Assembly: GCA_014360015.1 (NCBI GenBank)
Contig: JACIYJ010000005.1
Span: 124,001-188,000, forward strand
DNA length: 64,000 bases
Source: Candidatus Aminicenantota bacterium
Lineage (GTDB): Bacteria; Acidobacteriota; Aminicenantia; Aminicenantales; Saccharicenantaceae
Reading direction: 5' to 3'
This document shows, one piece after another, positions 1-64,000 of this stretch; positions within the stretch are counted from its first letter, which is position 1, and every line of letters starts with the position of its first letter. Both the position numbers and the translations under genes were made by a program. The notes under the pieces are model-generated. The model worked only from the letters and a program-made list of their open reading frames with translations. It ran no database searches and was not told the origin of the DNA.

Positions 1-1416
1 AGAACCTATTTTGAACTAAAGCAGCTTTTAGAAAGGAAAATTAAGGTTACGGTCAGAGCCATAGTTAAAAGCCAGATGGTTCCATATAAGGAAGAAATGG
101 CTGTAGGTTTGATTAAAGGCAGCGAGAAACCCGAAGAAGAACTGGTTCTTACCGCCCATCTTTTTGAAGGCTTTGCTAAACAAGGGGCCAATGATGATGC
201 CAGCGGTTGTGTGGCCATTCTGGAAGCTGGCCGGGTGATTAAAAAGTTGATAGCTGACGGCAAAATCCCGCCCCTCAAACGCTCAATAAGATTTTTGTTT
301 GTCCCAGAAATTTCTGGAACCAGAGCCTACATACAGAAATATCCGGAAATTGCTAAACGGTTTTTTGCCAACCTCAATGAAGATATGGTGGGTGAAGCCT
401 TGGTCAAAAACCTGAGCGCCTTCCGCTTGGAAACCACGCCTTATTCTTTGCCGACCTATCTTAATGACGTGGTGGCTTCGTTTGTGGAATGGATGGGGGC
501 GAGTCAGCGAATTGCTCAGGATGCGGGCTGGAAAGGTCTGGCTGTACTCTCCCCGGCTGGCAGCCGTGACCCGTTTTATTACACCATTGACCGCTTTTCT
601 GGCGGTAGCGACCACATAGTTTTTATAGATGGTGCGGTCAGGATACCGGCGGTTATGTTTATCTGCTGGCCGGATATGTGGTACCACACCAGCGGCGACT
701 TACCCGATAAATCTGACTCCACCCAGCTCAAAAGAGTAGTGACTTTGACTGTGGCTACAGCCATTTTCTTAGCCAACGCCGGTCCGGAAGAGGCTAAAGC
801 TATTTTAAATGAAGTTTCTTCCCGTGGAATGAAGCGCTTAGGTGAAGAGAAAGGGCGGGCTGAGGATATGATTCTCAAGGCTGAAGGCAAAAACCTGGCT
901 ACAGCCAGGAAAGAAGCGGTGAATATAGTGGAGCAGGCTTTTCTGAGGGAGAAAGAAGCTCTCTCTTCAGCTAAGTTTTTTGCCGGAAAATGCCCGGTTT
1001 TTGCCAGGATGTTAAAAACTAAGCTGGCCAGTCTTGGTGAGTTAAAAGAAGCCTGGCTGAAAGAATTAGAAACAACATATCAGCTGGCCTGTGCAGAGAA
1101 AAAAGTCAAGCCGGAAAAACTGACTCTGAGCCCGGAGGAAATCCGGTTGAGCAAAATGATACCAGTGAGAAAGCCTCAAAGCCAGGCCCTCGACCCATGG
1201 GTGGCGATGATGAGGCTGAGGGAGATGAACCTCCAGGTTTCACCTCTGATTTATCGGGCAGAATTTGAACTCCGGAATTTTATCGACGGAAAGCGCTCAA
1301 TTCTGGATATCAGGAACGCCGCTTCTGCCGAATATGACCCACTGCCGCTTGGGGATGTGGAGAAATATTTCCAGGCTCTGGAAAAGGCCGGACTGGTAGA
1401 AATTAAAAAGAAGTAG
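1..1416 (+). CDS. M28-family zinc aminopeptidase-like protein (5' truncated by window edge)
   Basis: The frame is open from base 1, so the gene begins upstream of the window; the first internal ATG at 76 is only a convenience. The visible part has the M28 metal-ligand series in order: a His in TAHLFEG, Asp in GANDDASG, a Glu in FVPEISGT, Asp in NEDMVG and a late His in WYHTSGD, so both zinc sites look intact. About 200 further residues follow the peptidase fold, ending in a small helical, winged-helix-like segment. The family removes N-terminal residues from peptides; DUF4910-type M28 proteins are the closest group I recall. Because the start is missing I cannot say whether it is exported. 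No clear terminator follows it. Confidence 0.82.
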   Translation, partial: RTYFELKQLLERKIKVTVRAIVKSQMVPYKEEMAVGLIKGSEKPEEELVLTAHLFEGFAKQGANDDASGCVAILEAGRVIKKLIADGKIPPLKRSIRFLFVPEISGTRAYIQKYPEIAKRFFANLNEDMVGEALVKNLSAFRLETTPYSLPTYLNDVVASFVEWMGASQRIAQDAGWKGLAVLSPAGSRDPFYYTIDRFSGGSDHIVFIDGAVRIPAVMFICWPDMWYHTSGDLPDKSDSTQLKRVVTLTVATAIFLANAGPEEAKAILNEVSSRGMKRLGEEKGRAEDMILKAEGKNLATARKEAVNIVEQAFLREKEALSSAKFFAGKCPVFARMLKTKLASLGELKEAWLKELETTYQLACAEKKVKPEKLTLSPEEIRLSKMIPVRKPQSQALDPWVAMMRLREMNLQVSPLIYRAEFELRNFIDGKRSILDIRNAASAEYDPLPLGDVEKYFQALEKAGLVEIKKK

Positions 1417-1705
1417 ATTTAATCGAGTTAAAAATTTATCAGGAAATCAAAACAGTCTGAAAATTTAACTGCAAGGTCACCTGCCCTAAAAAAGGCGGAG
1501 AACTTTCTGGGATGAAGTATTTTTCTAATGAAAATGGATGTACCGGCTTTAACAATTTATATTGATTCGCCTTTTTCAACCAAAGATAGATAATTTGCTT
1601 GCTCTAATAAATTTAGAACACTCATCAATTTTTAGATTTTACTTCTAAAAATTTCGATTTCATCAAAAAGAGGCTTGTTCGGCTTGATTTTCTGGAAAGT
1701 CAGAT

Positions 1706-2305
1706 TTACTTCCCGTAAAGTTTGCTCAACACATTAATCAGGTCAAGGTTTTTCTCAACTTCGATAAGCTGGATTTTCTTTGACTGAGCTATGGTGGTAA
1801 ACCGGCCGTCAGCATTGCCTTCTTTGTTGATTAAAAGAATATCGGAGTTGGGGGCCACGGCATCAATGCTCTGTTCATCGGTGGTGTCTCCGGCTGCTGC
1901 CCCCTGAGCTCTTCGTTTCATCCCTTCCACATGGGCGCCGACTATCGTGATTCCCTGTTTCTTGGCTTCCTGAATCAGCTGGGAAATTCTTTTAATTTCA
2001 TCGTCTATAGAAATTCCAGCAGCGCCCATGCCTTTAAGGCTGGCCCCCATGACAATGATGATTGAGCCATAAGGCGTGCCGCTTTCCTTTTTTTTCTGGA
2101 GGTCAGCCGCTGTGGCTAAGGGAGCCAGGTCAAAGGGAATGTTAAGCTTTTGTAGCACTACTTTAATGATCACTGGACCCGGACTTTGGCCGCAGGAAGT
2201 CAGCAAAACAGGTTCCTTAGCTGCGGGCAGGGACTGGGCCAGAATTGCCTTAGCTGGTAATAAGAAGAACGACACCAACAATAACAGAGCTATTATTTTT
2301 TTCAT
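1706..2305 (-). CDS. Small secreted protein, DUF6305-like
   Basis: About 199 residues with a clean Sec signal peptide (Lys-Lys, hydrophobic stretch, cut after AILAQ). I place the start at the second in-frame ATG (2305) because AGGAG lies 6 bases before it, whereas it abuts the earlier ATG at 2311. The mature part alternates beta strands and helices (LLTSCGQSPGP near the N-terminus, then a GSIIIVMGASLKGMGAAGI segment), like a Rossmann-type fold, and carries one conserved-looking SCGQSPG motif. This resembles the family labelled DUF6305, for which no biochemical role is known to me. It stands alone between converging spacers. Function unknown. Confidence 0.72.
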   Translation of the reverse strand: MKKIIALLLLVSFFLLPAKAILAQSLPAAKEPVLLTSCGQSPGPVIIKVVLQKLNIPFDLAPLATAADLQKKKESGTPYGSIIIVMGASLKGMGAAGISIDDEIKRISQLIQEAKKQGITIVGAHVEGMKRRAQGAAAGDTTDEQSIDAVAPNSDILLINKEGNADGRFTTIAQSKKIQLIEVEKNLDLINVLSKLYGK

Positions 2306-2700
2306 ATTCATCTCCTGTCTCTAATATCCATAAATAACAGATTAAGTTTAAGTCAGCTTCAGAATAAAATCAAACCCGAGCATTTTTTTCGGGAATAAAT
2401 TATCTGAATTCATTTTAGTTCTGAGATCATAATATCATGATTGGTACTTATAAATTTCATCTAAGATGAATTTTTAAATCACCTGGTGACTGCCTGAAGT
2501 GATAGGTGCTTGTTATTAATTTGAAGGCCATAAATTTAAAAATCCAGCTAAGGACCATTATTTACCCTGGCTCTTTTCTCTTAGCTGAAAATTTTAGACC
2601 AGCTATATAAGCAGGTAGAAAAGAGAAGAATTTTTCAGATAAACTCAGAATTGAGATTTTATGGAAGGGAAGAAAACTGAGATGCGGATTGACCAGTCTT
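2306..2700. other. Intergenic spacer without recognisable content
   Basis: About 395 A+T-rich bases between the divergent-side neighbours. I see a weak six-pair hairpin (TTCATC/GATGAA near 2456-2471) and no ORF with a ribosome binding site, no RNA gene and no repeat. Confidence 0.5.
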
Positions 2701-3435
2701 TCACTCCTGTTCGGAGCTTACAGGACCCAGAAATTTTTTGAGGGTCTGAGCGTTGAAGACAGCATGAGCTTGGTAATCATTGTTAAAATAAATATAGACT
2801 TCTTTAGCTCTGATTCGGTTGATAGTTTCAGCCCATTTTTTTAATTCCTCATCCGAATACCGATAGCGATAGCCGCCGGTAATGCCGTGAAAACGAAAAT
2901 AAGCCACTTCTGAAGTAACCACAACATCTGAGGGAACTCGGGTTGATGAGACCACGCAAAAAATGGCTTTATGGTTGGACATCAGATGGTAAACTTCCGG
3001 GGCATACCAGCTCGGATGCCGAAATTCCACCACATGATTGAAACCTGCGGGTAGAACTTTTAAGAAAGATTCAAGAAGGTCCAGGTTTTTAGTCAGAGAA
3101 GGTGGAAGCTGGTAAAGGAGACAACCACCCTTTTTCCCCAGTTGCCTGGCTAAAAAAGCAAAATGCTCTAAATCATGCTCTACTTTATGCAATTTTTTTA
3201 TGTGGGTAATCTGCCGGCTGGCTTTCAGGCTAAATTTAAAATTGTCCGGCGTTTTTTTAGCCCAAGACCTTAAGGTCTCGGGCCTGGGCGACCGGTAGAA
3301 GGTCATATTAATTTCGACCGCGTCAAAATTTCGAGAGTAAAATTCAAGCCAGTCCTGAGATCTTAGCTCCGGCGGATAGAAAAGAGTCCTCCAGCCCGGA
3401 TAACTCCAGCCGGAAGTACCGATATAGATTTTCAT
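2701..3435 (-). CDS. DUF72 (YecE-like) TIM-barrel protein
   Basis: 244 residues beginning with the family signature IYIGTSGWSYPGW, followed by NFDAVEINMTFYRSP, FKFSLKASRQITH, GGCLLYQLPPS and FRFHGITGGYRYRYSDEEL, all typical of the DUF72/YecE family, which has a TIM-barrel fold. The length is that of the family. Its biochemical activity is not established; structural similarity to xylose-isomerase-like barrels has been noted. The start at 3435 has no convincing Shine-Dalgarno sequence. It is monocistronic here. Confidence 0.9.
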   Translation of the reverse strand: MKIYIGTSGWSYPGWRTLFYPPELRSQDWLEFYSRNFDAVEINMTFYRSPRPETLRSWAKKTPDNFKFSLKASRQITHIKKLHKVEHDLEHFAFLARQLGKKGGCLLYQLPPSLTKNLDLLESFLKVLPAGFNHVVEFRHPSWYAPEVYHLMSNHKAIFCVVSSTRVPSDVVVTSEVAYFRFHGITGGYRYRYSDEELKKWAETINRIRAKEVYIYFNNDYQAHAVFNAQTLKKFLGPVSSEQE

Positions 3436-3606
3436 TGTGGTCTGAATTTAATTTATTCAGAATAAAGCTTAAAATCAACAAAAACTTCAAGATCAATCTC
3501 ATGAATTTTGCCAGAAAATTTTCAAAAGCAGACACCCCCTGAAGAGAGAGGAGCAATACTTTTAAAGTCAAGAAGGATTTTACTTTGTCTGAGGTGAGAC
3601 TGCTTT

Positions 3607-3635
3607 TTGACAGGTGATTTTTTTTGTGTTAAATT
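3607..3635 (+). promoter_or_regulatory. Candidate sigma-70 promoter of hppA
   Basis: A perfect -35 TTGACA (3607-3612), 17-base spacer, and a weaker -10 TAAATT (3630-3635). The leader to the ATG at 3712 is about 70 bases and ends in a very strong ribosome binding site, GGGAGGAGG. Confidence 0.5.
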
Positions 3636-3711
3636 TACCGCTAAAAATGAGGCGAGGAATAGGTTTAAGAATCAATAAATTAGTCCATTTCTGAGCGGGA
3701 GGAGGAATAAA

Positions 3712-5898
3712 ATGCTTAATCCTATTTTCTGGGTGGCCCCTCTGGCATCCATTTCAGCTCTATTTTTTGCCTGGCTATTTTATCACCAGATGAAGAAAAA
3801 GAGTGAAGGAACAGAGAGAATGGCTCAGATCGCCTCTTATGTCAGAAAGGGGGCGATGGCTTACCTCAAACAGCAGTATAAAGTTGTGGCCATAGTTTTT
3901 GTTTGTTTGATAATCCTTCTGGCTTTTATGGCTTTTGTTCTGAAAGTCCAGAATAAATGGGTGCCCGTGGCCTTCCTGACCGGTGGCTTTTTCTCCGGTC
4001 TGGCCGGCTTTTTCGGGATGAAGACCGCCACTTACGCCTCAGCCAGAACGGCCAACGCTGCCCGGAATTCCTTAGACAGTGCTTTAAAGATTGCCTTTAG
4101 AAGTGGTGCGGTGATGGGGTTGGTAGTGGTTGGTTTGGCCCTTCTGGATATTTCTCTGTGGTTTTTGATCTTAAAACATTTTTATCCGATCTCTGACGAG
4201 CATAATCTGATTTTGATAACTACCACTATGCTGACTTTTGGTATGGGTGCTTCGACTCAGGCTCTGTTTGCTCGTGTCGGCGGTGGAATTTACACCAAAG
4301 CAGCAGATGTCGGCGCTGACCTGGTGGGAAAAGTCGAATCCAACATTCCCGAAGACGACCCCAGAAACCCTGCGGTTATCGCTGATAATGTTGGCGACAA
4401 CGTGGGCGATGTGGCCGGTATGGGCGCTGACCTTTATGAATCTTATGCCGGCTCAATTCTGGCTACGGCAGCGCTTGGAGCTTCAGCCTTTGTCGGGCAG
4501 GGAGCCCTGCAGCTCAATGCTGTCATCGCTCCTATGGCCATTGCTGGTATAGGCACCATTCTGTCCATCCTGGGAATTTTCTTTGTTAAGACTAAAGAGG
4601 GAGCGACCCAGAAAGACTTAATCAACGCTCTTGGTCGTGGAATAAATGCCAGTTCTGTTTTTATCGTCATCCTGTCTTATTTTATTATCCGCTTTCTGAA
4701 ACTGCCCATCGGTATGTGGCTGGCCTTGGTTTCTGGCTTAGCTGCTGGCATAGCCATCGGCAAATCTACCGAGTATTTCACTTCTCATTCCTTCAAGCCC
4801 ACCCGAAAAATTGCTCAAAGTGCTACCACCGGAGCGGCTACGGTTATCATTTCGGGCATAGGAACCGGAATGCTCTCAACTTCTATTCCGGTCATTTCAG
4901 TGGCGGCCGGAACGGTGCTGGCTTATCTTTTTGCTTCTAATTTTAACCTGCTCGATGTCGGTCATGGCCTTTATGGCATAGGCATAGCTGCCGTGGGTAT
5001 GTTGTCAACCTTGGGTATCACTCTGGCTACAGATGCTTACGGACCCATAGCTGATAACGCCGGCGGTAATGCCCAGATGAGCAATCTCGAGCCAGAAGTC
5101 AGGCACCGCACCGATGCGCTCGATGCCCTCGGCAACACCACAGCAGCCACCGGTAAAGGCTTTGCCATTGGTTCAGCGGCGCTCACGGCTCTGGCCCTCC
5201 TGGCTTCCTATGTAGAAGAGCTCAAAGTCGGTCTGCTGCGCATTGGCCAGAACACTCTCCAAATGGTTGACGGTACGGTGATTGAGACGGCTAAGGCTGG
5301 ATTCCTGGATTTTATGAATTATTTTCGGGTGACGTTGATGAACCCGATTGTTCTGGTCGGGATGTTCCTCGGCTCGATGATGGCTTTTGTTTTCTGCGGT
5401 CTGACCATGATGGCTGTGGGTAAAGCTGCCGGCAAAATGGTTGATGAAGTCCGGCGTCAGTTCAAGGAAATTCCAGGTGTCTGGGAAGGGACCGCGGAGC
5501 CTGACTATGCCCGATGTGTGGCCATCTCGACCAAAGGTGCGCAGAAAGCGATGATGGTGCCTTCGCTCTTGGCTATCATCGTTCCTGTAGTGACCGGTCT
5601 TCTGCTCGGTGTAGGCGGAGTTATGGGCTTACTGATCGGGGCCACTTCGACCGGTTTTGTCCTGGCTGTTTTTATGGCCAATGCCGGTGGAGCCTGGGAC
5701 AATGCCAAGAAATTCATTGAGGAAGGAAATCTTGGTGGTAAAGGTTCATCCGCTCACAAAGCAGCCGTTGTTGGCGATACCGTCGGCGACCCGTTCAAAG
5801 ACACTTCCGGGCCCAGCTTAAACATTCTGATTAAGCTGATGAGCATGGTTTCCATTGTTATGGCCGGGTTGACCGTGGCCTTTTCTTTGATTAAGTGA
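3712..5898 (+). CDS. hppA: Membrane-bound ion-translocating pyrophosphatase, K+-dependent, probably Na+-pumping
   Basis: 728 residues, about 16 membrane segments. The pyrophosphate/Mg site is intact: [11 protein letters not shown], then [19 protein letters not shown], and late in the protein [24 protein letters not shown]. It hydrolyses pyrophosphate in the cytoplasm and exports a cation across the inner membrane. Two markers allow subtype assignment. In [10 protein letters not shown] the residue that is Lys in K+-independent enzymes is Ala, as in K+-dependent ones. In [11 protein letters not shown] the gate glutamate sits at the position used by Na+-pumping members rather than the shifted position of plant H+ pumps. 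I infer a K+-dependent Na+ pump; Na+/H+ co-pumping cannot be excluded. Monocistronic, very strong ribosome binding site. Confidence 0.97.
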
Positions 5899-5982
5899 AC
5901 TCACATAAAAAGCAGTCAAGAATAAAATAGAGCTTGAGAATTGAAGACCAGAACAGGCAACGAAGATTTCAGGGAGGGGGAT

Positions 5983-7647
5983 ATGATTCTATCTAAGGTC
6001 CGGGTATATCTTTCTGCTGGCAGAATTTTGCTCTCGGTTATTATTCTCAACATTCTTTTCTTTTCAGGATGCTTTAAAGAAAAAACAGTTTCTGAAGTAA
6101 CTCCGGAAGAGCTCTTAGCACACGTCCGAATTCTTTCAGATGACATTTATGAAGGCCGGGGTCTGGGTAGTCGCGGTATTGAGCTGGCCGCCAATTATAT
6201 TGAAGATTATTTTAAGCAATTTAGGTTACTTCCTTTCTTCGGAGAGAGCTATCGTCAGTCTTTCACTTTAATCGGCATCCAGCCAGACCTTAAAGCTACC
6301 ATGGAAATCATTCCACCCAAAAAGAGCAAGTACCAAGCGGCCATAAATCCGGTTTTGCTTGATGAGTTCGTGGTCAAATCTGAACGGGAAGATTGCCCGG
6401 CTGAGGTTCAGGGTGAGCTGGTTTACTGTGGTTATTTCATCCAGGCACCAGAAAGAAACTGGGACGACATCAAAGGGGTTGATTTAAAAGGCAAGGTGCT
6501 CTTGGTCGAAATCAACGAGCCCGGAAATTATCCCGGCGGAATTTTTGATGGCGAAAATATGACTTATTACGGCCGCTGGGTTTATAAATTTGAGAAAGCC
6601 ACCGAACTGGGGGCAGCCGGAATTCTCATCATCCACAATGATAGAGGGGCCACTTACGGCTGGAGTGTGGTCCGCAATTCCTGGGCTAAGGAATCTTTCT
6701 TTCTGCCTGAAAAAACCAGAACGCTTTATTTTCAGGGCTGGGTGACCCAGGGGTTGGCCGAAAAGATTTTTGAAGCGGCAGGAGTTGACCGTCAGAAACT
6801 TCTGGCGGAAGCAGAGACTCCCGGTTTTACTCCTAAGCCGCTTGGCCTGAAGATCAAGGTCAATCAGAAGCCAACTTTCAAGCAGGTCAGGGGAGAAAAC
6901 GTCGCTGGCTGGTTAAGGAGTCTGAAGCCTGAAGCTAAGGATAAATACATAATTTTTTCCGCTCATTACGACCACCTGGGCAAAGATCCCAACCTTCAGG
7001 GGGATCAGATTTATAACGGGGCGGTAGATAACTGTTCGGCCACAGCCTGTCTTCTAGCTCTGGCCTCATATTACTCCCAGTTCAGGGGCGAACTGCCGGC
7101 GAATCTGGTGTTTGTGGCGGTCACGGCTGAAGAACAGAACCTTTTAGGCTCGGATTATTTTGCTTCACATCTGCCGATTCCCAATTCTTCAGTCTTAGCC
7201 AATATCAATTTTGAGATGACCAACGTCTGGGGTGAAACTGAAGATGTTTATGCCATTGGAGCCCGACTTTCTGACTTAGATGATATTTGCCGGCAAGCTG
7301 CAGAAAAGCTCGGCTATCAATACACCCCGGAGCGCGGCGGAAATTACGGCTTCTTTTTCCGCTCTGACCAGCTTAGCTTTGCCCGGCATGGAATTCCAGC
7401 GGTCTGGTTGCATGAAGGAGTTGTTTCAAAAGGGCCAGACAAAAACAGGGTTTTAAGAAAATCAGAAGAATATCTGAAGTTTAAATATCATCAAGTTACG
7501 GATGAAATGGAAGATGATTGGGATATGAGTGGAGCTATCCAGCTCATCCGCTGGGCCAGGGAAATTGTCAACCTCCTCGGGCAGCAGGAAAAGCTGCCTC
7601 AGTTTAAACCGGGCAGCGCTTTCCAAAGACCAGTCAGGAATGAGTAA
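5983..7647 (+). CDS. M28-family zinc peptidase, lipoprotein
   Basis: I choose the ATG at 5983, preceded by GGGAGGGGG, over an in-frame TTG at 5941. The resulting 554-residue protein starts with a lipoprotein signal peptide ending in LFFSGC (lipidated Cys30), so it is anchored to a membrane facing the periplasm or outside. Residues about 90-290 include a PA-like insert; the M28 core follows with FSAHYDHLG, GAVDNCSAT, VTAEEQNLLGS, INFEMTN and a final histidine in KYHQVTD. In the second motif the usual second Asp is Asn (VDNCSA), which is common in this subfamily. Predicted to act as an aminopeptidase or carboxypeptidase on external peptides. It follows hppA by 84 bases with no visible terminator. 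Confidence 0.92.
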   Translation: MILSKVRVYLSAGRILLSVIILNILFFSGCFKEKTVSEVTPEELLAHVRILSDDIYEGRGLGSRGIELAANYIEDYFKQFRLLPFFGESYRQSFTLIGIQPDLKATMEIIPPKKSKYQAAINPVLLDEFVVKSEREDCPAEVQGELVYCGYFIQAPERNWDDIKGVDLKGKVLLVEINEPGNYPGGIFDGENMTYYGRWVYKFEKATELGAAGILIIHNDRGATYGWSVVRNSWAKESFFLPEKTRTLYFQGWVTQGLAEKIFEAAGVDRQKLLAEAETPGFTPKPLGLKIKVNQKPTFKQVRGENVAGWLRSLKPEAKDKYIIFSAHYDHLGKDPNLQGDQIYNGAVDNCSATACLLALASYYSQFRGELPANLVFVAVTAEEQNLLGSDYFASHLPIPNSSVLANINFEMTNVWGETEDVYAIGARLSDLDDICRQAAEKLGYQYTPERGGNYGFFFRSDQLSFARHGIPAVWLHEGVVSKGPDKNRVLRKSEEYLKFKYHQVTDEMEDDWDMSGAIQLIRWAREIVNLLGQQEKLPQFKPGSAFQRPVRNE

Positions 7648-7661
7648 TTTTCATCGGATAG

Positions 7662-7689
7662 TTGCAAAACTGCGGTTTTGTGATAAAAT
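7662..7689 (+). promoter_or_regulatory. Weak candidate promoter of the EIIA-zinc-ribbon gene
   Basis: TTGCAA, 16 bases, TAAAAT, ending 17 bases before the ATG at 7707. The region also contains a six-pair hairpin (CAAAAC/GTTTTG, 7665-7680), so a terminator function for the upstream gene is possible instead. Confidence 0.3.
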
Positions 7690-7706
7690 CATAATCTGAT
7701 TTAAAG

Positions 7707-8660
7707 ATGAATTTAAGAGAAACCTCTTTCGGAGAATTTCTTAAACCCTCTCAGATAATCTTTGAACTTAAGAGCAAAGACAAGTTAGAAGCCATCGAAG
7801 AGCTCCTCGACAGCCTGGTTAAACAGAAACTCATCACCAATAAAAACTTAACGCTGACTCGAATCATCGACCGCGAGAATCTGGAATCGACTGCTCTTGG
7901 ACATGGTATTGCTGTGCCTCACGCTCGAGTTGATACTGAGGGACAGATTGCCGTGGCGGTCGGGAGGTCGGCTGAGGGCATTGACTTTGAGGCCCCTGAC
8001 CAGAAGCCTGTTTACCTTATCATTCTTGTCATCTGGAATCCATCCATTCCCGGTTTATTCAACCATCTTTTCGCCGGCTTAGCCCGGTTTTTGATAAGGC
8101 CGGAAAATCGGGACCGATTATTCAACGCCCGGGATAAAAACGAGCTTTATAGTGTCCTTTCTGAAATTCAGTTTTCCTTCCCGAGAGAAGATAAGATTAT
8201 CAACCGGGCCAGTCTCCTGAAGAAACTTCAGGATATTGAAATCAGGAAGCGCAAAGCACCAAAAGAAATGCAGAAAGAACTCCAGAAGCAGAGCGATTTG
8301 ATCAGGGAAGAGCTGGATGCCTCGCTGCTGGCGCGTTTTGATCTGCTCATGGACCGTTATGGTTATGCGGTGGCGGAAGTGATTGATGGAGTGTGCCAGA
8401 GCTGTAATCTCAATATCTCTACCCAGATGGCTTCAGCCATCGAAGGCAGCAATGACATCTATGTCTGCGAAAATTGCGGAAAATACCTGATTTCGCCGAG
8501 AAAGAAAGAAAAGCCAGCTAAGGAAAAAGAAGAAAAAGAAAAGAAGGAAGAAAAAGGGAAGGCGGGGAAGGAAAGGATTGAAAAGTCCGAGACAGAAAAG
8601 ATAGCAGCAAAAGCCGAAAAAGCCAAAAAGGCCAAGGCTTCTACTAAGAAGAAAAAGTAA
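7707..8660 (+). CDS. PTS EIIA (PtsN-type) domain fused to a C4 zinc ribbon and a Lys/Glu-rich tail
   Basis: Residues 5-155 are a fructose/nitrogen-type EIIA domain; the phosphorylatable histidine is His72 in GIAVPHARVD, matching the E. coli PtsN site. Residues about 165-265 form a helical hairpin followed by a zinc ribbon with Cys230, Cys233, Cys254 and Cys257 (CQSC, CENC), similar to the C-terminal part of the C4-type zinc ribbon (DUF164) proteins. The last 50 residues are almost only Lys, Glu and Ala. PtsN-type EIIA proteins are regulators rather than sugar transporters, and the zinc ribbon plus basic tail suggests nucleic-acid or protein binding. No other PTS genes are in view. The fusion is unusual; the tail is low complexity but in frame. 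Confidence 0.88.
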   Translation: MNLRETSFGEFLKPSQIIFELKSKDKLEAIEELLDSLVKQKLITNKNLTLTRIIDRENLESTALGHGIAVPHARVDTEGQIAVAVGRSAEGIDFEAPDQKPVYLIILVIWNPSIPGLFNHLFAGLARFLIRPENRDRLFNARDKNELYSVLSEIQFSFPREDKIINRASLLKKLQDIEIRKRKAPKEMQKELQKQSDLIREELDASLLARFDLLMDRYGYAVAEVIDGVCQSCNLNISTQMASAIEGSNDIYVCENCGKYLISPRKKEKPAKEKEEKEKKEEKGKAGKERIEKSETEKIAAKAEKAKKAKASTKKKK

Positions 8661-8978
8661 AAAGATAAGATTCACCCCGGTAAAAAAAATTAAAGCAGAA
8701 AGTAAGCCTTCGCATTTTAGCCCAAAAAGTCTTCTGGCAGTGATGTTTTAACCAGACCTGCTTATAGTGATTCATCTTCGGTGGAGGTGATTATTTTTAA
8801 TCTGCGTGAATTTTTTCTTTTTTAGCTATTTTATTTTACCTGCTAAAAACAGCTGGGATTATGACCACAGGAAAGCCAGCTGAAAAACGGGCTGATTTTT
8901 ACCCCGGCTCTGTCGCCATCAAAGATAACCTGGCGAAAGATGACCTTTGCTTTTTAACACCTTTTTATTAAAAGTCCT
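8661..8978. other. Intergenic spacer, convergent
   Basis: About 318 A+T-rich bases between two converging genes. No gene or RNA recognised and no strong terminator hairpin seen. Confidence 0.45.
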
Positions 8979-10742
8979 TTACTTAATTCTGGTAGCTGAC
9001 AAGCTGACAGGCTGAATAAGGCGATAAACCGGAAGCTCTGAAAAGCCGCGCTGCCACTGGCCGACCAGGTAGGAATCAAAAAAGTTCCAGACAACCAATC
9101 CGTCATCGCTTTCAGGCTCAAGAAGATAAGCCGCCAAGTAGCCTAAGGGTTGAGCAGTTCTGACGAGCAGGGAGCCGGCCGGAAATTTTCTGGTTTCTTT
9201 ACGGTATTCACCTTTAATCTGGTTGAGATGGTGTCCCTGATAAGCTCTTTCGCCGGATTTAAATTCTTTAGGAGTGAATATTTCAACTTCTAAGCTAACC
9301 TCCTCAGTGAGCGCTTCCACCAGAAGACCATGGGTTATGAGCTTGTTGAGGATCTCCGGGTCGGGAACCGGGATCAGATAAGCATATGGAAAATTTACTG
9401 TTCTTTTAGGGACATAACTGGCGAAATAGGGGACGGTGACCGGTTTTTTCCGGTCAGTGGGCTTGAGCTGGGGAAAGCCACTTCCTGGCCTTTCAGTCAC
9501 CTCCAGTTCGTAAGCGTTTATGGTAATGGGTTTGGGAAGGGGCTGAAGTTCAAATTCTACGGCAAAGGTTTTACCCTGGGGATTTAAGCCCTGACGAATA
9601 GTCCTGCGATCGCTGTCTTCAACCAGTTTCTGGATTTCATCCGCTTTGAGGGAGGCATAATCCAGAATGGCTTTCAGGAAATTGAAGCAGCTCAACACTC
9701 GCGTTTTGTAATCAGCATGGACATAGTTTTCATCAAGGATAGAAATTCGGTTGCGCAAGCCAACATAATTGGTAAAATACCGGGGAAGCTGTTCAAAGGT
9801 TTCCCAGCCCTTGGCCGGGTCTCGCCAGTCACGAAACAGACCATAGGGGACAGCTAAGGTGTTGTATTTCTCTTTTAGAGTTTTGACAATGGCTGGAAGC
9901 ATTGTCTCGCGCTGGTAAAGTAACAGCTCAGAGTCAGCGTTAGGATTAAGTGGCCAGGAGTAGGTCACCGTTTCTTCATGATAGGCACCATCGGTGGTGT
10001 GGCAATCGACAACCACTGCCGGATCCCAGCGATTGAGGATGTTTTTCACCACAGCCCGCATTTCTTGGCTTTCCAGCTTGATCAGGTCACGGTTAAGGTC
10101 AAGATTCTGGGCGTTATAGCGAACTCCAACTCCTTTCTCCGGTCCAGGTTGCTGGGGCCTGTTTTGGGGATTGATTTTATCATTGCCATCAGCATTAAGG
10201 TTGGGAACAATGAGGATGACCAACTTATTTAAGTAAGGATGGTTGGGATGGAGCAAGATTTCCCGGGCCAACATCAGGGAGGCTTCCTTGCCTTCAACTT
10301 CACCGGCATGAATGTTGGCCTGGATATAAACCACGGTTTTCTTCAAGTTGCGAGCGGCTATTGGAGTATAAACAGGCGGGTTACTGATGATAAGCATGGG
10401 AATGGAACGACCTTCAATCGTGGTGCCGATATTTTCCACAATGAGATTCGGACTGAGTTTCTGCAGCTTGTGAATGAAGTTAAGAACGTCAGAATGAAGT
10501 GAAGTGGCAGTGAAATTGCTGATTTCAGCTACGGTCAGAGGACCAGCAGCTGGAAAAGTTGCCGGCGGTTGTTGGGCCTGTGTCTGGGCCTGGCTCTGAC
10601 TCGAGGTGCTGGAGCTCCGCCGAGCTTGAGCCCGGGTCTCCGGGTATCCGAAAACTCCATTTCCTGAAAGGATAATGGTTAGCAGGATAATCAGGCTTAG
10701 AAAGATTTTTACCTTCAAAATCTTTTCTTTTGGTTTGCTCAT
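8979..10742 (-). CDS. Secreted M14-family zinc carboxypeptidase
   Basis: 587 residues with an N-terminal signal peptide (hydrophobic residues 11-31) and then a Ser/Gln/Ala-rich linker to about residue 62. The M14 zinc site is present: His145 and Glu148 in NIHAGEVEG, and the third ligand His in VVDCHTTDG near residue 247. LNRDL supplies the usual substrate Asn-Arg pair, and ISILDENYVHADY follows where the catalytic region is expected. Family members remove C-terminal residues or act on cell-wall peptides outside the cytoplasm. The start has AGAGGAT nine bases upstream. The gene stands alone and is one of several exported peptidases in the window. Confidence 0.92.
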   Translation of the reverse strand: MSKPKEKILKVKIFLSLIILLTIILSGNGVFGYPETRAQARRSSSTSSQSQAQTQAQQPPATFPAAGPLTVAEISNFTATSLHSDVLNFIHKLQKLSPNLIVENIGTTIEGRSIPMLIISNPPVYTPIAARNLKKTVVYIQANIHAGEVEGKEASLMLAREILLHPNHPYLNKLVILIVPNLNADGNDKINPQNRPQQPGPEKGVGVRYNAQNLDLNRDLIKLESQEMRAVVKNILNRWDPAVVVDCHTTDGAYHEETVTYSWPLNPNADSELLLYQRETMLPAIVKTLKEKYNTLAVPYGLFRDWRDPAKGWETFEQLPRYFTNYVGLRNRISILDENYVHADYKTRVLSCFNFLKAILDYASLKADEIQKLVEDSDRRTIRQGLNPQGKTFAVEFELQPLPKPITINAYELEVTERPGSGFPQLKPTDRKKPVTVPYFASYVPKRTVNFPYAYLIPVPDPEILNKLITHGLLVEALTEEVSLEVEIFTPKEFKSGERAYQGHHLNQIKGEYRKETRKFPAGSLLVRTAQPLGYLAAYLLEPESDDGLVVWNFFDSYLVGQWQRGFSELPVYRLIQPVSLSATRIK

Positions 10743-11115
10743 TTTTTATCCTCTTTTTGTTCTGTTAATTTCTAAGCTTTTAAATTTTGACGTTTTTCTG
10801 AAATTTTTATTTCCATCAATATTTTATTTCCATCAAGATTAAGGCTTCGGTTTTTTAATTCATGAGGTCCGGCTTTAGCTGACAAGTTTATCCCCATCTG
10901 TGCTAACGGTCAATAGAAGTTTTTACAGGGAGAGTTTTTAAGAAACTCTTTATTAATTTACGCATTTGATAGGCGGCTGCTGACTTGAGCATAATGTAAT
11001 CTTAACTCCGAGCTCAAGTTCTTCTTAAAAACAGAGCCGGCCTAAACATCCCGATTCTATTAACAAATAAATTTTGATAAACTGAACTAAACTAAATAAA
11101 CGCTGAGAGGTAAAA
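10743..11115. other. Divergent intergenic spacer
   Basis: 373 bases between the divergent M14 gene and the release-factor-like gene. An inverted repeat of eight bases, ACTTGAGC (10983-10990) and GCTCAAGT (11012-11019), flanks a 21-base A+T-rich loop; its role is unknown. No gene seen. Confidence 0.4.
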
Positions 11116-11541
11116 ATGGGATTGTTTCCGGTAAAGCCTGAGAAAGAGAAAGATTTGCTGGAGCGAATGGCTAAGCTCGGGATAAAGGACTCGGATCTCG
11201 AAGAAAAGTTCATTCGCTCTCAGGGTAAAGGCGGGCAGAAGGTAAATAAATCGGCCACCTGCGTTTATCTCAAACACCTTCCCACTGGTATAGAAGTTAA
11301 ATGCCAGCGGGAGAGGTCACAGGCCATAAACCGCTTTTTAGCCAGACGAATTCTGGTGGAAAAACTCGAGCAAATGATTCTGGGCAAGGAAAGTGAAGAA
11401 CAGCAAAGAATTGAAAAAATCCGCCGACAGAAAAGAAGACGCTCCAGGCGGGCTAAGGAAAAAATGCTCAAAGAAAAGAAGCTTCAGTCAGCCAAGAAAC
11501 AGGCTCGCTGCTTCCAGCCTGACTGGCTTGATTTTGATTAG
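11116..11541 (+). CDS. Release-factor-like peptidyl-tRNA hydrolase (RF-1 domain only)
   Basis: 141 residues containing only the catalytic domain of class I release factors: the GGQ motif is at residues 39-41 in RSQGKGGQKVNKS, followed by the family's CVYLKHLPTGIEVKCQ and RSQAINR segments. It lacks the codon-recognition domain. The C-terminal 40 residues are strongly basic (RRQKRRRSRRAKEK), like the tail that ArfB (YaeJ) puts into an empty mRNA channel. It probably frees stalled ribosomes by hydrolysing peptidyl-tRNA. The start has GAGAGGTAAAA upstream. Confidence in the domain is high; assignment to ArfB rather than another rescue subfamily is inference. Confidence 0.9.
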   Translation: MGLFPVKPEKEKDLLERMAKLGIKDSDLEEKFIRSQGKGGQKVNKSATCVYLKHLPTGIEVKCQRERSQAINRFLARRILVEKLEQMILGKESEEQQRIEKIRRQKRRRSRRAKEKMLKEKKLQSAKKQARCFQPDWLDFD

Positions 11542-11751
11542 AGCGGGGACTTGGGTCAGGCAAAGCAAAAAGCCGATAAAGCTGGCTGAATTTTAAGCTC
11601 TAATCACTCACTAATACAGGCAAAGATGATAACACAGAGTTGATAATAGGTCGGGTTCTCTGAGGGGGATAAGGGGATGATTGTGCTCTTAGGTTTAAGA
11701 GAGAGGTAAAGTCTGTTGAGAATCTTCTAACAGAGCAACAGGCTATAAGAT

Positions 11752-12987
11752 TCACTCAGAGGCCAGGCTGATTAAAGCCTGGAGCAAAAGATTAGCGGCT
11801 TTTTCTAAATCTTCTAAGTGAATGGCTTCTTCCGGCGTATGGCTCAGGCCATCTATCGAGGGGATAAAAATCATTCCCACCGGACAGATTGAAGCTAAGA
11901 TTTGAGCATCATGTCCGGCTCCGCTTGGAAGAATAAAATAATCATAGCTCAGCTTCTGGCACAGGCTCTTTAACCTTTCTAACATCGGTGAAGGAATAAC
12001 CACCGGCTCAGTGCTGTCCACTAACTGTCTGTAAAAAGAAAGCCCTCTGGTGGAAGACACTTCAGAAGCCAGGGCCAGAATTTCTTCTTCCATGACTTTT
12101 AATGAGTGACTGTCCTGACTTCTCAGGTCTAAGGTGAAATCAGCTTCGCCCGGAATTATGGAGAAAGAGCCCGGCTTCAGCACCACCCTTCCGATGGTAA
12201 TGGTGTTGCCGTAATATTTTCTGGCGACCAGCTGCGTGCTTCTGACAGCGAAGTCAGCTAAGGTTAAAAAAGCATCCTGCCTGAGCTCAAGCGGTGTTGT
12301 TCCGGCATGCCCGGCTTTTCCGACAAAAGTTGCCTGATAATAACGTTTGCCGGCGATTGATGAAACCAGACCTATAGGAACACTTTCCTCTTCCAGAACC
12401 GGTCCCTGTTCGATGTGAAGTTCAAGATAAGCCACGACCTCAGGTCGATCGACTGAAGCCCGGAGCAGGCTTTCCACTGATAAACCGGCCTTTGGCAAAA
12501 TTTCTTCTAAAGGATGACCGAATTGGGTGCGGGCGTTTTTCAATTTTTCTTTCTGGAGCTGACCGGTAAAGGCCCGGCTTCCCAGAAAATCGCCGACCAG
12601 ATTACCTTCTTCATCAGTAAAAGAAGCCACTTCGAGCGTCTTATTAAGACTCAAGTTTTCTTCTTTGATTCTTCGAAGACACTCTAAGGCCGCCAGCACC
12701 CCAACCGACCCATCATAGCGACCGCCATTTATTACTGTATCGATGTGAGAACCAGCCATGACCACCTGGCTGCTTTTTCCCGACAAGCGGCCAAAGATGT
12801 TTCCAGCACCATCCTGCCTGTAAATCAGTCCGGCTTCTTCAATCCGGGCTTTCAGCCATTTCCGGGCTTCCAGGTCAGGCAAACTGAACGATGGTCGGGA
12901 AATTCCGCCCCGCTGGTCCTGGCCAATTTTACCCAGCTCTTCCAGGTCTTTAATCAGCCTCTCAAAATTTACTTTAAGGTCTTTCAT
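11752..12987 (-). CDS. M20-family amidase (hydantoinase/carbamoylase or allantoate amidohydrolase type)
   Basis: 411 residues with the M20 metal motifs AGSHIDTV, GGRYDGSVGVLAAL, SFTDEEGNLVGDFLGS, LELHIEQGPVLE and the final His in IDGLSHTPEE. GSHIDTV plus DEEG and HIEQGP is the pattern of N-carbamoyl-L-amino acid hydrolases, beta-ureidopropionases and allantoate amidohydrolases. It likely cleaves a C-N bond of a ureido or amide compound in the cytoplasm; the substrate cannot be told from sequence. Its ATG overlaps the pdxJ stop by four bases (ATGA), so it is translationally coupled as the last gene of the ftsH operon. No pyrimidine or purine degradation genes adjoin it. Confidence 0.9.
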   Translation of the reverse strand: MKDLKVNFERLIKDLEELGKIGQDQRGGISRPSFSLPDLEARKWLKARIEEAGLIYRQDGAGNIFGRLSGKSSQVVMAGSHIDTVINGGRYDGSVGVLAALECLRRIKEENLSLNKTLEVASFTDEEGNLVGDFLGSRAFTGQLQKEKLKNARTQFGHPLEEILPKAGLSVESLLRASVDRPEVVAYLELHIEQGPVLEEESVPIGLVSSIAGKRYYQATFVGKAGHAGTTPLELRQDAFLTLADFAVRSTQLVARKYYGNTITIGRVVLKPGSFSIIPGEADFTLDLRSQDSHSLKVMEEEILALASEVSSTRGLSFYRQLVDSTEPVVIPSPMLERLKSLCQKLSYDYFILPSGAGHDAQILASICPVGMIFIPSIDGLSHTPEEAIHLEDLEKAANLLLQALISLASE

Positions 12988-13700
12988 CTTTTTTCCAACA
13001 GAGCCAGCATTTCTCTAACTGCCTGCGGCAGACCAACTATTGCCGCCCTGGCCACAATGGCAAACCCGATACTCAATTCCGAAATCTGCGGAATTTCGAC
13101 AATTGGTCGGACATTATGATAATCAAGCCCGTGGCCAGCGTGAACTTCAAGCCCCAGTTCATGAGCCAAAGCAGCCGCCTTTTTAACTTCTTCCAGAGCT
13201 TTTTGTCTGTCGCGGACTTTTGCGGCCTCCGCATATTTACCGGTGTTAATTTCGATCAAATCCACACCCACTGCCTTACATTCTTTTATCTGGGCTTCAT
13301 CCGGGTCAACAAAGATGCTCACCCTGATTCCGGCCCTCTGAAGCTGTGGTATGAACTGTAATAGATGGTTTTTATTGCTGATGACGTTAAGCCCGCCCTG
13401 AGTGGTGACTTCGTTCGGGCTTTCTGGTACTAATGAAGCCACATCGGGCTTGACCTTCTCAGCTATGGCCAGCATCTCCGCTGTTGCCGCCATTTCCAGA
13501 TTGAGTTTGGTCTTGATGACTTCGCGCAGCAACCTCAAATCTCTTTCCTGAATGTGCCGTCTATCACCCCTTAAATGGCAGACAATTCCATGGGCTCCGG
13601 CCTGTTCAGCCAGCAGCGCGGCTAATACCGGTTCAGGCTCCTTTGCCTTTCTGGCCTGCCGCAAAGTGGCGATATGGTCAATATTCACTGCCAGTCTCAT
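12984..13700 (-). CDS. pdxJ: Pyridoxine 5'-phosphate synthase
   Basis: 238 residues, full length for PdxJ. Starts MRLAVNIDHIATLRQAR, followed by EQAGAHGIVCHLRGDRRHIQ, a catalytic-glutamate region (LNLEMAAT), VSIFVDPD, IEINTGKYA and HAGHGLDYHNV: the complete set for the enzyme that condenses aminoacetone phosphate with deoxyxylulose 5-phosphate to give pyridoxine phosphate in the DXP-dependent vitamin B6 route. GGAGG precedes the ATG. It follows glmM by 23 bases and overlaps the next gene, so it belongs to the minus-strand operon. Confidence 0.97.
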   Translation of the reverse strand: MRLAVNIDHIATLRQARKAKEPEPVLAALLAEQAGAHGIVCHLRGDRRHIQERDLRLLREVIKTKLNLEMAATAEMLAIAEKVKPDVASLVPESPNEVTTQGGLNVISNKNHLLQFIPQLQRAGIRVSIFVDPDEAQIKECKAVGVDLIEINTGKYAEAAKVRDRQKALEEVKKAAALAHELGLEVHAGHGLDYHNVRPIVEIPQISELSIGFAIVARAAIVGLPQAVREMLALLEKR

Positions 13701-13723
13701 TTTTTCCTCCAGCGATTTAATTT

Positions 13724-15061
13724 TCAGTCTAAATGTTTTCTGATGATTTCAGCCAGTTTCTTGGCCAGCTGTTCGATTTGCTGTTTATCCGGGCCTTCAA
13801 TCATTATTCGGGCCAGGGGTTCTGTGCCGGAATAGCGAACTTCCAGCCGGCCTTCTTTTCCGAGCCGACTTTTAATCTCCTCGACAGCATTATTATATCC
13901 AGGGATGTTTTCAAACGGGATTTTTTCTTTGACCCGAACATTTAAAAGAATCTGAGGGAATTCTTTGAAATCTTTAACTAGTTGCGACAGCCTTTGACCC
14001 CGTTCCAGCATAACTTCCAGCATTTTAAGCGAAGTCAGAAGACCGTCTCCAGCAACGGAGTAGTCCAGAAAAATCGTGTGGCCCGATTGTTCACCGCCCA
14101 GATTGATATCCTGTTTTATCATCTCATCCAGGACATATTTATCTCCGACCCTCGTCCGGATGAGCTCAATTCCCTTGTCAGCCAGAATTTTTTCCAGGCC
14201 CATGTTGCTCATGATGGTGGCCACTACCGCATTTTTCTTGAGGGCCTTTTTTTCTTTCAGATAGAGCGCTTGGACATAAAGAGTGTAGTCGCCATTCAGG
14301 ATATTACCCTGCTCATCCACCCAGATAGCCCGGTCAGCATCGCCATCGTAAGCAATACCCAGGTCTGCTTTTTCTCTGCGAACTGCTTCAGCCAGGCTTT
14401 CAGGATGAAGAGAGCCACATCTTAAATTTATGTTTTTCCCGTCGGGTTCGTTGTGCAGAGCTATGACTTCAAACCCTAAGCTTCGGAAAAGCTCGGGAGC
14501 GAGCTCAAAACTGGCCCCATTAGCGCAATCCACGACCAGCTTCACCTTTGATCTGTTTGAAATGGGAAGAAGCACTTTTAAAAATTCCAGATAACCTTCC
14601 TTTAAAGACGGGTCTATTTTTACCGCCATTTTTCTGAAAGGTCCTGCGGAAGCACTCTTTTCCAGAATAGCTTTTTCCAGCTCGTCTTCCCAATTTTCTT
14701 GAATCTTGGTACCATCCCGTGAGAAGATCTTGATGCCGTTGTCATAATATGGATTGTGAGAAGCGGAAATGACTATGCCCGCGCTGAATCCATGGGTTCG
14801 GGTCAGAAAAGAAACTCCAGGGGTAGTGATAACTCCGGCTGACACTGCTTCGCCGCCAGCGCCAGTAAAACCGGCGTAAAAATATTCTTCCAGCCAGGTT
14901 CCGGATTCTCTGGTGTCGCGGCCGATTACCACCCGGGGCGCCAGCCCCTTTTCCTCAAGCAGTCTGGCCAGGGCCTGGCCCAGGACGAAAACAGAGCTTT
15001 CATCCAGGGGAAATTCTCCAGCTCTGGCTCTAAGGCCATCCGTTCCAAACAGCCTGGACAT
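13724..15061 (-). CDS. glmM: Phosphoglucosamine mutase
   Basis: 445 residues. Begins SRLFGTDGLRARAGEFP; the phospho-serine is Ser101 in ISASHNPYYDNGIK; metal site DGDADR in IAYDGDADRAIW; sugar-specificity loop GGEQSGHTIF; phosphate site RYSGTEPLARIMIEG. The GEQSGH form is typical of GlmM. It converts glucosamine-6-phosphate to glucosamine-1-phosphate for UDP-GlcNAc, feeding peptidoglycan and LPS. The cdaA-cdaR-glmM order is a widely conserved cluster in which CdaR and GlmM modulate the diadenylate cyclase. AAGGGAATC lies before the ATG. Confidence 0.97.
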   Translation of the reverse strand: MSRLFGTDGLRARAGEFPLDESSVFVLGQALARLLEEKGLAPRVVIGRDTRESGTWLEEYFYAGFTGAGGEAVSAGVITTPGVSFLTRTHGFSAGIVISASHNPYYDNGIKIFSRDGTKIQENWEDELEKAILEKSASAGPFRKMAVKIDPSLKEGYLEFLKVLLPISNRSKVKLVVDCANGASFELAPELFRSLGFEVIALHNEPDGKNINLRCGSLHPESLAEAVRREKADLGIAYDGDADRAIWVDEQGNILNGDYTLYVQALYLKEKKALKKNAVVATIMSNMGLEKILADKGIELIRTRVGDKYVLDEMIKQDINLGGEQSGHTIFLDYSVAGDGLLTSLKMLEVMLERGQRLSQLVKDFKEFPQILLNVRVKEKIPFENIPGYNNAVEEIKSRLGKEGRLEVRYSGTEPLARIMIEGPDKQQIEQLAKKLAEIIRKHLD

Positions 15062-15119
15062 GATTCCCTTCTTCCTCCCACCTTTTTTATTTCAAAGATT
15101 TGTTGTATTTTGCAAAAAA

Positions 15120-15854
15120 TCAAAAGTATAAAAATTCATAGGCAGAACTCTTTTTTGCAATTTTTCCACCCTGTGCTGCTTGACTTCCGGTTTCTTTCTT
15201 TTCGATGATCAGGCTTACCCGGGCTTTTGGATAGAGTGTCAGAAGTCGGAGTTCCGGTCGAGGGAGAATCAGGTCAACTTCCAAAACCGTACTTTCAGTC
15301 AGGAGCGAAGCATCAATCGGGCTGGTGATAACTTTATCTCGCGGACGCACCTTACTTTCTGGGCCGCTGACCATGACCTTAGATGGTGTTACCTCCACTT
15401 TGACAATTCTAAAACCTTCTGGTGGCCGGCCGATGATGGTCGGGACCACTTCCATCTCTGTCTTCTTAGTTTTTTCCAGCTTGACATGGACATAAACCGG
15501 AGAGAAGCTGACTATTTCCACTTCAGACGGCGTCCTGATCATACTGGCATCGAGGGGATATTCCTGCTGATAAATAGTGGCTTTACTCATATCGAGTTGA
15601 GCCAAGAAGCTCTCCGGCGTTAATTGATTCAGGACTCGCTTTCTGGCTCTAATTTTTAGATTGATGGTGCTTTCAGGCTTTTCCACCACTTCCACATCTG
15701 GCGGGATATTGACCAGCTCCAGGTTGATGGCCAGGTTTTTCTCAGCGAAGGTTTTTTCTTCCGGAATGAGAATTATCCATAAAATCAGGGCCAGGAACAG
15801 AGCCAGGAGCTTTAGTTCCCAGTTTCTTATGATCAAATCTTTTATCATTGGCAC
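15120..15854 (-). CDS. cdaR: YbbR-domain protein, regulator of diadenylate cyclase
   Basis: 244 residues: one N-terminal membrane helix (about 12-30, LKLLALFLALILWIIL) and then extracytoplasmic YbbR repeats, seen as alternating strands such as LVNIPPDVEVVEKPESTINLKI and VEVTPSKVMVSGPESKV. The start is a GTG at 15854 that shares one base with the cdaA stop (TAGTG) and has AGGA seven bases upstream; the ATG two codons on has no proper spacing. YbbR proteins bind CdaA and tune its activity. Placement between cdaA and glmM supports this. The C-terminal 20 residues are not conserved-looking. Confidence 0.9.
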   Translation of the reverse strand: MPMIKDLIIRNWELKLLALFLALILWIILIPEEKTFAEKNLAINLELVNIPPDVEVVEKPESTINLKIRARKRVLNQLTPESFLAQLDMSKATIYQQEYPLDASMIRTPSEVEIVSFSPVYVHVKLEKTKKTEMEVVPTIIGRPPEGFRIVKVEVTPSKVMVSGPESKVRPRDKVITSPIDASLLTESTVLEVDLILPRPELRLLTLYPKARVSLIIEKKETGSQAAQGGKIAKKSSAYEFLYF

Positions 15855-16627
15855 TATTTAATCCTGAGATATTCTGTCAATTTTGTCTTAAGCACATTTT
15901 TCTTATGCATTTTTTCTATCTGACCCTTAGCTGCCAGTGAGACTTCACCTGTCTGTTCAGAAACCACGATGACCGCAGCATCGGTTTCCTGGGCCAGACC
16001 GAGAGCAGCCAGATGTCTGGTTCGAGTGGCAAAATTTTCTCCAAGGGTATGAGTCTGAGGTAATGGCAGAAGGCAACCAGCTGCGATTATTTTATTCCCG
16101 CGGACAATCACCGCTCCGTCATGAAGAGGAGATTTTGGGAAAAACAGGCTGACCAGAAGGTCTTTGGAAAGAATAGCTTCAACCGCAGTGCCTCGTTCTG
16201 CGTATGGAGAAAGGTCAATTTCTTTTTCTATGGCGATTAGAGCTCCGATTTTTTTCTGAGACAGATAATCAACCGCCATCAGAATGTCCTCCAGTTTTTC
16301 CTTGAGCGAATACATCTTCAACGGCCGACGAAAAGTACGCGAACCTATGCCGGTAAAAAACCGCCGTAATTCTGACTGAAACAGGACGATAATGGCGATA
16401 ATTAAATAATTGATGAATGATTTGATAATCCGGTTGGAGACATAAAGACGCGCCCACTCGGTGAGTAAGAAAAAAAAGATGACCAGGATGATACCGAGAG
16501 TGAGTTGATAAGCTTTGGTGTCCTTGATCAGCAGGAAGATAGAATAAAGAATGAAAGCTACCAGGAGAATGTCCAGGACATCGGTAAATTGCATATGTCT
16601 CAGGACAATCAGAATGTTTTCAAGCAT
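15854..16627 (-). CDS. cdaA: Membrane diadenylate cyclase with altered RHR motif
   Basis: 257 residues: three membrane helices in residues 15-85, a short linker, then the DAC domain. The first catalytic motif is Asp170-Gly171-Ala172 (LHDGAVIV). The second, normally Arg-His-Arg, reads Arg204-His205-Leu206 in TRTRHLAALG; the codon is CTG. Downstream VVSEQTGEVSLA is normal. The enzyme joins two ATP into cyclic di-AMP at the inner membrane, a signal for cell-wall and potassium balance. The genes ftsH, folP, cdaR and glmM around it make the assignment firm. Whether the Leu lowers activity is open. Starts five bases after folP. Confidence 0.94.
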   Translation of the reverse strand: MLENILIVLRHMQFTDVLDILLVAFILYSIFLLIKDTKAYQLTLGIILVIFFFLLTEWARLYVSNRIIKSFINYLIIAIIVLFQSELRRFFTGIGSRTFRRPLKMYSLKEKLEDILMAVDYLSQKKIGALIAIEKEIDLSPYAERGTAVEAILSKDLLVSLFFPKSPLHDGAVIVRGNKIIAAGCLLPLPQTHTLGENFATRTRHLAALGLAQETDAAVIVVSEQTGEVSLAAKGQIEKMHKKNVLKTKLTEYLRIK

Positions 16628-16631
16628 TCTT

Positions 16632-17528
16632 TCAGACCATCCTTTTTTCGTTGGCTATAGATTCGGCTATTAGTAAAGCTCTTTTTATGGCCAGAACATC
16701 GTGGACCCTGACGATGCTGGCTCCCCTGATGATGCTTATCAGAACAGCGGCAATGGTTCCCTCCAGCCTCTGGTTGGCCGGGGTTCCCAGAATTCCACCG
16801 ATGAATGATTTGCGGGAAGGACCAATTAGAATGGGCTTTTTCAAATCAGCAAAATAATCCAGGTTGTTGATGAGACAGAGATTATGTTCAAGGGTTTTTC
16901 CAAAGCCGATTCCGGGGTCGATGATAATTCTATCTTCAGGTATACCGGCTTCCCGGGCTTTTTTGATACGGAGCCAGAAGAAATATTTAATGTCGAAAAG
17001 CAGGTCGTTGTATTTCGGGTCGAGCTGCATGGTTTCAGGAGTGCCGAGCATGTGCATCAAAATCACAGGAACCTGATACCGGGCCACCACGGCAGCCATC
17101 TCCGGGTCATGGCCAAGAGCGCTGATATCATTAACGATATCGGCGCCTTCTTCCAGAGCTGCCTTAGCCACCTGACTTTTTCTGGTATCGATGGAAATCA
17201 GAGCTCTGGTCCTCGGCCTTATTTTTTTGATGACTGGAATGACTCTTTTGAGTTCTTCTTCGACCGGGACTTCCTTTGCTCCTGGCCTGGCGCTTTCGCC
17301 ACCAATATCTACGATGTGGGCACCCTCGGCGATCATGTCCAGGCCGCGGTCAGCCGCTTTTTCCGCATCGTAAAATTGGCCGCCGTCGGAGAAAGAATCG
17401 GGGGTGACATTGAGAATGCCCATTATCCAGGGCCGGGGGCCGATGACGATTTTTTCCCCCCGAATGTCTATTCTGTATTCTGGAACCTGAAATAGATTTC
17501 TGTCTTTACTGTTCTTTTTCCAGGTCAT
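16632..17528 (-). CDS. folP: Dihydropteroate synthase
   Basis: 298 residues with the DHPS signatures IMGILNVTPDSFSDGG, GAHIVDIGGESARPG, ISIDTRK, DIVNDISALGHD, VPVILMHMLGTPETM, IDPGIGFGKTLEHN and a closing GPSRKSFIGG...RVHDV. It condenses para-aminobenzoate with hydroxymethyl-dihydropterin pyrophosphate in folate synthesis. About 25 extra N-terminal residues precede the barrel. An AGGAG lies close to the ATG. It sits between ftsH and cdaA, a neighbourhood seen in many bacteria. Confidence 0.97.
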   Translation of the reverse strand: MTWKKNSKDRNLFQVPEYRIDIRGEKIVIGPRPWIMGILNVTPDSFSDGGQFYDAEKAADRGLDMIAEGAHIVDIGGESARPGAKEVPVEEELKRVIPVIKKIRPRTRALISIDTRKSQVAKAALEEGADIVNDISALGHDPEMAAVVARYQVPVILMHMLGTPETMQLDPKYNDLLFDIKYFFWLRIKKAREAGIPEDRIIIDPGIGFGKTLEHNLCLINNLDYFADLKKPILIGPSRKSFIGGILGTPANQRLEGTIAAVLISIIRGASIVRVHDVLAIKRALLIAESIANEKRMV

Positions 17529-17550
17529 TTCTCCTGCTCTTAATCCAGGC

Positions 17551-19410
17551 TTATGAGTCCGTTGATTTATTCAGAGCCAGCTCGTCTGGAGTTAACTCTG
17601 TCCCCCCTTCTTTGGGCTTCGATGGCCCTTTTATCAACTCGTTAATTTCGTCCGAGGACAGGATTTCTTTTTCCAGCAGAGCTTCGGCAATTTTAATCAG
17701 TTTATCGCGATTGTTTTCAATCAGACTCTTGGCTTGATCATAGCAGCGATTGATTATTTTTTTGACTTCAGCATCGATCAATTCTGCGGTATGTTCGCTG
17801 AAATTCTTGTGAGTGGTCAGTTCCCGCCCCAGAAAGATTAAATCATCACGTTCACCAAAAGACAGTGGTCCGAGGTCTGACATTCCCCACTGACAGACCA
17901 TTTTTCGGGCGATTTCAGTGGCCTTTTCCAGGTCGTTGGCTGCGCCGGTTGTGATCTTCCCCAGAATCATCTCTTCTGTGACTCTTCCAGCTAAAAGCAC
18001 TGCCAGTTGGGCCTCCAGATAATCTTTGGTGTAAGTGTAGCGATCAGATAGTGGAAGCTGCTGGGTGAGACCGAGAGCTAACCCCCGGGGGATGATGGTG
18101 ACTTTATGAATGGGGTCAGCTTCAGGAATCAGGGCGGCCACCAGGGCATGACCGGCTTCATGGAAAGCGGTATTTCGCTTATCTTCATCGCTGATAATCA
18201 TGCTCCGCCGCTCAACCCCCATTAACACCTTGTCCTTGGCTTCTTCCAGATCTTTCATGGTTACATTGTTCTGGCCTTTTCTGGCAGCTAACAGAGCAGC
18301 TTCGTTAATTAGATTGGCCAGGTCAGCACCTGAAAAGCCTGGAGTAGAGCGGGCAATGATTTTGAGGTCAACATCTTCAGATAGAGGGACTTTCCGGGTA
18401 TGGACCCTGAGGATTTCTTCCCGGCCTTTAACATCAGGCATGGACACTACAATCCGCCGGTCAAATCGACCAGGTCTGAGCAGAGCGGTATCTAAGATGT
18501 CAGGTCTGTTGGTGGCAGCGATGACAATTATCCCTTCGTTGGAATCAAATCCATCCATCTCAACCAGGAGCTGGTTCAGGGTCTGCTCGCGTTCATCGTG
18601 ACCACCGCCAAGGCCGGCTCCTCGCTGACGACCGACGGCATCGATTTCATCAATGAAAATAAGGCAGGGAGCATGTTTTTTGGCCTGGTCAAACAGGTCT
18701 CTGACTCTGGAGGCACCAACGCCGACAAACATCTCGACAAAGTCTGACCCACTGATAGAAAAGAAAGGTACGTTGGCTTCGCCAGCCACTGCCCGGGCCA
18801 GTAAAGTTTTTCCTGTTCCCGGTGCTCCAACCAGAAGAACGCCTTTTGGGATGCGACCGCCGAGCCTCTGGAATTTGCGCGGGTCTCTTAGGAATTCAAT
18901 GATTTCTTGAAGCTCGACCTTGGCCTCATCCACACCGGCCACATCCTTGAAAGTAACCTTTTTTTGCATCGGGGAGAAGAGCTTGGCCCGGCTTTTACCG
19001 AAGGAAAGGGCTTTGTTGCCCCCGGATTGCATCTGGCGCATGAACATAAACCAGAAGAAAATCAGCAGCAGAATGGGGAACCAGTTCAACAGAATGGCCA
19101 GCCAATTGCTCCGGGAAGTATCTTTGACCACAATGTTGACCTGGTTTTCCCGAAGGACTTTAATCAGGTCGGCATACTGAGTAGGAAGTGTCGTTTTAAA
19201 GGCTGTGCCATCCTTGAGCTTCCCATGGGCCTGGTTTTCCTGAAGAGTTACTTCCCGGACGTTCTTTTGCTCAACCTGGTCGATAAACTCAGAGAAGGTG
19301 AATTCTTTGGTTTTCGGACCGGTAGGAAATAAACTCCAGAGAACAACCAGGATAACCAGAGAAGCGATCCAGAAGATTAAATTTTTAGCTGATCTATTCT
19401 TTTTAACCAT
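17551..19410 (-). CDS. ftsH: ATP-dependent zinc metalloprotease FtsH
   Basis: 619 residues. Two membrane helices (about 10-28 and 100-120) flank a small periplasmic domain; then the AAA+ module with Walker [16 protein letters not shown], pore loop MFVGVGA, Walker [13 protein letters not shown], and second-region-of-homology arginines in RPGRFDRR; then the protease domain with [10 protein letters not shown] and the distal ligand Asp in [10 protein letters not shown]. It extracts and degrades membrane and some soluble proteins. First gene of a seven-gene minus-strand operon with a good promoter just upstream. C-terminal tail is short and acidic. Confidence 0.98.
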
Positions 19411-19436
19411 TGTTTTTTCCCTTGATGATACGCCTC

Positions 19437-19465
19437 ATTTTAACATTTTTCGCCAATGATGTTAA
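19437..19465 (-). promoter_or_regulatory. Candidate sigma-70 promoter of the ftsH operon
   Basis: On the minus strand: TTAACA (-35, 19465-19460), 17-base spacer, TAAAAT (-10, 19442-19437), each one mismatch from consensus. The predicted transcript would start near 19430, about 20 bases before the ftsH ATG. Confidence 0.5.
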
Positions 19466-19611
19466 TAAGAAAGTTCACTTTAAAGTTCAATTTGATAAGG
19501 AAAAAACCAATGCCAGGTTTGATTTGTGACTGAGGGAAAGTGTTCTTGAGCAAAGAAGTCCACTTAGCAACAGGAATTAACCCGGTTCAGAAACGGGAGA
19601 GTCAGAAGGAA

Positions 19612-21297
19612 TCACAGATTGAATTTTAGCCCGAGGTAATAGCGTTTTTCTAAATTGCTGTCCTCAACTTCGTGAATCTTACCCCATCTTCTGACCCACT
19701 CTGCAGCCGCGACAATAGAAAAATCTGTGCGCGGAATATGATACTGGAGTTTCAATCCGTAATCCCATCGGGAATCTTTTATGACTGAATCGTCAAGCAG
19801 TTCATCCTGGAAACGGTCCCTGCCCTGCAGGGAGCTATAATAGACGTAATTGAAAGAGCCTTCAAATTTAAGATGTTTATAGCCCAGCTGAACAGAAGAT
19901 TCCAGATAAGGTCCCAGTGCATAATAATACCCATAATAGGTGAGTGTGGTTTTCATCCCCTGGACCGAATTATCCACTGAATATTTATTCAGAGCTAAGG
20001 CATTGATCATTCCGAAGCTGAGATAAACTTCGCTTCTGAGCCTTAGAAACCATGGTCTGGAAAAATAAGTTCCGTCAAAAACCGGACCAACAATATGGAC
20101 AGCTGACAGTTTGTCACGGAATTCTCTGGGGTTTTCGAAATGGAAATCTTCGGGTCGATTTATAGGAATTTTGCCACCGTCATAATCAGTTACCGGCCTT
20201 TTTATATAAACCTGAAAGGCTGAGCCCAGGCCATAATATAAGCTGTAGCCTTTTCTGTCATCTGAAATGCTTTGAATGAACCGGCCAACAGGAACAACCT
20301 TAGCCATTACCTCCAGCTCTTCTCTGGACTGTCCATGATACATCAGTTCGACATCGAGCTGGCTGTAAATCGGACTGGTGAATTTTTCGTTGATTTTTCC
20401 CGGGAGACCATATTCCTGAGCCGTAATTATTCTTGAATTCAGGCTGACATCCAGATTGCCAACATTTCGGCCGCTGGTTGAAGTCGGCGAGTGACGATAG
20501 CCAATAAAAAGATAAACATCCTGGCCCTGCCGATTATAGCAGTGAAAATACGGTGGTAAAAGCTGCTTTCGGTCAAACCAGCCGTTAATCTTCATAAAAG
20601 GATTAAGCCAGGAGAAAAGGCGCGAGAACCTGCTGGGGGAATTGAAAAAATATCTTCCCAGCTGAAACCAGGATTCGCCTAAGACATAACCTCCCAGCCC
20701 GGTCATAATATTATCGTTAATGGAAATAACTTCCCGCCACTCGACCATATATTCCCAGGCCAGGGAACCACCTATGGAATATAATGATGCCTGCAACCAG
20801 GACAGGTTATTACTTCTGGCAAATTCGTAATAAATCATTCCGGCCAGCGCATGTCGCCAGTTAAGGCCGAAATCATTAGAGTCGAAGCGATGGGCCTTGA
20901 AAGTGAAGAATCTTTCCTTCTGATCATCCCAGGTGAAATTCCACTGCCAGTCTTCAATGAATTTACTGTATTTAATGTTGTAATTGATCCCCGAATAGCT
21001 GAAAAGGCTGAAAAACTCAAGAAAGGCACGGCGCTTGTGTCTGATCGGTTTGGAGAGCTGCTGGAGGCGAAGAGGATCGGTAATGAAAGAGCTGGTTGAT
21101 TGATTGTCGTTGAGCTTGAAAATTAAGAAATTATTGTTCAAAGATGATGAAAAAGCAGTTTGCACTGCTTTCCAGGATAGAGAAAAATTCTCTACGAAGC
21201 TGCTGATAAAGTTGTCCTGGTGATTTTTTTGTTCAGCGAATAAAGCAGCCCTCGGGAACAGAACAACAAACAACCAAATAAAAACTTTCTTTTTCAT
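19612..21297 (-). CDS. DUF3943-containing outer-membrane-type protein
   Basis: 561 residues with a Sec signal peptide (IWLFVVLFPRAALFA). Residues about 140-230 carry the DUF3943 pattern: GLNWRHALAGMIYYEFAR, a Ser-rich stretch, LAWEYMVEWREVISINDNIMT and GGYVLGESWFQ. The rest is rich in alternating aromatic and polar residues (for example LRLRSEVYLSFGMIN, YYGYYYALGPYLESSV) and ends in LGLKFNL with a terminal aromatic-x pattern, as in outer-membrane beta barrels. Function unknown; probably an outer-membrane structural or transport protein. Single gene; ribosome binding site weak. Confidence 0.82.
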   Translation of the reverse strand: MKKKVFIWLFVVLFPRAALFAEQKNHQDNFISSFVENFSLSWKAVQTAFSSSLNNNFLIFKLNDNQSTSSFITDPLRLQQLSKPIRHKRRAFLEFFSLFSYSGINYNIKYSKFIEDWQWNFTWDDQKERFFTFKAHRFDSNDFGLNWRHALAGMIYYEFARSNNLSWLQASLYSIGGSLAWEYMVEWREVISINDNIMTGLGGYVLGESWFQLGRYFFNSPSRFSRLFSWLNPFMKINGWFDRKQLLPPYFHCYNRQGQDVYLFIGYRHSPTSTSGRNVGNLDVSLNSRIITAQEYGLPGKINEKFTSPIYSQLDVELMYHGQSREELEVMAKVVPVGRFIQSISDDRKGYSLYYGLGSAFQVYIKRPVTDYDGGKIPINRPEDFHFENPREFRDKLSAVHIVGPVFDGTYFSRPWFLRLRSEVYLSFGMINALALNKYSVDNSVQGMKTTLTYYGYYYALGPYLESSVQLGYKHLKFEGSFNYVYYSSLQGRDRFQDELLDDSVIKDSRWDYGLKLQYHIPRTDFSIVAAAEWVRRWGKIHEVEDSNLEKRYYLGLKFNL

Positions 21298-21484
21298 GTG
21301 GCCTGATTTATTATTAATTAGATTAGATGAAAAATCGTTCCTCTAAATTTTTATTTTTTTATAATTCTACTCTTTATAAATAATTGTGTCAATTTAACAG
21401 GAAAACCTTAATAATTGCTGCTGGCTATTTTTTTCGATTTTTTTTGGTCAATTAATTTAATTAAGTGCCAAAGCGGTTTTTTAT

Positions 21485-21838
21485 TCAACTACTTCTTTTT
21501 TTCTTCGCCAGTTCTTCTAAGAAAGCTACCGCCCTTCGCAGATGGGGGATAACAATTGAACCACCGACAATAAGAGCAATGGAGAAAGTTTCAAAAATTT
21601 CTTCCCTGGTGGCTCCCTTCTCCAGGGCCTGGATCAGATGATAACTGATGCAATCATCGCAGCGCAAAACCATGGAGGCTACCAGCCCCATCAGCTCTTT
21701 GGTTTTAGCATCCAGGGCCCCAGGTCTGTATGTTTGTTCATCGAGTCCAAAAAATCTCTTTATCTCCAGAGTTCCTTGTTCCAGGATTTTCTTGTTCATT
21801 TCCTGGCGGAAGCGGACAAATTCTTCGTATTTACCCAA
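21485..21838 (-). CDS. Carboxymuconolactone decarboxylase (AhpD-like) family protein
   Basis: 117 residues if started at the TTG at 21838, which has a perfect AGGAGG six bases upstream; an in-frame ATG at 21880 lies before that site and has no ribosome binding sequence, so it would add 14 untypical residues. The family core is LMGLVASMVLRCDDCISYHLIQALEKGATREEI: the Cys-x-x-Cys followed by His is the redox motif of AhpD-like proteins. Members act as peroxide-linked disulfide reductases or decarboxylases; the true substrate is unknown here. It is all helical in the family and forms oligomers. Separate from its neighbours. Confidence 0.88.
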   Translation of the reverse strand: MGKYEEFVRFRQEMNKKILEQGTLEIKRFFGLDEQTYRPGALDAKTKELMGLVASMVLRCDDCISYHLIQALEKGATREEIFETFSIALIVGGSIVIPHLRRAVAFLEELAKKKRSS

Positions 21839-21982
21839 GTTATTCCTCCTTCTGCCCGAAATTGAGCTTCGGGCAGGCATTATTCTAATAAATTATAGAT
21901 TAGATGGGCAGAAGAAAATAGACTCCCAGGCCATAAACACTTTAAGTCATTAAATTTTTAATTCTTGATGAACTAACTTCTT

Positions 21983-23305
21983 TTACAGACTGGCCGCTTC
22001 TTTGACTGCCTTGAGCAGTAAATCGACTTCTTCAAATGTGTTGTAGATATGGGTGGTAATGCGCAAAGAGTTCAGTCCGCCTTCTCCCACGCCTCTTATT
22101 CTTATTCTGTATTTTTCCATCAGCCAATTCTGAAATTTATCGTAGGGCATATTCTTCAGCCTGAAACCAACCAGGGCGCAGCGTGATTTTTCTTCCCACG
22201 GTGTTAGGATTTCAACCTGCGAAATCTGGCTTAGACCTTCCATCAGTTTAGTGGCCAAAGCTTTATCCCTTCTGGTGATGTTGTCGATGCCTATTCCGTC
22301 GACGAAATCAATGGAGGCCATTAGACCATAGAACAGAGCCGCACTCTGAGTTCCGTAATCGTAGCGATGAGCCGTTGGATTCCAGCCTTTGAGCCCTGTT
22401 TTATAATCCCAGCCAGAATCAGAACCACCGCCAGTCATAATAGGTTCAACCCGGTCAAAGTGCTCTTCTTTGATATAAAGAAACCCTGTTCCTTTTGGCC
22501 CCATCAAAAACTTATGACCACAGGAAGCATAAAAGTCGCATCCTATGTCTTTGACATCAACTTTGAACATTCCTGGTGGATGAGCCCCATCCAGCAGCAC
22601 CAGAATTCCTTTGCTGTGGGCCAAGCGAACAATTTCCTTAGCCGGCAAAATCTGACCATTGGTGCAGGTCATATGGGGCACAGAGATAATTTTGGTTTTT
22701 TTGGTTATGGTTCGCTCGATATTATTGAGTGTTTCAGCCGCATCTTTTCCCAGCGGGGCCACTTTGACCACAATCCGGTCTCTCTTTGCCCTGGTGTACC
22801 AGGGAATGGCGTTTCCGGCATGTTCATGGTTGGTGATGATAACTTCATCACCACGTTTGAGTTTCAGCCCTTGGGCGATGATGTTGATACCCTCGGTGAC
22901 GTTGTGGGTCAGAGAAATTTCTTTTTCGCTGCAGTTTATAAATTGAGCCACCTTGGCTCTGGCTATATCGTGCCCGCCATAAGTCCCGGTAAAATTGACT
23001 TCTTCTTCTTTGCGGAAGAACACCCACTGGACATAATAAGGCGAGGGTCCCATGGTGCCGTTGTTCATGTAGATTATTTTGTTATTTCTGGTGATGGGGA
23101 ACTGCTCCCGGACAAACGACCAGAACTTCATATCATCAGGGGCAACCAGGTCTGGAGCCTTAGGAATCGGTGGAACCTGGTCTTTTTCTGGTAAATTCTG
23201 CTCATAAGCCAGACCGGCCAGGGGCAGGCTGGAAGCGGCCAGAAAGCCGCCACTGAGTAATTTAAAAAATTGCCGTCTGGAACTTGCCTTATTTGGGTTG
23301 GCCAT
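21983..23305 (-). CDS. Tat-exported class V aminotransferase-fold PLP enzyme
   Basis: 440 residues. The N-terminus SSRRQFFKLLSGG is a twin-arginine signal followed by a hydrophobic stretch to LAGLAYE, so a folded, cofactor-loaded protein is exported. The enzyme part is class V aminotransferase fold: N-terminal NNGTMGPSP, ITNHEHAGNAIPW, VPHMTCTNG, VLLDGAHPPG and the PLP-lysine in CDFYASCGHKFLMGPKGTGFLY. This pattern is closest to isopenicillin-N-epimerase-like and cysteine-desulfurase-like proteins of unknown substrate. GGAG precedes the ATG. Periplasmic PLP enzymes are uncommon, so the substrate may be an extracellular amino compound. Confidence 0.9.
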   Translation of the reverse strand: MANPNKASSRRQFFKLLSGGFLAASSLPLAGLAYEQNLPEKDQVPPIPKAPDLVAPDDMKFWSFVREQFPITRNNKIIYMNNGTMGPSPYYVQWVFFRKEEEVNFTGTYGGHDIARAKVAQFINCSEKEISLTHNVTEGINIIAQGLKLKRGDEVIITNHEHAGNAIPWYTRAKRDRIVVKVAPLGKDAAETLNNIERTITKKTKIISVPHMTCTNGQILPAKEIVRLAHSKGILVLLDGAHPPGMFKVDVKDIGCDFYASCGHKFLMGPKGTGFLYIKEEHFDRVEPIMTGGGSDSGWDYKTGLKGWNPTAHRYDYGTQSAALFYGLMASIDFVDGIGIDNITRRDKALATKLMEGLSQISQVEILTPWEEKSRCALVGFRLKNMPYDKFQNWLMEKYRIRIRGVGEGGLNSLRITTHIYNTFEEVDLLLKAVKEAASL

Positions 23306-23549
23306 ATGTTTCTCCTTAAATTTTAATAAGGCATTATTGTATAACCTTTTAGCTGAGAATAAAAAATTTTTTCACCTTTTTTAAATTTTTGGTTTGTGCG
23401 GCTTTATTGGGGGTGAAAATTTATAAACAGCCTGTCCAGCTATTTATAAAGAGGAGGAAAAAAATTGAAAGAGCGAAAAAATTTATTTTATTTTGCCGCG
23501 GATTATTTATAATTGTCTCTACACATTGAGAATAAAGGAGTGCTGAGAA

Positions 23550-24914
23550 ATGGCTCTTAACCTTTCAGCGGTAGCTTCCCGGATGGATAAACTTTACGAA
23601 TTTGACCGCGAACCGGTTTCTACTGACAAGCTCAAACCAGGAATTCTGTTTGCCAGTGTCTTTGCTGGGGAACATGTGGCGGCCACAGAATTTGTCATCG
23701 GGGCCTTTTTTGTTTTGCACGGCATAAAAGCTACAGACCTGATTTTCGGCCTTCTTCTGGGAAATCTACTGGCGGTGCTTAGTTGGACTTTTATCTGCGC
23801 TCCGATTGCCGTCAGTACTCGCCTTACGCTTTACTGGTATCTGAGAAAAATTGCCGGACCAGGAGTGACTCTGGTTTATAACTTAGCCAACGCTTTCCTT
23901 TACTGCATCTTAGCCGGGGCTATGATTTCAGTTTCGGCGACCGCGGTAGGTCTGGCTTTCGGAATGAAAGTTCCGGGGTTGAATGATATTTTACCCAACA
24001 ACGCCCTCTGGGTTTTAATCTGTTTAACTCTTGGGCTGCTTTTCACCCTGCTGGCTATCCTTGGCTTTGAAAAGCTGAGCCGGTTTGCTGAGGTGGCTTC
24101 ACCCTGGATATTTCTGGTGTTTGTGGCTGGTGCTCTGGTTACGCTGCCCAAACTCGGGGTTAAAGCTGATTTCAGTAACTTATGGGAAGTAGCCACCACT
24201 AAAATCTGGAATGGAGTGGCTGCAGCCGGTCAGGAAAAATTTGGTTTCTGGCATGTGCTGTTCTTCGCCTGGTTCTGTAACTTGGCCATGCATGTGGGCT
24301 TATCAGATATGGCCATTTTCCGCTATGCCAGAAAATGGACCTACGGGCTATATTCGGCTTTCGGGATGTATTCAGGCCACTTTTTGGCCTGGATTTGCTC
24401 CGGGGTGATGGTGGCGGCCATCAGTCGGGAAATGCATCCGGGCAAAATGGCTTTTGAAGCCTTGGGGCTGGCCGGTGCTTTGGCTGTTATGCTGGCTGGC
24501 TGGACTACAGCCAACCCGACCTTATACCGGGCTGGACTGGCTCTTCAGACCATAACCGGCTGGCCGCGCTGGAAGATTACTTTGATAGCCGGCGTAGTTA
24601 CCTCCATTCTCTCCTGCTTCCCACTGTTTTTTATGAAGCTTCTGGATTATGTAGCCATTTACGGATTGGTGCTGATGCCCATTGGAGCGGTGGTTTTTAC
24701 CGAACACTGGATTTTCCCGAAGCTCAGAATTCCGCGCTATCAGGCTGAAGAGAAGAAAAAGATTTTTAACTGGAAGGTCCTGGTAGTCTGGGTGGCCAGC
24801 TTAGCCTTTGCTTTTGCTCTGCCGATTCATCTTTACTTCCGCTGGCTGCCGGGTTACCTTTTTGCCCTCGGCCTTTATATCCTGCTGAATCTCAAGCTGA
24901 GAAACAAAGAATGA
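23550..24914 (+). CDS. NCS1-type purine/cytosine permease
   Basis: 454 residues with about 12 membrane helices. The N-terminal FDREPVSTDKLKPG precedes the first helix; GAFFVLHGIKATDLIFGLLLGNLLAVLSW and later TTANPTLYRAGLALQ are typical of the nucleobase:cation symporter-1 family, which imports purines, cytosine, hydantoins or related compounds. Substrate specificity cannot be read directly. The ATG has GGAG nine bases upstream. A second reading frame for a 59-residue membrane peptide starts 13 bases after its stop, with its ribosome binding site beginning at the permease stop codon. Confidence 0.85.
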   Translation: MALNLSAVASRMDKLYEFDREPVSTDKLKPGILFASVFAGEHVAATEFVIGAFFVLHGIKATDLIFGLLLGNLLAVLSWTFICAPIAVSTRLTLYWYLRKIAGPGVTLVYNLANAFLYCILAGAMISVSATAVGLAFGMKVPGLNDILPNNALWVLICLTLGLLFTLLAILGFEKLSRFAEVASPWIFLVFVAGALVTLPKLGVKADFSNLWEVATTKIWNGVAAAGQEKFGFWHVLFFAWFCNLAMHVGLSDMAIFRYARKWTYGLYSAFGMYSGHFLAWICSGVMVAAISREMHPGKMAFEALGLAGALAVMLAGWTTANPTLYRAGLALQTITGWPRWKITLIAGVVTSILSCFPLFFMKLLDYVAIYGLVLMPIGAVVFTEHWIFPKLRIPRYQAEEKKKIFNWKVLVVWVASLAFAFALPIHLYFRWLPGYLFALGLYILLNLKLRNKE

Positions 24915-24927
24915 AAGGGGACAGAAA

Positions 24928-25107
24928 ATGAAGAAAACCTTTTTTAAGATACTTTCCGTTCTGACGTTGATAATCTCTCTCGTTCTGGCCTGGCTGAATT
25001 TCAGGGGAAAAATATCCACGCCATCTTTCAAGCTGTGGTTCCTTCTGGTTTCTGTAGCCTACTTTGTTTTGGCCACTCTTGCAGTTTCAAAAAAAACATC
25101 AACCTGA
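24928..25107 (+). CDS. 59-residue two-helix membrane peptide downstream of the permease
   Basis: Starts at ATG 24928 with AAAGGGG seven bases upstream, directly after the permease stop at 24914. It encodes MKKTFFKILSVLTLI as a first helix, a short loop with NFRGKISTPS, a second helix around LWFLLVSVAYFVLATLA and a basic end (SKKTST). No family recognised. Close coupling suggests it works with the permease, perhaps as a small accessory subunit; that is inference. Too short for most gene callers. Confidence 0.6.
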   Translation: MKKTFFKILSVLTLIISLVLAWLNFRGKISTPSFKLWFLLVSVAYFVLATLAVSKKTST

Positions 25108-25189
25108 GAGGTGCCAACCTTTCCAGCATGAAAAATGGGGAAACATCCTGAATTGCCGAGCATAAGGATATAAAATACCCGCTCTGTTT

Positions 25190-28003
25190 TTAATCTCCGG
25201 TGAGTTCAAAAATATATTTACCGGAGCCGGCTTTAATCACCACATTTCCGGACTTAAGCTGGACATCTTCAATTCCCGGGAGTTTCGCTTTAAGCTGATT
25301 GTCTGCCCAGACTAAAGTGCTGCCCTCATAGAGTTTCAGGTTTCTCAGCTTGAAAACGGGGATGTAAATTTCAGCTTCGCTGCCAACTGGAATGACCACT
25401 TCGAGCCTAACCCGGCGGTCAGCTTTTTCCCAGGAACAACTGACTTCGCCATTAATGGTGTAGATGGAACCAGAAGCGTGGGTCAGGTCTCTGACCATCT
25501 GCGGTTTGATAATTAGCTTTTTATAGGCCAGCGTTTCCGTAGCCATATTAATTCCGGCTAAAGCCCGGTAGAACCAGGCGCCGATGCTGCCAAACATCGG
25601 GTGGTTATGAGAGTTCATCGAAGGTCCTTCTCGTTTCTGCCAGAGTTCCCAGAGAGTGGTGGCGCCGTTTTTAATCATATAGCCATAGCTCGGAAAATCG
25701 GTTTTGGTCAGGAGGTCATAGGCAAGATCAGAATTTCCGGCAGCGGTCAGAACATCGAGGATGTATTTGGTGCCGATGATGCCAGTGGTCAGATGGGAGT
25801 CGTGTTTATAAACGATGTCATTGAACAGGTTTCCCCAGACTCCGCCTCGAGCATTATCAGGAGCCAGGCCGATAAAAAGCGGGAGAGTATTGGCGGTCTG
25901 GCTGCCGCCGGCATAATTTTTAGTGTTTGGGTCTAAGAATTCGCGGTTAAAAGCCTCTTTGATTTCAGCGGCCAATTTTAAATAAGCATCAGCTTCCTGA
26001 TGCTTTCCCAGGACTCTAGCTACGTCAGCCAGGATTTTCACATCGTAATAATAATAGAATGACGAGACCAGACTGCCAGGACATTTGTCAATGGCCACCC
26101 AGTCGCCGTAATAACTGTATTTAACCAGGCCGTTTTCAGCTCGGCTTCGCAAAAATTCCACGTACTTTTTGAGCGAGTCATAATGCTCTTCCAGAATTCT
26201 TTTATCGCCGTAATACCGATACATATACCAGGCAATGAGCGGATAGGCGGTGCCCCAAGCCGGGTCAGCCGGACGGCTGCCCCAGATATGCGGGACAGTA
26301 TCGGTGATGGAGCCGTCTTCCCCCTGAACATCCCTGATGTTGCGCAGGAAATTGGTATAAAAGGCGGCCATGTCATAATTCATCATGGCTTCTTCGGCTG
26401 TGACCTGAGCATCTCCCATCCAACCCATTCTCTCATCGCGCTGGTTGCAGTCTGTGGGGATGCTATGCAGGTTGGTCTTCTGACCCCAGAGGATGATTCG
26501 CTGAATGTCGTTTATGATTTGTTTGGAGCAGAAGAAGTTCCCGACTGGCGAAACCGCTGTGTGAACCACCCGGCCACGCACCGAGTCAATTTTGGGAGTT
26601 CCCGGAAAGCCGGTGACCTCGATATAGCGGAAGCCGTGATAGGTGAAACGTGGTTCCCAGATTTCTTCGCCGTCACCCTTGAGGATGTAATGATCTTCAG
26701 CCCGAGCTGAGCGCAGATTTTCCTGATTGATCATTCCGTTGTCATAAAGGAGCTCGGCAAATCGCAGGCGAACGTCTGTGCCCCGGGGTCCGCGAACTCT
26801 GAGCTGGGCCCAGCCGCTTATGTTCTGGCCGAGGTCAAACACATAGACGCCCGGCGCTGGATTGGTCATAACTAAGGGCACGATGGTATCGACGACTTTT
26901 ATTGCCGGCATCAACTGAGCCGAAAGCACCCCGCCCGGTGCTTTGACTTTCTGGGCTGGCTTCCAGGATTTATCGTTAAAGTCAGGGAGGTCCCAGCCGG
27001 GCTGTTCCAGACGAGCATCATAGGTTTCACCGTTATAGATGCTGTCTTCAATGATGGGCCCGCGGGCTGTTTTCCAGGAAGTATCAGAGTGAATTTCCAT
27101 GAGTGTGCCATCTTCGCATTCAATATAAAGCTGGAACATCAGGGCTTTTGATTTGTACCAGCCATTTCCAAGAATCACGCCAATGGCGTTTTTGCCTTTA
27201 TGCAGGGCAGAGGTGACATCATGGGTGACATAAAGAGCGCGCTTGGAGAAAGTTGTCCAGCCCGGGTCGAGGACATGATCGCCGATTTTGTGGCCGTTTA
27301 TTCGAAGCTCATAATAGCCAAGACCGCTGATAAAAGCTCGAGCCCGGCGCGGCTCAGCCGGCAGGTTAAATTCCCGTCGCAGCAGATTTTCTCCGCCAAT
27401 CCATTCTCCTTTCCAGTCTGAAGCAGCAAAAAGTCCGGTATCAAAGCGGGCCACTTCGCTCCAGGGGCTGACTTTTCCCTGGGCGTCGAAGATGCGAACT
27501 TTCCAGTAGTAAGTGCGATTGCTTTCTAAGGGTTTGCCACCATAGACAATTTGAATAGAAGAATCAGTGTTGACTTTGCCTGAGTTCCACATATCAGCTT
27601 TGCTGGCGTCGGGTGAAGTGGAGACAATGAGTTCGAAGGCTGTTTGTTTCTGACCGCGTTCAGGGTGGCTGTTTTTCCAGAAAAAGCGTGGCTTTTGAAC
27701 ATCCACTCCCAGGGGGTTAGTAAGGTATTCTACCCGCAGGTCAAAAGGAGCAGCCGGCCCTGAGGTCTTGACAGATTCGTTATCGGCGTAAGAAGGCTGA
27801 CTGAGAAATATCCCGAGAATTAAAAACATCAGCAGAAAAGGAGCGAAAGCTGTGAGAAGCGCTGGCAAATTCAGAGACCTCAGACCAGCATTTTTACTTT
27901 TCCCAGCTGCCAGCTTAGCTTTTGGGCCTTTTCCGCCATCAAAGCCCTTCTCATTTAGATTTTTTGGCCTATAATTTTTTGTCGGGTTAATGATTCGCCA
28001 CAT
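25190..28003 (-). CDS. GH78 alpha-L-rhamnosidase, exported
   Basis: About 937 residues. I take the ATG at 28003, five bases after GGAGG, rather than the ATG at 28015 that contains this sequence. A long basic N-region leads to a single hydrophobic segment ending in SQPSYADNE, a signal peptide or anchor. Then come the GH78 modules: an N-terminal Ig-like domain (PFDLRVEYLTNPLGV...PRFFW), a beta-sandwich with GLGYYELRINGHKIGDH, an (alpha/alpha)6 catalytic barrel with CNQRDERMGWMGDAQ, whose Glu and Asp match the catalytic region, and a C-terminal sandwich. It releases terminal rhamnose from plant or bacterial polysaccharides. Monocistronic. Confidence 0.95.
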   Translation of the reverse strand: MWRIINPTKNYRPKNLNEKGFDGGKGPKAKLAAGKSKNAGLRSLNLPALLTAFAPFLLMFLILGIFLSQPSYADNESVKTSGPAAPFDLRVEYLTNPLGVDVQKPRFFWKNSHPERGQKQTAFELIVSTSPDASKADMWNSGKVNTDSSIQIVYGGKPLESNRTYYWKVRIFDAQGKVSPWSEVARFDTGLFAASDWKGEWIGGENLLRREFNLPAEPRRARAFISGLGYYELRINGHKIGDHVLDPGWTTFSKRALYVTHDVTSALHKGKNAIGVILGNGWYKSKALMFQLYIECEDGTLMEIHSDTSWKTARGPIIEDSIYNGETYDARLEQPGWDLPDFNDKSWKPAQKVKAPGGVLSAQLMPAIKVVDTIVPLVMTNPAPGVYVFDLGQNISGWAQLRVRGPRGTDVRLRFAELLYDNGMINQENLRSARAEDHYILKGDGEEIWEPRFTYHGFRYIEVTGFPGTPKIDSVRGRVVHTAVSPVGNFFCSKQIINDIQRIILWGQKTNLHSIPTDCNQRDERMGWMGDAQVTAEEAMMNYDMAAFYTNFLRNIRDVQGEDGSITDTVPHIWGSRPADPAWGTAYPLIAWYMYRYYGDKRILEEHYDSLKKYVEFLRSRAENGLVKYSYYGDWVAIDKCPGSLVSSFYYYYDVKILADVARVLGKHQEADAYLKLAAEIKEAFNREFLDPNTKNYAGGSQTANTLPLFIGLAPDNARGGVWGNLFNDIVYKHDSHLTTGIIGTKYILDVLTAAGNSDLAYDLLTKTDFPSYGYMIKNGATTLWELWQKREGPSMNSHNHPMFGSIGAWFYRALAGINMATETLAYKKLIIKPQMVRDLTHASGSIYTINGEVSCSWEKADRRVRLEVVIPVGSEAEIYIPVFKLRNLKLYEGSTLVWADNQLKAKLPGIEDVQLKSGNVVIKAGSGKYIFELTGD

Positions 28004-28222
28004 CTTTTCCTCCATTTTTCGTATTAGTGATTGAAATAATTTTATTAAAATTTCTTTCTCAACCTTATTTTTACCAAATCCCCTTCATTAAATAAATAAA
28101 ATTTTGCCAATAAATCCTTTATCTTGGTTACCTGCCTCACAGTAGAAAATCAATAAAGCTTTTTTCCCTTTTCTTCAAATAAAAATAAACACGACAATTA
28201 CATAGACTTCTTTTTGCCTGGA

Positions 28223-28378
28223 TTAAATTGCATGGCGATGATTGAAACCTAATATTCCAAATAAACCCTCCCAATTAAAATCGGCAAAATCTGTATGTTT
28301 TCCTTCTTCAAAAACCTCAGATACTTTAAAGCCTCTTGCTTTAAATATCTCTCTTTTTGTCCTCATGTCTAACCTCAT
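28223..28378 (-). CDS. Possible 51-residue protein of unknown function
   Basis: A short frame starting at ATG 28378 with GGGAGG seven bases upstream and encoding MRLDMRTKREIFKARG..., ending in FGILGFNHRHAI. No family recognised. It lies between the GH78 gene and an IS21-like relic beside tRNA-Ala, so it may be a remnant of a larger gene rather than a functional one. The good ribosome binding site is the only support. Confidence 0.3.
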   Translation of the reverse strand: MRLDMRTKREIFKARGFKVSEVFEEGKHTDFADFNWEGLFGILGFNHRHAI

Positions 28379-28444
28379 AAATTAGCCTCCCTGAAGAATA
28401 TCCTTCACTCTTAATTGTCTTACCTTCAGAGAGGCCAAAATCAG

Positions 28445-28515
28445 TCGATTTTCGGGTAGATTTTCTCGTGAGGCAATGAATCATTTTCAGGTAGATTTTT
28501 AATGAGTCAATTCGG
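28445..28515. mobile_element. Probable relic of an IS21-family terminus
   Basis: Two near-identical units of about 32 bases start at 28448 and 28483: each has ATTTTC, G or A, GGTAGATTTT, followed about 10 bases later by TGAG and CAAT. Such multiple end repeats (GGTGATTTT...ATGAGTCA type) are characteristic of IS21-family elements. No transposase (istA/istB) is present, so it is at most a decayed end. Confidence 0.35.
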
Positions 28516-28519
28516 CTTC

Positions 28520-28548
28520 TTGACGGAAAAGAAGGTTTTTTGTATTAT
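28520..28548 (+). promoter_or_regulatory. Sigma-70 promoter of tRNA-Ala
   Basis: TTGACG (28520-28525), 17 bases, TATTAT (28543-28548), 12 bases before the tRNA 5' end. Confidence 0.65.
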
Positions 28549-28560
28549 GATAAAGCCGGT

Positions 28561-28636
28561 GGGGCTGTAGCTCAGTTGGGAGAGTACGTGACTGGCAGTC
28601 ACGGGGTCGCCGGTTCGAGCCCGGTCAGCTCCACCA
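28561..28636 (+). tRNA. tRNA-Ala (GGC)
   Basis: A full cloverleaf of 76 bases: acceptor GGGGCTG/CAGCTCC, D stem GCTC/GAGT, anticodon stem CGTGA/TCACG with loop CTGGCAG (anticodon GGC), T arm GCCGG-TTCGAGC-CCGGT, discriminator A and an encoded CCA. It reads GCC and GCU alanine codons. Confidence 0.97.
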
Positions 28637-28816
28637 TTTTTTATTCCTGCCCGTCAATACCGTAAATCCTCTCCTGACTAAAATTAGAAATTTAAAAGCA
28701 TTTCCAAAAAATAAATAGTGGAATATCCGTCAAAAACTGGCGAGAAGTTGAACAATAAAGCCCATAATTGCCTGGCCGTGAGAAAAGCTGGATTGCAGAA
28801 ACTATTCTAATTCTAA

Positions 28817-30880
28817 TTAAAGAGAAATTTTGGTCTGGGCAGTGGACAGTTTTGACGGGTCGCTTTCGGAAGTAGCCTTTAAAGTTAGTATTGCTTCCTT
28901 TGAACATCCAGCTTCCGGGAGAACGTAAACTGTAATTTCCGCGGTTTTACCGAACTCTACTGCAGCCAGAGCATTGAGAATCTTTGCTTTCCAGCCTTGG
29001 CCTTCAATTGAGGCTTCAAGACGATAGAGATCGTAATTAAGATGCCGGGAAACATCTGATGGGTGAAGCGCCGGCGAAACAGCAGCTGGCTGGCCAGTAT
29101 TTTTAAGCACAAAGGTCACCGGAATAAGGTCCTTTTTAGCTTTGATTTTGTTGGTTGGAGCTTTAAGCTCTACACCTCTTTTTTGCGGGCCGGAGCCGTC
29201 GAGCGAGCGCACAGCCAGGGTGTAAGAGAGAATTCCATCCTTGTTTTTATGCACATCCACCACATAGAAATGCAGCCGGTTGGGTGTGTCTTCATACTCA
29301 AAGCGGCTGCCTGAATCCAGGCCGGCGTGGAAAAGAGCATCATTGAGCTGGCGGTAATCGGCAATGGTCCGCATCACTTTTTCGCCAGTCGGGCTGACGT
29401 AATCAACCATGTTGATATCTTCCGGATGAGCGTCGATTACCCAGATGTAGCTGTTAAATTCGTTAGGACCTCCATTCCTGCCCCAGAGTTTATCCTTATT
29501 TTTCGCAATAAGCACACCGCTATCCGGACAGAACGAATCAAATCCAATTCGCTGGACAACTTCCATAGAATAAAAATTGTAATCGGGAATACCAGGCGAG
29601 AGGGGATTGGTGGCTGGGTCATCGGCAGGAGTGCGGTCTCCAGGCTCAGAGCCGTCAAGCCGGACAATCAGGCCAGTGTAGGTTCCGGGGAGAGGATCGA
29701 CTGCCCTGGCTGTAATCTCAGCCACAACCAGACCAGATTTAGCCAGGCCCTCGCGGCTCAAAGTCAGCAGCTCTCCATCACGAATAAACCCGCAGGCCAT
29801 TCGGTTTCTGATCATCAATCCGGCCGGACCGGCAGCACCGGCCACAGGCGGGACCACCCAGCGCATGTGGGGTCCGCCTGGTCCGTTGAAGCAGCCGCGG
29901 TCCATCAAATCCCAAGGCCCCACTGCTGCTCTGCGGTATGGCTGGACGTAAGGGTTGTTGTTGAGGTCGGGAAGGCGAAAGGCAAAATGCCCGAGCTCAT
30001 GAGCGATGGTACCGGAGTTTTCGCCTTGGCGCATTGAAGAAAGACCCCATTGCTGCGAGCCCGCTAACCAGCTGGTCCATTCTACGTAGCGAGTCGGCAC
30101 CCAACGGGGCATGGACGGATTGGGATTCCCCCATTCGGGCGGGATGTCGTCCTTGCTCTTGAATTTCATTAGGCCAAATTCCATCCAGACTCCAGTTTCA
30201 TCATAGCCAGCGTAAATCCGCAGAATGGCATCGTAATTTTTTCTGATATCCTGCCCCACATCTTTTATCCACAGCTCGTCGCAGTCTTTTTCTAAGCGGC
30301 CGGCGGCGATGCTTCCGTCCGGAGTATATTTATTCTGATTGTATTCATTAAGTCCATACCACCAGTAAGGTTTGGGCATCCGGTATGGGCCAAAAGCATC
30401 AACCTGAGTCAGCCCGAATTTTCCCCGTGACTGCTCCATCCAGTAATGATGGATGTTGAGGCCGTGATTGACTTCGAGCGGTTTGGTGAAGAAATCAGCG
30501 TAGAATTGTGGGACTTTTTCCCGAGGAATGGGTTCAACCTGAGGGTTGCCAAATGGGTCTGAGCCTTTGGGAAGGGTGATGACAAAAGGCTGATCTGGAA
30601 AGTCAACCGCGACCACAGCTAAACGAAATCCTCGCTCCGGCTTGATCGAGGGGTCAGACCAGTTGCGGCCGGGGATGGGGCGGTAATCAGCCCAGGTCAT
30701 AGTATCCTGGTCCTGGACCCTTTGCGGGTCGATGGGCGGGGGAAAGGCGGAAATTTTCGGTTTTGAAGTATTATCCTCAGCAGCAATCGGCCATAATGCG
30801 ACAATCAAGATAAATATGAGGAAAGCAAAAAAAATGCTCAAAAAAGTTTTTTTTATCAAGTCTGGCTTTGGTCTGGTCAT
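28817..30880 (-). CDS. M6-family secreted metalloprotease (immune-inhibitor-A-like)
   Basis: 687 residues with a signal peptide (FLSIFFAFLIFILIVAL). N-terminal marker RLAVVAVDFPDQPF opens the M6 catalytic domain; the zinc site is TIAHELGHFAFRLPDL (HExxH, third ligand downstream), followed by the methionine-turn-like PWDLMDRGCFNG. The C-terminal 150 residues look like Ig-type beta domains (LKAPTNKIKAKKDLIPVTFVL, AEITVYVLP). The family degrades extracellular proteins. AGGAGG precedes the ATG. Its upstream region meets the terminator of the peroxiredoxin gene, so it probably has its own promoter. Confidence 0.92.
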   Translation of the reverse strand: MTRPKPDLIKKTFLSIFFAFLIFILIVALWPIAAEDNTSKPKISAFPPPIDPQRVQDQDTMTWADYRPIPGRNWSDPSIKPERGFRLAVVAVDFPDQPFVITLPKGSDPFGNPQVEPIPREKVPQFYADFFTKPLEVNHGLNIHHYWMEQSRGKFGLTQVDAFGPYRMPKPYWWYGLNEYNQNKYTPDGSIAAGRLEKDCDELWIKDVGQDIRKNYDAILRIYAGYDETGVWMEFGLMKFKSKDDIPPEWGNPNPSMPRWVPTRYVEWTSWLAGSQQWGLSSMRQGENSGTIAHELGHFAFRLPDLNNNPYVQPYRRAAVGPWDLMDRGCFNGPGGPHMRWVVPPVAGAAGPAGLMIRNRMACGFIRDGELLTLSREGLAKSGLVVAEITARAVDPLPGTYTGLIVRLDGSEPGDRTPADDPATNPLSPGIPDYNFYSMEVVQRIGFDSFCPDSGVLIAKNKDKLWGRNGGPNEFNSYIWVIDAHPEDINMVDYVSPTGEKVMRTIADYRQLNDALFHAGLDSGSRFEYEDTPNRLHFYVVDVHKNKDGILSYTLAVRSLDGSGPQKRGVELKAPTNKIKAKKDLIPVTFVLKNTGQPAAVSPALHPSDVSRHLNYDLYRLEASIEGQGWKAKILNALAAVEFGKTAEITVYVLPEAGCSKEAILTLKATSESDPSKLSTAQTKISL

Positions 30881-30970
30881 CAGCCACCTCCTGACCGATA
30901 AAAATTTATCATTCTGATATCGATAAAATATATTAGATATCAGTTTAAGTCAACAAAAAATAAAAGACGC

Positions 30971-31008
30971 CCCCCTTTAAGGAAAGGGGGCTGGACGAGC
31001 CAGCCCCC
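30971..31008 (-). terminator. Double-hairpin terminator behind the peroxiredoxin operon
   Basis: Two stems share one run of G/C: GGGGGCTGG paired with CCAGCCCCC (30986-31008) and CCCCCTTT paired with AAAGGGGG (30971-30990). On the minus strand the second stem is followed by CGTCTTTTATTTTTT, giving a factor-independent terminator. The two stems are mutually exclusive. Confidence 0.7.
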
Positions 31009-31037
31009 CCGGTTTTCTTGGATTCTTTTGCCCTGTA

Positions 31038-31691
31038 TCACACCTTTTTATGGCAGAACCACCAGTCAAAGCATTCGTATTGTTTCTTGCGTTCTTTGGC
31101 GCTCTTGATGTCGGTGGGTGGAGGCACGATCACGTGGTCCTTAATCAGCTCGTTGTTGGGCCAGTTGGCGGGCATAGCCACGTTATTTCTGTCTGAGACT
31201 TGAAAAGCTTCGAGCACTCTCAAAATCTCTGACATATTCCGTCCGACTTCAGCCGGGTAGAACAGAATGAGTCTGATGGTGCTTTCGGGGTCAATAATGA
31301 AAACGGCCCTAACGGTTTTTGTGCCGCCACTTGGATGAAGCATCCCGAGCTGGGTAGCAATTTTACCCTGGTCATCGGCGATGATGGGAAAGGGAATTTC
31401 CACTTTGAGCTCGTTTTCTATCCATTCCACCCACTTGATGTGGCTGAAAACCTGGTCAATTGAGAGACCAAGCAGTTCGGCATTGAGCTTCTGGAATTTG
31501 TCATAGTTTTTAGCAAATGAGACGAATTCAGTGGTACAGACAGGAGTGAAATCTGCGGGATGGCTGAAAAGCACTAACCATTTACCAGCATAGTCTTTTG
31601 GCAGCTTCTTAATTCCATGTGTGGTTTGCACCGCCATTTCCGGCAGTTTGTCTCCGATTAAAGGTAATCCTTTAATGTTGTTAGTTTCCAT
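31038..31691 (-). CDS. Peroxiredoxin (Prx6-type, archaeal-like thiol peroxidase)
   Basis: 217 residues. Peroxidatic Cys52 in [13 protein letters not shown] with the conserved Thr and later Arg. The C-terminus ends [11 protein letters not shown] with Cys207 and Cys213, the same spacing as the Aeropyrum pernix enzyme, so a C-terminal resolving cysteine is likely. It reduces hydrogen peroxide and organic peroxides in the cytoplasm. AAAGGAGGG precedes the ATG. It lies about 170 bases downstream of desulfoferrodoxin in the same direction, forming an anaerobe's oxidative-defence set: the superoxide reductase makes peroxide, this enzyme removes it. Confidence 0.95.
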
Positions 31692-31860
31692 TTTTCCCTC
31701 CTTTACTGGAATTTAATTTTGAGCCTGAGATGGGCTCAGACCAGTTGCCATTCAGTAAACAACAGTTAGCCTTTACCACGATTACCTTTTAGCCCTGTTG
31801 CCTCCTTAACAAATTTTTATTATTCGTTCCATTATTGGCCAGGACTAAAAGTTTCTTTAA

Positions 31861-32244
31861 TTACTTTTTGTTTTCCCAGAGTCCGTGGATGTTGCAGTAT
31901 TCCCGGGCCCAGACATGGTCAGCTTCAACTGGGAAGAAAGCTTCAGGCTTATCACCGGGTTTAAGCTCCTGCCGGTAAACCCGGCCGTCAGCAATGAGCT
32001 CAATCCATTCAATGTAGTGCTTTTCTTCCATCGGATGAGCCACATTCTGGCCGACTTTGACTAAGTAGCCGCCGCTTACCTTTTCAATGTAGGGGACATG
32101 TTTTTCCAGAGTGGTATCAGCGGTCTTGGGTTCCATCAGAACCATATCCTGGCCGCAGCAGACCAGAGTGCCCATACCTTCGTGCAGGACTTCAACGATG
32201 TTCCCGCACTTAAGACACTTGTAGATGCCTAATCTTGTAGCCAT
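31861..32244 (-). CDS. dfx: Desulfoferrodoxin (superoxide reductase)
   Basis: 127 residues, two iron centres. Centre I: Cys10, Cys13, Cys29, Cys30 (YKCLKC and VCCGQ), a desulforedoxin-type Fe(Cys)4 site. Centre II, the catalytic one: His ligands in EKHVPYIE and [12 protein letters not shown] plus Cys and His in EYCNIHGLW, the usual His4Cys set. It reduces superoxide to hydrogen peroxide without making oxygen, as anaerobes do. AAGGAGGG precedes the ATG. It starts 11 bases after the stop of the Fur-family regulator gene, so both are co-transcribed. Confidence 0.97.
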
Positions 32245-32255
32245 TTATACCCTCC

Positions 32256-32711
32256 TTAAATTTTTTTGCTCTTTAAACAGGAAGGGCAGAGGCCCTTCAG
32301 GTCAAGATGCTTTTCGTATATTTCAAAACCATCCAGTCCGCTGAGCTTTAGGTTTTCAATGTGAACATCGAAAACTTTTCCGCAGCGCAGGCATTTGAAA
32401 TGTCCGTGCCAGGAGAGGGTGGCGTCATAGCGGGCTTCGTTTTTCTCAACGTTGACCAGCTGGACGATTTTCTTCTCCAGGAATAGCTTCAGGGTGTTGT
32501 AAACTGTACCGCGAGACATGGCTGGAATTTCTTTCTTTAAGGTTTCGAAAATTTCTTCAGCCGTAGGGTGGGTTCGTTCATTAATCAGGTACTCGAAGAT
32601 TTTCAGACGATAGAAAGAAGCTCTGATGTTGTGTTTGGTCAGGTATTCCCGGACATCTTCCAGACTCCAACGCTTGCTCGGTTTTTTGTTTAATTCCATT
32701 TCTGCTCTCAT
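32256..32711 (-). CDS. Fur-family regulator, PerR-like
   Basis: 151 residues: winged helix in residues 15-85 (HPTAEEIFETLKK...MSRGTVYNTLKLFLEKKIV) and a metal/dimer domain with HGHFKCLRCGKVFD and CPSCLKSKK, the structural zinc site. Coupling to desulfoferrodoxin and peroxiredoxin points to a peroxide or oxygen sensor (PerR) rather than an iron regulator. A second in-frame ATG lies four codons in; neither has a clear Shine-Dalgarno sequence. A 9-9-9 inverted repeat overlaps its own promoter, suggesting autoregulation of the whole operon. Confidence 0.93.
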   Translation of the reverse strand: MRAEMELNKKPSKRWSLEDVREYLTKHNIRASFYRLKIFEYLINERTHPTAEEIFETLKKEIPAMSRGTVYNTLKLFLEKKIVQLVNVEKNEARYDATLSWHGHFKCLRCGKVFDVHIENLKLSGLDGFEIYEKHLDLKGLCPSCLKSKKI

Positions 32712-32741
32712 TGTTAAAATAAATCTAAAATTAAATTCAAT

Positions 32742-32773
32742 ACAATATTATACTTAATTTAATATTGTGTCAA
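32742..32773 (-). promoter_or_regulatory. Promoter with overlapping inverted-repeat operator of the Fur-family/dfx/prx operon
   Basis: Minus strand: TTGACA at 32773-32768 and TATAAT at 32752-32747 (15-base spacer, somewhat short). A perfect inverted repeat, ACAATATTA (32742-32750) and TAATATTGT (32760-32768), with nine bases between, covers both boxes. The position fits repressor binding, most simply by the regulator encoded next to it. Confidence 0.6.
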
Positions 32774-33128
32774 GAGCTTTGTGAAGACTATTCTGCACTT
32801 CTTTTCTTGCACAGCCGGTCGTCATTAAAAGCCTTCAGAATCTCCTCAGCAAAGCCTTTGGGAAGTCGCTTATGAGGCTCAACCTGTGAAAAAGTCCCGC
32901 TGGAAAAGAGCGTTACTAATGTCTTGAAGCCCTACAACTGCTTGAAAATACGAAAATTTGTGTTAAAATGAAAAAGAAAATTACATTTACCCACGTTGAG
33001 ACCACACCTTAATTGATTGTCATTGGGGATAATTCTCGGAGGGAAATTAATATCGTTTCTTATCTGTCTGCAAAGGGGATAGTATTTATGACTTTTAAAA
33101 AGCATGAATTATGGCCAAGGAGTTTATC
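32774..33128. other. Divergent spacer upstream of the radical SAM gene
   Basis: About 355 bases between the Fur-family operon promoter and the radical SAM start. A Cys/Lys-like reading frame around 32790-32900 has no start and no supporting signal. No RNA gene or repeat recognised. Confidence 0.35.
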
Positions 33129-34625
33129 ATGAGAATCGTGCTGGTTTACCCAAGTTTTCCTGATACCTTTTGGAGCTTTAGATATGCCTTAAAATTTATC
33201 TCCAAAAAGGCAACCTATCCTCCATTAGGGTTGTTGACTGTAGCGGCCATGCTTCCAAAAGATTGGAAAAAAAAACTCATAGATATGAATGTAACAAAGC
33301 TGAAAGATAAAGACCTTGAGGGAGCCGATTTCGTTTTCCTTAGTGTCATGGCCATACAAAAAGCCTCAGCCAAAGAAGTGATCAATAAATGCAAAAAAAT
33401 GAATGTCAAGGTCGTTGCTGGCGGTCCTCTTTTTACCACCACCTATGAAGAGTTCGAGGACGTAGATTATCTTGTACTTAATGAGGCTGAAGTCACACTT
33501 CCACTCTTTTTAGAAGACTTGAGAAACGGACGGGCGAAACATATTTATACCTCCAAGGAATTCCCGGATATAGAAAAGGCGCCGATCCCGCTTTGGGGAC
33601 TTGTCGAGATGAAAAAATATGCGAATATGTGTCTCCAATATTCACGCGGCTGTCCTTTTAATTGTGATTTTTGCGATATAACTAATCTTTTTGGACACGA
33701 GGTTCGAACAAAGAGCAAGCCTCAAATATTGGCTGAATTGGAAAGCCTCTACCTTAAAGGCTGGAGAGGCGGAGTATTTTTTGTTGATGATAACTTTATT
33801 GGAAACAGGAGGAAGCTGAAGACTGAAATCCTGCCAGCAATAGTCGAATGGATGCGAAAAAAAAGATATCCCTTCTCTTTTAGCACTGAAACCTCTATCG
33901 ATCTGGCCGACGATGAGAAACTCAGGCAATTGATGGTTCAAGCAGGATTTAACTCAGTATTTGTCGGCATAGAGACGCCGAACGAGGAAAGTTTGTCGGA
34001 GTGCCATAAGGTTCAAAATAAAAATCGTGACTTGTTAGCTTCTGTTAAAAAAATCCAGAAATCTGGGTTACAAGTAAGCGGAGGATTTATCGTAGGATTT
34101 GATAGTGATCCACCTTCAATTTTTCAAAGGCAAATTGAATTCATCCAAAAAAGCGGCATTATCACGGCTATGGTTGGCTTATTAAATGCACCCCGGGGCA
34201 CAAAACTTTATCAACGCCTGATGAAGGAGAATAGATTGTTAAAGGATCCTTCTGGAGATAACACTGATTTTTCCATAAATTTTAGGCCTAAAATGAATTA
34301 CGAAACGCTGATTAATGGCTATAAAAAAATTGTTAAAGAAATTTACTCTCCTAAGGTTTATTATGAGCGGGTTAAAAACTACTTGAAAGAATATAAGCTA
34401 CTACGAAAGTTGCATTTTCACTTCGGACACATTCGTTTGCATTTCGGTTATTCCGGAGCCTTTTTTAAATCTGTCTGGTTTCTTGGTATAAAAGATAAAG
34501 CCAGGGCTTATTATTGGAAGCTCTTATTTTGGGCTTTCTTTAGACGCCCAAGACTACTGCCGCTGGCCATTACTTTTGGAATTTATGGCTTCCATTTTAG
34601 AAACATTTTCAAGGATAAATTGTAA
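33129..34625 (+). CDS. B12-binding-domain radical SAM protein (DUF4070-type)
   Basis: About 498 residues from the ATG at 33129, which has AAGGAG six bases upstream; an ATG at 33111 lies before that site. N-terminal cobalamin-binding-like domain (VYPSFPDTFW..., LLTVAAMLP, VVAGGPLFTT, DYLVLNEAE), then the radical SAM core with Cys-x3-Cys-x2-Cys in YSRGCPFNCDFCDI, and a C-terminal DUF4070-like part (YETLINGYKKIVKEIYSPKVYYERV). Family members modify lipids or other small molecules; the substrate is unknown. No His is obvious for a canonical DxHxxG B12 motif. The DNA is visibly richer in A and T than its neighbours, which hints at transfer. Confidence 0.9.
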   Translation: MRIVLVYPSFPDTFWSFRYALKFISKKATYPPLGLLTVAAMLPKDWKKKLIDMNVTKLKDKDLEGADFVFLSVMAIQKASAKEVINKCKKMNVKVVAGGPLFTTTYEEFEDVDYLVLNEAEVTLPLFLEDLRNGRAKHIYTSKEFPDIEKAPIPLWGLVEMKKYANMCLQYSRGCPFNCDFCDITNLFGHEVRTKSKPQILAELESLYLKGWRGGVFFVDDNFIGNRRKLKTEILPAIVEWMRKKRYPFSFSTETSIDLADDEKLRQLMVQAGFNSVFVGIETPNEESLSECHKVQNKNRDLLASVKKIQKSGLQVSGGFIVGFDSDPPSIFQRQIEFIQKSGIITAMVGLLNAPRGTKLYQRLMKENRLLKDPSGDNTDFSINFRPKMNYETLINGYKKIVKEIYSPKVYYERVKNYLKEYKLLRKLHFHFGHIRLHFGYSGAFFKSVWFLGIKDKARAYYWKLLFWAFFRRPRLLPLAITFGIYGFHFRNIFKDKL

Positions 34626-34657
34626 GATATTTAAGAAGAAAAATTTTTGATAGTTAA

Positions 34658-36160
34658 TCAGCGACAGTAGTAATCAATCATTTGCTGAATGGCCCGCTGG
34701 CAGACCTTACAGAATTCCACCTTTGGACTGGAAATCATCAGGCAGTAGATCATTGGTCGGTAAAGGCCTTTGGCGGAATAACCAGCACCTTCAAAAGCTC
34801 CAACTTTGTCTTCCAGGTCCCTATACCGATTGCGAACCTCTTGAATTCTGGCCTGAATGGTTTCGTCTTTATCCTGATATTTTTTCTGCAACTTCTTGAT
34901 TTCCGCTTCTTTCAAGTTCTTCTTTTTAGCTTCTTCCAGAGCTTTGGTCATTTCCTGAAAATTAGCTCTTCTGTCGGCCTGGAGTTTTTCCAGCTCTTCT
35001 TTGCCATATTCGGTGGGAATTTTAACTCCAGGGGAGACCAGGTTTTTCCATTTGAGGTTCTCCGGGTCAAGAAGCGCGGTGATGTTGGGCTCAAGTGGTT
35101 CAACTCCGCGCGGGTAGAATTCGTTATAAGCAACATCTGAGGTATAGTATTCATCAGCCAGACCGGCGAAGCTGTGTCCGAATTCATGGAGAAAAACGCC
35201 TTTACTGGCAGGATGGTCGACCGTAGTGATGCAGTAGTCATTGTAAATTCCACCACCGCCATATCTTTTGCTATTAACCAGGACAACGATGGTGTCATAT
35301 GGCACCTCGGCGGCCATTTCTCGGAGTAAAAAGCCCTCTTCTGTCAGCATATAGCGGTCAAGGTCAAAGGCGTTGAAGGAAGCCTTAAGCACCGTGTTCT
35401 TGTAGGCTTTCTGCCGGGGCTCATCCATACCTCGTTCAGCCGAGGCTCGAAAAACACCGTAGATGTTGAATTTATCCTGGTTGCTTTTGTAAGGTTCCGT
35501 TTCAAACAGATAGCCGGTAAATCTTTTTACGTCGCCGACAAACTTATCCCTGTCTTCGGCAGTATATCCTTCGGCCAGAAATACCAGGTCTACTTTTTCC
35601 TGTGGGTCGCCTCTTTTCTTCACTTCGAAGATGTAATCACCTGTTTTATTGCTCTCTTTAATGTGATGATAATCATCCGGGTCAATGGTTTCGATGGTCA
35701 GAGGATGCAGAATGTTCTTTCTGTCTCTGACTTCAAAGACTAAATTAACCGGTCTCTTGGGCCAGGGGATGCGGATGGCTCGCTGAAAAACTTTTTTCAC
35801 GCCGTTTAAGGCCGGAGTCGTTGTCTTGTACTCACCAAACTGACAATCAAAACCATTGGCATAGATGAGTTTGTTGCTGGCAACTTCATAGACTTTGATG
35901 AAGTAATGACCGTAATTGAACGGATTGGTCAGGTTGGTCTTACTTTCAGGCCAGAGGTCTTCCTGATAAATGCTCTGGATAATGATACTTTCTTCCTTAG
36001 CGTCGCCAACCATGTAGAAATTAATCCGCATGGCTTTGTTCAGAAAATAATCCTCAAATTTTATAGGGTCCTGACTCCAGGCAGGAAAAGAGGAAAGAAA
36101 AAAGAGAAAGACGAATAAAACTGGAATTAAATTAAATAATTTTTTTTGGCCCTTGCCCAT
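34658..36160 (-). CDS. Secreted M64-family (IgA-type) metallopeptidase
   Basis: 500 residues with signal peptide (LIPVLFVFLFFLSSFPAWSQ). An N-terminal beta domain (residues about 30-170) precedes the M64 catalytic part: VDLVFLAEGYTAEDRDKF, FNIYGVFRASAERG, and the zinc motif FLHEFGHSFAGLADEYY, in which HExxH is followed by the Asp-Glu pair typical of M64. Between 395 and 450 lies a charged coiled-coil-like stretch. Cys residues near the end (YCLMISS...FCKVC) are probably disulfide bonded. The family type member cleaves immunoglobulin A, but environmental members are general extracellular proteases. GGAGG precedes the ATG. Confidence 0.93.
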   Translation of the reverse strand: MGKGQKKLFNLIPVLFVFLFFLSSFPAWSQDPIKFEDYFLNKAMRINFYMVGDAKEESIIIQSIYQEDLWPESKTNLTNPFNYGHYFIKVYEVASNKLIYANGFDCQFGEYKTTTPALNGVKKVFQRAIRIPWPKRPVNLVFEVRDRKNILHPLTIETIDPDDYHHIKESNKTGDYIFEVKKRGDPQEKVDLVFLAEGYTAEDRDKFVGDVKRFTGYLFETEPYKSNQDKFNIYGVFRASAERGMDEPRQKAYKNTVLKASFNAFDLDRYMLTEEGFLLREMAAEVPYDTIVVLVNSKRYGGGGIYNDYCITTVDHPASKGVFLHEFGHSFAGLADEYYTSDVAYNEFYPRGVEPLEPNITALLDPENLKWKNLVSPGVKIPTEYGKEELEKLQADRRANFQEMTKALEEAKKKNLKEAEIKKLQKKYQDKDETIQARIQEVRNRYRDLEDKVGAFEGAGYSAKGLYRPMIYCLMISSPKVEFCKVCQRAIQQMIDYYCR

Positions 36161-36248
36161 TTTAATACCTCCGTCTATATTTGTTTATGTTATTCATTTC
36201 CAGAAATACCTGGCGAAACTATATTGTAAAGGGTCATTCAATACTGAT

Positions 36249-39200
36249 TTATTTTTCCCTGATGAGTAGCAGCCAGCCTTTGCCCGACTCAACCGGGATG
36301 GTTTCGTCAGGGCGGAATGCTCTGCCTGGCTGAAAATTCTCTATAGCCGGGGCTTCGATGATAGCCTTCTTCGGGTCAAGGCCCAGCTTCTTCCAGTCAA
36401 CAATCAGACGGCAATTTTCGGCTTTTTCAGACCAGCTGGCCAGAGCCACCATAGCCCTTCCTTTTTTCCGGTAAACAGTAGCCAGAACTTCAGGCTTATC
36501 TGTTTTCACCGGGCAATTCGGTGACCAGTAGCCGAGCATTTCCGCTTCTTTTATCCCAAATTCATCCCAGACCTTCCACAGCGGTCGTGGATCACCGGCC
36601 CAGGGCAGTCTGGCGGTCATGCCGTAAATCATCCCGCGCCAGGGATTGCCACCTTTCTCCAGCATTTCACCCATCAGGCCAAAAGGAATTCCGGAAATTT
36701 CAATCAGCCAGTAATCAGGCTTGCTGTTGTAATCAAAATATTCACCAAACCACAGCCGGTCAATGTAGGGAAAATGCTCGAGATAGAGATTAGCGCTTGA
36801 AGCAAAGCCATCGCGCGGATTGTACTGGTTGGCGGAATGCAGGTCAATCAGAGCACCTGGCCGGTAACGTTCCAGCACCTTGCGGACTCTTTTCATAGTC
36901 ACCCGGTCAAAAGCCACATCGTCAATGTACAAACCATCTATTCCCACGTGCTGACACAACCAGGCCAGACCTTCCACATAATAATTATGCCAGCGGGACA
37001 TACCGCTGTTGATAATGGCTGCATCCTTGAGCTCCGGGACAAACCAGCCAGCTATATAACCTGAATGCAGATGCTCCTGCAGCCAGGAATAGCCACCTCG
37101 GGGTCCATCAGTAAAAATTTCGTGGTTAAGGCTCTCTAAAGCAAATAGCTCGGCGGCTCGGTTGGAGAGCTCGCGGATGGTGTAATAGATTTTGACTTTC
37201 ATTCCGCGTTGATGAGCTTCCTCAATATAAGCTTTCATCCTGTCCGGTCGCAAGAAGGGATAATTAATGAAAGGATTAATTTCAGTCGCGTGGTGAACAT
37301 TGATGACGTTGGCACCGGTGGCCGCGATTTCTTCAACCGGTTTAAACCCATGATAATAGCGCTCGGAAAAATGCTTACCGGGGTTTATAGGCTTGAATGG
37401 CGTTAGCAGTAAATTGAAATTAAAATGTAACGTTTCACCTTTTTTAATCTTTCTTGCACCGCTGGCTGCCGTGAAGACCACCTGCCTTTCTTTTTTATTC
37501 TTTTTCAACACTTCTTTTACCGAGACCCAGCCTTTGCCCTCGTTCCACCAGGAAGGCGGCAGGTTAAGCGGCTTAAGCTGGTAGAAATTGGTGTTTAGGG
37601 GCCGCGAATAATTTTCAGCCCGGAGCTGGCACTGGAGTCCAGCATTAACCGTGCCTATCCATAGGGCGTCCTGATTTTTACTACGGTCCCATGTCCAGGA
37701 AAAAGCCGGTGGTCGGACTCCACCTTTAAAACCAAGCCCCATCATATAATGTGAAGCTTCTTCCCGGAAGGGAATTACCAGTCTGATATCATCAACTTCT
37801 GAATCGGACTGAGCTTCAACTTTTATTTTGAATTCCACATGGCCGTCAAATTCCATCCGGCCGTTGACTTCAACCGTCAGGCTGAGAGCTGGAATTTCGC
37901 TGACTGCCTGCCAGCAGACTGTTCCCGGCGTTTTTTTGATGAAAGAGAATGATTTGGTTTTCCAGGTCTGGGGCAGGCCTGAGTAATTTCTGAAGATAAG
38001 CTCAAAGGGCCCATCGAGCAGGTCAGTTGAGGTCGTGGTTATGGTCGTGACTTCAGGATTAAAGAAGCTCTGGATTCTTTCGGGCAGGCCGTTTTTTCCA
38101 AGGGTCAGACTGCGTCCCAGACATTTTATTGTTCGACCTTTAACCTCAAGCGGAGTGAATGGCTGGACAACTTCATCGTCCACGGCTAAAAGTGAATTCA
38201 GCCAGCGAAGACGCGTTAGACGCCAGAGCTCGGAATCGCCGGCATCAGCCAGAACTTCATCAGTTATCTTGATTTTAAGGCCGATTCTTCTGGTCGGAGT
38301 GTTTTGAGCCGACACCTCTACGAAGCCTTCATAATCACCTGGCATAATGTCTTTGGGGATTTGAATTCCGCACCACAATGGCTGAATTTTTCCCCGTTCA
38401 ATGTTCAGTTCTTTTTCAAAGGGTTGTCCATCCCAGCCTGTACCGCCGAGGTTAAAGCAGGTAAATTCACCGGCTTTAATGATTTGAGAAGAGCCGACAT
38501 TTTTCAGATCTGAGAACGCGACTCTTATTTTCTCCAGTTTTTCCTTGAAAGCAAAAATACCCAGCTGGAAAACAAAATATTCACCACGGGCCGCCTGAGC
38601 TTCGAAAATTGTCCTGGGACCTGTTTCCACCCAACGGAGCGGAATGAAATCGAACATCCTGATGGGGTGCTCCCGGTCTTCAGGGAAAATCAGAAAAGGT
38701 TCGTTCCGATTCTGGTCGATGATTTTCCAGGTTTCTTCAGAGGTGGCGATAACTTCCATCGGATAAAAGCTGCTGAACTCATCCATAGTTTCAAAGGCAA
38801 GAAGCTGGGCCCGGGGAAAGGCAGAAGGGTTAAATCCGCTGAGAAGGTCAACTCTCAAGCCATTGCGCAGCAGCCAGCCTGGCTCGGGCTGATAATCAGC
38901 CGGAAGGTAGGTGACCTTCGGATAATTACGGCCTTCTATTCTATACGGCATATAATAAATGAAATAGTCGCCGGGAGCATTCAGAGCCTGAAAGACGAAG
39001 TCCCCGTAATCATTATTGACAGCCACCGGAAAAACATTGTTGATGATTTCGTTGGTTCTGGCTTCAACCACTAAGACCTTCTTTTTTTCAGGGGCTGAGT
39101 CAGGACGCCTCCAGGGGAGATGAACATAGACCGCATCTGCTTTCTGTTTGACTCTGACTATGGCCCGGTGATTCCCGAGTCCAGAATCCGGGTTCCAGGG

Positions 39201-39395
39201 AGATGAGGCTACTCGATATGGGTATTTCTCTTCAGTTTGAGCAGTGCCGGGAGCAACGGTCAGGAGCGCGAAGCTTATGATGAGTAGAAAAAGTCTAGAT
39301 CCGATATTTTGCCAGTTACTAAAAAAACGAGGAAACAATAAATATTTAAAATGATTTGAAAATTGAATTCTTTTCTGGCGAATTTTCTTAAACAT
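36249..39395 (-). CDS. Very large exported glycoside-hydrolase-like protein (DUF6067 type)
   Basis: About 1048 residues. I start at ATG 39395, five bases after GAGGAG, not at an ATG 114 bases upstream, since the signal peptide (SRLFLLIISFALLTVAPGTAQ) then sits near the N-terminus. Residues up to about 700 are beta-rich modules; the last 350 look like a TIM barrel: NVINVHHATEINPFINYP, MKVKIYYTIREL, DGLYIDDVAFDR, GALIDLHSAN and YWLIEISGIPFG. The DD in YIDDVAF and the Asp in DLHS are plausible catalytic acids. I recognise this as the DUF6067 glycoside-hydrolase-like family; the substrate is unknown. Followed by the M64 gene after 88 bases. Confidence 0.82.
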   Translation of the reverse strand: MFKKIRQKRIQFSNHFKYLLFPRFFSNWQNIGSRLFLLIISFALLTVAPGTAQTEEKYPYRVASSPWNPDSGLGNHRAIVRVKQKADAVYVHLPWRRPDSAPEKKKVLVVEARTNEIINNVFPVAVNNDYGDFVFQALNAPGDYFIYYMPYRIEGRNYPKVTYLPADYQPEPGWLLRNGLRVDLLSGFNPSAFPRAQLLAFETMDEFSSFYPMEVIATSEETWKIIDQNRNEPFLIFPEDREHPIRMFDFIPLRWVETGPRTIFEAQAARGEYFVFQLGIFAFKEKLEKIRVAFSDLKNVGSSQIIKAGEFTCFNLGGTGWDGQPFEKELNIERGKIQPLWCGIQIPKDIMPGDYEGFVEVSAQNTPTRRIGLKIKITDEVLADAGDSELWRLTRLRWLNSLLAVDDEVVQPFTPLEVKGRTIKCLGRSLTLGKNGLPERIQSFFNPEVTTITTTSTDLLDGPFELIFRNYSGLPQTWKTKSFSFIKKTPGTVCWQAVSEIPALSLTVEVNGRMEFDGHVEFKIKVEAQSDSEVDDIRLVIPFREEASHYMMGLGFKGGVRPPAFSWTWDRSKNQDALWIGTVNAGLQCQLRAENYSRPLNTNFYQLKPLNLPPSWWNEGKGWVSVKEVLKKNKKERQVVFTAASGARKIKKGETLHFNFNLLLTPFKPINPGKHFSERYYHGFKPVEEIAATGANVINVHHATEINPFINYPFLRPDRMKAYIEEAHQRGMKVKIYYTIRELSNRAAELFALESLNHEIFTDGPRGGYSWLQEHLHSGYIAGWFVPELKDAAIINSGMSRWHNYYVEGLAWLCQHVGIDGLYIDDVAFDRVTMKRVRKVLERYRPGALIDLHSANQYNPRDGFASSANLYLEHFPYIDRLWFGEYFDYNSKPDYWLIEISGIPFGLMGEMLEKGGNPWRGMIYGMTARLPWAGDPRPLWKVWDEFGIKEAEMLGYWSPNCPVKTDKPEVLATVYRKKGRAMVALASWSEKAENCRLIVDWKKLGLDPKKAIIEAPAIENFQPGRAFRPDETIPVESGKGWLLLIREK

Positions 39396-39634
39396 TTCTG
39401 CTCCTCTAAAATTAATATTTGCCTTCCCACCAATATAATGCTTGTTCAGGCATAAAAATTCAATTTCTGGTTTTTTGATTTTTACTTTTTTGTTGGCTGG
39501 ATTTTCCATTTCTCTTCTTTTGAGTTAAGGCACTGTTTCCGATCGGTTGTTTGATAATTTTTTGGGAAGAAAAAAATTTTTTCCCCGTCAAAAATTTAAA
39601 ATTAATGATGAGCTTTATAAAGGAAGGAGGCGTT

Positions 39635-40783
39635 ATGAAAAAAGGGTTCAGCGGTCCGTTAATCATGGTATTTTTACTCTTGATCGCTGGTATGACCGGC
39701 CTTCTGGCTCAAAGCAAAATTCCTGCTGATATTTTTAAGGGAATTAAGGCCAGAAGCATTGGTCCAGCCAACATGAGCGGCAGAATTGGGGCAATTGAAG
39801 CGGTGTCTTTAGACCCGAGAATCATCTATGTCGGAGGAGCAGCTGGCGGAGTCTGGAAGTCTGTTGACGGCGGCCTGACCTGGAAACCGATTTTTGATGA
39901 TCAGCCCGTTGCTTCTATCGGCGCCATCGCAGTTTACCAGAAAAACCCGAACATCATCTGGGTTGGCACCGGTGAAGCCGCGCCGCGAAATTCAGTCAGC
40001 GTCGGCCGTGGTGTTTATCGTTCACTCGATGGTGGTAAAACCTGGCAGTTTATGGGGCTGGAGAAAACAGAGAGAATCTCTGAAATTATCATTCATCCAG
40101 ATAATCCTGATGTAGTCCTGGTTGGAGCTCTTGGGGCTACCTGGGGTGATAGCCAGGAAAGGGGTGTCTATAAAACTATTGATGGCGGCAGGACCTGGAA
40201 AAAAGTGCTTTATGTGAATGAAAAGACAGGCGTGGCTGATATGGCCGTTGACCCATCTGACCCCAACCATATTATTGTTGCCATGTGGGAATATCGCCGC
40301 TATCCCTGGTTTTTTGTTTCAGGGGGCCCGGGCAGCGGGATTTATGTCACCCGTGACGGCGGTGAGACCTGGGCTAAGCTGACTGAGAAAAATGGGTTAC
40401 CTTCAGGCGAGCTCGGACGCTGCGGAATTGCCTTTGCCACCAACAAACCTGAAATTGTTTATGCTCTGATCGAAGCTAAGAAAAATGGCTTTTATCGTTC
40501 AACCGATGGTGGAGAAACCTGGACCTTAGTCAACAGCGAAGCTGATATTCACAACCGCCCGTTTTATTACAGCCGGGTTTTTGTCAATCCGGTCAATGAA
40601 AACATTGTCTATCTTTGCCAGACACAGCTCCGGGTCAGTGAAGATGGTGGAAAAACTTTTCGGCCGCTGACTGCCTTCAATCAGGCCCATTCTGATTTTC
40701 ATGCGATGTGGATCAGTCCGGATGGCGAGACTCTGATCGTCGGAAATGATGGCGGTGTGGTCATCAGCCACAATCGCGGTTAG
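39635..40783 (+). CDS. BNR/VPS10-type repeat protein, N-terminal part, ending at an in-frame amber codon
   Basis: Start ATG 39635 follows GGAAGGAGG. Signal peptide (LIMVFLLLIAGMTGLLAQS) then a beta-propeller of BNR/Asp-box repeats: DGGLTW, DGGKTW, DGGRTW, DGGETW (twice) and DGGKTF, as in sortilin-like and glycosyl-hydrolase BNR proteins. The frame stops at TAG (40781-40783) in the middle of another repeat (HNRG-stop-TW). The next codon continues the same frame as the downstream part with no start signal between, so this is half of one gene. Exported; likely binds peptides or glycans. Whether it is a true pseudogene, a sequence error or read-through is undecided. Confidence 0.85.
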   Translation: MKKGFSGPLIMVFLLLIAGMTGLLAQSKIPADIFKGIKARSIGPANMSGRIGAIEAVSLDPRIIYVGGAAGGVWKSVDGGLTWKPIFDDQPVASIGAIAVYQKNPNIIWVGTGEAAPRNSVSVGRGVYRSLDGGKTWQFMGLEKTERISEIIIHPDNPDVVLVGALGATWGDSQERGVYKTIDGGRTWKKVLYVNEKTGVADMAVDPSDPNHIIVAMWEYRRYPWFFVSGGPGSGIYVTRDGGETWAKLTEKNGLPSGELGRCGIAFATNKPEIVYALIEAKKNGFYRSTDGGETWTLVNSEADIHNRPFYYSRVFVNPVNENIVYLCQTQLRVSEDGGKTFRPLTAFNQAHSDFHAMWISPDGETLIVGNDGGVVISHNRG

Positions 40784-42913
40784 ACCTGGCGATTTGTGGA
40801 GAATCTGCCACTCGGTCAGTTCTACCATATCAACTATGATCTGCAGATTCCCTACAACGTCTATGGCGGCCTTCAGGATAATGGGACCTGGGTCGGCCCG
40901 GCTTATGTCCTTACTGAAGGAGCTATATATCAATATCACTGGAAAAATGTCGGCGGTGGCGATGGCTTTGATGCGGCTCCGGACCCCGAGAAACCTGGTT
41001 GCGGTTACGGCATGTCTCAGGGTGGTAATCTTTATTATTTTGATATAAATACTGGAACGACCCGGGCGGCAGTACCAACCGAATCCGAAGTTAAACATCG
41101 CTTTAACTGGAATGCTGGCTTTGCCGTTGACCCGTTTCACCCGTCGACCATCTATCTGGGCAGCCAGTTCGTTCACAGGAGTCGTGATAAAGGCAGGACC
41201 TGGGAAATAATTTCGCCCGACCTTACCACCAACGACCCAGAGAAACAGAGACAGAGCGAAAGCGGGGGGTTGACCCTTGATGTCAGTAACGCTGAAAATT
41301 ATTGCACCATTCTCAGTATCGCTCCCAGTCCGGTAAAAGAAGGAGTGATCTGGGTTGGCACCGACGATGGTAATGTCCAACTGACCCGGGATGGCGGCAA
41401 AACCTGGGAGTTAGTGTCCAGAGCATTGACCACAGGGAAAAAGCCCCTGGTTCCTGCGGGCGCGGCTGTGCCTCATATCAAGCCTTCTCATTTTGATGAA
41501 GCCACAGCCTATGTGATCTTTGACGACCATATGCGGTCAAACTTTACTCCATACCTTTTTGTCACCCATGATTATGGCAAAACCTGGAAAAGTCTGGTTA
41601 CTCCGGAAATTGAGGGTTATTGTCGGGCCATTGAAGAAGACCCGGTCAAGAAGGACCTTCTTTTCTTAGGAACCGAGTTTGGACTCTATGTCAGCCTGAA
41701 CGGCGGCCAGAACTGGTTTAAATGGACAAACGGTTTCCCCACCTGCCCGGTCTACGACATAGCTGTTCATCCGCGAGAAAACGATCTGGTGGTGGCTACT
41801 CATGGTCGGTCAATTTATATTATAGATGACATCTCGCCACTTCGGGAACTCACAGATGAAATTCTGAAGAAAAAACTGCATCTGTTCAAAGTCAACGATG
41901 CTTTTCAATTTATCACTGGTAGGATGAGTTCTTACATGAGCCCGGGTGACGGGGTGTTTGTCGGTGAGAATAAACCATTCGGGGCCTGCATCACTTATTA
42001 CCTGATTCCGTCAGAAAAGAAAGGGGAAGAAACACCGGCTTCAGAAATGCCTCAGCTGCAGGAAAGGATGGCTCAATTTGCCCGGAGAAGCGGTATGGAT
42101 ATTTCTGCTATGAGGCAGATGATAATGGGTAGAGGTCGGGTCTCCATCACCATTCTTGACAGTCAGGGCAGAGTGGTCAGGCAGATGAACGGTCCTGAAG
42201 AAAAAGGAATAAACCGGGTTTATTGGGACTTCCGGGAAGTTGAGCCCACTCCCAACTCTGATGAACCGGGTGGAGCCCAGATTAGACAACAGACAGCGCC
42301 CCTGGGCTTCTTTGGCAGGCGTGGTGGGATAACCGTTCTTCCCGGAACTTACACGGTAAAAATCAAATACGAAGACCAAGAAGTTAGTCAGAGTTTTGAA
42401 GTCAAACCTGACCCAAGGTTGAAAATTGACCTGGAAGTGCTGAAGACCAATTACGAGAGAGCTAAGGAAGCCCAGAGACTGTTGCGGATTGTCCAGATGG
42501 CCAGCCAGAGGTTGCAGCAGACAGAAAGAGCTTTGCAAACAATAAGAGAGTTTGCTCGCAGCCAGCGCAACCAGAAACTTATGGAGTCAATGAAAAATGT
42601 CTCAGAAGTGGAAAAGAAACTTAAAGAGCTAACTGAAACACTGAACCCGACTCCGCCCCGACAGGGTATGGCTGATAGGTCTTCCGGGTTGATGTTCCAG
42701 GTGATGAGTGCTGTTTCAGGTGTCAGCGGTGCCGGTTATGAGCCGATTACCCAGCCGGCCAAGGTCAAATATGACCGGGTTAAAGTTAAGCTTAGCGAAT
42801 TTTTGAACAGAGTGAATGATTTCTACCAGAAAGATGTGGCTGAACTCAATAAAACTTTGCAGCAAGTCGGTTTTACTCTGTTGCCGGGATATCCTCCTTT
42901 GAAGATTGAGTAA
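40784..42913 (+). CDS. BNR/VPS10-type repeat protein, C-terminal part after the amber codon
   Basis: About 709 codons in the same frame as the upstream half; a GTG at 40796 is the first possible start but has no ribosome binding site. It contains the rest of the propeller (DNGTWVGP, SRDKGRTWEIISPDLTTNDP, RDGGKTWELV, HDYGKTWKSL, LNGGQNWFKW, VATHGRSIYIIDDISPL) and a C-terminal FlgD-like Ig segment (VSITILDSQGRVVRQMNG...INRVYWDFRE) then a helical region ending at LLPGYPPLKIE. This is the standard layout of exported sortilin-like glycosyl-hydrolase-fold proteins. Without read-through it would not be exported because it lacks a signal peptide. Confidence 0.82.
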   Translation, partial: TWRFVENLPLGQFYHINYDLQIPYNVYGGLQDNGTWVGPAYVLTEGAIYQYHWKNVGGGDGFDAAPDPEKPGCGYGMSQGGNLYYFDINTGTTRAAVPTESEVKHRFNWNAGFAVDPFHPSTIYLGSQFVHRSRDKGRTWEIISPDLTTNDPEKQRQSESGGLTLDVSNAENYCTILSIAPSPVKEGVIWVGTDDGNVQLTRDGGKTWELVSRALTTGKKPLVPAGAAVPHIKPSHFDEATAYVIFDDHMRSNFTPYLFVTHDYGKTWKSLVTPEIEGYCRAIEEDPVKKDLLFLGTEFGLYVSLNGGQNWFKWTNGFPTCPVYDIAVHPRENDLVVATHGRSIYIIDDISPLRELTDEILKKKLHLFKVNDAFQFITGRMSSYMSPGDGVFVGENKPFGACITYYLIPSEKKGEETPASEMPQLQERMAQFARRSGMDISAMRQMIMGRGRVSITILDSQGRVVRQMNGPEEKGINRVYWDFREVEPTPNSDEPGGAQIRQQTAPLGFFGRRGGITVLPGTYTVKIKYEDQEVSQSFEVKPDPRLKIDLEVLKTNYERAKEAQRLLRIVQMASQRLQQTERALQTIREFARSQRNQKLMESMKNVSEVEKKLKELTETLNPTPPRQGMADRSSGLMFQVMSAVSGVSGAGYEPITQPAKVKYDRVKVKLSEFLNRVNDFYQKDVAELNKTLQQVGFTLLPGYPPLKIE

Positions 42914-43363
42914 AGCAGAGGGATGATAAATTACCCGAGTCAGGAATTTATTTAATTAAAAGAGACTGGTCAAATGAAGGGGGCGACTTATCCGGTCGCC
43001 CCTTTCTATTAATTTTAAGTTTCACCTCAGAGCCCAAGTCCAGATGAAATTTCTGACTGAATAATTTTCAGTGATATTGATTTGACCTCATCAGCTAAAA
43101 ATCTGGGTTTATGTCTTGAAAATAATTATTTGACAGGATTAAGAGCATTGACCGAAAAATAACCCGTGAACAGTTAGTGAATCAATGTAGATTAGTTTAT
43201 AAATCAGATAAGAGCCAACTGGCAGGAAGAAATGCCGGCCGGAATAGGGTTGCCGGAGGCGAGTGATTGAGATATGTTCTGGGTAACAAGTTTGGCTGAA
43301 AGTTGCTTGAATTTATAAAAATTAATAAAATTCAATATAACAATTTACCGAAGGAGGCTCAGA
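42914..43363. other. Intergenic spacer with terminator and an inverted repeat
   Basis: 450 bases. Besides the terminator (42977-43010) there is an inverted repeat TTGAATTT (43307-43314) and AAATTCAA (43328-43335), 13 bases apart, just before the outer-membrane protein gene; it could be an operator. No ORF with a ribosome binding site. Confidence 0.45.
42977..43010 (+). terminator. Factor-independent terminator of the BNR protein gene
   Basis: Stem AAGGGGGCGAC (42977-42987) pairs with GTCGCCCCTTT (42995-43005) across a 7-base loop, with one G-T pair, followed by TTTCTATT. Confidence 0.75.
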
Positions 43364-44143
43364 ATGAAAAGACCCAGCATCATGGTTAGTTCCTTTGGTG
43401 TAATTAAAAAAATTGGGCTTTTTATTCTTCTGGCCTTATTTTTAGTTAATCTGACTTTGGCTGGCGAGCTCTGGCTTGGACTTCAAGGCGGACTCAGCCT
43501 ACCTAACATCAAGGGAGGGACTACCGAGCTCAGTCAGGGTTACACTTCAAGAAAAGCTCCCTTTTTTGGATTGGCTTTTGACTATGCCCTTTCACCGTCT
43601 TTCTCCCTGAGGACTGAAATTAACTATTCATCTCAGGGTGGTCAAAGAAACGGGATACAACCGATTTCTCCTGACCAGGCGGCCGGACTGCCACTTCCCC
43701 CGGGCACGACTATTTATGCCAATTTTAATAACGAGACTATCTTAGATTATCTGGAAGTACCGCTAATAGCTGAACTAGTTATCGGAGAGGAAATAAAATA
43801 TTTTGTCAATGGTGGCGCTTATGCTGGTTATCGGGTTCGGGCTAAGACCATAACCAGCGGGACCAGTCTCCTTTATCTTGATCCTTCAGGCACTATGCCA
43901 TTGGACCCAAATTTGCAGGTCTCTTTTGATGCCGAAACTGACGTCAGTCAGGAAATCAACCGCTGGAATTTTGGGCTGTGTGGTTCAATTGGAGTCAAAG
44001 TTCCATTCGGCACCGGACTGGTAGTTTTGAGCGGCCGGTTCAATTATGGACTCTCTAACATTCAATCTCACCCCGAAATTACCGGTAAGAATCATACCGG
44101 CGCCCTGATAATCTCCCTGAGCTATTTCTATCGGCTGAAATAG
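43364..44143 (+). CDS. Outer-membrane beta-barrel (porin-family) protein
   Basis: 259 residues with signal peptide (GLFILLALFLVNLTLAGE). The mature part alternates: LWLGLQGGLSLPNIKG, FFGLAFDYALSPSFSLRTEINYSSQGGQ, DYLEVPLIAELVIG, KYFVNGGAYAGYRVRAKT, NFGLCGSIGVKVPFG, LIISLSYFYRLK with a terminal aromatic, the pattern of PorT/OmpW-like eight-stranded barrels. AAGGAGG precedes the ATG. Precise function unknown. It is followed 69 bases later by a TM2-domain gene. Confidence 0.88.
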   Translation: MKRPSIMVSSFGVIKKIGLFILLALFLVNLTLAGELWLGLQGGLSLPNIKGGTTELSQGYTSRKAPFFGLAFDYALSPSFSLRTEINYSSQGGQRNGIQPISPDQAAGLPLPPGTTIYANFNNETILDYLEVPLIAELVIGEEIKYFVNGGAYAGYRVRAKTITSGTSLLYLDPSGTMPLDPNLQVSFDAETDVSQEINRWNFGLCGSIGVKVPFGTGLVVLSGRFNYGLSNIQSHPEITGKNHTGALIISLSYFYRLK

Positions 44144-44212
44144 CTTTTGACTTTTACCAGATTTCTGGTTAGTTTAACATTAAAAGCAAATTCATCACTC
44201 AAAGGAGGCAGT

Positions 44213-44467
44213 ATGTCAGAAAAATCAAGGTTTGTGACTTTCTTACTCTGCTGGGTGTTCGGGATTTTTGGGGGACACCGTTTCTATGTCGGCAAGACCG
44301 GGACTGGAGTCATCTGGCTTCTAACTCTTGGCTGTCTGGGAATTGGTGTCCTGATTGACCTGATTTTTATTCTGCTCGGTAAGTTCTATGATGCCCAGAA
44401 CAAACCAGTTCTGGCCTGGTTCAGAACCTGCGATGCTGAAGGCAAGGTGATCAGCTACGTTGTTTGA
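44213..44467 (+). CDS. TM2-domain membrane protein
   Basis: 84 residues from ATG 44213, preceded by AAAGGAGGC; the in-frame ATG at 44147 has no such site. The TM2 pattern is clear: [41 protein letters not shown], two helices joined by a short DRF-like turn (here GGHRFY). Such proteins sit in the inner membrane; their function is poorly known. It probably shares a transcript with the beta-barrel gene. Confidence 0.92.
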
Positions 44468-44472
44468 TTGGC

Positions 44473-44507
44473 AAAAAAAAGAGAGGGGGAGGGCTTGGAC
44501 CCTCCCC
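44473..44507 (-). terminator. Factor-independent terminator of gdhA
   Basis: On the minus strand CCCTCCCC-mate stem GGGGAGGG/CCCTCCCC (44486-44507) with six-base loop is followed by CTCTC and eight Ts. It sits in the convergent gap and may also stop the TM2 transcript. Confidence 0.75.
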
Positions 44508-44547
44508 GGAGGGATTTTAGGTTAAGAAGGAAAACGGTTAAGGGTGC

Positions 44548-45840
44548 TCAGGCCGCCCGGCCCAATGCTCTCAGTGATTCAGCTACCCGTCCCACGGCTA
44601 AAACATAGGCCGCTTCTCTCATCGGGAGCTGATGTTTTTCCATCAAAGCCACTATTTCATGAAAAGCTTTCTTCATCTTTTTCTCGAGTTTCTCAGTTAC
44701 TTCTTCCTCGCTGAAGAAGTATCTTTGCAAGTCCTGGACCCACTCAAGATAAGAAACTGTTACTCCTCCGGCGTTAGCCAGAATGTCGGGACAGACCAGC
44801 ACTCCTTTCTCCACTAAGATCTCATCAGCTTCAGTGGTGGTAGGTCCGTTTGCTCCTTCCAGAATGATCTTAGCTTTAACCTGTCCAGCGTTGTTTTTAT
44901 GAATCTGACCTTCAGTGGCTGCCGGGATCAAAATATCGCATTCCAGGGCGATAAGACTATCGTTGTCAATGGGCTCAGTTTCAGGGAAGTTGACCACCGA
45001 GCCGGTTTGCTTCACCTGTTTTTCCAGCTCGAAGGGATCGATTCCCTTATCACTGTAAATGCCACCAAAAATATCAGTTATGGCGATTATCTTACACCCA
45101 GCCTGGTGGACGAGCTTAGCGATGGATGAGCCTACATTGCCAAAACCCAGAATGGCTACCTTCTTTCCTTCCAAGCTCATTCCTAAGTATTTAGCAGCTT
45201 CTTCCAGGACAAAGAATAGACCCGTTCCTGTGGCCATGGCTCTTCCCTGAGAGCCCCAGAGATGGACTGGTTTGCCGGTGACCACTGCGGGCTCTAAATG
45301 GCCACAGGCCTGGCTGTAAGCATCAGCAATCCAGGCCATGGTCTGGGCATTGGTGAACATATCCGGTGCCGGGACATCCTTGAAAGGACCGATAATGTCC
45401 CTGATGGCCAGAGTGTATTCTTTGGTCAGCTTGCGTAGCTCGTTTTCTGACATCTTAAGAGGATCGCAGATGACCGCACCTTTGCCGCCACCGAACGGCA
45501 GGTCGACAACGGCGCATTTCCAGGTCATCCAGGTGGCTAAGGCTTTGCATTCACTGAGCGTAGCGTTGGGGCTGAACCTGATCCCACCTTTGGCCGGTCC
45601 ACGGACTGTCGAATGCTGAACTCTAAAACCCGTGAATATTTCAGCCCGACCATCATCCATAGTGATCGGGAAGTGAACGATTAATTCTCTTTCCGGATGT
45701 TTCAGCCGCTGGTAAATCCATGGTTCCAAGTCGAGAAAATTAGCAGCTTTTTCGAACTGCAGAGTGGCTTCAAAAAAGGGGTCGTATTCTTTGGTTTCAG
45801 GTATTGGATGAATGTAATGGACTTTGGCTTTTTCCGGCAT
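44548..45840 (-). CDS. gdhA: Glutamate dehydrogenase (Glu/Leu/Phe/Val dehydrogenase family)
   Basis: 430 residues, the size of hexameric bacterial enzymes. Substrate-binding RVQHSTVRGPAKGGIRFSP, catalytic Lys in VDLPFGGGKGAVICDP, catalytic Asp in DVPAPDMFTNAQTM, glycine-rich dinucleotide site VAILGFGNVGSSIAKL. The acidic residue at the end of the second strand of the Rossmann fold (IIAITDIFGG) favours NAD. It interconverts glutamate with 2-oxoglutarate and ammonia, most likely in the degradative direction in a peptide-fermenting cell. AAGGAG precedes the ATG. Transcribed with an 81-residue gene 12 bases upstream under a sigma-54-type promoter. Confidence 0.96.
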   Translation of the reverse strand: MPEKAKVHYIHPIPETKEYDPFFEATLQFEKAANFLDLEPWIYQRLKHPERELIVHFPITMDDGRAEIFTGFRVQHSTVRGPAKGGIRFSPNATLSECKALATWMTWKCAVVDLPFGGGKGAVICDPLKMSENELRKLTKEYTLAIRDIIGPFKDVPAPDMFTNAQTMAWIADAYSQACGHLEPAVVTGKPVHLWGSQGRAMATGTGLFFVLEEAAKYLGMSLEGKKVAILGFGNVGSSIAKLVHQAGCKIIAITDIFGGIYSDKGIDPFELEKQVKQTGSVVNFPETEPIDNDSLIALECDILIPAATEGQIHKNNAGQVKAKIILEGANGPTTTEADEILVEKGVLVCPDILANAGGVTVSYLEWVQDLQRYFFSEEEVTEKLEKKMKKAFHEIVALMEKHQLPMREAAYVLAVGRVAESLRALGRAA

Positions 45841-45852
45841 GGCTTCTCCTTT

Positions 45853-46098
45853 TTATGAAATTGCTTTGACCAAAAGCCTTAAGAGTTTTTCATAACCAGC
45901 TTTTTCAAACTGACTGATGGGAATTTTTTTATCCCGGTAATAAAGATAATGCGCGGTAATTTTTACTTTTTTATTCCTGGGCTGAGCCGCCTTTTTTGAA
46001 ATCCGGTGTATATCGGGGAATTTTATTATCTTGGCCTTTTCTTCGAATTGTTTTTCTTTTTCTGGGACTGTTTTTTTAAGGAAGATTACGTTTTTCAT
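45853..46098 (-). CDS. 81-residue basic protein of unknown function preceding gdhA
   Basis: Starts at ATG 46098 with AAGG eight bases upstream and ends 12 bases before gdhA. The sequence is rich in Lys (about one in four residues) with a KIIKFPDIHRISKK segment and a C-terminal amphipathic helix (QFEKAGYEKLLRLLVKAIS). No family recognised, no membrane helix, no cysteine. Its position as first gene after a sigma-54-type promoter suggests a role tied to glutamate dehydrogenase, for example binding or regulating it; that is inference. Confidence 0.62.
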   Translation of the reverse strand: MKNVIFLKKTVPEKEKQFEEKAKIIKFPDIHRISKKAAQPRNKKVKITAHYLYYRDKKIPISQFEKAGYEKLLRLLVKAIS

Positions 46099-46120
46099 TC
46101 TTTTACCTTCGATTTTTTTG

Positions 46121-46137
46121 TTGCAATTATTATGCCA
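46121..46137 (-). promoter_or_regulatory. Sigma-54 (RpoN) promoter for the 81-residue gene and gdhA
   Basis: Minus strand TGGCATAATAATTGCAA: GG (46136-46135), ten bases, GC (46124-46123), matching the -24/-12 consensus TGGCAyr-N4-TTGCa at every fixed position. The transcript would begin near 46111-46112, about 13 bases before the ATG. Confidence 0.8.
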
Positions 46138-46184
46138 GAGCTAAGTTGTTGATTATAAATAAAAAATATTTCGAAAGAAGTGTG

Positions 46185-46220
46185 ACTATTGCAACTTGCA
46201 ATAGTGCAAATTGCAATAGT
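46185..46220 (-). promoter_or_regulatory. Candidate enhancer site for the sigma-54 activator
   Basis: A perfect inverted repeat, ACTATTGCAA (46185-46194) and TTGCAATAGT (46196-46205) around one C, followed by a third copy of TTGCAATAGT at 46211-46220. The centre is about 83 bases upstream of the predicted start of transcription, the usual distance for an NtrC-type activator; it reaches the stop codon of the activator gene itself. Confidence 0.7.
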
Positions 46221-47590
46221 CAATCTTTCCAGGATTTCATTTTGCGGAAAAGAGAGGAGGGATGAATGCCAAGAATCTTAGCGGCCTGACTCTTATTGTG
46301 GCCTGTAAGTTCCAGGACTTTTTTAATATAGCATTTTTCCAGATGATATAAAGTTGGTAACTCTCTACCTCTGGCTATTTGCTCCAAGATTTTATTTTCC
46401 GGAAGTTCTATTTCCTGCCTGATTTCTTGCGGTAAGAACTGGAGCTGGATTTCTTCAGCCTGATAAAGGGACATAACCCGCTCTATTGTGTTTCTTAATT
46501 CCCGGACATTGCCCGGCCAGGAATAGTTCATCATGGCCTGAGCGGCGGCCGGCTCTATTCCTTTAAAATTTCTCTTTATTTCTCTGTTAAGCTCATCCAT
46601 AAAGGATAAAGCCAGAGGGATAATGTCTTCTTTTCTTTCGCGTAATGGCGGTATGTGAATTGGTACCACGTTCAAGCGGTAGAAAAGGTCAGAGCGAAAA
46701 TTTCCTTTTTCAGTTTCTTTAGTCAGGTCCCGGTTGGTGGCGGCGATAATCCTGACATTAATCTTAATCGGTTGAGAACCACCCAGCCTGAAAAAAGTCC
46801 CATCTTCAATTACCCGCAGGATTTTGGCTTGAAGGGCTAAGGACATATCTCCGATTTCGTCAAAGAAAACTGTTCCTTCATCGGCTTTTTCCAGAAGCCC
46901 GGTTTTTCTCTTTCGGGCATCGGTAAAAGCTCCGGCTTCGTAACCGAAAAGTTCACTTTCCAGCAGGGTTTCCGGGATGGCCGCGCAGTTAATAGCCACT
47001 ATCGGTTTTTCAGCCCTCGGACTGTGATAGTGGATGGCTCGGGCCAAAAGCTCTTTTCCGGTTCCGCTTTCGCCCTGAAGAAGAACCGTAGTCCTGTCAG
47101 ATTGAGCCACCCGAGCCGCGATATCCACCACCTGTTTCATTTTTTTGCTTTGAGCTACGATTTTTCCGAAGTAATAACGCTGCTTTTCTTTTTCAAGTTC
47201 TTCCAGAACTCTCAATCGCAAAGATAACGTTTCTAAAGCCCGCTGGACAGTGGTCTTGAGTTCGCTGAGCTTAAAAGGTTTCAGCAGATAATCATAAGCG
47301 CCCAGCTTCATAGCTTCCACAGCTTTTTCCAGGATTTCGTAAGCTGACATCATGATGACGATGATTTCCCGGTCTGTCTCTTTGATTTTCTTCAGAACTT
47401 CCAGGCCAGAAATTCCAGGAAGCACCAGGTCGAGAAGGATGAGGTGGGGGCGGAATTTCTCCAGAAGCTCTAAAGCTCTTTCACCAGAATCAGCCAGCAA
47501 GATTTCATAGCCTTCTTTTTCCAGGGCTTTTTTTAAATTATTAAGGGTCAGGATTTCATCATCCACGACCATTATCGAGAAGGTGCTCAT
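46220..47590 (-). CDS. Sigma-54-dependent response regulator (NtrC family)
   Basis: 456 residues. Receiver domain 1-120 with phospho-acceptor Asp54 (LILLDLVLPG) and Lys in LLKPFKL; AAA+ sigma-54 domain about 140-375 with Walker A GESGTGKELLARAIH, the sigma-54 loop ELFGYEAGAFTDA (GAFTGA with Gly to Asp, a variant seen in other members), Walker B VFFDEIGDM and RRR-type fingers; C-terminal Fis helix-turn-helix (SQAAKILGIHPSSLFRKMK). When phosphorylated it should form a ring and open sigma-54 promoters. Its gene overlaps the kinase gene by four bases. The inverted repeat at its 3' end and the -24/-12 promoter beyond it make gdhA the prime target. Confidence 0.96.
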   Translation of the reverse strand: MSTFSIMVVDDEILTLNNLKKALEKEGYEILLADSGERALELLEKFRPHLILLDLVLPGISGLEVLKKIKETDREIIVIMMSAYEILEKAVEAMKLGAYDYLLKPFKLSELKTTVQRALETLSLRLRVLEELEKEKQRYYFGKIVAQSKKMKQVVDIAARVAQSDRTTVLLQGESGTGKELLARAIHYHSPRAEKPIVAINCAAIPETLLESELFGYEAGAFTDARKRKTGLLEKADEGTVFFDEIGDMSLALQAKILRVIEDGTFFRLGGSQPIKINVRIIAATNRDLTKETEKGNFRSDLFYRLNVVPIHIPPLRERKEDIIPLALSFMDELNREIKRNFKGIEPAAAQAMMNYSWPGNVRELRNTIERVMSLYQAEEIQLQFLPQEIRQEIELPENKILEQIARGRELPTLYHLEKCYIKKVLELTGHNKSQAAKILGIHPSSLFRKMKSWKD

Positions 47591-49716
47591 GTGATAACCT
47601 CCTCTTTTTTTCCCTGGAGTCTTCCTTTCTGTCTTGTCGGCAGAATGATGGTAAAAGTCGTCCCTTTCCCTGGTTGACTTTTGACCTGGATATCTCCGTT
47701 ATGACTTTTAATGTAAGACAAACTTATGCTTAAACCAAGACCAGTGCCCTGGCTTTTTTTGGTAGTGAAAAACGGGTCGAAAATTTTCTTCAGATTTTCA
47801 GGTGGGATACCTACTCCTGTGTCAGAGATATCAATCTGGATGAAATCTTCAAACTTAATTTTTGATGTTTCAACACTGAGTCGGCCGCCGTCAGGCATGG
47901 CCTGAGCTGCATTGATCAGGATGTTGGTCAGGACCTGTCTGATCTGGTTCAGGTCAGCGGTGATCGGTGGAAGCTGCGGATAAAATTTTTGTTCTATTTT
48001 TACTTTTTTGAAGAGGGGCTGATGGCTGAGAAAAGACAGTGTATCTTCAATGAGCTGGTTGATGTTAACCTTAGTAAACTGGGGTGGGGCCGGCCGGGCA
48101 AAATTGAGTAGACCACGAATGGTCTGAGAAATTCTGTAAACATTGTCCAGAACAACCTCGATTTGCTGTTTTTTCTGAGGGTCCGGTGTTTCTTCAAGAA
48201 GGATTTCCAGGAAAGAAGAAATACCCAGCAGAGGATTGTTGATTTCATGGGCCGCGCCGAGAGCTAACTGACTTAAAGCCGAAAGCTTTTCATACTCAGC
48301 CAGTTTAGCCCGCAGCTTTTCTTTTTCGGTCACATTCTCCACGAGTATGGTTATGCCCAGGAGGCGGTTGTCACCATTGAGAATTGGGAAAAGGGACAGG
48401 TTGAAATATTCTTCTCCATGGCCCCGGTCGAGTTTTCTGGCCAAAAGCTGCCGGGCAACTGATTCTCTGACAACGCGATAGAAGGCTTCTTCGATTTCTT
48501 TATCTTTGAGTACCGGAGCAATTTCAAAGATAGAGGCTCCCCTCTGAATTTCTTCCAGTTCAAAGATAGTCTTAAAATGTTTGTTGAAATGAGTGATCCG
48601 GCCTTCGAGGTCAGTTCCCACCAATCCTAAGGAAATACTGTCTATAAGATGCATGATGTATTGTTCAGACAGCTGGAGTTCTCGGGCCAGACGGTCACTC
48701 TCGATGATTTTATTTTCTAACTCTTTGTTGATCAGATCGAGCTGCCGACGTCTTTCCCGGCATTCATCCAGAGCTCTGGCCAGGTTGGAGGTCAGCTTCT
48801 GAAGGAGAGAAGTTACTCTTCTTGAATAGAGATTGGAAATAATTACCAGAAAAAGGAATGAAGGTATAAAGAAATACAGGATTATCCGGTTAAACCGATG
48901 AACCGGAAGCAGAGCCTCCTTGAGGTCCATTTCCGAAGCTAAATAGATGTTGGTTCCGGGAAGGCGCTGATAAGCACAGAGGACTTCCTGACCGCGATAA
49001 TCGATATGAGTAATTACCCCATTTTCTCCTTTATGCGGGTTGATTTCTCCGGCAAAAGCTTTTTCGGCAAAAGGGAAAGCGCCCAGTTTGGTCGGAGAGA
49101 GAATCAAGCCTTCTGAGCTCAGCAAGAATAATTCGCTGGTTTTACCCACCCTTAGGTCTGAAAGCAAGCCATATAAATAATTCAGGTTAAGAGAGGCGCC
49201 CAGGACTCCGATTATTTTTCCCTGAACGTTCAAGATCGGCTGGGAAATGATCATCACGTTGGTGCCGGTTATATCAGAGAAGAAAATATCAGAAATGAAA
49301 GCCTGGCCCCTCACTGAAACCCGGAAATAATTCCGGTCAGAAATGTTGCCCTGAAGTACCCGGTTATAAGACTGAATTATCTGGCCATCAAGGTCGGCAA
49401 TGAAAATGAAATCGTACCATTTTTTTTCTTGAATGAGACTGAGGAAAAGTTTTTCTTTATCACCCAGGCATTTGAGGTCAGGGCAATCTAACCTGGCAAC
49501 TGAACCGAGGTCGATCAATCGGTCCTGAAGGAAAAGCTGGATAGTTTTGATATTCTCCTGAACAGCTCCGGCCAGCTGCTGATTAATCTGATTTTTGATG
49601 AGTCGGGAAATTTCCAGGTCCACGACCACCAGCAGAAGGATAAAAGGCAGAGCAAAAAAAACTAAGGTCAGAAGGGTATTCCTGGTGGTCAGTTTTTTAA
49701 AATATTTTGAAGCCAA
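47587..49716 (-). CDS. Sensor histidine kinase with extracytoplasmic Cache domain and PAS
   Basis: 709 residues, TTG start with AGGAG nine bases upstream. Membrane helix (about 15-35), extracytoplasmic dCache-type domain (about 40-270; [52 protein letters not shown]), second helix (about 278-300), short coiled coil, PAS domain (about 350-460), HisKA with phospho-His in [13 protein letters not shown], and HATPase_c ([45 protein letters not shown]). Cache domains bind small ligands such as amino acids, carboxylates or amines outside the cell. Coupled (ATGA overlap) to the sigma-54 activator, so it likely reports an external nutrient to gdhA. Confidence 0.95.
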
Positions 49717-49782
49717 ATATGAATAACTCCTGTTTATATAATTTTAACAAAAAAAATTTATCCTTTCATAAACTTTGATCTT

Positions 49783-50517
49783 TCAGAAATCTATATAACT
49801 CAGGGTTCGTGGTTTTTCTTCAAGATGAAAAATAATTATGGCCTGGAAAACTTTCCCCAGATTTTTCCAGTCTTCAGGTTTCAGGTTAAAGCCGGGTGGC
49901 TCAGTTGGTGGATTCTTCTTCATCCAGTCTATGGCGGTCTGCATCAATGGGCTGATTTCGATCTTTTTCTCGCTGGCACAGCTCTGGCAAAGCACCCCTT
50001 CTTTCTGCGGATCGAGCCAGCTGGCGGTTTTAACAATCTTACGGCATTTCTGGCAGGTCTTGAAGTCAGGCAAGATTCCATTAATCTTTAAAAACCAGAG
50101 TTCAAAGTATCTGGTGACATATTCAATGGCGCGGCCTGTTTTCGCCGCTTTCAAGATAATCCAGAGAAGGCGATAAAGGAGTTCTTCTTTAGCCCGGTAA
50201 GGGGAAAATTTTTCGGTGAGCTCGGCGATGTAAGAGAAAGCATAGGAGATCTTAAGGTCCTGTAAAAGTTCAAAGGCAGATTCTATCAGGTCGCAATTGC
50301 TGATGGTTACAAAATCGTGTTTCTCTTTTTCATAGTAAAAGATTTTGACCGCAGAGAACGGCTCCAAGCTGCTGCCGAACCGATTGTTGAACTTTCGGGC
50401 TCCTTTAGCTATCCCTCTGACCAGCCCTTTTTCCCGGCTAAAAAAAACTACCAATTTATCCTGCTCAGCAAAATTCTGAGTTCTGAGGATGATGGCTTCA
50501 GACTGGTCTATTGGCAT
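49783..50517 (-). CDS. recO: DNA repair protein RecO
   Basis: 244 residues. N-terminal OB fold (EAIILRTQNFAEQDKLVVFFSREKGLVRGIAKGAR) followed by an all-helical C-terminal domain with a zinc site (FKTCQKCRK...LCQSCASEK). RecO binds SSB and loads RecA with RecR on gapped DNA; recR is not in the window. The ribosome binding site is weak. It follows the RodZ-like gene by 53 bases in the same direction. Confidence 0.94.
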   Translation of the reverse strand: MPIDQSEAIILRTQNFAEQDKLVVFFSREKGLVRGIAKGARKFNNRFGSSLEPFSAVKIFYYEKEKHDFVTISNCDLIESAFELLQDLKISYAFSYIAELTEKFSPYRAKEELLYRLLWIILKAAKTGRAIEYVTRYFELWFLKINGILPDFKTCQKCRKIVKTASWLDPQKEGVLCQSCASEKKIEISPLMQTAIDWMKKNPPTEPPGFNLKPEDWKNLGKVFQAIIIFHLEEKPRTLSYIDF

Positions 50518-50570
50518 GGGTTACCCGCTTTAATCCTGACCTTGAAATCAAGGGATCAAAAAGTTTGCTG

Positions 50571-51356
50571 TTATTCGGGTGGTTTGTCCTGGAGGAGAAA
50601 CTGTTCCAGATTATCCCTGGTTATTTTGATGTTTTTAACCACTGCCCCTCTTTTTCCGAAAGGTTTTCCTGCTTTGCCGTTAAGGGTAAAACTCACTCCA
50701 CCGGCATTGCCCAGGTTGATAATCAGTTCAGACTGGGCTTTGACCGAAGTCTTAAAACCTCCAATCTTTAGGCCGTCCATTACCAGATTACCGTCAGCAT
50801 AAACCTGAATCCAGCAATCTTCATTAAAGGTTAAATCTAAGTTCAGTCCTTCGTATTCCGGAACCGCCGGTGCTGATTGGACAGCTTCAGGTTTTGGTTG
50901 AGGTGGAGTTTGTTCTGCTGGGATAATCGGAGTAGCCTGGGTTTGCTGACTGGCTTTTCTGGCTTCGATGTTTTTCTGGGAACCTTTGATCGAAAGATAA
51001 ATAAGAACCACGAGAAGAACCAGGACAATTACCGTGAGTGATATCCAGACCATTTTGTCTATTTTAAGCCATTCAGCCTTCCCTTTGGTTTTAATCGGTT
51101 GGGTAACTGGAGCTTCGGTTGGTAGCAGTCCCGATTCTTGGTACTTTGGTAGCCAGTCGGAAGGATTCAGACCTATGGAGACAAGATAAGCCTTCAGAAT
51201 TTGACGGGTGAAGAAACCACCAGGCAGCAGGTCAAGCCGGTCGTTTTCGATAGCTTCCAGGTATCGGAGACCGATCTTAGTCTGGAGGGAAATATCTTTC
51301 AAAGAAATGCCCTTCTTTTCTCTTTCCTGTTGTAGCTGTTTACCTAAGCTTTCCAT
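50571..51356 (-). CDS. RodZ-like helix-turn-helix membrane protein
   Basis: 261 residues: Cro-type helix-turn-helix in 1-70 (LGKQLQQEREKKGISLKDISLQTKIGLRYLEAIE), one membrane helix at about 103-123, a Gln/Pro-rich linker, and a C-terminal DUF4115 beta domain (LDLTFNEDCWIQVYADGNLVMDGL, GGVSFTLNGKAGKPFG). RodZ couples MreB filaments to the cell-wall machinery. mreB is not in view, so the name is by architecture. It lies in a minus-strand run after ftsX. Confidence 0.88.
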   Translation of the reverse strand: MESLGKQLQQEREKKGISLKDISLQTKIGLRYLEAIENDRLDLLPGGFFTRQILKAYLVSIGLNPSDWLPKYQESGLLPTEAPVTQPIKTKGKAEWLKIDKMVWISLTVIVLVLLVVLIYLSIKGSQKNIEARKASQQTQATPIIPAEQTPPQPKPEAVQSAPAVPEYEGLNLDLTFNEDCWIQVYADGNLVMDGLKIGGFKTSVKAQSELIINLGNAGGVSFTLNGKAGKPFGKRGAVVKNIKITRDNLEQFLLQDKPPE

Positions 51357-51474
51357 AATCCCAAATAGATTTTAAATAAATGAGAAAAACCAGTCAAACA
51401 ATTTTTTCTTTCAGGCTAAAGGAAATAGTGTTCAGGGCAATAAGATTAAGGAGTCTTATTGGTAGAGGGTATGT

Positions 51475-52374
51475 TCAGACTCTGAGGAATCTGGAAACAG
51501 AAGTCACGCTACCTAAGGTTCCGATGACCGCTCCTCCGGTTATCAGCCAGGTCAATTGCTCTGTAGTCAGGGGACGCAGAGCAAGAAGTTCCTTAGCTGC
51601 TCCGAGAGAGCTACCCACGTAGATGGGAAAAATTTTTATTAGGAGAAAAAGAATGAAGATAGAAATTAGGCTGCCGAGCAGGCCCAGGACAAAGCCTTCG
51701 ATCAGAAATGGGATCCGGATAAAAGTATTGGTAGCTCCAACTAAACGCAGGATTTCGATTTCATTCTTTCGGGCAAAGACGTTCAACCTGACCACGTTGG
51801 AGATGATGAAGAAAGAAGCCATGATCAGGATTCCGCCCAAGAAAAAGCCGATGGCTTTGACTATCCGGCTGAGTGACTCCATTTTTTCTACCCATTCCTG
51901 GTTGAACTGGACATCGATCACACCTTTAAGGTGTCTGATGTTTTCTATAAAGCTGGTGATGGCCGTCAGACTCATGGTCTTCTTTTTCAGTCTGACTTCG
52001 TAAGAGGGCGGAAAGGGATTGGATTGGAGATGATCCAGAATATCTTTTAACTCGGGGAAACTGGCAGTGAAGCGTTTGAGGGCTTCATCTGAGGACACAT
52101 AGGCTACCTGGTCCACCAGAGAAGAAGTCAGGATTTGAGATTTAATGAACTCCAGGTCTTCTGATTTCAGATTCTTGTCGAGAAAAAAAGATATGGCTAA
52201 ATTGTTGGATAGCTGTTCGCCAAGATAGGTTAGATTGTTAGACAGAGCCAGAAAAATTCCGATGATCAGAAAGGAAAAGCCGATGATTAGGACCGAGATA
52301 AAATTCCGACCGCGGAAGTTCCACAGATTATTACCGGCTGCTTTGAAGAGATAGCCCAGCTGCCTGAAAATCAC
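51475..52374 (-). CDS. ftsX: Cell-division permease subunit FtsX
   Basis: 299 residues, four membrane helices: one at 25-45 (ISVLIIGFSFLIIGIFLAL) followed by the large extracytoplasmic loop, and three in the C-terminal half (IGFFLGGILIMASFFIISNVV, FLIEGFVLGLLGSLISIFILFLLI, WLITGGAVIGTLGSV). KNEIEILRLVGATNTFIRIPFLIEG is the FtsX signature. GTG start overlapping the ftsE stop by four bases. FtsEX controls peptidoglycan hydrolases at the septum. Confidence 0.96.
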   Translation of the reverse strand: MIFRQLGYLFKAAGNNLWNFRGRNFISVLIIGFSFLIIGIFLALSNNLTYLGEQLSNNLAISFFLDKNLKSEDLEFIKSQILTSSLVDQVAYVSSDEALKRFTASFPELKDILDHLQSNPFPPSYEVRLKKKTMSLTAITSFIENIRHLKGVIDVQFNQEWVEKMESLSRIVKAIGFFLGGILIMASFFIISNVVRLNVFARKNEIEILRLVGATNTFIRIPFLIEGFVLGLLGSLISIFILFLLIKIFPIYVGSSLGAAKELLALRPLTTEQLTWLITGGAVIGTLGSVTSVSRFLRV

Positions 52375-53039
52375 TGTTTGACTTCCTTTCCGATGATTTT
52401 ACCCTTCTGCAGGAAAAAGATTTTATCGCCGAAATGCCTGATGAGTTCCCGGTCGTGACTGCCGATGATGACTGTGGCTCCCTGTTTGTTAATCTCTTTA
52501 AAAATACTCATGATTTCAAAGGCCAGTTCCGGGTCAAGGTTACCTGTTGGTTCGTCGGCTAAAAGAATCTTGGGATTATTGACGATGGCCCTGGCAATAG
52601 CTACCCGCTGCTGTTCCCCATAGGATAACCTCTGAGGAAATTCCCACATTTTATGGTGCAAATTTACCTGACGCAGAGCATTGAACACTCGACGGCGGAT
52701 TTCTTTATAGGGTATGCCCAGAATCTTAAGGGGAATGGCCACATTGTCAAAAACCGATTGATGAAAGAGAAGTCTGAAATCCTGAAAGACAATGCCCATG
52801 GTCCGGCGCAGGCGGTAAATTTTATGGTCGGGAATTTTCAAGATGTTTACGCCATCGATAAGGATTTGGCCTTCGGTGGGGAGAATTTCTTTGAAGATGA
52901 TCTTGAGAAGGGTAGTCTTACCAGAACCGCTGGGACCGGTGATGAAGCAAAAGTCTCCGGAGTTTATTTCGATAGAGACATCGGAAAGAGCCCAGTGCGG
53001 CTTCTGGTACTGTTTCCAGATATGATAAAGCTCTATCAT
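52371..53039 (-). CDS. ftsE: Cell-division ATP-binding protein FtsE
   Basis: 222 residues from ATG 53039 (a TTG lies one codon before). ABC ATPase: Walker A GPSGSGKTTLLK, Q-loop VFQDFRLL, signature LSYGEQQRVAIARAI, Walker B ILLADEPTGNLDP, H-loop IIGSHDREL. The tight sequence ADEPTGNLDP is typical of FtsE/LolD-type ATPases. It pairs with ftsX, overlapping it, to couple ATP hydrolysis to cell-wall hydrolase activation during division. Confidence 0.97.
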   Translation of the reverse strand: MIELYHIWKQYQKPHWALSDVSIEINSGDFCFITGPSGSGKTTLLKIIFKEILPTEGQILIDGVNILKIPDHKIYRLRRTMGIVFQDFRLLFHQSVFDNVAIPLKILGIPYKEIRRRVFNALRQVNLHHKMWEFPQRLSYGEQQRVAIARAIVNNPKILLADEPTGNLDPELAFEIMSIFKEINKQGATVIIGSHDRELIRHFGDKIFFLQKGKIIGKEVKQ

Positions 53040-53059
53040 CAAATTTAATCAGAAGGTCA

Positions 53060-54511
53060 TTATTTACTCAATCTATCCAGAGCTTTTTTGAGCAGAGCCT
53101 GAGCTTTTTGGGGATTGGCTTTTCCCTGGCTGGCTTTCATCACCTGACCAAGAAGAAATCCCAGCACCTGAACCTTACCTTCAAGATATTGTTTGACCGG
53201 CCCCGGATTCTGGGCAAGGACTTCTTCAATCATTTGATTCAGAACCTGGTCATCGGCGATCGGCTTGAGTCCCTGTTCTTCAATTATCAGTTTAGCCGAT
53301 TTTCTGGAGGTCAGCATTTCTGGAAAAACCTTTTCTTTGGCTATGGTCATGGTGATGACCTGGTCTTCGACCAGTTTGATTAATTCGGCCAAAGATTCAG
53401 GTGAGATGGGGAATTGATTGATGGTCAGGTTGTTTTCTTTCAGATACTGCAGGACTTCTCGCATAATCCAGTTGCTGGCCTGTTTCGGGTTCTTGGAAGC
53501 TCGGGCTGTGGCTTCAAAATAATCAGCCAGCTGGCGGCTGGTAGTCAGGACTCGAGCATCATAGACAGGTAGATTGTATTCTCGAACAAATCTTTCGATT
53601 TTTTCTTGAGGCAACTCCGGCAACTCAGTTGCGATTTCTTTTATCCAGTCTTCTGAGACAACCAGTGGTGGTAGGTCTGGCTCGGGGAAGTAACGGTAGT
53701 CGTGAGCTTCTTCTTTACTCCGTTGGGGGACTGTTCGGTTTTCTGAAGAATCCCAGCCGCGGGTTTCTTGGATGATTTTTTCTCCTTTTTCCAGGAGTTC
53801 TATCTGACGGTTAGCTTCGTATTCGAGAGCTTTAGCCAGAAACCTGAAGGAGTTCAGGTTCTTAACCTCGGTTTTTGTTCCAAAATGGGCCGAGCCTACT
53901 GGTCGGACCGATAGATTGGCATCGCAGCGGAGGTTACCTTCTTCCATATTGCCATCACAAATTTCTAAATACTGAAGCAGTGTCCTCAAATTCTGAACAA
54001 ATTCCACGGCCTCTTCCGGCGACCGCAGGTCGGGGCGGCCCACAATCTCCAGCAGGGGCACTCCGCAGCGGTTGAAGTCAAGATAGGTTTTTTCGGCTGA
54101 ATCCGGCATTCCGTCGTGAATGGATTTTCCGGCATCTTCTTCCAGGTTGATTCTTTCGATACCGACAGCTTTTTTCTGTCCGTTGACTTCTATGACCAGC
54201 TGACCGTCTTCAGCGATGGGTAGGTGGTACTGGGTAATCTGATAACCTTTGGGCAGGTCTGGATAGAAATAATTCTTTCGGCTGAAAAGTGACTTCAGGT
54301 TAATCTTAGCTTTTAAGGCTAAAGCCAGCTTGATGGCCATTTTGACCGCTTCTTTATTAATCACTGGAAGGCTGCCAGGAAGACCGAGGCAAACCGGACA
54401 GGTCAGGGTGTTGGGTTTCTGTCCGAATTCTGTACTGCAGCGGCAGAAAAGTTTGGTTCTGGTGAGAAGCTGAGCATGAATTTCTAAGCCGATAACAGTT
54501 TCGTATTTCAT
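53060..54511 (-). CDS. gatB: Aspartyl/glutamyl-tRNA amidotransferase subunit B
   Basis: 483 residues. N-terminal catalytic cradle with YETVIGLEIHAQLLT, CRCSTEFGQKPNTLTCPVCLGLPGSLPV (zinc-binding cysteines), YFYPDLPKGYQITQ, INLEEDAGKSIHD, DFNRCGVPLLEIV; C-terminal YqeY-like helical domain from about 330 (YFEATARASKNPKQASNWIMREVL). It works with GatA and GatC to amidate misacylated Glu-tRNA(Gln) or Asp-tRNA(Asn). gatA and gatC are elsewhere. No good ribosome binding site before the ATG. Confidence 0.97.
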   Translation of the reverse strand: MKYETVIGLEIHAQLLTRTKLFCRCSTEFGQKPNTLTCPVCLGLPGSLPVINKEAVKMAIKLALALKAKINLKSLFSRKNYFYPDLPKGYQITQYHLPIAEDGQLVIEVNGQKKAVGIERINLEEDAGKSIHDGMPDSAEKTYLDFNRCGVPLLEIVGRPDLRSPEEAVEFVQNLRTLLQYLEICDGNMEEGNLRCDANLSVRPVGSAHFGTKTEVKNLNSFRFLAKALEYEANRQIELLEKGEKIIQETRGWDSSENRTVPQRSKEEAHDYRYFPEPDLPPLVVSEDWIKEIATELPELPQEKIERFVREYNLPVYDARVLTTSRQLADYFEATARASKNPKQASNWIMREVLQYLKENNLTINQFPISPESLAELIKLVEDQVITMTIAKEKVFPEMLTSRKSAKLIIEEQGLKPIADDQVLNQMIEEVLAQNPGPVKQYLEGKVQVLGFLLGQVMKASQGKANPQKAQALLKKALDRLSK

Positions 54512-54639
54512 GATTACTTGATTAAATTTAGATGATTATAACACAAATTTTTTTTCAGGTTCAAAAATTTATTATTTTTAAGGAACGATTATCAGTGATT
54601 TTAAAGGATTCTAATCGCTGAATCGTCAGGAATACTGGG

Positions 54640-54819
54640 TTATTTAGCAAAAAGATACATGAACCAGCCAAAGGCGATAGAAGCCAGAATCATTATCAGG
54701 AAAAGAGTCACTCCGTATTTTACTCGAGATTTAAAATCCGGCCGCCGGATTAAAGCCAGAACTACAGACACCAGTAAAGCATAAATGATCATGGTAAAAA
54801 GATGGCTTTCTAAAATCAT
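54640..54819 (-). CDS. 59-residue membrane protein, coupled to the DUF6677 gene
   Basis: Its ATG (54819) overlaps the stop of the gene upstream by four bases (ATGA), indicating translational coupling. Two membrane helices: LFTMIIYALLVSVVLALI and GVTLFLIMILASIAFGWFMYLF, joined by a basic loop RRPDFKSRVKY, so the loop probably faces the cytoplasm. No family recognised. Likely a partner of the neighbouring membrane protein. Confidence 0.65.
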   Translation of the reverse strand: MILESHLFTMIIYALLVSVVLALIRRPDFKSRVKYGVTLFLIMILASIAFGWFMYLFAK

Positions 54820-55184
54820 GACTTCTTCCCCCTGGCGATATCCCAGGCATCGAGGGCGATGAGATAATTAAGTAACCCGGCTCCGGCTAAATAAGCGGTA
54901 CCAAATTCGAACGAAACTCTTTCCATTTCCCCTAAGCCTATCGGTAAAAATCTAGAGAGAATGTAGAGAAGTCCATTTCCCAGGTCAGAGAGAAAAGCCA
55001 GGAGGGTCAGGGGATTTTCTGCTTGCAAGGGATAAATCTTACCACCCATGGCCAGGCCCAACAATGACATTAACCCGATGGCCAAAAAGAAGACTAAGCC
55101 CCGCCAGTATTTACGGAGATAAACATGACCGAGGCCGGGAATTATCCAGCCGAGAATACCTGCAGTAAAAGCTTTCTTTTTCAT
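54816..55184 (-). CDS. DUF6677-type small membrane protein
   Basis: 122 residues beginning KKKAFTAGILGWIIPGLGHVYLRKYWRGLVFFLAIGLMSLLGLAMG, a pattern close to TM2-like proteins (GLGHxYLxKxxRG) and assigned by me to DUF6677. Four hydrophobic segments: residues 6-20, 28-48, 70-80 and 95-112. Function unknown. It forms a two-gene unit with the 59-residue gene that overlaps its stop. Confidence 0.82.
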   Translation of the reverse strand: MKKKAFTAGILGWIIPGLGHVYLRKYWRGLVFFLAIGLMSLLGLAMGGKIYPLQAENPLTLLAFLSDLGNGLLYILSRFLPIGLGEMERVSFEFGTAYLAGAGLLNYLIALDAWDIARGKKS

Positions 55185-55244
55185 GAGAATTAATGTTAAT
55201 CGAAACGCTCGATTAAATCAAGTTGAGTTATGAGGATAGTCATC

Positions 55245-55273
55245 TTGGATATTTTCTCTGACCAGAGTAAAAT
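55245..55273 (+). promoter_or_regulatory. Promoter of mutM, placing transcription at or next to the ATG
   Basis: TTGGAT (55245-55250), exactly 17 bases, TAAAAT (55268-55273). Only six bases separate the -10 box from the ATG at 55280, so transcription should begin at about the A of ATG. Confidence 0.55.
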
Positions 55274-55279
55274 CTATCT

Positions 55280-56107
55280 ATGCCAGAACTGCCGGAAGCT
55301 GAAACCATTGTCAGGGGTTTAAGACCTGAACTCACCGGCAAAAGAGTTAAAGACTTTGTTTTTCTCTCGCCCCATCTCTGGAGAAAACAACCGGCTTCAG
55401 CTTTGAGGCCTGATTCTTATCGGGGAAAAAGGATCGAAGATATCTGGCGTCGCGGGAAATTGATTGTCTTCAGTTTCAACGGTCAGGAAGGACTACTCAT
55501 CCATCTCAAAATGACCGGACAGCTCTACCTAACTGACCCTAATCAGCCAGTTGATAAGCACACCCATGCTCTGATGACTTTTTCGGGTCTGGGAAAAGAA
55601 TTGCGCTTCCGCGACATCAGGAAATTTGGGTTCTTAAATTGCCTGAAGATGGCTGAAATCAAGGAAAAAGTCTCTGCAGAGCTCGGACCGGAGCCGCTGG
55701 GAATTAAATCCGATGAATTTTACGGTTTGCTTAAACAATACGGGAAAAAAAGAATCAAAGGCTGGTTGCTTGACCAGAAGATAATTGCGGGCATTGGCAA
55801 TATTTATTCAGATGAGATGCTTTTCCGAGCCGGCATTAATCCAGAGAGACCGGCTGGCAGCCTTTCTCCTGAGGAAGCCAGAAAGCTTTATCGGGCGATG
55901 AGGGCTGTGTTGAAGAAAGCAATAGAGCTTAAGGGTTCTTCAGTCAGTGATTATATCGATTCGTCTGGAAAAAAGGGCGAATTTCAGAAGTGGCATCGGG
56001 TTTACGGGAAAGAAGGCCAGCTCTGCCCGCGCTGCCAGACCACCGGTATCAAAAGGAAAAAAATCAACGGCCGGAGTTCTTTTTTCTGTCCGGTCTGTCA
56101 GTCTTGA
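55280..56107 (+). CDS. mutM: Formamidopyrimidine-DNA glycosylase
   Basis: 275 residues starting MPELPEAETIVRGL: after removal of Met the Pro is the catalytic nucleophile and Glu2 follows. Lys in HLKMTGQ, helix-two-turn-helix with GIGNIYSDEMLF, and a C-terminal zinc finger CPRCQTTGIKRKKINGRSSFFCPVC. It excises oxidised purines such as 8-oxoguanine and nicks the strand. There is no ribosome binding site before the ATG, which fits the leaderless promoter geometry. It is followed by tRNA-Arg. Confidence 0.97.
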   Translation: MPELPEAETIVRGLRPELTGKRVKDFVFLSPHLWRKQPASALRPDSYRGKRIEDIWRRGKLIVFSFNGQEGLLIHLKMTGQLYLTDPNQPVDKHTHALMTFSGLGKELRFRDIRKFGFLNCLKMAEIKEKVSAELGPEPLGIKSDEFYGLLKQYGKKRIKGWLLDQKIIAGIGNIYSDEMLFRAGINPERPAGSLSPEEARKLYRAMRAVLKKAIELKGSSVSDYIDSSGKKGEFQKWHRVYGKEGQLCPRCQTTGIKRKKINGRSSFFCPVCQS

Positions 56108-56137
56108 TGCTGACTCAAGATTGACTCCCCAGACTGA

Positions 56138-56166
56138 TTGAAAAAAAGACTCGGTTAGGTTATATT
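56138..56166 (+). promoter_or_regulatory. Sigma-70 promoter of tRNA-Arg
   Basis: TTGAAA (56138-56143), 17 bases, TATATT (56161-56166), 18 bases before the tRNA 5' end. Confidence 0.6.
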
Positions 56167-56184
56167 TACATCTTCAAGATGGCA

Positions 56185-56262
56185 GCCCCTGTAGCTCAGT
56201 ATGGATAGAGCAAGGGATTCCTAATCCCTGTGTCGCCAGTTCGAGTCTGGCCAGGGGCACCA
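56185..56262 (+). tRNA. tRNA-Arg (CCT)
   Basis: Cloverleaf of 78 bases: acceptor GCCCCTG/CAGGGGC, D stem GCTC/GAGC, anticodon stem AGGGA/TCCCT with loop TTCCTAA (anticodon CCT), T arm GCCAG-TTCGAGT-CTGGC, discriminator A and encoded CCA. It reads AGG. Confidence 0.97.
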
Positions 56263-56378
56263 GCTGATTATTTAGAGGGGGAAAGGTTTCATCTTGGAAT
56301 TCATCTTAAAAGATGATAAATTTAATCTAAAAATATTTTATCAGTAAATATCACAAATTTTTATGAAAGGAATGGGTA

Positions 56379-57686
56379 ATGAACAGGGTAATCCTCTTAG
56401 ATTTTGAAGAAAAGGACAAAGAATATTTCGAAAAAGAAAAAATTGATACTTTTCTGATTCATACTGCTGAATTTAAAAACCTGCCGTCCATTCTGCCTGA
56501 GGCTAAAACTATATTCTACCAGATGAACTGGCCGGTGGAAGAAGAGGCGGTGCCGACTGATCTTTCAGAAAAAATCCGTGATATGGTTAAAAATGGAACC
56601 AGGGTGGTTTGCTTTATCGGCAAAGGACGTCTTTACCAGCTAACCAGTGTCATTGGCGCTTTTCCTGATATCCATCTTCAGGAATCGGCTCCGGGTGATA
56701 CGCTCATCGTCAACCCCGAAATGCCGTTTAATCTTCTGTTTGATAAGTATTTTGAGAATATCGCTCATATGTACAAGCTTTTGCCGACTTCTTTTGGTCC
56801 AGAAGTCTGGGAAATCCCATCAGCTCTTGATGAGACCTGGAAAATCATAGCCAAAAGTTCAGATGGCTATCCTGTCTCCTTGATGATAAAGAAGGGCAAA
56901 GGCTTTTTCTGGCTTCTACCCTGGTTTGGCCAGAACAACATTCAGGTTGCTGATTTTATCCTGAAGGATCTGTTTCCGCTGATGGAGTTAAAAGGCAAAG
57001 AAGTGGATCAGGTTGATTGGCTCGATAAGGAAGAATACCTGTTTCCCGAAATCAAACAGCTTTACCTGAAAAAGGAAGAAGAGAAGAAAAAATTTGAAGA
57101 GAAAATCAGAGAGATAGACGAACAGATAAAAATCCTGAGAGCCACCGAACAGGAAGCTTTCAATCGCCTGCTCAAGGCTGAGGGTAAGGAACTTAAGACA
57201 GCGGTGGTCAATGCCTTTAAGTATCTGGGCTGGGGCAAGGTGATTGACGTGGACGAATATTGGAAGAATGTCATCCGGGACAAGGAAGAGGATATCTGGC
57301 TGATAGAAACGACTGACCAGCCGACTGAAGTCAGCCTACGTAAAGACTTTCTGATTCTGGTCGTGGTCAGAAGCAGCAAGAACTGGGCGACCGATGATGA
57401 TTGTATTATGTTGCAGAGGTTCAAGGGGCGCCGGATGCAAGAATTTGATAATACCAAGATGAAAGCCCTTCTGGTGGGCAATTATTTTAACCTGCAAGAA
57501 GCTAAGTTGAGAAACAACCCATTTTCCCAGTTTCAGATTGAGGAAGCTGAAAAGGATGGCAATGCTCTGCTTACTACCTATGAATTGTTCAAGGCGATTA
57601 AAGCAGAAAAAGAGGGGCTGATTACTAAAGAGGAAATCAGAAGGCAGATCAAGGAAAAAGTTGGTTTGTTGCAGTTTACCTATTGA
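56379..57686 (+). CDS. Unrecognised protein with amidotransferase-like N-terminus, coiled coil and degenerate nuclease-like C-terminus
   Basis: 435 residues, ATG preceded by AAAGGAATGGG. Residues 1-200 alternate strands and helices (VILLDFEEKDKEYF, KTIFYQMNWPVEEE, GTRVVCFIGKGR, GFFWLLPWFGQN), resembling a class I glutamine-amidotransferase-like (ThuA-type) fold without a clear catalytic triad. Residues 225-265 are a charged coiled coil. From about 265 the pattern VVNAFKYLGWGKVIDVDEYW, EDIWLIE, FLILVVVRSS, MLQRFKGRRM, ALLVGNYFNLQEAKLRNNPF, ALLTTYELFKAI matches the layout of restriction-endonuclease-like proteins, but the usual E-x-K is replaced by VVR, so it is probably not a nuclease. Downstream of tRNA-Arg. 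Function unknown. Confidence 0.7.
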   Translation: MNRVILLDFEEKDKEYFEKEKIDTFLIHTAEFKNLPSILPEAKTIFYQMNWPVEEEAVPTDLSEKIRDMVKNGTRVVCFIGKGRLYQLTSVIGAFPDIHLQESAPGDTLIVNPEMPFNLLFDKYFENIAHMYKLLPTSFGPEVWEIPSALDETWKIIAKSSDGYPVSLMIKKGKGFFWLLPWFGQNNIQVADFILKDLFPLMELKGKEVDQVDWLDKEEYLFPEIKQLYLKKEEEKKKFEEKIREIDEQIKILRATEQEAFNRLLKAEGKELKTAVVNAFKYLGWGKVIDVDEYWKNVIRDKEEDIWLIETTDQPTEVSLRKDFLILVVVRSSKNWATDDDCIMLQRFKGRRMQEFDNTKMKALLVGNYFNLQEAKLRNNPFSQFQIEEAEKDGNALLTTYELFKAIKAEKEGLITKEEIRRQIKEKVGLLQFTY

Positions 57687-57782
57687 TTTTTCCTCACCTT
57701 TAAATTAACTACTCCCATCTTCAAGCTTATCACTTGGATTTTTCTTTGGATTGTGCTAAAAAGAACTCTTTAAGGAGCAAAA

Positions 57783-58439
57783 ATGAAAAGGACTGAAAGA
57801 AAACAGCTTAAAGAAAATGAACTGGCGACCGGATTGAACCGGTTTCTCAGGTGGGTTAAAAAACACGAGAAAAAATTTATGGCCATAGCCCTGGGCCTGG
57901 TGGCTTTGCTGGTGATTATCGTGGCGGTAAAATTGCTGCACAATTACCAGAAAAGCCGGGAAGCTTCTTATCTGAGCGAAGTTCTGGCTCTAAGGGCTGA
58001 GCTGGAACAGAAGCCTGAGAATTTAGCCAGACTGGAAAAGATGGCCGAAAAAACCAGATACGGCCGGCTCGCCAGCTTGACTCTGGCTTCTTATTATCTG
58101 GAAAAGAATGACCTGGATAAAGCTGAAAAAATACTGTCCAGAGTAAAAGACAAAGGCAAAGATCTGATTCATTATCAGATTCTTGACCTTTACGCTCAGG
58201 TGCTGGTGAAAAAAGGCAATTATGACCAGGCCATTGAGATTTACCGGCAAATGGAGAAGGAAAAACCAAAACTTTATCCTCTGGATGTTGTTCTTTTCCA
58301 CCTGGCTGAGACCTATGAAAAGAAGGGTGATAATCAGCAAGCTTTGAATATTTATAAGGACCTCCAGGCAAAATTTCAGAATACTTATTATGGTTATCAA
58401 GCAGCCTTTAAAGCCATGAGACTTGAAGGCATCAGGTGA
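57783..58439 (+). CDS. Membrane-anchored TPR protein (YfgM-like)
   Basis: 218 residues: basic N-terminus, one membrane helix at about 33-52 (FMAIALGLVALLVIIVAVKLL), and periplasmic TPR repeats (YLSEVLALRAEL, GRLASLTLASYYLEKNDLDKAEKIL, ILDLYAQVLVKKGNYDQAIEIYRQM, VLFHLAETYEKKGDNQQALNIYKDL). This is the arrangement of YfgM, a SecYEG-associated chaperone partner; assignment is by architecture. AAGGAG lies five bases before the ATG. Confidence 0.87.
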   Translation: MKRTERKQLKENELATGLNRFLRWVKKHEKKFMAIALGLVALLVIIVAVKLLHNYQKSREASYLSEVLALRAELEQKPENLARLEKMAEKTRYGRLASLTLASYYLEKNDLDKAEKILSRVKDKGKDLIHYQILDLYAQVLVKKGNYDQAIEIYRQMEKEKPKLYPLDVVLFHLAETYEKKGDNQQALNIYKDLQAKFQNTYYGYQAAFKAMRLEGIR

Positions 58440-58509
58440 AAAAGTTGGGCCAGACTTGTATATCTTACGCGGTGGAATATAATAGAATCTAAATAAAAAG
58501 GAGGAAAAG

Positions 58510-58758
58510 ATGGCTTATAAGATTACTGAAGATTGCATTAACTGTGGTGCCTGTGAACCCGAATGTCCCAATCAGGCAATTTCTCCTGGCGACGAAAGAT
58601 ATGAGATCGACCCAGAAAAATGTACAGAGTGTGTCGGCTATTTTGACCAACCTCAGTGTGCTTCTGTCTGCCCGACCGGAGCCTGCGTTCCCGATCCTGA
58701 TAGAAAAGAGAGCAGAGAAGAGCTGGAAGCTAAATTCAGAAGGCTTAAGGGTAATTAA
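58510..58758 (+). CDS. YfhL-type 2[4Fe-4S] ferredoxin
   Basis: 82 residues. Cluster I ligands Cys9, Cys12, Cys15 and Cys19; cluster II Cys38, Cys41, Cys50 and Cys54 with eight residues between the second and third ([17 protein letters not shown]), the insertion that marks the YfhL group. Ends in a charged helix ([14 protein letters not shown]). A low-potential electron carrier in the cytoplasm. AAGGAGG precedes the ATG; a strong terminator begins 16 bases after the stop. Confidence 0.95.
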
Positions 58759-58773
58759 TCAACAGGAATCATC

Positions 58774-58808
58774 AGCAGGAGAGCCATTGGCTCTCCTGCT
58801 TTTTGTTT
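58774..58808 (+). terminator. Terminator after the ferredoxin gene
   Basis: Perfect 12-pair stem AGCAGGAGAGCC (58774-58785) and GGCTCTCCTGCT (58789-58800), loop ATT, then TTTTGTTTT. It ends only about ten bases before the ATG of the next gene. Confidence 0.88.
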
Positions 58809-58818
58809 TAAGTTAGCT

Positions 58819-59727
58819 ATGAATCCTGGCAAGAGGTGGGTTAATATTATTCTTTTTATTCTTACGGTTATCTCCACCTATTTTGTCGGTTTCTTGTGGG
58901 GAATTAACTATATTTTTGCCGATCAAAACCTTCAGGAATTCCCTGGCCTGATGAATTTCAGCCTCTTTTTTGATCCGGCTCTAATCAGGCTAAGCTTGAT
59001 ATATTCTCTGTCTCTTCTAGGAATTCTTCTCGGGCATGAGCTCGGTCATTATTTGAGCTGTCGGAAATACGGCATTCAAGCTACGTTACCTTATTTTATA
59101 CCTGCGCCTACCCTGATAGGGACCCTTGGAGCGTTTATTCGAATTAGATCTCCATTTACTAAAAGGGAAGAACTGTTTGATGTTGGGGCTAATGGTCCTC
59201 TGGTTGGTTTTTTCCTTTCGGTTCCAGCTCTTTTCATCGGTTTGATGTTTTCCAAGCTGGTGCCAGCTTTACCTCGAGATAGTTCTATTTTGTTTGGAGA
59301 GCCTCTTCTGCTCAAAGTTTTTGTCAGGATAATCTTTGGGAAAGTGGCTGAGAATCAGGATCTGATTTTACATCCTCTGGCTGTGGCTGGCTGGGTAGGC
59401 TTGCTGGTGACTTCCTTTAATCTTTTTCCGGTTGGCCAGCTCGATGGAGGCCACATTCTCTATGCGGTCTTTGGAGAAAAAACCAGAAGGGTATCCCTAA
59501 AAATAGTTGTTCTTCTGGTTATTCTCGGTATTTTTTACTGGGCTGGATGGTTAATCTGGGCTCTGTTAATTTATCTTCTGGGGCTGAAACATCCGGCTAT
59601 TCTTTGGGAGCCACAGAAATTATCCTGGAAAAGAAAATTGGTTGGGATTATGATTGTCTTGATTTTTATTTTTTCATTCATTCCAGCTCCGGTAACCGGA
59701 AACAGTCTTTTAGATTTTTTTAAATAG
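58819..59727 (+). CDS. M50-family intramembrane (site-2-type) metalloprotease
   Basis: 302 residues, about six or seven membrane helices. Zinc site His73-Glu74-x-x-His77 in LLGHELGHYLS and the third ligand Asp in FPVGQLDGGHIL (the NPDG-like motif, here with Gln-Leu-Asp-Gly). GLGAFIRIRSPF-type loop (TLGAFIRIRSPFTKREELFDVGANGPL) is characteristic. It would cleave transmembrane substrates within the inner membrane. There is no ribosome binding site, and the ATG lies at the end of a terminator in frame with the ferredoxin stop; no upstream start codon exists in that frame. Confidence 0.93.
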   Translation: MNPGKRWVNIILFILTVISTYFVGFLWGINYIFADQNLQEFPGLMNFSLFFDPALIRLSLIYSLSLLGILLGHELGHYLSCRKYGIQATLPYFIPAPTLIGTLGAFIRIRSPFTKREELFDVGANGPLVGFFLSVPALFIGLMFSKLVPALPRDSSILFGEPLLLKVFVRIIFGKVAENQDLILHPLAVAGWVGLLVTSFNLFPVGQLDGGHILYAVFGEKTRRVSLKIVVLLVILGIFYWAGWLIWALLIYLLGLKHPAILWEPQKLSWKRKLVGIMIVLIFIFSFIPAPVTGNSLLDFFK

Positions 59728-59928
59728 TCTGGTATTTAATACATCAAAAATTTCCGTACTGAAAAGTGGATATTCACAATTTTTGTGGAAAAGCCTGTGA
59801 AAAAATCAGTGGAAGAGAAGGTCAAGTGTATTGAAATTCATAAAGATACAACAACCTGCACAAAATGTCGTCAGCAGATTTTTTTCAACAGTTTTACTTG
59901 CCAAAACAATAGAATAAGGGATAATTTT

Positions 59929-60741
59929 ATGTACAGAGCCAAAATGGTAGATAGAAGATTCAAGATAGCTGAAAACAAGTTCTCTCGCTTGCGAAAACAG
60001 TTCCTCAGGGGAGAACTTAGCCGGGAACAGTTCGCTGAATCCTTGAGAAAATTGAGATTGATTGATGAAGAAGGCAAATGCTGGATGATCGGAGCTCAGA
60101 CCGGCAAATGGTATTATTATGATGGAAAAGCCTGGGTCCAGTCAGAGCCCCCAGAAGATAAACAAGATTTTATCATCTGTCCTTCCTGTGACGGCTATAA
60201 CGAACCGGGTTCAAGGATTTGTTCAAACTGTGGGACAGTTTTAGTTGAAACTTCGACCAAGATTGTCTGCCTGGACTGTGGCAGTTTGATTGACCACGAT
60301 TTGAAGACCTGTCCTCATTGCGGAGCAAAAATAAAGAGAATTGAGGATGAAAAGTCGGATGAAATAATAGTCAGGACAGTTCCTGCAGAGAATAAATCAG
60401 AAGAGCCGGAACTTTGGTTCCTGAGATCTGCTGACCATTTGAGTTTTCTGTTCTTTTTCGGCGGACTGGGAATATTTCTGGGTGTGTTGTTTGGCCTGAT
60501 TATTGGCTCGACAGAATTTTTCCCTCAATTAGTGGCTTCTCTCCCTTCGTTCCTCAAAGAAATGCAAGGGAAGTTGGTGGGCGGACTGGTTTTCAGTTTG
60601 CTTGGTGGAATTTTTGGGTTTATGACGACCGCAGCTTTTGGCTTTCTTTTGGCTTTGCTGATAAACGCCTCTATCTATTTCTTTGGTGGGCCGGGATTTC
60701 AGCTGGAAAAATCTAAGAGAAAACTTTCCAGGAAAAAATAG
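59929..60741 (+). CDS. Zinc-ribbon membrane protein of unknown function
   Basis: 270 residues from ATG 59929 (AAGG upstream). An in-frame GTG at 59785 would add 48 residues with two CxxC but lacks a ribosome binding site. N-terminal helical part (AENKFSRLRKQFLRGELSREQFAESLRKL) and a WYYYDGKAWV segment, then two zinc ribbons, CPSC-CSNC and CLDC-CPHC (residues about 87-135), and two C-terminal membrane segments (LFFFGGLGIFLGVLFGLI and LVGGLVFSLLGGIFGFMTTAAFGFLLALLI). Function unknown. Its spacing to the M50 gene is about 200 bases. Confidence 0.78.
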   Translation: MYRAKMVDRRFKIAENKFSRLRKQFLRGELSREQFAESLRKLRLIDEEGKCWMIGAQTGKWYYYDGKAWVQSEPPEDKQDFIICPSCDGYNEPGSRICSNCGTVLVETSTKIVCLDCGSLIDHDLKTCPHCGAKIKRIEDEKSDEIIVRTVPAENKSEEPELWFLRSADHLSFLFFFGGLGIFLGVLFGLIIGSTEFFPQLVASLPSFLKEMQGKLVGGLVFSLLGGIFGFMTTAAFGFLLALLINASIYFFGGPGFQLEKSKRKLSRKK

Positions 60742-60765
60742 AATCTCAAAATAAAATCTCATAGA

Positions 60766-63066
60766 TTAGCGACCAGAATTTTTTATTCTGTTAAGGGCAT
60801 AGGCTATTTGGCCGAGGGATAGCGATTCATCATTGGGCGAGTAGTAAACCGGTCGAAGAACTTCAAACCCTTTCTGCTGAAGAAGTTTTTCAGCTTTCTC
60901 GGTAAGGACCCTATTCAGAAAAACCCCTCCAGCCAGGACCACTCGGTTGATGTTCTTTTCCTTTCGGGCTATCTCAGCTACTTCAACGATGCTTCTGGCT
61001 AAGGTTATATGAAATTTCAGGGAAATTGTTCCCAGATCGATCTTTTGTTCCAAGTCTTTGATTATTTGCCTGATGGTCTGAGTGAAATCTATGTGATAAG
61101 GCAACGAGCTTTTATCGATTGAAAAATCATAGCCCCGTTCAGTTCTGGCCGAGGCGAAGGAAGCTGCAGCTTCAAGAAGTGATGGGGCTTCAGCTTCAAA
61201 TTCAATTCGCTGAGGGGCCAGGCCGCAGATAAAAGATACTGCATCGAAAAGCCGACCGACGCTGGAAGTCAGGGGGCTGTTTATCCTGTTGTCGATCATC
61301 TTAATAACTGTTTTTAATCTTGTTTTGGGGATCACCTTCAAGGGGTTAATCACTGGAAATTCTGGACCAAAAGCTTTTTTCAGATAGGCTAAAGCCATTC
61401 GCCAGGGCTCTCTGGTGGCCGCATCCCCACCGGGTAGAGGCAGGTAATCAAGATGAGCATATCTCTGGTAGCTCGAATAATCGGCAATCAGAAACTCTCC
61501 GCCCCAGGCCTGCCCATCTTCACCATAACCAAAGCCATCGAAACTGACCCCCAGAACTTTTTCCTCTGGAGGGAGCTTGTGCTCAATGAGTGGAGCCAGG
61601 ACATGGGCAAAATGATGCTGAATCTGATAGTGGGGAATTTTAAGGGAGCGGGCAAACCGAGTACTCTGGAAATCGGGATGGAGGTCACTGATGACGACTT
61701 CAGGATTGAAACTAAAAAGCCTCCTTAGATGAGAAATTGTTTCCTGAAAATAACCGAAATTTTTATAATCATCCAGGTCTCCCAGAAATTGGGAAGTGAT
61801 GATGTATCCATTTTTGTAAATGGAAATGGTATTCTTCAGTTCTCCTCCGACTGCCAGAACCTGGGCTTCGATTCTTAGCGCTTCAGGAACAGCCTGGGGA
61901 AAAGGCACAAACCCTCTGGCTCTCCGAAAGAACAAAGGCTTTCCGCCTGCCACCTTCATCACCGAATCATCAGCCCTCATGGCTATTTCCCGGTTATGGG
62001 TCAGAATAAAATCGCAGAGGTCGGGAGTGATTTCTGCCTCATCTTTGATAATCGGAGCATCCTTGCGGTTGGAGCTTGTGGCGACAATTAAAGGTATCTT
62101 TTTAAGAAGAAGATGATGCAAAGGGGTGTAGGGGAGCATAAAACCTAAGGTATCGGCTCCTGGAGCGATTCCCGGTATATCCTTCTTTTTTTTCAATAGA
62201 ACAATGGGGCGACGGGGGGAAATCAGCCAGTTTTTTTCTTCAGGACTGATACAAGCATATTTTTCTATGGTTTTCAGGCTGTCAGCCATCAGGGCCAAGG
62301 GTTTGGTCTTTCTCTGTTTGATTTTTCTCAACCGCCGAATTGCCTTCAGGTTGAAAGCATCACAGATAAGATGGAAACCACCTAACCCCTTGATGGCCAG
62401 AATCTTCCCCTTTTTAATCAAATTGACAGCATAATCCAGGCTGGTGGAAACAGGCTTTCTGGTTCTGGCTTCCAGAATGACAATGGCTGGCCCACACTTC
62501 GGGCAGGCAATCGGTTGGGCGTGATAGCGCCTATCCAGGGGGTCTTCGTATTCTTTCTGGCAATCCGGACACATTCTAAATCCGGCCATGGTAGTTTTGG
62601 CCCGGTCATAGGGGAGTTCTCTGACGATGGTGTACCTTGGCCCGCAATTGGTGCAGTTAGTAAACGGATATTGATAGCGCCTTTCGCCCGGAGTTTCGAT
62701 TTCCTTCAGGCATTCTGAGCAGGTAGCAATATCCGGTGAAATGAAGACAAAGGATTCTTCCTGGGTTGAATGGTCGATGATGAATTTATCTCTTCCCTCA
62801 GGTTCGGTTTCCAGCCAATCAACACTTTCAATCCTGGCTAAGGGAGGAGCTTCTTCTTTCAGGGCCTTAAGAAATTTTTCAAGACCAGCCTGATTTCCCT
62901 CAAGAAAGATTTCTACCCCCTGCCCGACATTCTTAACATAACCCGTAAAACCGAGCCGGCTGGCCAGCCTGTAGACAAAAGGTCTAAAGCCAACTCCCTG
63001 AACAGTGCCTTTAACTATTAACCGATAAGCTCTTTGATGAGCAGGCTTTCTGGCTGATTTTCCCAT
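60766..63066 (-). CDS. hypF: Hydrogenase maturation carbamoyltransferase HypF
   Basis: 766 residues, normal full length. Acylphosphatase domain 1-95 (VKGTVQGVGFRPFVYRLA), two zinc fingers (CSECLKE...CTNC and CPDCQKEYEDP...CPKC), YrdC-like domain about 200-380 (LAIKGLGGFHLICDA), and a Kae1-like domain with HHFAHVLAPL and VLAGGVFLNRVLTEKA. It makes carbamoyl-adenylate and thiocarboxamide on HypE, the source of cyanide ligands in [NiFe] hydrogenase. No other hyp or hydrogenase genes are in the window. AGGT precedes the ATG; queH ends just upstream. Confidence 0.96.
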   Translation of the reverse strand: MGKSARKPAHQRAYRLIVKGTVQGVGFRPFVYRLASRLGFTGYVKNVGQGVEIFLEGNQAGLEKFLKALKEEAPPLARIESVDWLETEPEGRDKFIIDHSTQEESFVFISPDIATCSECLKEIETPGERRYQYPFTNCTNCGPRYTIVRELPYDRAKTTMAGFRMCPDCQKEYEDPLDRRYHAQPIACPKCGPAIVILEARTRKPVSTSLDYAVNLIKKGKILAIKGLGGFHLICDAFNLKAIRRLRKIKQRKTKPLALMADSLKTIEKYACISPEEKNWLISPRRPIVLLKKKKDIPGIAPGADTLGFMLPYTPLHHLLLKKIPLIVATSSNRKDAPIIKDEAEITPDLCDFILTHNREIAMRADDSVMKVAGGKPLFFRRARGFVPFPQAVPEALRIEAQVLAVGGELKNTISIYKNGYIITSQFLGDLDDYKNFGYFQETISHLRRLFSFNPEVVISDLHPDFQSTRFARSLKIPHYQIQHHFAHVLAPLIEHKLPPEEKVLGVSFDGFGYGEDGQAWGGEFLIADYSSYQRYAHLDYLPLPGGDAATREPWRMALAYLKKAFGPEFPVINPLKVIPKTRLKTVIKMIDNRINSPLTSSVGRLFDAVSFICGLAPQRIEFEAEAPSLLEAAASFASARTERGYDFSIDKSSLPYHIDFTQTIRQIIKDLEQKIDLGTISLKFHITLARSIVEVAEIARKEKNINRVVLAGGVFLNRVLTEKAEKLLQQKGFEVLRPVYYSPNDESLSLGQIAYALNRIKNSGR

Positions 63067-63069
63067 GAA

Positions 63070-63615
63070 TTACCTGGTTCTCCAGCTGTAAAGACAGCCA
63101 CAATAATTTTGTCGGTACAGCCCGAATTGTTTGCTTAGGAGAACGCTTTTGTTGAACCCGTCTTTTTTCTTAAAGTCCGCCTCTAAAAACTCCAGCCCGT
63201 ATTTTCTGCCAGTCATCCGCCCGATTCGATTCAGTACAGCTGAACTTTTCCAGGGACTGATGCTCATGATAGTAGTAAAAAGCGGAATCCCCAGTTCCTT
63301 AGCTTTTTCAGCCGTTTTGTTAAGCCGCCAGGCGTAGCAGATATGACAGCGCCGTCCTTTCTCCGGTTCGTCCTTAAATTTTTCAGTGAGCTGGAACCAG
63401 CGGTCAACCTCATATTCTCCCTCGACCAATTCAAACTCAAGATGTCTGGCCACTCTTCTGGTTTCTTCCAGGCGCAGTCGGTACTCTTCTTCCGGGTGGA
63501 TGTTGGGATTATAAAAATATCCAGTCACCAGATACGAGGCCTGAAGAAGTCCGACTACATACAGGGCGTCGGGTGCACAGCAAAGATGAGCCAGAATTTT
63601 TGGCTTATTGTCCAT
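63070..63615 (-). CDS. queH: Epoxyqueuosine reductase QueH
   Basis: 181 residues with the family motifs: LAHLCCAPDAL (tandem Cys), GYFYNPNIHPEEEY, CHICYAWRLNKTAEKAKE, and NYCGCLYSW near the end. QueH reduces epoxyqueuosine to queuosine in tRNA, the non-B12 alternative to QueG, using iron-sulfur chemistry. It ends four bases before the hypF start in the same direction; the two functions are unrelated. Ribosome binding site weak. Confidence 0.95.
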   Translation of the reverse strand: MDNKPKILAHLCCAPDALYVVGLLQASYLVTGYFYNPNIHPEEEYRLRLEETRRVARHLEFELVEGEYEVDRWFQLTEKFKDEPEKGRRCHICYAWRLNKTAEKAKELGIPLFTTIMSISPWKSSAVLNRIGRMTGRKYGLEFLEADFKKKDGFNKSVLLSKQFGLYRQNYCGCLYSWRTR

Positions 63616-63656
63616 AGGCTTATTTTAACCCGGGAGGGCAGGACGGTAAAGGTCTT

Positions 63657-64000
63657 TTAAAGGCTTTCTATCTCTTTTTTCAGGGCTTTAATTTTTTCTT
63701 CAGCCTTATCTATCTGGAAATAGAGAAAAGCCAGGTCTTCGCGATCTGACCTTAATTTATAGATAATCCTACCGATAGTTTCATGGTAAGGCTCAAGTTG
63801 CTCATTGGTAGCTAAGAGTTTCTCCTGAATTTCAGCTTTGTTTTTTTCCAGAGCCGCTATTTTTTCTTCCAGCTCTTTAAGCTGAGCTGGGTTTTTTTCG
63901 ACCGAATTTTCTGTGAGCATCAGTTTTCTTTTTTCCAGTTTTAAGATTTCGAGGCTCCTGTAAACTTCATGCCAGAGAGCCTGAAGCTGGCTGCTCTTTT
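63657..64000 (-). CDS. Coiled-coil protein, N-terminally truncated by the window edge
   Basis: The frame is open to base 64000 on this strand, so the start lies beyond the window; the ATG at 63920 is internal. At least 113 residues, almost all charged heptads (QLKELEEKIAALEKNKAEIQEKLLA...IDKAEEKIKALKKEIESL). No family can be named from the visible part. Confidence 0.65.
   Translation of the reverse strand, partial: KSSQLQALWHEVYRSLEILKLEKRKLMLTENSVEKNPAQLKELEEKIAALEKNKAEIQEKLLATNEQLEPYHETIGRIIYKLRSDREDLAFLYFQIDKAEEKIKALKKEIESL

Follow-up and report, generated by a model that had tools for sequence, protein, structure and literature searches.

What does a cell gain by joining a phosphorylatable phosphotransferase (PTS) domain to a zinc ribbon? 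The question is raised by a gene at 7707-8660 of the 64,000-nucleotide stretch of an Aminicenantota genome analysed here (the window). As the original prediction described, and as matches to both Pfam families confirm, this open reading frame (ORF) joins an EIIA domain with an intact phospho-histidine to a DUF164-type helical hairpin and a four-cysteine (C4) ribbon. We examined the origin of the two halves, the distribution and neighbourhood of the fusion, and the functions that could explain it.

Domain architecture and origin of the two halves

The window protein matches PF00359 (PTS_EIIA_2) over residues 10-153 (E 6e-27, 94.7 bits, cut-off 27). Its match to Zn_ribbon_9/DUF164 (PF02591) at residues 229-261 scores 28.1 bits in the protein scan (E 2e-6, cut-off 29.1) and 32.8, above the cut-off, in the genome-level scan. 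Fusion homologues in the scan of order genomes also exceed the PF02591 cut-off, and each of the 55 homologues scanned has a match to both families. For the whole chain, EIIA(Ntr) proteins are the nearest solved structures by sequence and by fold. The AlphaFold model, of modest quality (pLDDT 78.7, pTM 0.53), gives no confident domain arrangement; it places two helices ahead of the ribbon (Table 1), and the C-terminal part modelled alone has the same helices and ribbon. The tail contains 22 Lys, 2 Arg, 12 Glu and 8 Ala in 54 residues. Sigma-70-like promoter patterns, one of which lies just 5' of the gene, were found three times against 1.7 expected, no excess over chance.

Table 1 Coordinates of the fusion gene, its predicted functional elements and its downstream neighbours in the window
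Feature	Position	Strand	Remark
Sigma-70-like promoter pattern, TTGCAA-16-TAAAAT	7662..7689	+	Just 5' of the fusion gene; pattern match only
Fusion gene	7707..8660	+	ATG to TAA, 317 aa, single intact ORF; homologues found
PTS EIIA type-2 domain, residues 10-153	7734..8165	+	PF00359; PtsN structures best in PDB
Arg56, EIIA active-site motif residue	7872..7874	+	Invariant, n = 55 homologues
His72, predicted phosphorylation site, PHAR motif	7920..7922	+	Invariant, n = 55; aligns with PtsN active-site His
Family-specific motif WNPxxPGLFNHLFAG, residues 110-124	8034..8078	+	Absent from other EIIAs compared
Short Lys-rich helical hairpin, residues 167-218	8205..8360	+	AlphaFold helices 167-183 and 186-218
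DUF164-type C4 zinc ribbon, residues 219-263, acidic	8361..8495	+	Best-conserved segment of the protein
Cys230, predicted zinc ligand 1	8394..8396	+	Invariant in homologues
Cys233, predicted zinc ligand 2	8403..8405	+	Invariant in homologues
Cys254, predicted zinc ligand 3	8466..8468	+	Invariant in homologues
Cys257, predicted zinc ligand 4	8475..8477	+	Invariant in homologues
Lys/Glu/Ala low-complexity tail, residues 264-317, net +12	8496..8657	+	Saccharicenans-type genomes
M14 peptidase gene, between fusion and RF-1-domain genes	8979-10742	-	
Stand-alone RF-1-domain gene (release-factor-like, GGQ, basic C-terminus)	11116..11541	+	Conserved downstream neighbour; next to the fusion and co-directional in several families

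The phosphorylation motif of the EIIA domain (RE-x-L-x-S/T-T plus PH) is intact. An auxiliary active-site histidine at the beginning of the next helix matters in EIIAs; the fusion carries Phe118 in this column, with an invariant His120 two residues on. In the order's canonical PtsNs this column holds Asn or Ser, so that they lack the histidine as well. Like EIIA(Ntr)/PtsN (TIGR01419; 1a6j, 4gqx, 3urr, 2a0j), the fusion has the EIIA type-2 fold with a phosphorylatable histidine in the same motif, and a regulatory-type context in which no EIIB or EIIC was seen nearby. Unlike PtsN, it has an EIIA clade of its own, the unique WNPxxPGLFNH motif and an added C-terminal hairpin and ribbon. Because it scores 61.4 bits against the PtsN equivalog TIGR01419, below the cut-off of 138.7, and because a canonical ptsN lies elsewhere in the genome, the fusion is not PtsN itself. 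In a small unrooted EIIA tree the fusion EIIAs form a separate clade with full support, and a recent duplication of the genome's own ptsN is accordingly unsupported. The nearest stand-alone EIIAs outside the order (L071/G102 and L028) have no zinc-ribbon or RF-1 partner beside them.

The genome encodes both kinds of module elsewhere. The ptsN place in an rpoN-hpf-ptsN-hprK-rapZ-EIIA(Man)-HPr-EI cluster (G000:C25; hpf, hprK, rapZ and EIIA(Man) named from their sequences) is taken by a separate 154-aa PtsN and not by the fusion. A fructose-type HPr-EI-EIIA protein is encoded at G000:C4; its EIIA is likewise fused to further domains, but the partners are PTS enzymes, whereas in the window protein the partner is a non-PTS zinc ribbon. 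A further EIIA protein of 269 aa (G000:C12, about 164,950-165,760; L037 6951-7760), whose C-terminal half carries no assigned domain, overlaps an 891-aa ORF that possibly encodes a transporter. G000:C23 encodes a stand-alone DUF164 protein of 251 aa that has the long coil of CT398 type (PF24481 matched); its gene adjoins others that resemble dnaG and rpoD. As the genome has its own PtsN, other EIIAs and a full-length DUF164 protein, the fusion is an extra, specialised paralogue. Across the order, nearly all genomes carry both DUF164 proteins, that is, the fusion and the stand-alone form. HPr is present in 44 and RpoN in all 45 of the 45 good genomes, and the fructose-type EI-HPr-EIIA protein, as counted from second HPr hits, in a minority of order genomes.

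The C-terminal half points to a DUF164 ancestor. Its profile matches CT398 (3e-5), HP0958 (2e-3) and MSMEG_4306 (0.085) among PDB entries, in alignments that span the last coil helix and the ribbon. Foldseek with the C-terminal model ranks the same three proteins first, with values below 1e-3 for CT398 and HP0958 only, and the C-terminal part aligns with the genome's own DUF164 protein at 35% identity over 52 residues. The DUF164 signature, Y/F-X18-23-CXXC-X18-26-CXXC (PMC3372290), is matched as F211-X18-C230xxC233-X20-C254xxC257. PF24481 (CT398_CC), which describes the long N-terminal coiled-coil hairpin, has no match in the window protein or in the 55 homologues. On the profile and Foldseek matches and the alignment with the genome's own protein, the C-terminal half is a truncated DUF164 from which most of the long coil is gone. 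The second half of the coil and the C4 ribbon are thus common to the fusion and to HP0958 (FlgZ), CT398, MSMEG_4306 and BB0713, whereas the place of the long N-terminal coil is taken by EIIA.

The ribbon, which is predicted to bind zinc, also departs from canonical DUF164 ribbons in being acidic and in lacking R-x-RPQ. Its net charge is −4.3 ± 1.0 in the fusion (n = 55) versus +0.8 ± 1.3 in canonical ribbons of the order (n = 31), and where canonical ribbons have M-R-[IV]-R-P-Q behind the first CxxC, the fusion has an N-[IM]-x-[VI]-[AS]-T-like sequence. In the 12 homologues for which it was computed, the net charge of the hairpin ranges from +2 to +8.

Departures from the plain coil-ribbon form are rare: a 2011 survey of DUF164 counted 3 among 349 proteins, including WS2117 of Wolinella succinogenes, a NIF3-DUF164 fusion (PMC3372290). 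WS2117 is a precedent for a DUF164 ribbon joined to an unrelated domain; it has another partner domain and was described as a single case, whereas the gene studied here is order-wide. No description of an EIIA-zinc-ribbon fusion was found in the literature searched, a partial sample, within which these two known domains form an undescribed architecture.

Distribution, conservation and neighbourhood

The fusion was found in 85 of the 94 genomes searched of the window's order, an uncultured lineage within the Acidobacteriota, with absence called when there was no match at 1e-40; this includes 44 of 45 good genomes and 34 of 35 genera. It is single-copy in each genome, save for assemblies in which one copy is split. 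Among the nine genomes without a match, the contig stops at the locus in three (G401, G431 and G451). Neither the fusion nor a close RF-1 neighbour was found in the other six (G194, G449, G432, G433, G405 and G454), so that the whole locus is either absent from the assembly or lost. Across about 85,000 species genomes, 23 full-length homologues came up in records under the names Saccharicenans, Aminicenantes, Acidobacteriota or 'uncultured bacterium', with one more under 'Clostridiales'. This last record, L013 (JARYMI010000019.1, 'Clostridiales bacterium'), has the fusion locus; it is probably mistitled and a genome of the window's order. Among 396 genomes sampled across the phylum, the full fusion occurred in 27 of 28 genomes of the order and in none outside it, the other matches listed being EIIA-only. 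Plasmid records likewise gave matches to the EIIA part only, none covering 80% of the query.

Full-length homologues across the order share 57-85% identity, far beyond chance. Among the 55 aligned, R56, H72, C230, C233, C254 and C257 are invariant, as are E57, T62 and P71 of the EIIA motif; loss of the cysteines, for which the homologues were inspected, did not occur. Mean column conservation is highest in the ribbon (84%), followed by EIIA (77%) and the hairpin (73%). In both halves pN is about 0.1 against a saturated pS; these values are quoted because saturation of synonymous sites makes dN/dS unusable. Both halves are under strong purifying selection.

These data bear on the possibility that an assembly or start-stop artefact joins two genes, to which we assign practically no probability. 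Its one support was a split match in a single genome (G447), which on examination proved to be a run of N; two separate genes were found in no relative. The same fusion recurs in 85 separate assemblies, nearly always once, and selection acts on both halves. The conservation of the fusion refutes the two-gene reading: the fusion is real and old. The polybasic tail noted at the outset is a different matter. It is present in the window protein, but long Lys/Glu/Ala tails are restricted to Saccharicenans-type genomes, and elsewhere most homologues end after a few lysines. Lys/Ala-rich C-terminal extensions have evolved anew in a handful of further families (L082, L085, L119-L121). The long tail is a genus-level, recurrent low-complexity extension outside the conserved protein.

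The order-wide gene order is fusion, M14 peptidase (antisense), RF-1-domain gene, M20 peptidase/amidohydrolase-like gene, pdxJ, glmM, ybbR and cdaA; some neighbours were checked against Pfam and the rest named from their sequences. The RF-1-domain gene lies downstream of the fusion in 35 of 44 loci, a set that includes some contigs fetched twice. It is absent at L082 and L085, and the other seven loci stop at or soon after the fusion. In most loci the antisense peptidase gene separates the two, and in at least seven (L016, L017, L025, L026, L075, L086 and L087) the RF-1-domain gene is directly next and co-directional, at distances of some 25-320 nt. A sister family beyond the order lacks the fusion yet has an RF-1 gene of 70% identity, set among other neighbours, so the link between the two genes is suggestive only. 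The conserved neighbours of the 44 loci contain no gene recognised as EIIB or EIIC, and no conserved operon naming a partner was seen. A sigma-54 promoter search in the window gave 28 hits against 30.5 expected by chance, no excess. Upstream, an M28 peptidase gene is found in the window's family and a divergent PfkB-family sugar kinase gene at L013, L015, L016, L019, L022, L077-L079 and L082-L086, though not at L080 or L081.

Candidate functions of the fusion

Based on these findings, we propose that the fusion is a phosphorylation-gated protein-docking adaptor, a specialised output protein of the PTS, a reading to which we give an about even chance. An EI-HPr chain would pass phosphate to His72 of the EIIA domain, whose phosphorylation state would thereby report PEP and carbon/nitrogen status. 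The phosphodonors, which the original prediction suggested looking for, are present: the genome encodes EI and HPr, and they are the presumed source of the phosphate on His72. The short hairpin and the acidic, DUF164-derived ribbon would form a docking module for a protein partner, and phosphorylation would gate either docking or the activity of the docked complex. Gating of this kind may be envisaged by analogy with E. coli PtsN, which holds YcgO when unphosphorylated and whose hold is weakened by phosphorylation (PMC11808508).

The adaptor reading draws on the near-universal single copy, the invariant Arg56, His72 and cysteines, and the presence of HPr and EI. It is also consistent with the ribbon being the best-conserved segment and with the docking of CT398 and HP0958 on proteins; the partners described for DUF164 proteins include RpoN, FliH and CdsL (PMC3372290, PMC5947703). 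An acidic ribbon without the basic RPQ motif argues for a protein rather than a nucleic-acid partner. The reading is weakened by Phe118 at the auxiliary-histidine position, although the canonical PtsNs of the order also lack that histidine; by the modest AlphaFold model and the lack of a conserved operon that names the partner; and by the Lys-rich hairpin and basic tail, which could still bind nucleic acid.

This last point leads to the proposal made at the outset, that the hairpin, ribbon and tail touch RNA or the ribosome under modulation by phosphate on His72. HP0958 binds flaA mRNA (PMC3372290), and BB0713, a coiled-coil/zinc-ribbon protein of Borrelia, has RNA chaperone activity (PMC13285594); with the Lys-rich hairpin, the basic C-termini and the frequent, in places directly adjacent, RF-1-domain gene, these observations give the idea some substance. 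The charge of the ribbon and the loss of R-x-RPQ speak against it, and nucleic-acid binding by the ribbon in particular finds no footing. The long tail is unconserved, and the sister family has the RF-1 gene without the fusion, while an antisense peptidase gene intervenes in most loci of the order. We consider such a binder rather unlikely, and the ribosome-associated partner retains a weak hint only, from the downstream RF-1-domain gene. A related proposal, that phosphorylation of His72 switches a DUF164-derived zinc-ribbon adaptor placed on the machinery of translation or transcription, as it might be with the RF-1-domain protein, seems to us doubtful; if true, PEP status would be coupled to ribosome rescue or gene expression across a whole uncultured order.

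The ancestry of the ribbon could also suggest a sigma-54 (RpoN) chaperone or regulator, akin to HP0958 and CT398 and under EIIA control, that couples PTS-Ntr to RpoN. RpoN is a binding partner of both proteins, and HP0958 shields it from turnover (PMC3372290, PMC5947703); RpoN is found in every good genome of the order, and the canonical ptsN sits inside the rpoN cluster. According to the passage of PMC5947703 that cites Barta 2015, however, CT398 binds RpoN by its long N-terminal coiled coil only, and it is this coil that is missing from the fusion, cut to a short hairpin that PF24481 does not match, whereas the genome's full-length DUF164 protein has it. The fusion gene is also not close to rpoN, and the window has no excess of sigma-54 promoters. 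The missing coil and the acidic ribbon together argue against a simple HP0958-like chaperone as well as against nucleic-acid binding by the ribbon, and we regard a role on RpoN as quite unlikely. Even less probable is an ordinary phosphocarrier, in which a PTS EIIB would receive its phosphate from EIIA and the ribbon would serve dimerisation or stability only. The active-site motif is intact, the genome has fructose-type PTS genes, and EIIA domains are often fused to other parts; yet the conserved neighbours include no recognised EIIB or EIIC, the fructose PTS already has its own EIIA, and the fusion is near-universal in an order where the fructose-type EI-HPr-EIIA protein is confined to a minority.

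That a whole order keeps the fusion, almost universally and in single copy, is strong circumstantial evidence for joint action of the two modules, and the fusion suggests that a carbon/energy signal of the cell may be wired straight to a partner protein. If the adaptor mechanism holds, it would provide a direct link from the regulatory PTS to the poorly understood DUF164 zinc-ribbon family, the two having so far been tied only via separate sigma-54 connections. With one histidine and four cysteines, the fusion offers a clean handle on what the DUF164 ribbon binds and on control by phosphorylation.

Additional observations in the window and genome

Next to the fructose PTS genes at G000:C4, a long array occupies about 44,900-50,000 (L036 9921-15001). 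Its units of ~73-74 nt consist of a shared segment ending GTTTCAGTCCCC plus unique spacers, CRISPR-like in look. In the window, an in-frame TAG at 40781-40783 (...SHNRG*TWRFVENLPLGQFYH...) interrupts a sortilin/YVTN-type repeat protein at 39551-42913 (+), which thus falls into two ORFs. The homologue of this protein in L198 (6878-10063) is a single ORF of 1061 aa, and the split may represent a pseudogene, a sequencing error or readthrough.

Follow-up and report, generated by a model that had tools for sequence, protein, structure and literature searches.

How should an exact 9-9-9 inverted repeat that overlies the promoter of a small oxidative-stress operon be read? The repeat lies in the 64,000-nucleotide stretch of Aminicenantota DNA analysed here (the window), and it was originally predicted that it may be a distinct Fur-family operator with longer spacing than the classical 7-1-7 PerR box. 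The content of the operon had been described correctly in that prediction, as a gene for a Fur-family regulator followed by genes for a desulfoferrodoxin and a peroxiredoxin:

32256..32711, minus strand: perR-like regulator, 151 aa, with a possible alternative start at the in-frame ATG at 32699.
31861..32244, minus strand: dfx, desulfoferrodoxin (superoxide reductase), 127 aa; TIGR00320 above its cut-off.
31038..31691, minus strand: prx, peroxiredoxin of the AhpC/1-Cys type, 217 aa; NF009668 above its cut-off.

This gene order is largely conserved in the genus Candidatus Saccharicenans, where the motifs of dfx and prx are each found downstream of the regulator in 16 of 17 loci; the exceptions are L008, which has no dfx motif match, and L014, which ends before prx. 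Two ORFs resembling secreted metalloproteases by eye (HELGH and HEFGH motifs) flank the region on the minus strand at 28817-30880 and 34658-36160, and a radical-SAM-like ORF with a CxxxCxxC motif, also recognized by eye, lies between them on the plus strand (33111-34625).

The regulator contains the Fur domain PF01475 (87.2 bits against a cut-off of 23.1), and its closest solved structure by sequence is that of Bacillus subtilis PerR (2fe3, E 1.6e-21). Nine metal ligands are invariant in all 25 aligned proteins, and B. subtilis PerR has the same nine. The regulatory site consists of H48, D96, H102, H104, and D115, which we take to be the equivalents of H37, D85, H91, H93, and D104 of B. subtilis PerR, and the structural zinc site is made up of two CxxC pairs (C107, C110, C142, and C145). 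Residue N72 of the recognition helix, an asparagine in 22 of the 25 proteins and a serine in the other three, presumably corresponds to N61 of B. subtilis, which selects PerR over Fur boxes. The only other Fur-family protein of the genome, which is of the Fur/Zur type, has an arginine at this position. The regulator of the operon differs from B. subtilis PerR in its N-terminus, which is longer, and in the segment that follows the first CxxC, which is shorter. It scored 100.2 bits against the NCBIfam PerR equivalog NF052545 and thus remained below the cut-off of 180, which says little about function because the NCBIfam PerR models are narrow and lineage-specific. Given its PerR residues and this score, the protein is best called PerR-like. 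Its 15 named relatives, most of them from Candidatus Saccharicenans, Candidatus Aminicenantes, or Acidobacteriota bins, share 62-80% sequence identity with it.

The regulator gene is preceded by a promoter whose -35 and -10 elements the inverted repeat overlaps:

32768..32773, minus strand: -35 element, TTGACA.
32745..32750, minus strand: -10 element, TAATAT, with a 17-bp spacer.
32742..32768, no strand assigned: the reported 9-9-9 inverted repeat, interpreted below as an extended palindrome centred on box 1.

The assignment of TTGACA as the -35 element holds. The TATAAT initially proposed as the -10 element is present at 32747-32752, but its spacer would be only 15 bp long, and TAATAT with a 17-bp spacer is the better candidate. 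The repeat, ACAATATTA-N9-TAATATTGT, is exact at 32742-32768 on this minus-strand promoter; the interval 32742-32773 given for it earlier includes TTGACA. No second exact copy exists in the 2.72-Mb genome of the organism (30 contigs), and allowing up to three mismatches gave one match in the window compared with 0.05 expected from shuffles. Exact 9-9-9 repeats of any sequence occur three times in the window, whereas 40 shuffles contained 0.2 on average. In 2000 dinucleotide shuffles of the leader (32712-32800; 79% AT), 9-bp arms with a 9-bp spacer were obtained in 0.1%, and 9-bp arms with any spacer of 3-20 bp in 2.55%. The repeat is thus unlikely to result from composition alone. An RNA stem-loop was considered and rejected, as the repeat overlaps the predicted -35 and -10 elements.

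Inspection of the minus strand suggests what the repeat consists of. The 27-mer reads ACAATA-TTAAATTAAGTATAA-TATTGT, and its central 15 bases, which lie on the dyad axis of the repeat, form a degenerate 7-1-7 PerR box followed at fixed distances by two more:

32748..32762, minus strand: PerR box 1, TTAAATTAAGTATAA, 11/14 matches to TTATAATNATTATAA.
32731..32745, minus strand: PerR box 2, TTGTATTGAATTTAA, 10/14 matches to TTATAATNATTATAA.
32714..32728, minus strand: PerR box 3, TTAGATTTATTTTAA, 11/14 matches to TTATAATNATTATAA.

The consensus used here is that of the B. subtilis PerR box as printed in PMC545781. The right arm of the repeat combines the last bases of box 1, the linker TA, and the opening four bases of box 2. 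It is matched by the left arm because the sequence separating the -35 element from box 1 happens to be AATA-like. The 9-9-9 appearance arises from the near-palindromic form of each box and from this chance mirroring, with the linker and the beginning of box 2 on one side and the bases that separate the -35 element from box 1 on the other. Judged from these sequence relationships, the repeat is best read as a palindrome that extends outward from a degenerate 7-1-7 PerR box, and not as a distinct 9-9-9 operator.

The three boxes stand in tandem with 2-bp linkers and an exact 17-bp period and extend from the promoter almost to the start codon. Each is weak on its own, and in the genome of the organism a scan for single boxes was uninformative, since it returned four sites, all in or beside unrelated genes, compared with six for a control pattern. 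The phasing is a different matter. When 32712-32800 was searched for three boxes with a common period, period 17 yielded 32 of 42 matches and the other periods between 13 and 24 at most 26; in 5000 shuffles the mean was 22.6 and the maximum 31, so that the array is visible without recourse to relatives.

The regions upstream of 17 orthologs of the genus, including the locus in the window, have the consensus TTATAATTAGTATAA-TA-TTATAATGATTATAA-AA-TTATAATGATTATAA, that is, box 1 and two more boxes on its downstream side, at distances of 17 and 34 bp. In 15 of these loci none of the three boxes scores below 10/14; the exceptions are L013 (box 3, 7) and L017 (box 1, 9). With the alignment anchored on box 1 only, the mean box score of the 17 loci, which are kin of one another and hence not independent trials, was 11.71 at +17 and 11.65 at +34; dinucleotide shuffles gave approximately 5.6 (sd 0.45) and, at any offset from 15 to 45, no more than 7.4. 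A search of the 19 genus genomes for two boxes separated by any gap from 0 to 28 bp produced 12 matches in seven genomes, all with a gap of 2 (eight at perR promoters and four elsewhere), and no match for the reversed control; the operator in the window is too degenerate to be recovered by this pattern. With the gap fixed, pairs were found at 15 places in ten of the 19 genomes, eight of them at perR, and a looser version of the fixed-gap pattern identified 30 places in 16 genomes; the controls of both searches gave none.

Beyond the genus, 31 loci from other genera of the order were fetched, and 21 of them were taken to be orthologs. Of the 13 in family f6, 11 have two boxes at a distance of exactly 17 bp, each scoring 11/14 or higher; at one of these loci (L121), the second box overlaps the start codon. 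Both loci of family f5 have a second box of 10/14. None of the six orthologs of family f2 has a second box at 17 bp, and in most of them a single copy of TTGTAATGATTACAA or of a similar sequence stands directly in front of the gene. A strict tandem pattern matched five of 396 sampled genomes of the phylum, all five among the 28 of the same order, whereas none of the 368 genomes outside the order matched it; the control gave one hit. A high GC content may be reason enough for the pattern to be absent from much of the phylum. One of the five matches, L142 in family f6, was not a perR gene but a stand-alone peroxiredoxin gene, preceded by TTGACA and two boxes (26/28) 17 bp apart. Among 18 loci with peroxiredoxin genes elsewhere (L142-L159), it is the only one with clear phased PerR boxes; 17-bp pairs of a different type are present at L144 and L145, weak ones (20-21/28) precede the genes at L154 and L155, and L149 yielded no start. 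The remaining loci were weak or negative, several of their genes lying behind other genes. No box above 10/14 was found upstream of rubrerythrin genes (30 loci, 28 with an ORF, of which L088 and L099 probably represent the wrong ORF).

The phylogenetic distribution bears on another explanation, according to which one PerR dimer binds one real box and the other two boxes are leftovers of drift in AT-rich DNA or serve the promoter only. The single boxes of family f2 would fit this explanation, as would the fact that boxes 1 to 3 of the window are about equally weak. However, boxes 2 and 3 match the consensus no less well than box 1 throughout the genus and keep their exact phase, and the search with a free gap recovered a gap of 2 bp only. 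A single functional box is therefore improbable.

Two observations in related genomes concern boxes of other kinds. In genus g13 of family f6, boxes of a different type with 17-bp phasing, such as AAATGATTATTG and TAATAATNATTATTA, precede both a Fur-family paralog and a peroxiredoxin gene (L134, L135 and L144, L145), a hint that more than one regulator may use this phasing. At L035, in a genome of the same family as the organism (G028), a perfect 29-bp palindrome of 14-1-14 geometry by eye, CAATAAATATTATT-T-AATAATATTTATTG, lies just upstream of a Fur-family regulator (matched at 1501-1860, minus strand), which is followed by a peroxiredoxin gene; this is a different box from the PerR box of the window.

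Pairs of 7-1-7 boxes with 17-bp phasing also occur away from perR, in intergenic stretches without an obvious promoter. They were found between mdh and sucC in three genomes (L042, L046, L051), between a pfl-like gene and mscS in three (L040, L047, L062), beside a PALP-family gene in two (L041, L056), including the genome of the organism itself (C12:322348-322379), before an FAD oxidoreductase gene in two (L059, L063), and also at L048 and L060; some of these places are single occurrences. The pairs outside perR often have a G at position 4 of one box and a C at position 12 of the other, resulting in a 32-bp palindrome. If they were due to chance or belonged to another protein, the pair rule would be less specific for PerR than it appears. 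The phased pairs near genes without a link to oxidative stress, and the presence of one more Fur-family gene in the genome, could be taken to mean that the array is bound by this other protein of the Fur/Zur type instead of the PerR-like regulator. We regard this as very unlikely, because at all genus loci examined the array lies at the perR gene itself and because the other protein differs in the residue at the position that chooses the box.

A further alternative is the reading of the repeat as an operator in its own right, with the two 9-bp arms as the recognized halves and 9 bp between them. The arms are exact in the window and in L009, three more loci have 8 of 9 complementary pairs, and complementarity extends to position 10 from the axis in 13 of the 17 genus loci and is seen at position 11 in 14. 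Yet only two to six of nine pairs are complementary in the other 12 loci, the supposed spacer contains conserved box positions, and the unit conserved outside the genus is the 15-bp box. A longer-spaced operator thus has very little probability left, and it is the 7-1-7 boxes that are the conserved part. The check originally proposed, a search of relatives for the repeat upstream of dfx or prx genes, came out positive for the 7-1-7 array, at the stand-alone peroxiredoxin gene of family f6. Complete 9-9-9 arms occur in two of the 17 genus loci only. A chance palindrome is scarcely credible despite the high AT content of the leader and the share of its shuffles that contain a 9-bp-arm repeat, as the 17-bp phasing in the window exceeds all 5000 shuffles and is conserved across genera. 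The core of CIRCE, the operator of HrcA, is GCACTC-N9-GAGTGC. This element has the same 9-9-9 geometry (examples in Table 8 of PMC545781), but was rejected as a candidate because the arms ACAATATTA and TAATATTGT are entirely different in sequence and the regulator here belongs to the Fur family.

With the boxes, their phasing and conservation, the gene order, and the ligand residues established, we consider it highly probable that the locus is a self-repressing, peroxide-inducible perR-dfx-prx operon under a phased triple PerR operator. The original prediction was right in placing the repeat on the promoter of this operon, and the element is very probably the regulator's own operator. From these features we infer binding, repression, and a response to peroxide, with one dimer per box and cooperation between neighbours. 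Metal-loaded PerR would bind the boxes as dimers and keep RNA polymerase off the promoter. The dimer on box 1 would lie over the spacer between the -35 and -10 elements and part of the latter, that on box 2 over the expected start site, and that on box 3 over the interval reaching to the start codon. Peroxide would then oxidize histidines of the metal site, and the release of PerR would switch on the regulator, superoxide reductase, and peroxiredoxin.

At 10.5 bp per turn, centres 17 bp apart place neighbouring dimers approximately 220 degrees apart around the helix, so that dimers with a footprint of about 20 bp apiece could fit between one another from nearly opposite sides of the DNA. Pairs of dimers on almost opposite faces are described for Fur (PMC4506495). 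In a spacing model for a PerR-like protein, as outlined in PMC3293774, contacts are formed at 18-21 bp and none at 14-16 bp, and 17 bp falls in neither group. A more far-reaching proposal is that the PerR-type recognition unit of the Aminicenantales is a rigidly phased array (box centres 17 bp, or about 1.6 helical turns, apart), on which dimers on nearly opposite faces cooperate on weak boxes, and that the non-promoter arrays near genes of central metabolism are genuine sites with another role. This is conceivable, although we would hold it only tentatively.

The operator is of the known PerR kind, with the box consensus of B. subtilis, and what is uncommon is the strict 17-bp phasing of three boxes over the regulator's own promoter, a difference from the B. 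subtilis system. The rbr1-perR-rbo operon of the anaerobe Clostridioides difficile likewise encodes PerR together with a desulfoferrodoxin and is repressed by its own PerR, but it also includes a rubrerythrin and a glutamate synthase-like gene, and a phased array does not figure in the description of the operon consulted (PMC8546684). The PerR sites predicted for delta-proteobacteria resemble those of the Aminicenantales in that perR lies beside oxidative-stress genes and palindromes overlie the promoter (Rodionov 2004, PMC545781); they do not fit the B. subtilis consensus, whereas the Aminicenantales sites do. Three potential PerR sites are also present upstream of perRA in Leptospira interrogans (cited in PMC8638967). 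A literature search on phased PerR arrays retrieved no 17-bp array, which does not prove novelty, as subscription papers were poorly covered.

These results correct the reading of a tempting palindrome and add an uncultured lineage to those with a PerR box of the B. subtilis type. The search rule of two boxes with a gap of 2 found a peroxiredoxin promoter without being directed there. That the 17-bp phasing stays fixed while individual boxes drift predicts cooperative occupancy, and this phasing offers a simple test of how dimers of the Fur family may share DNA.
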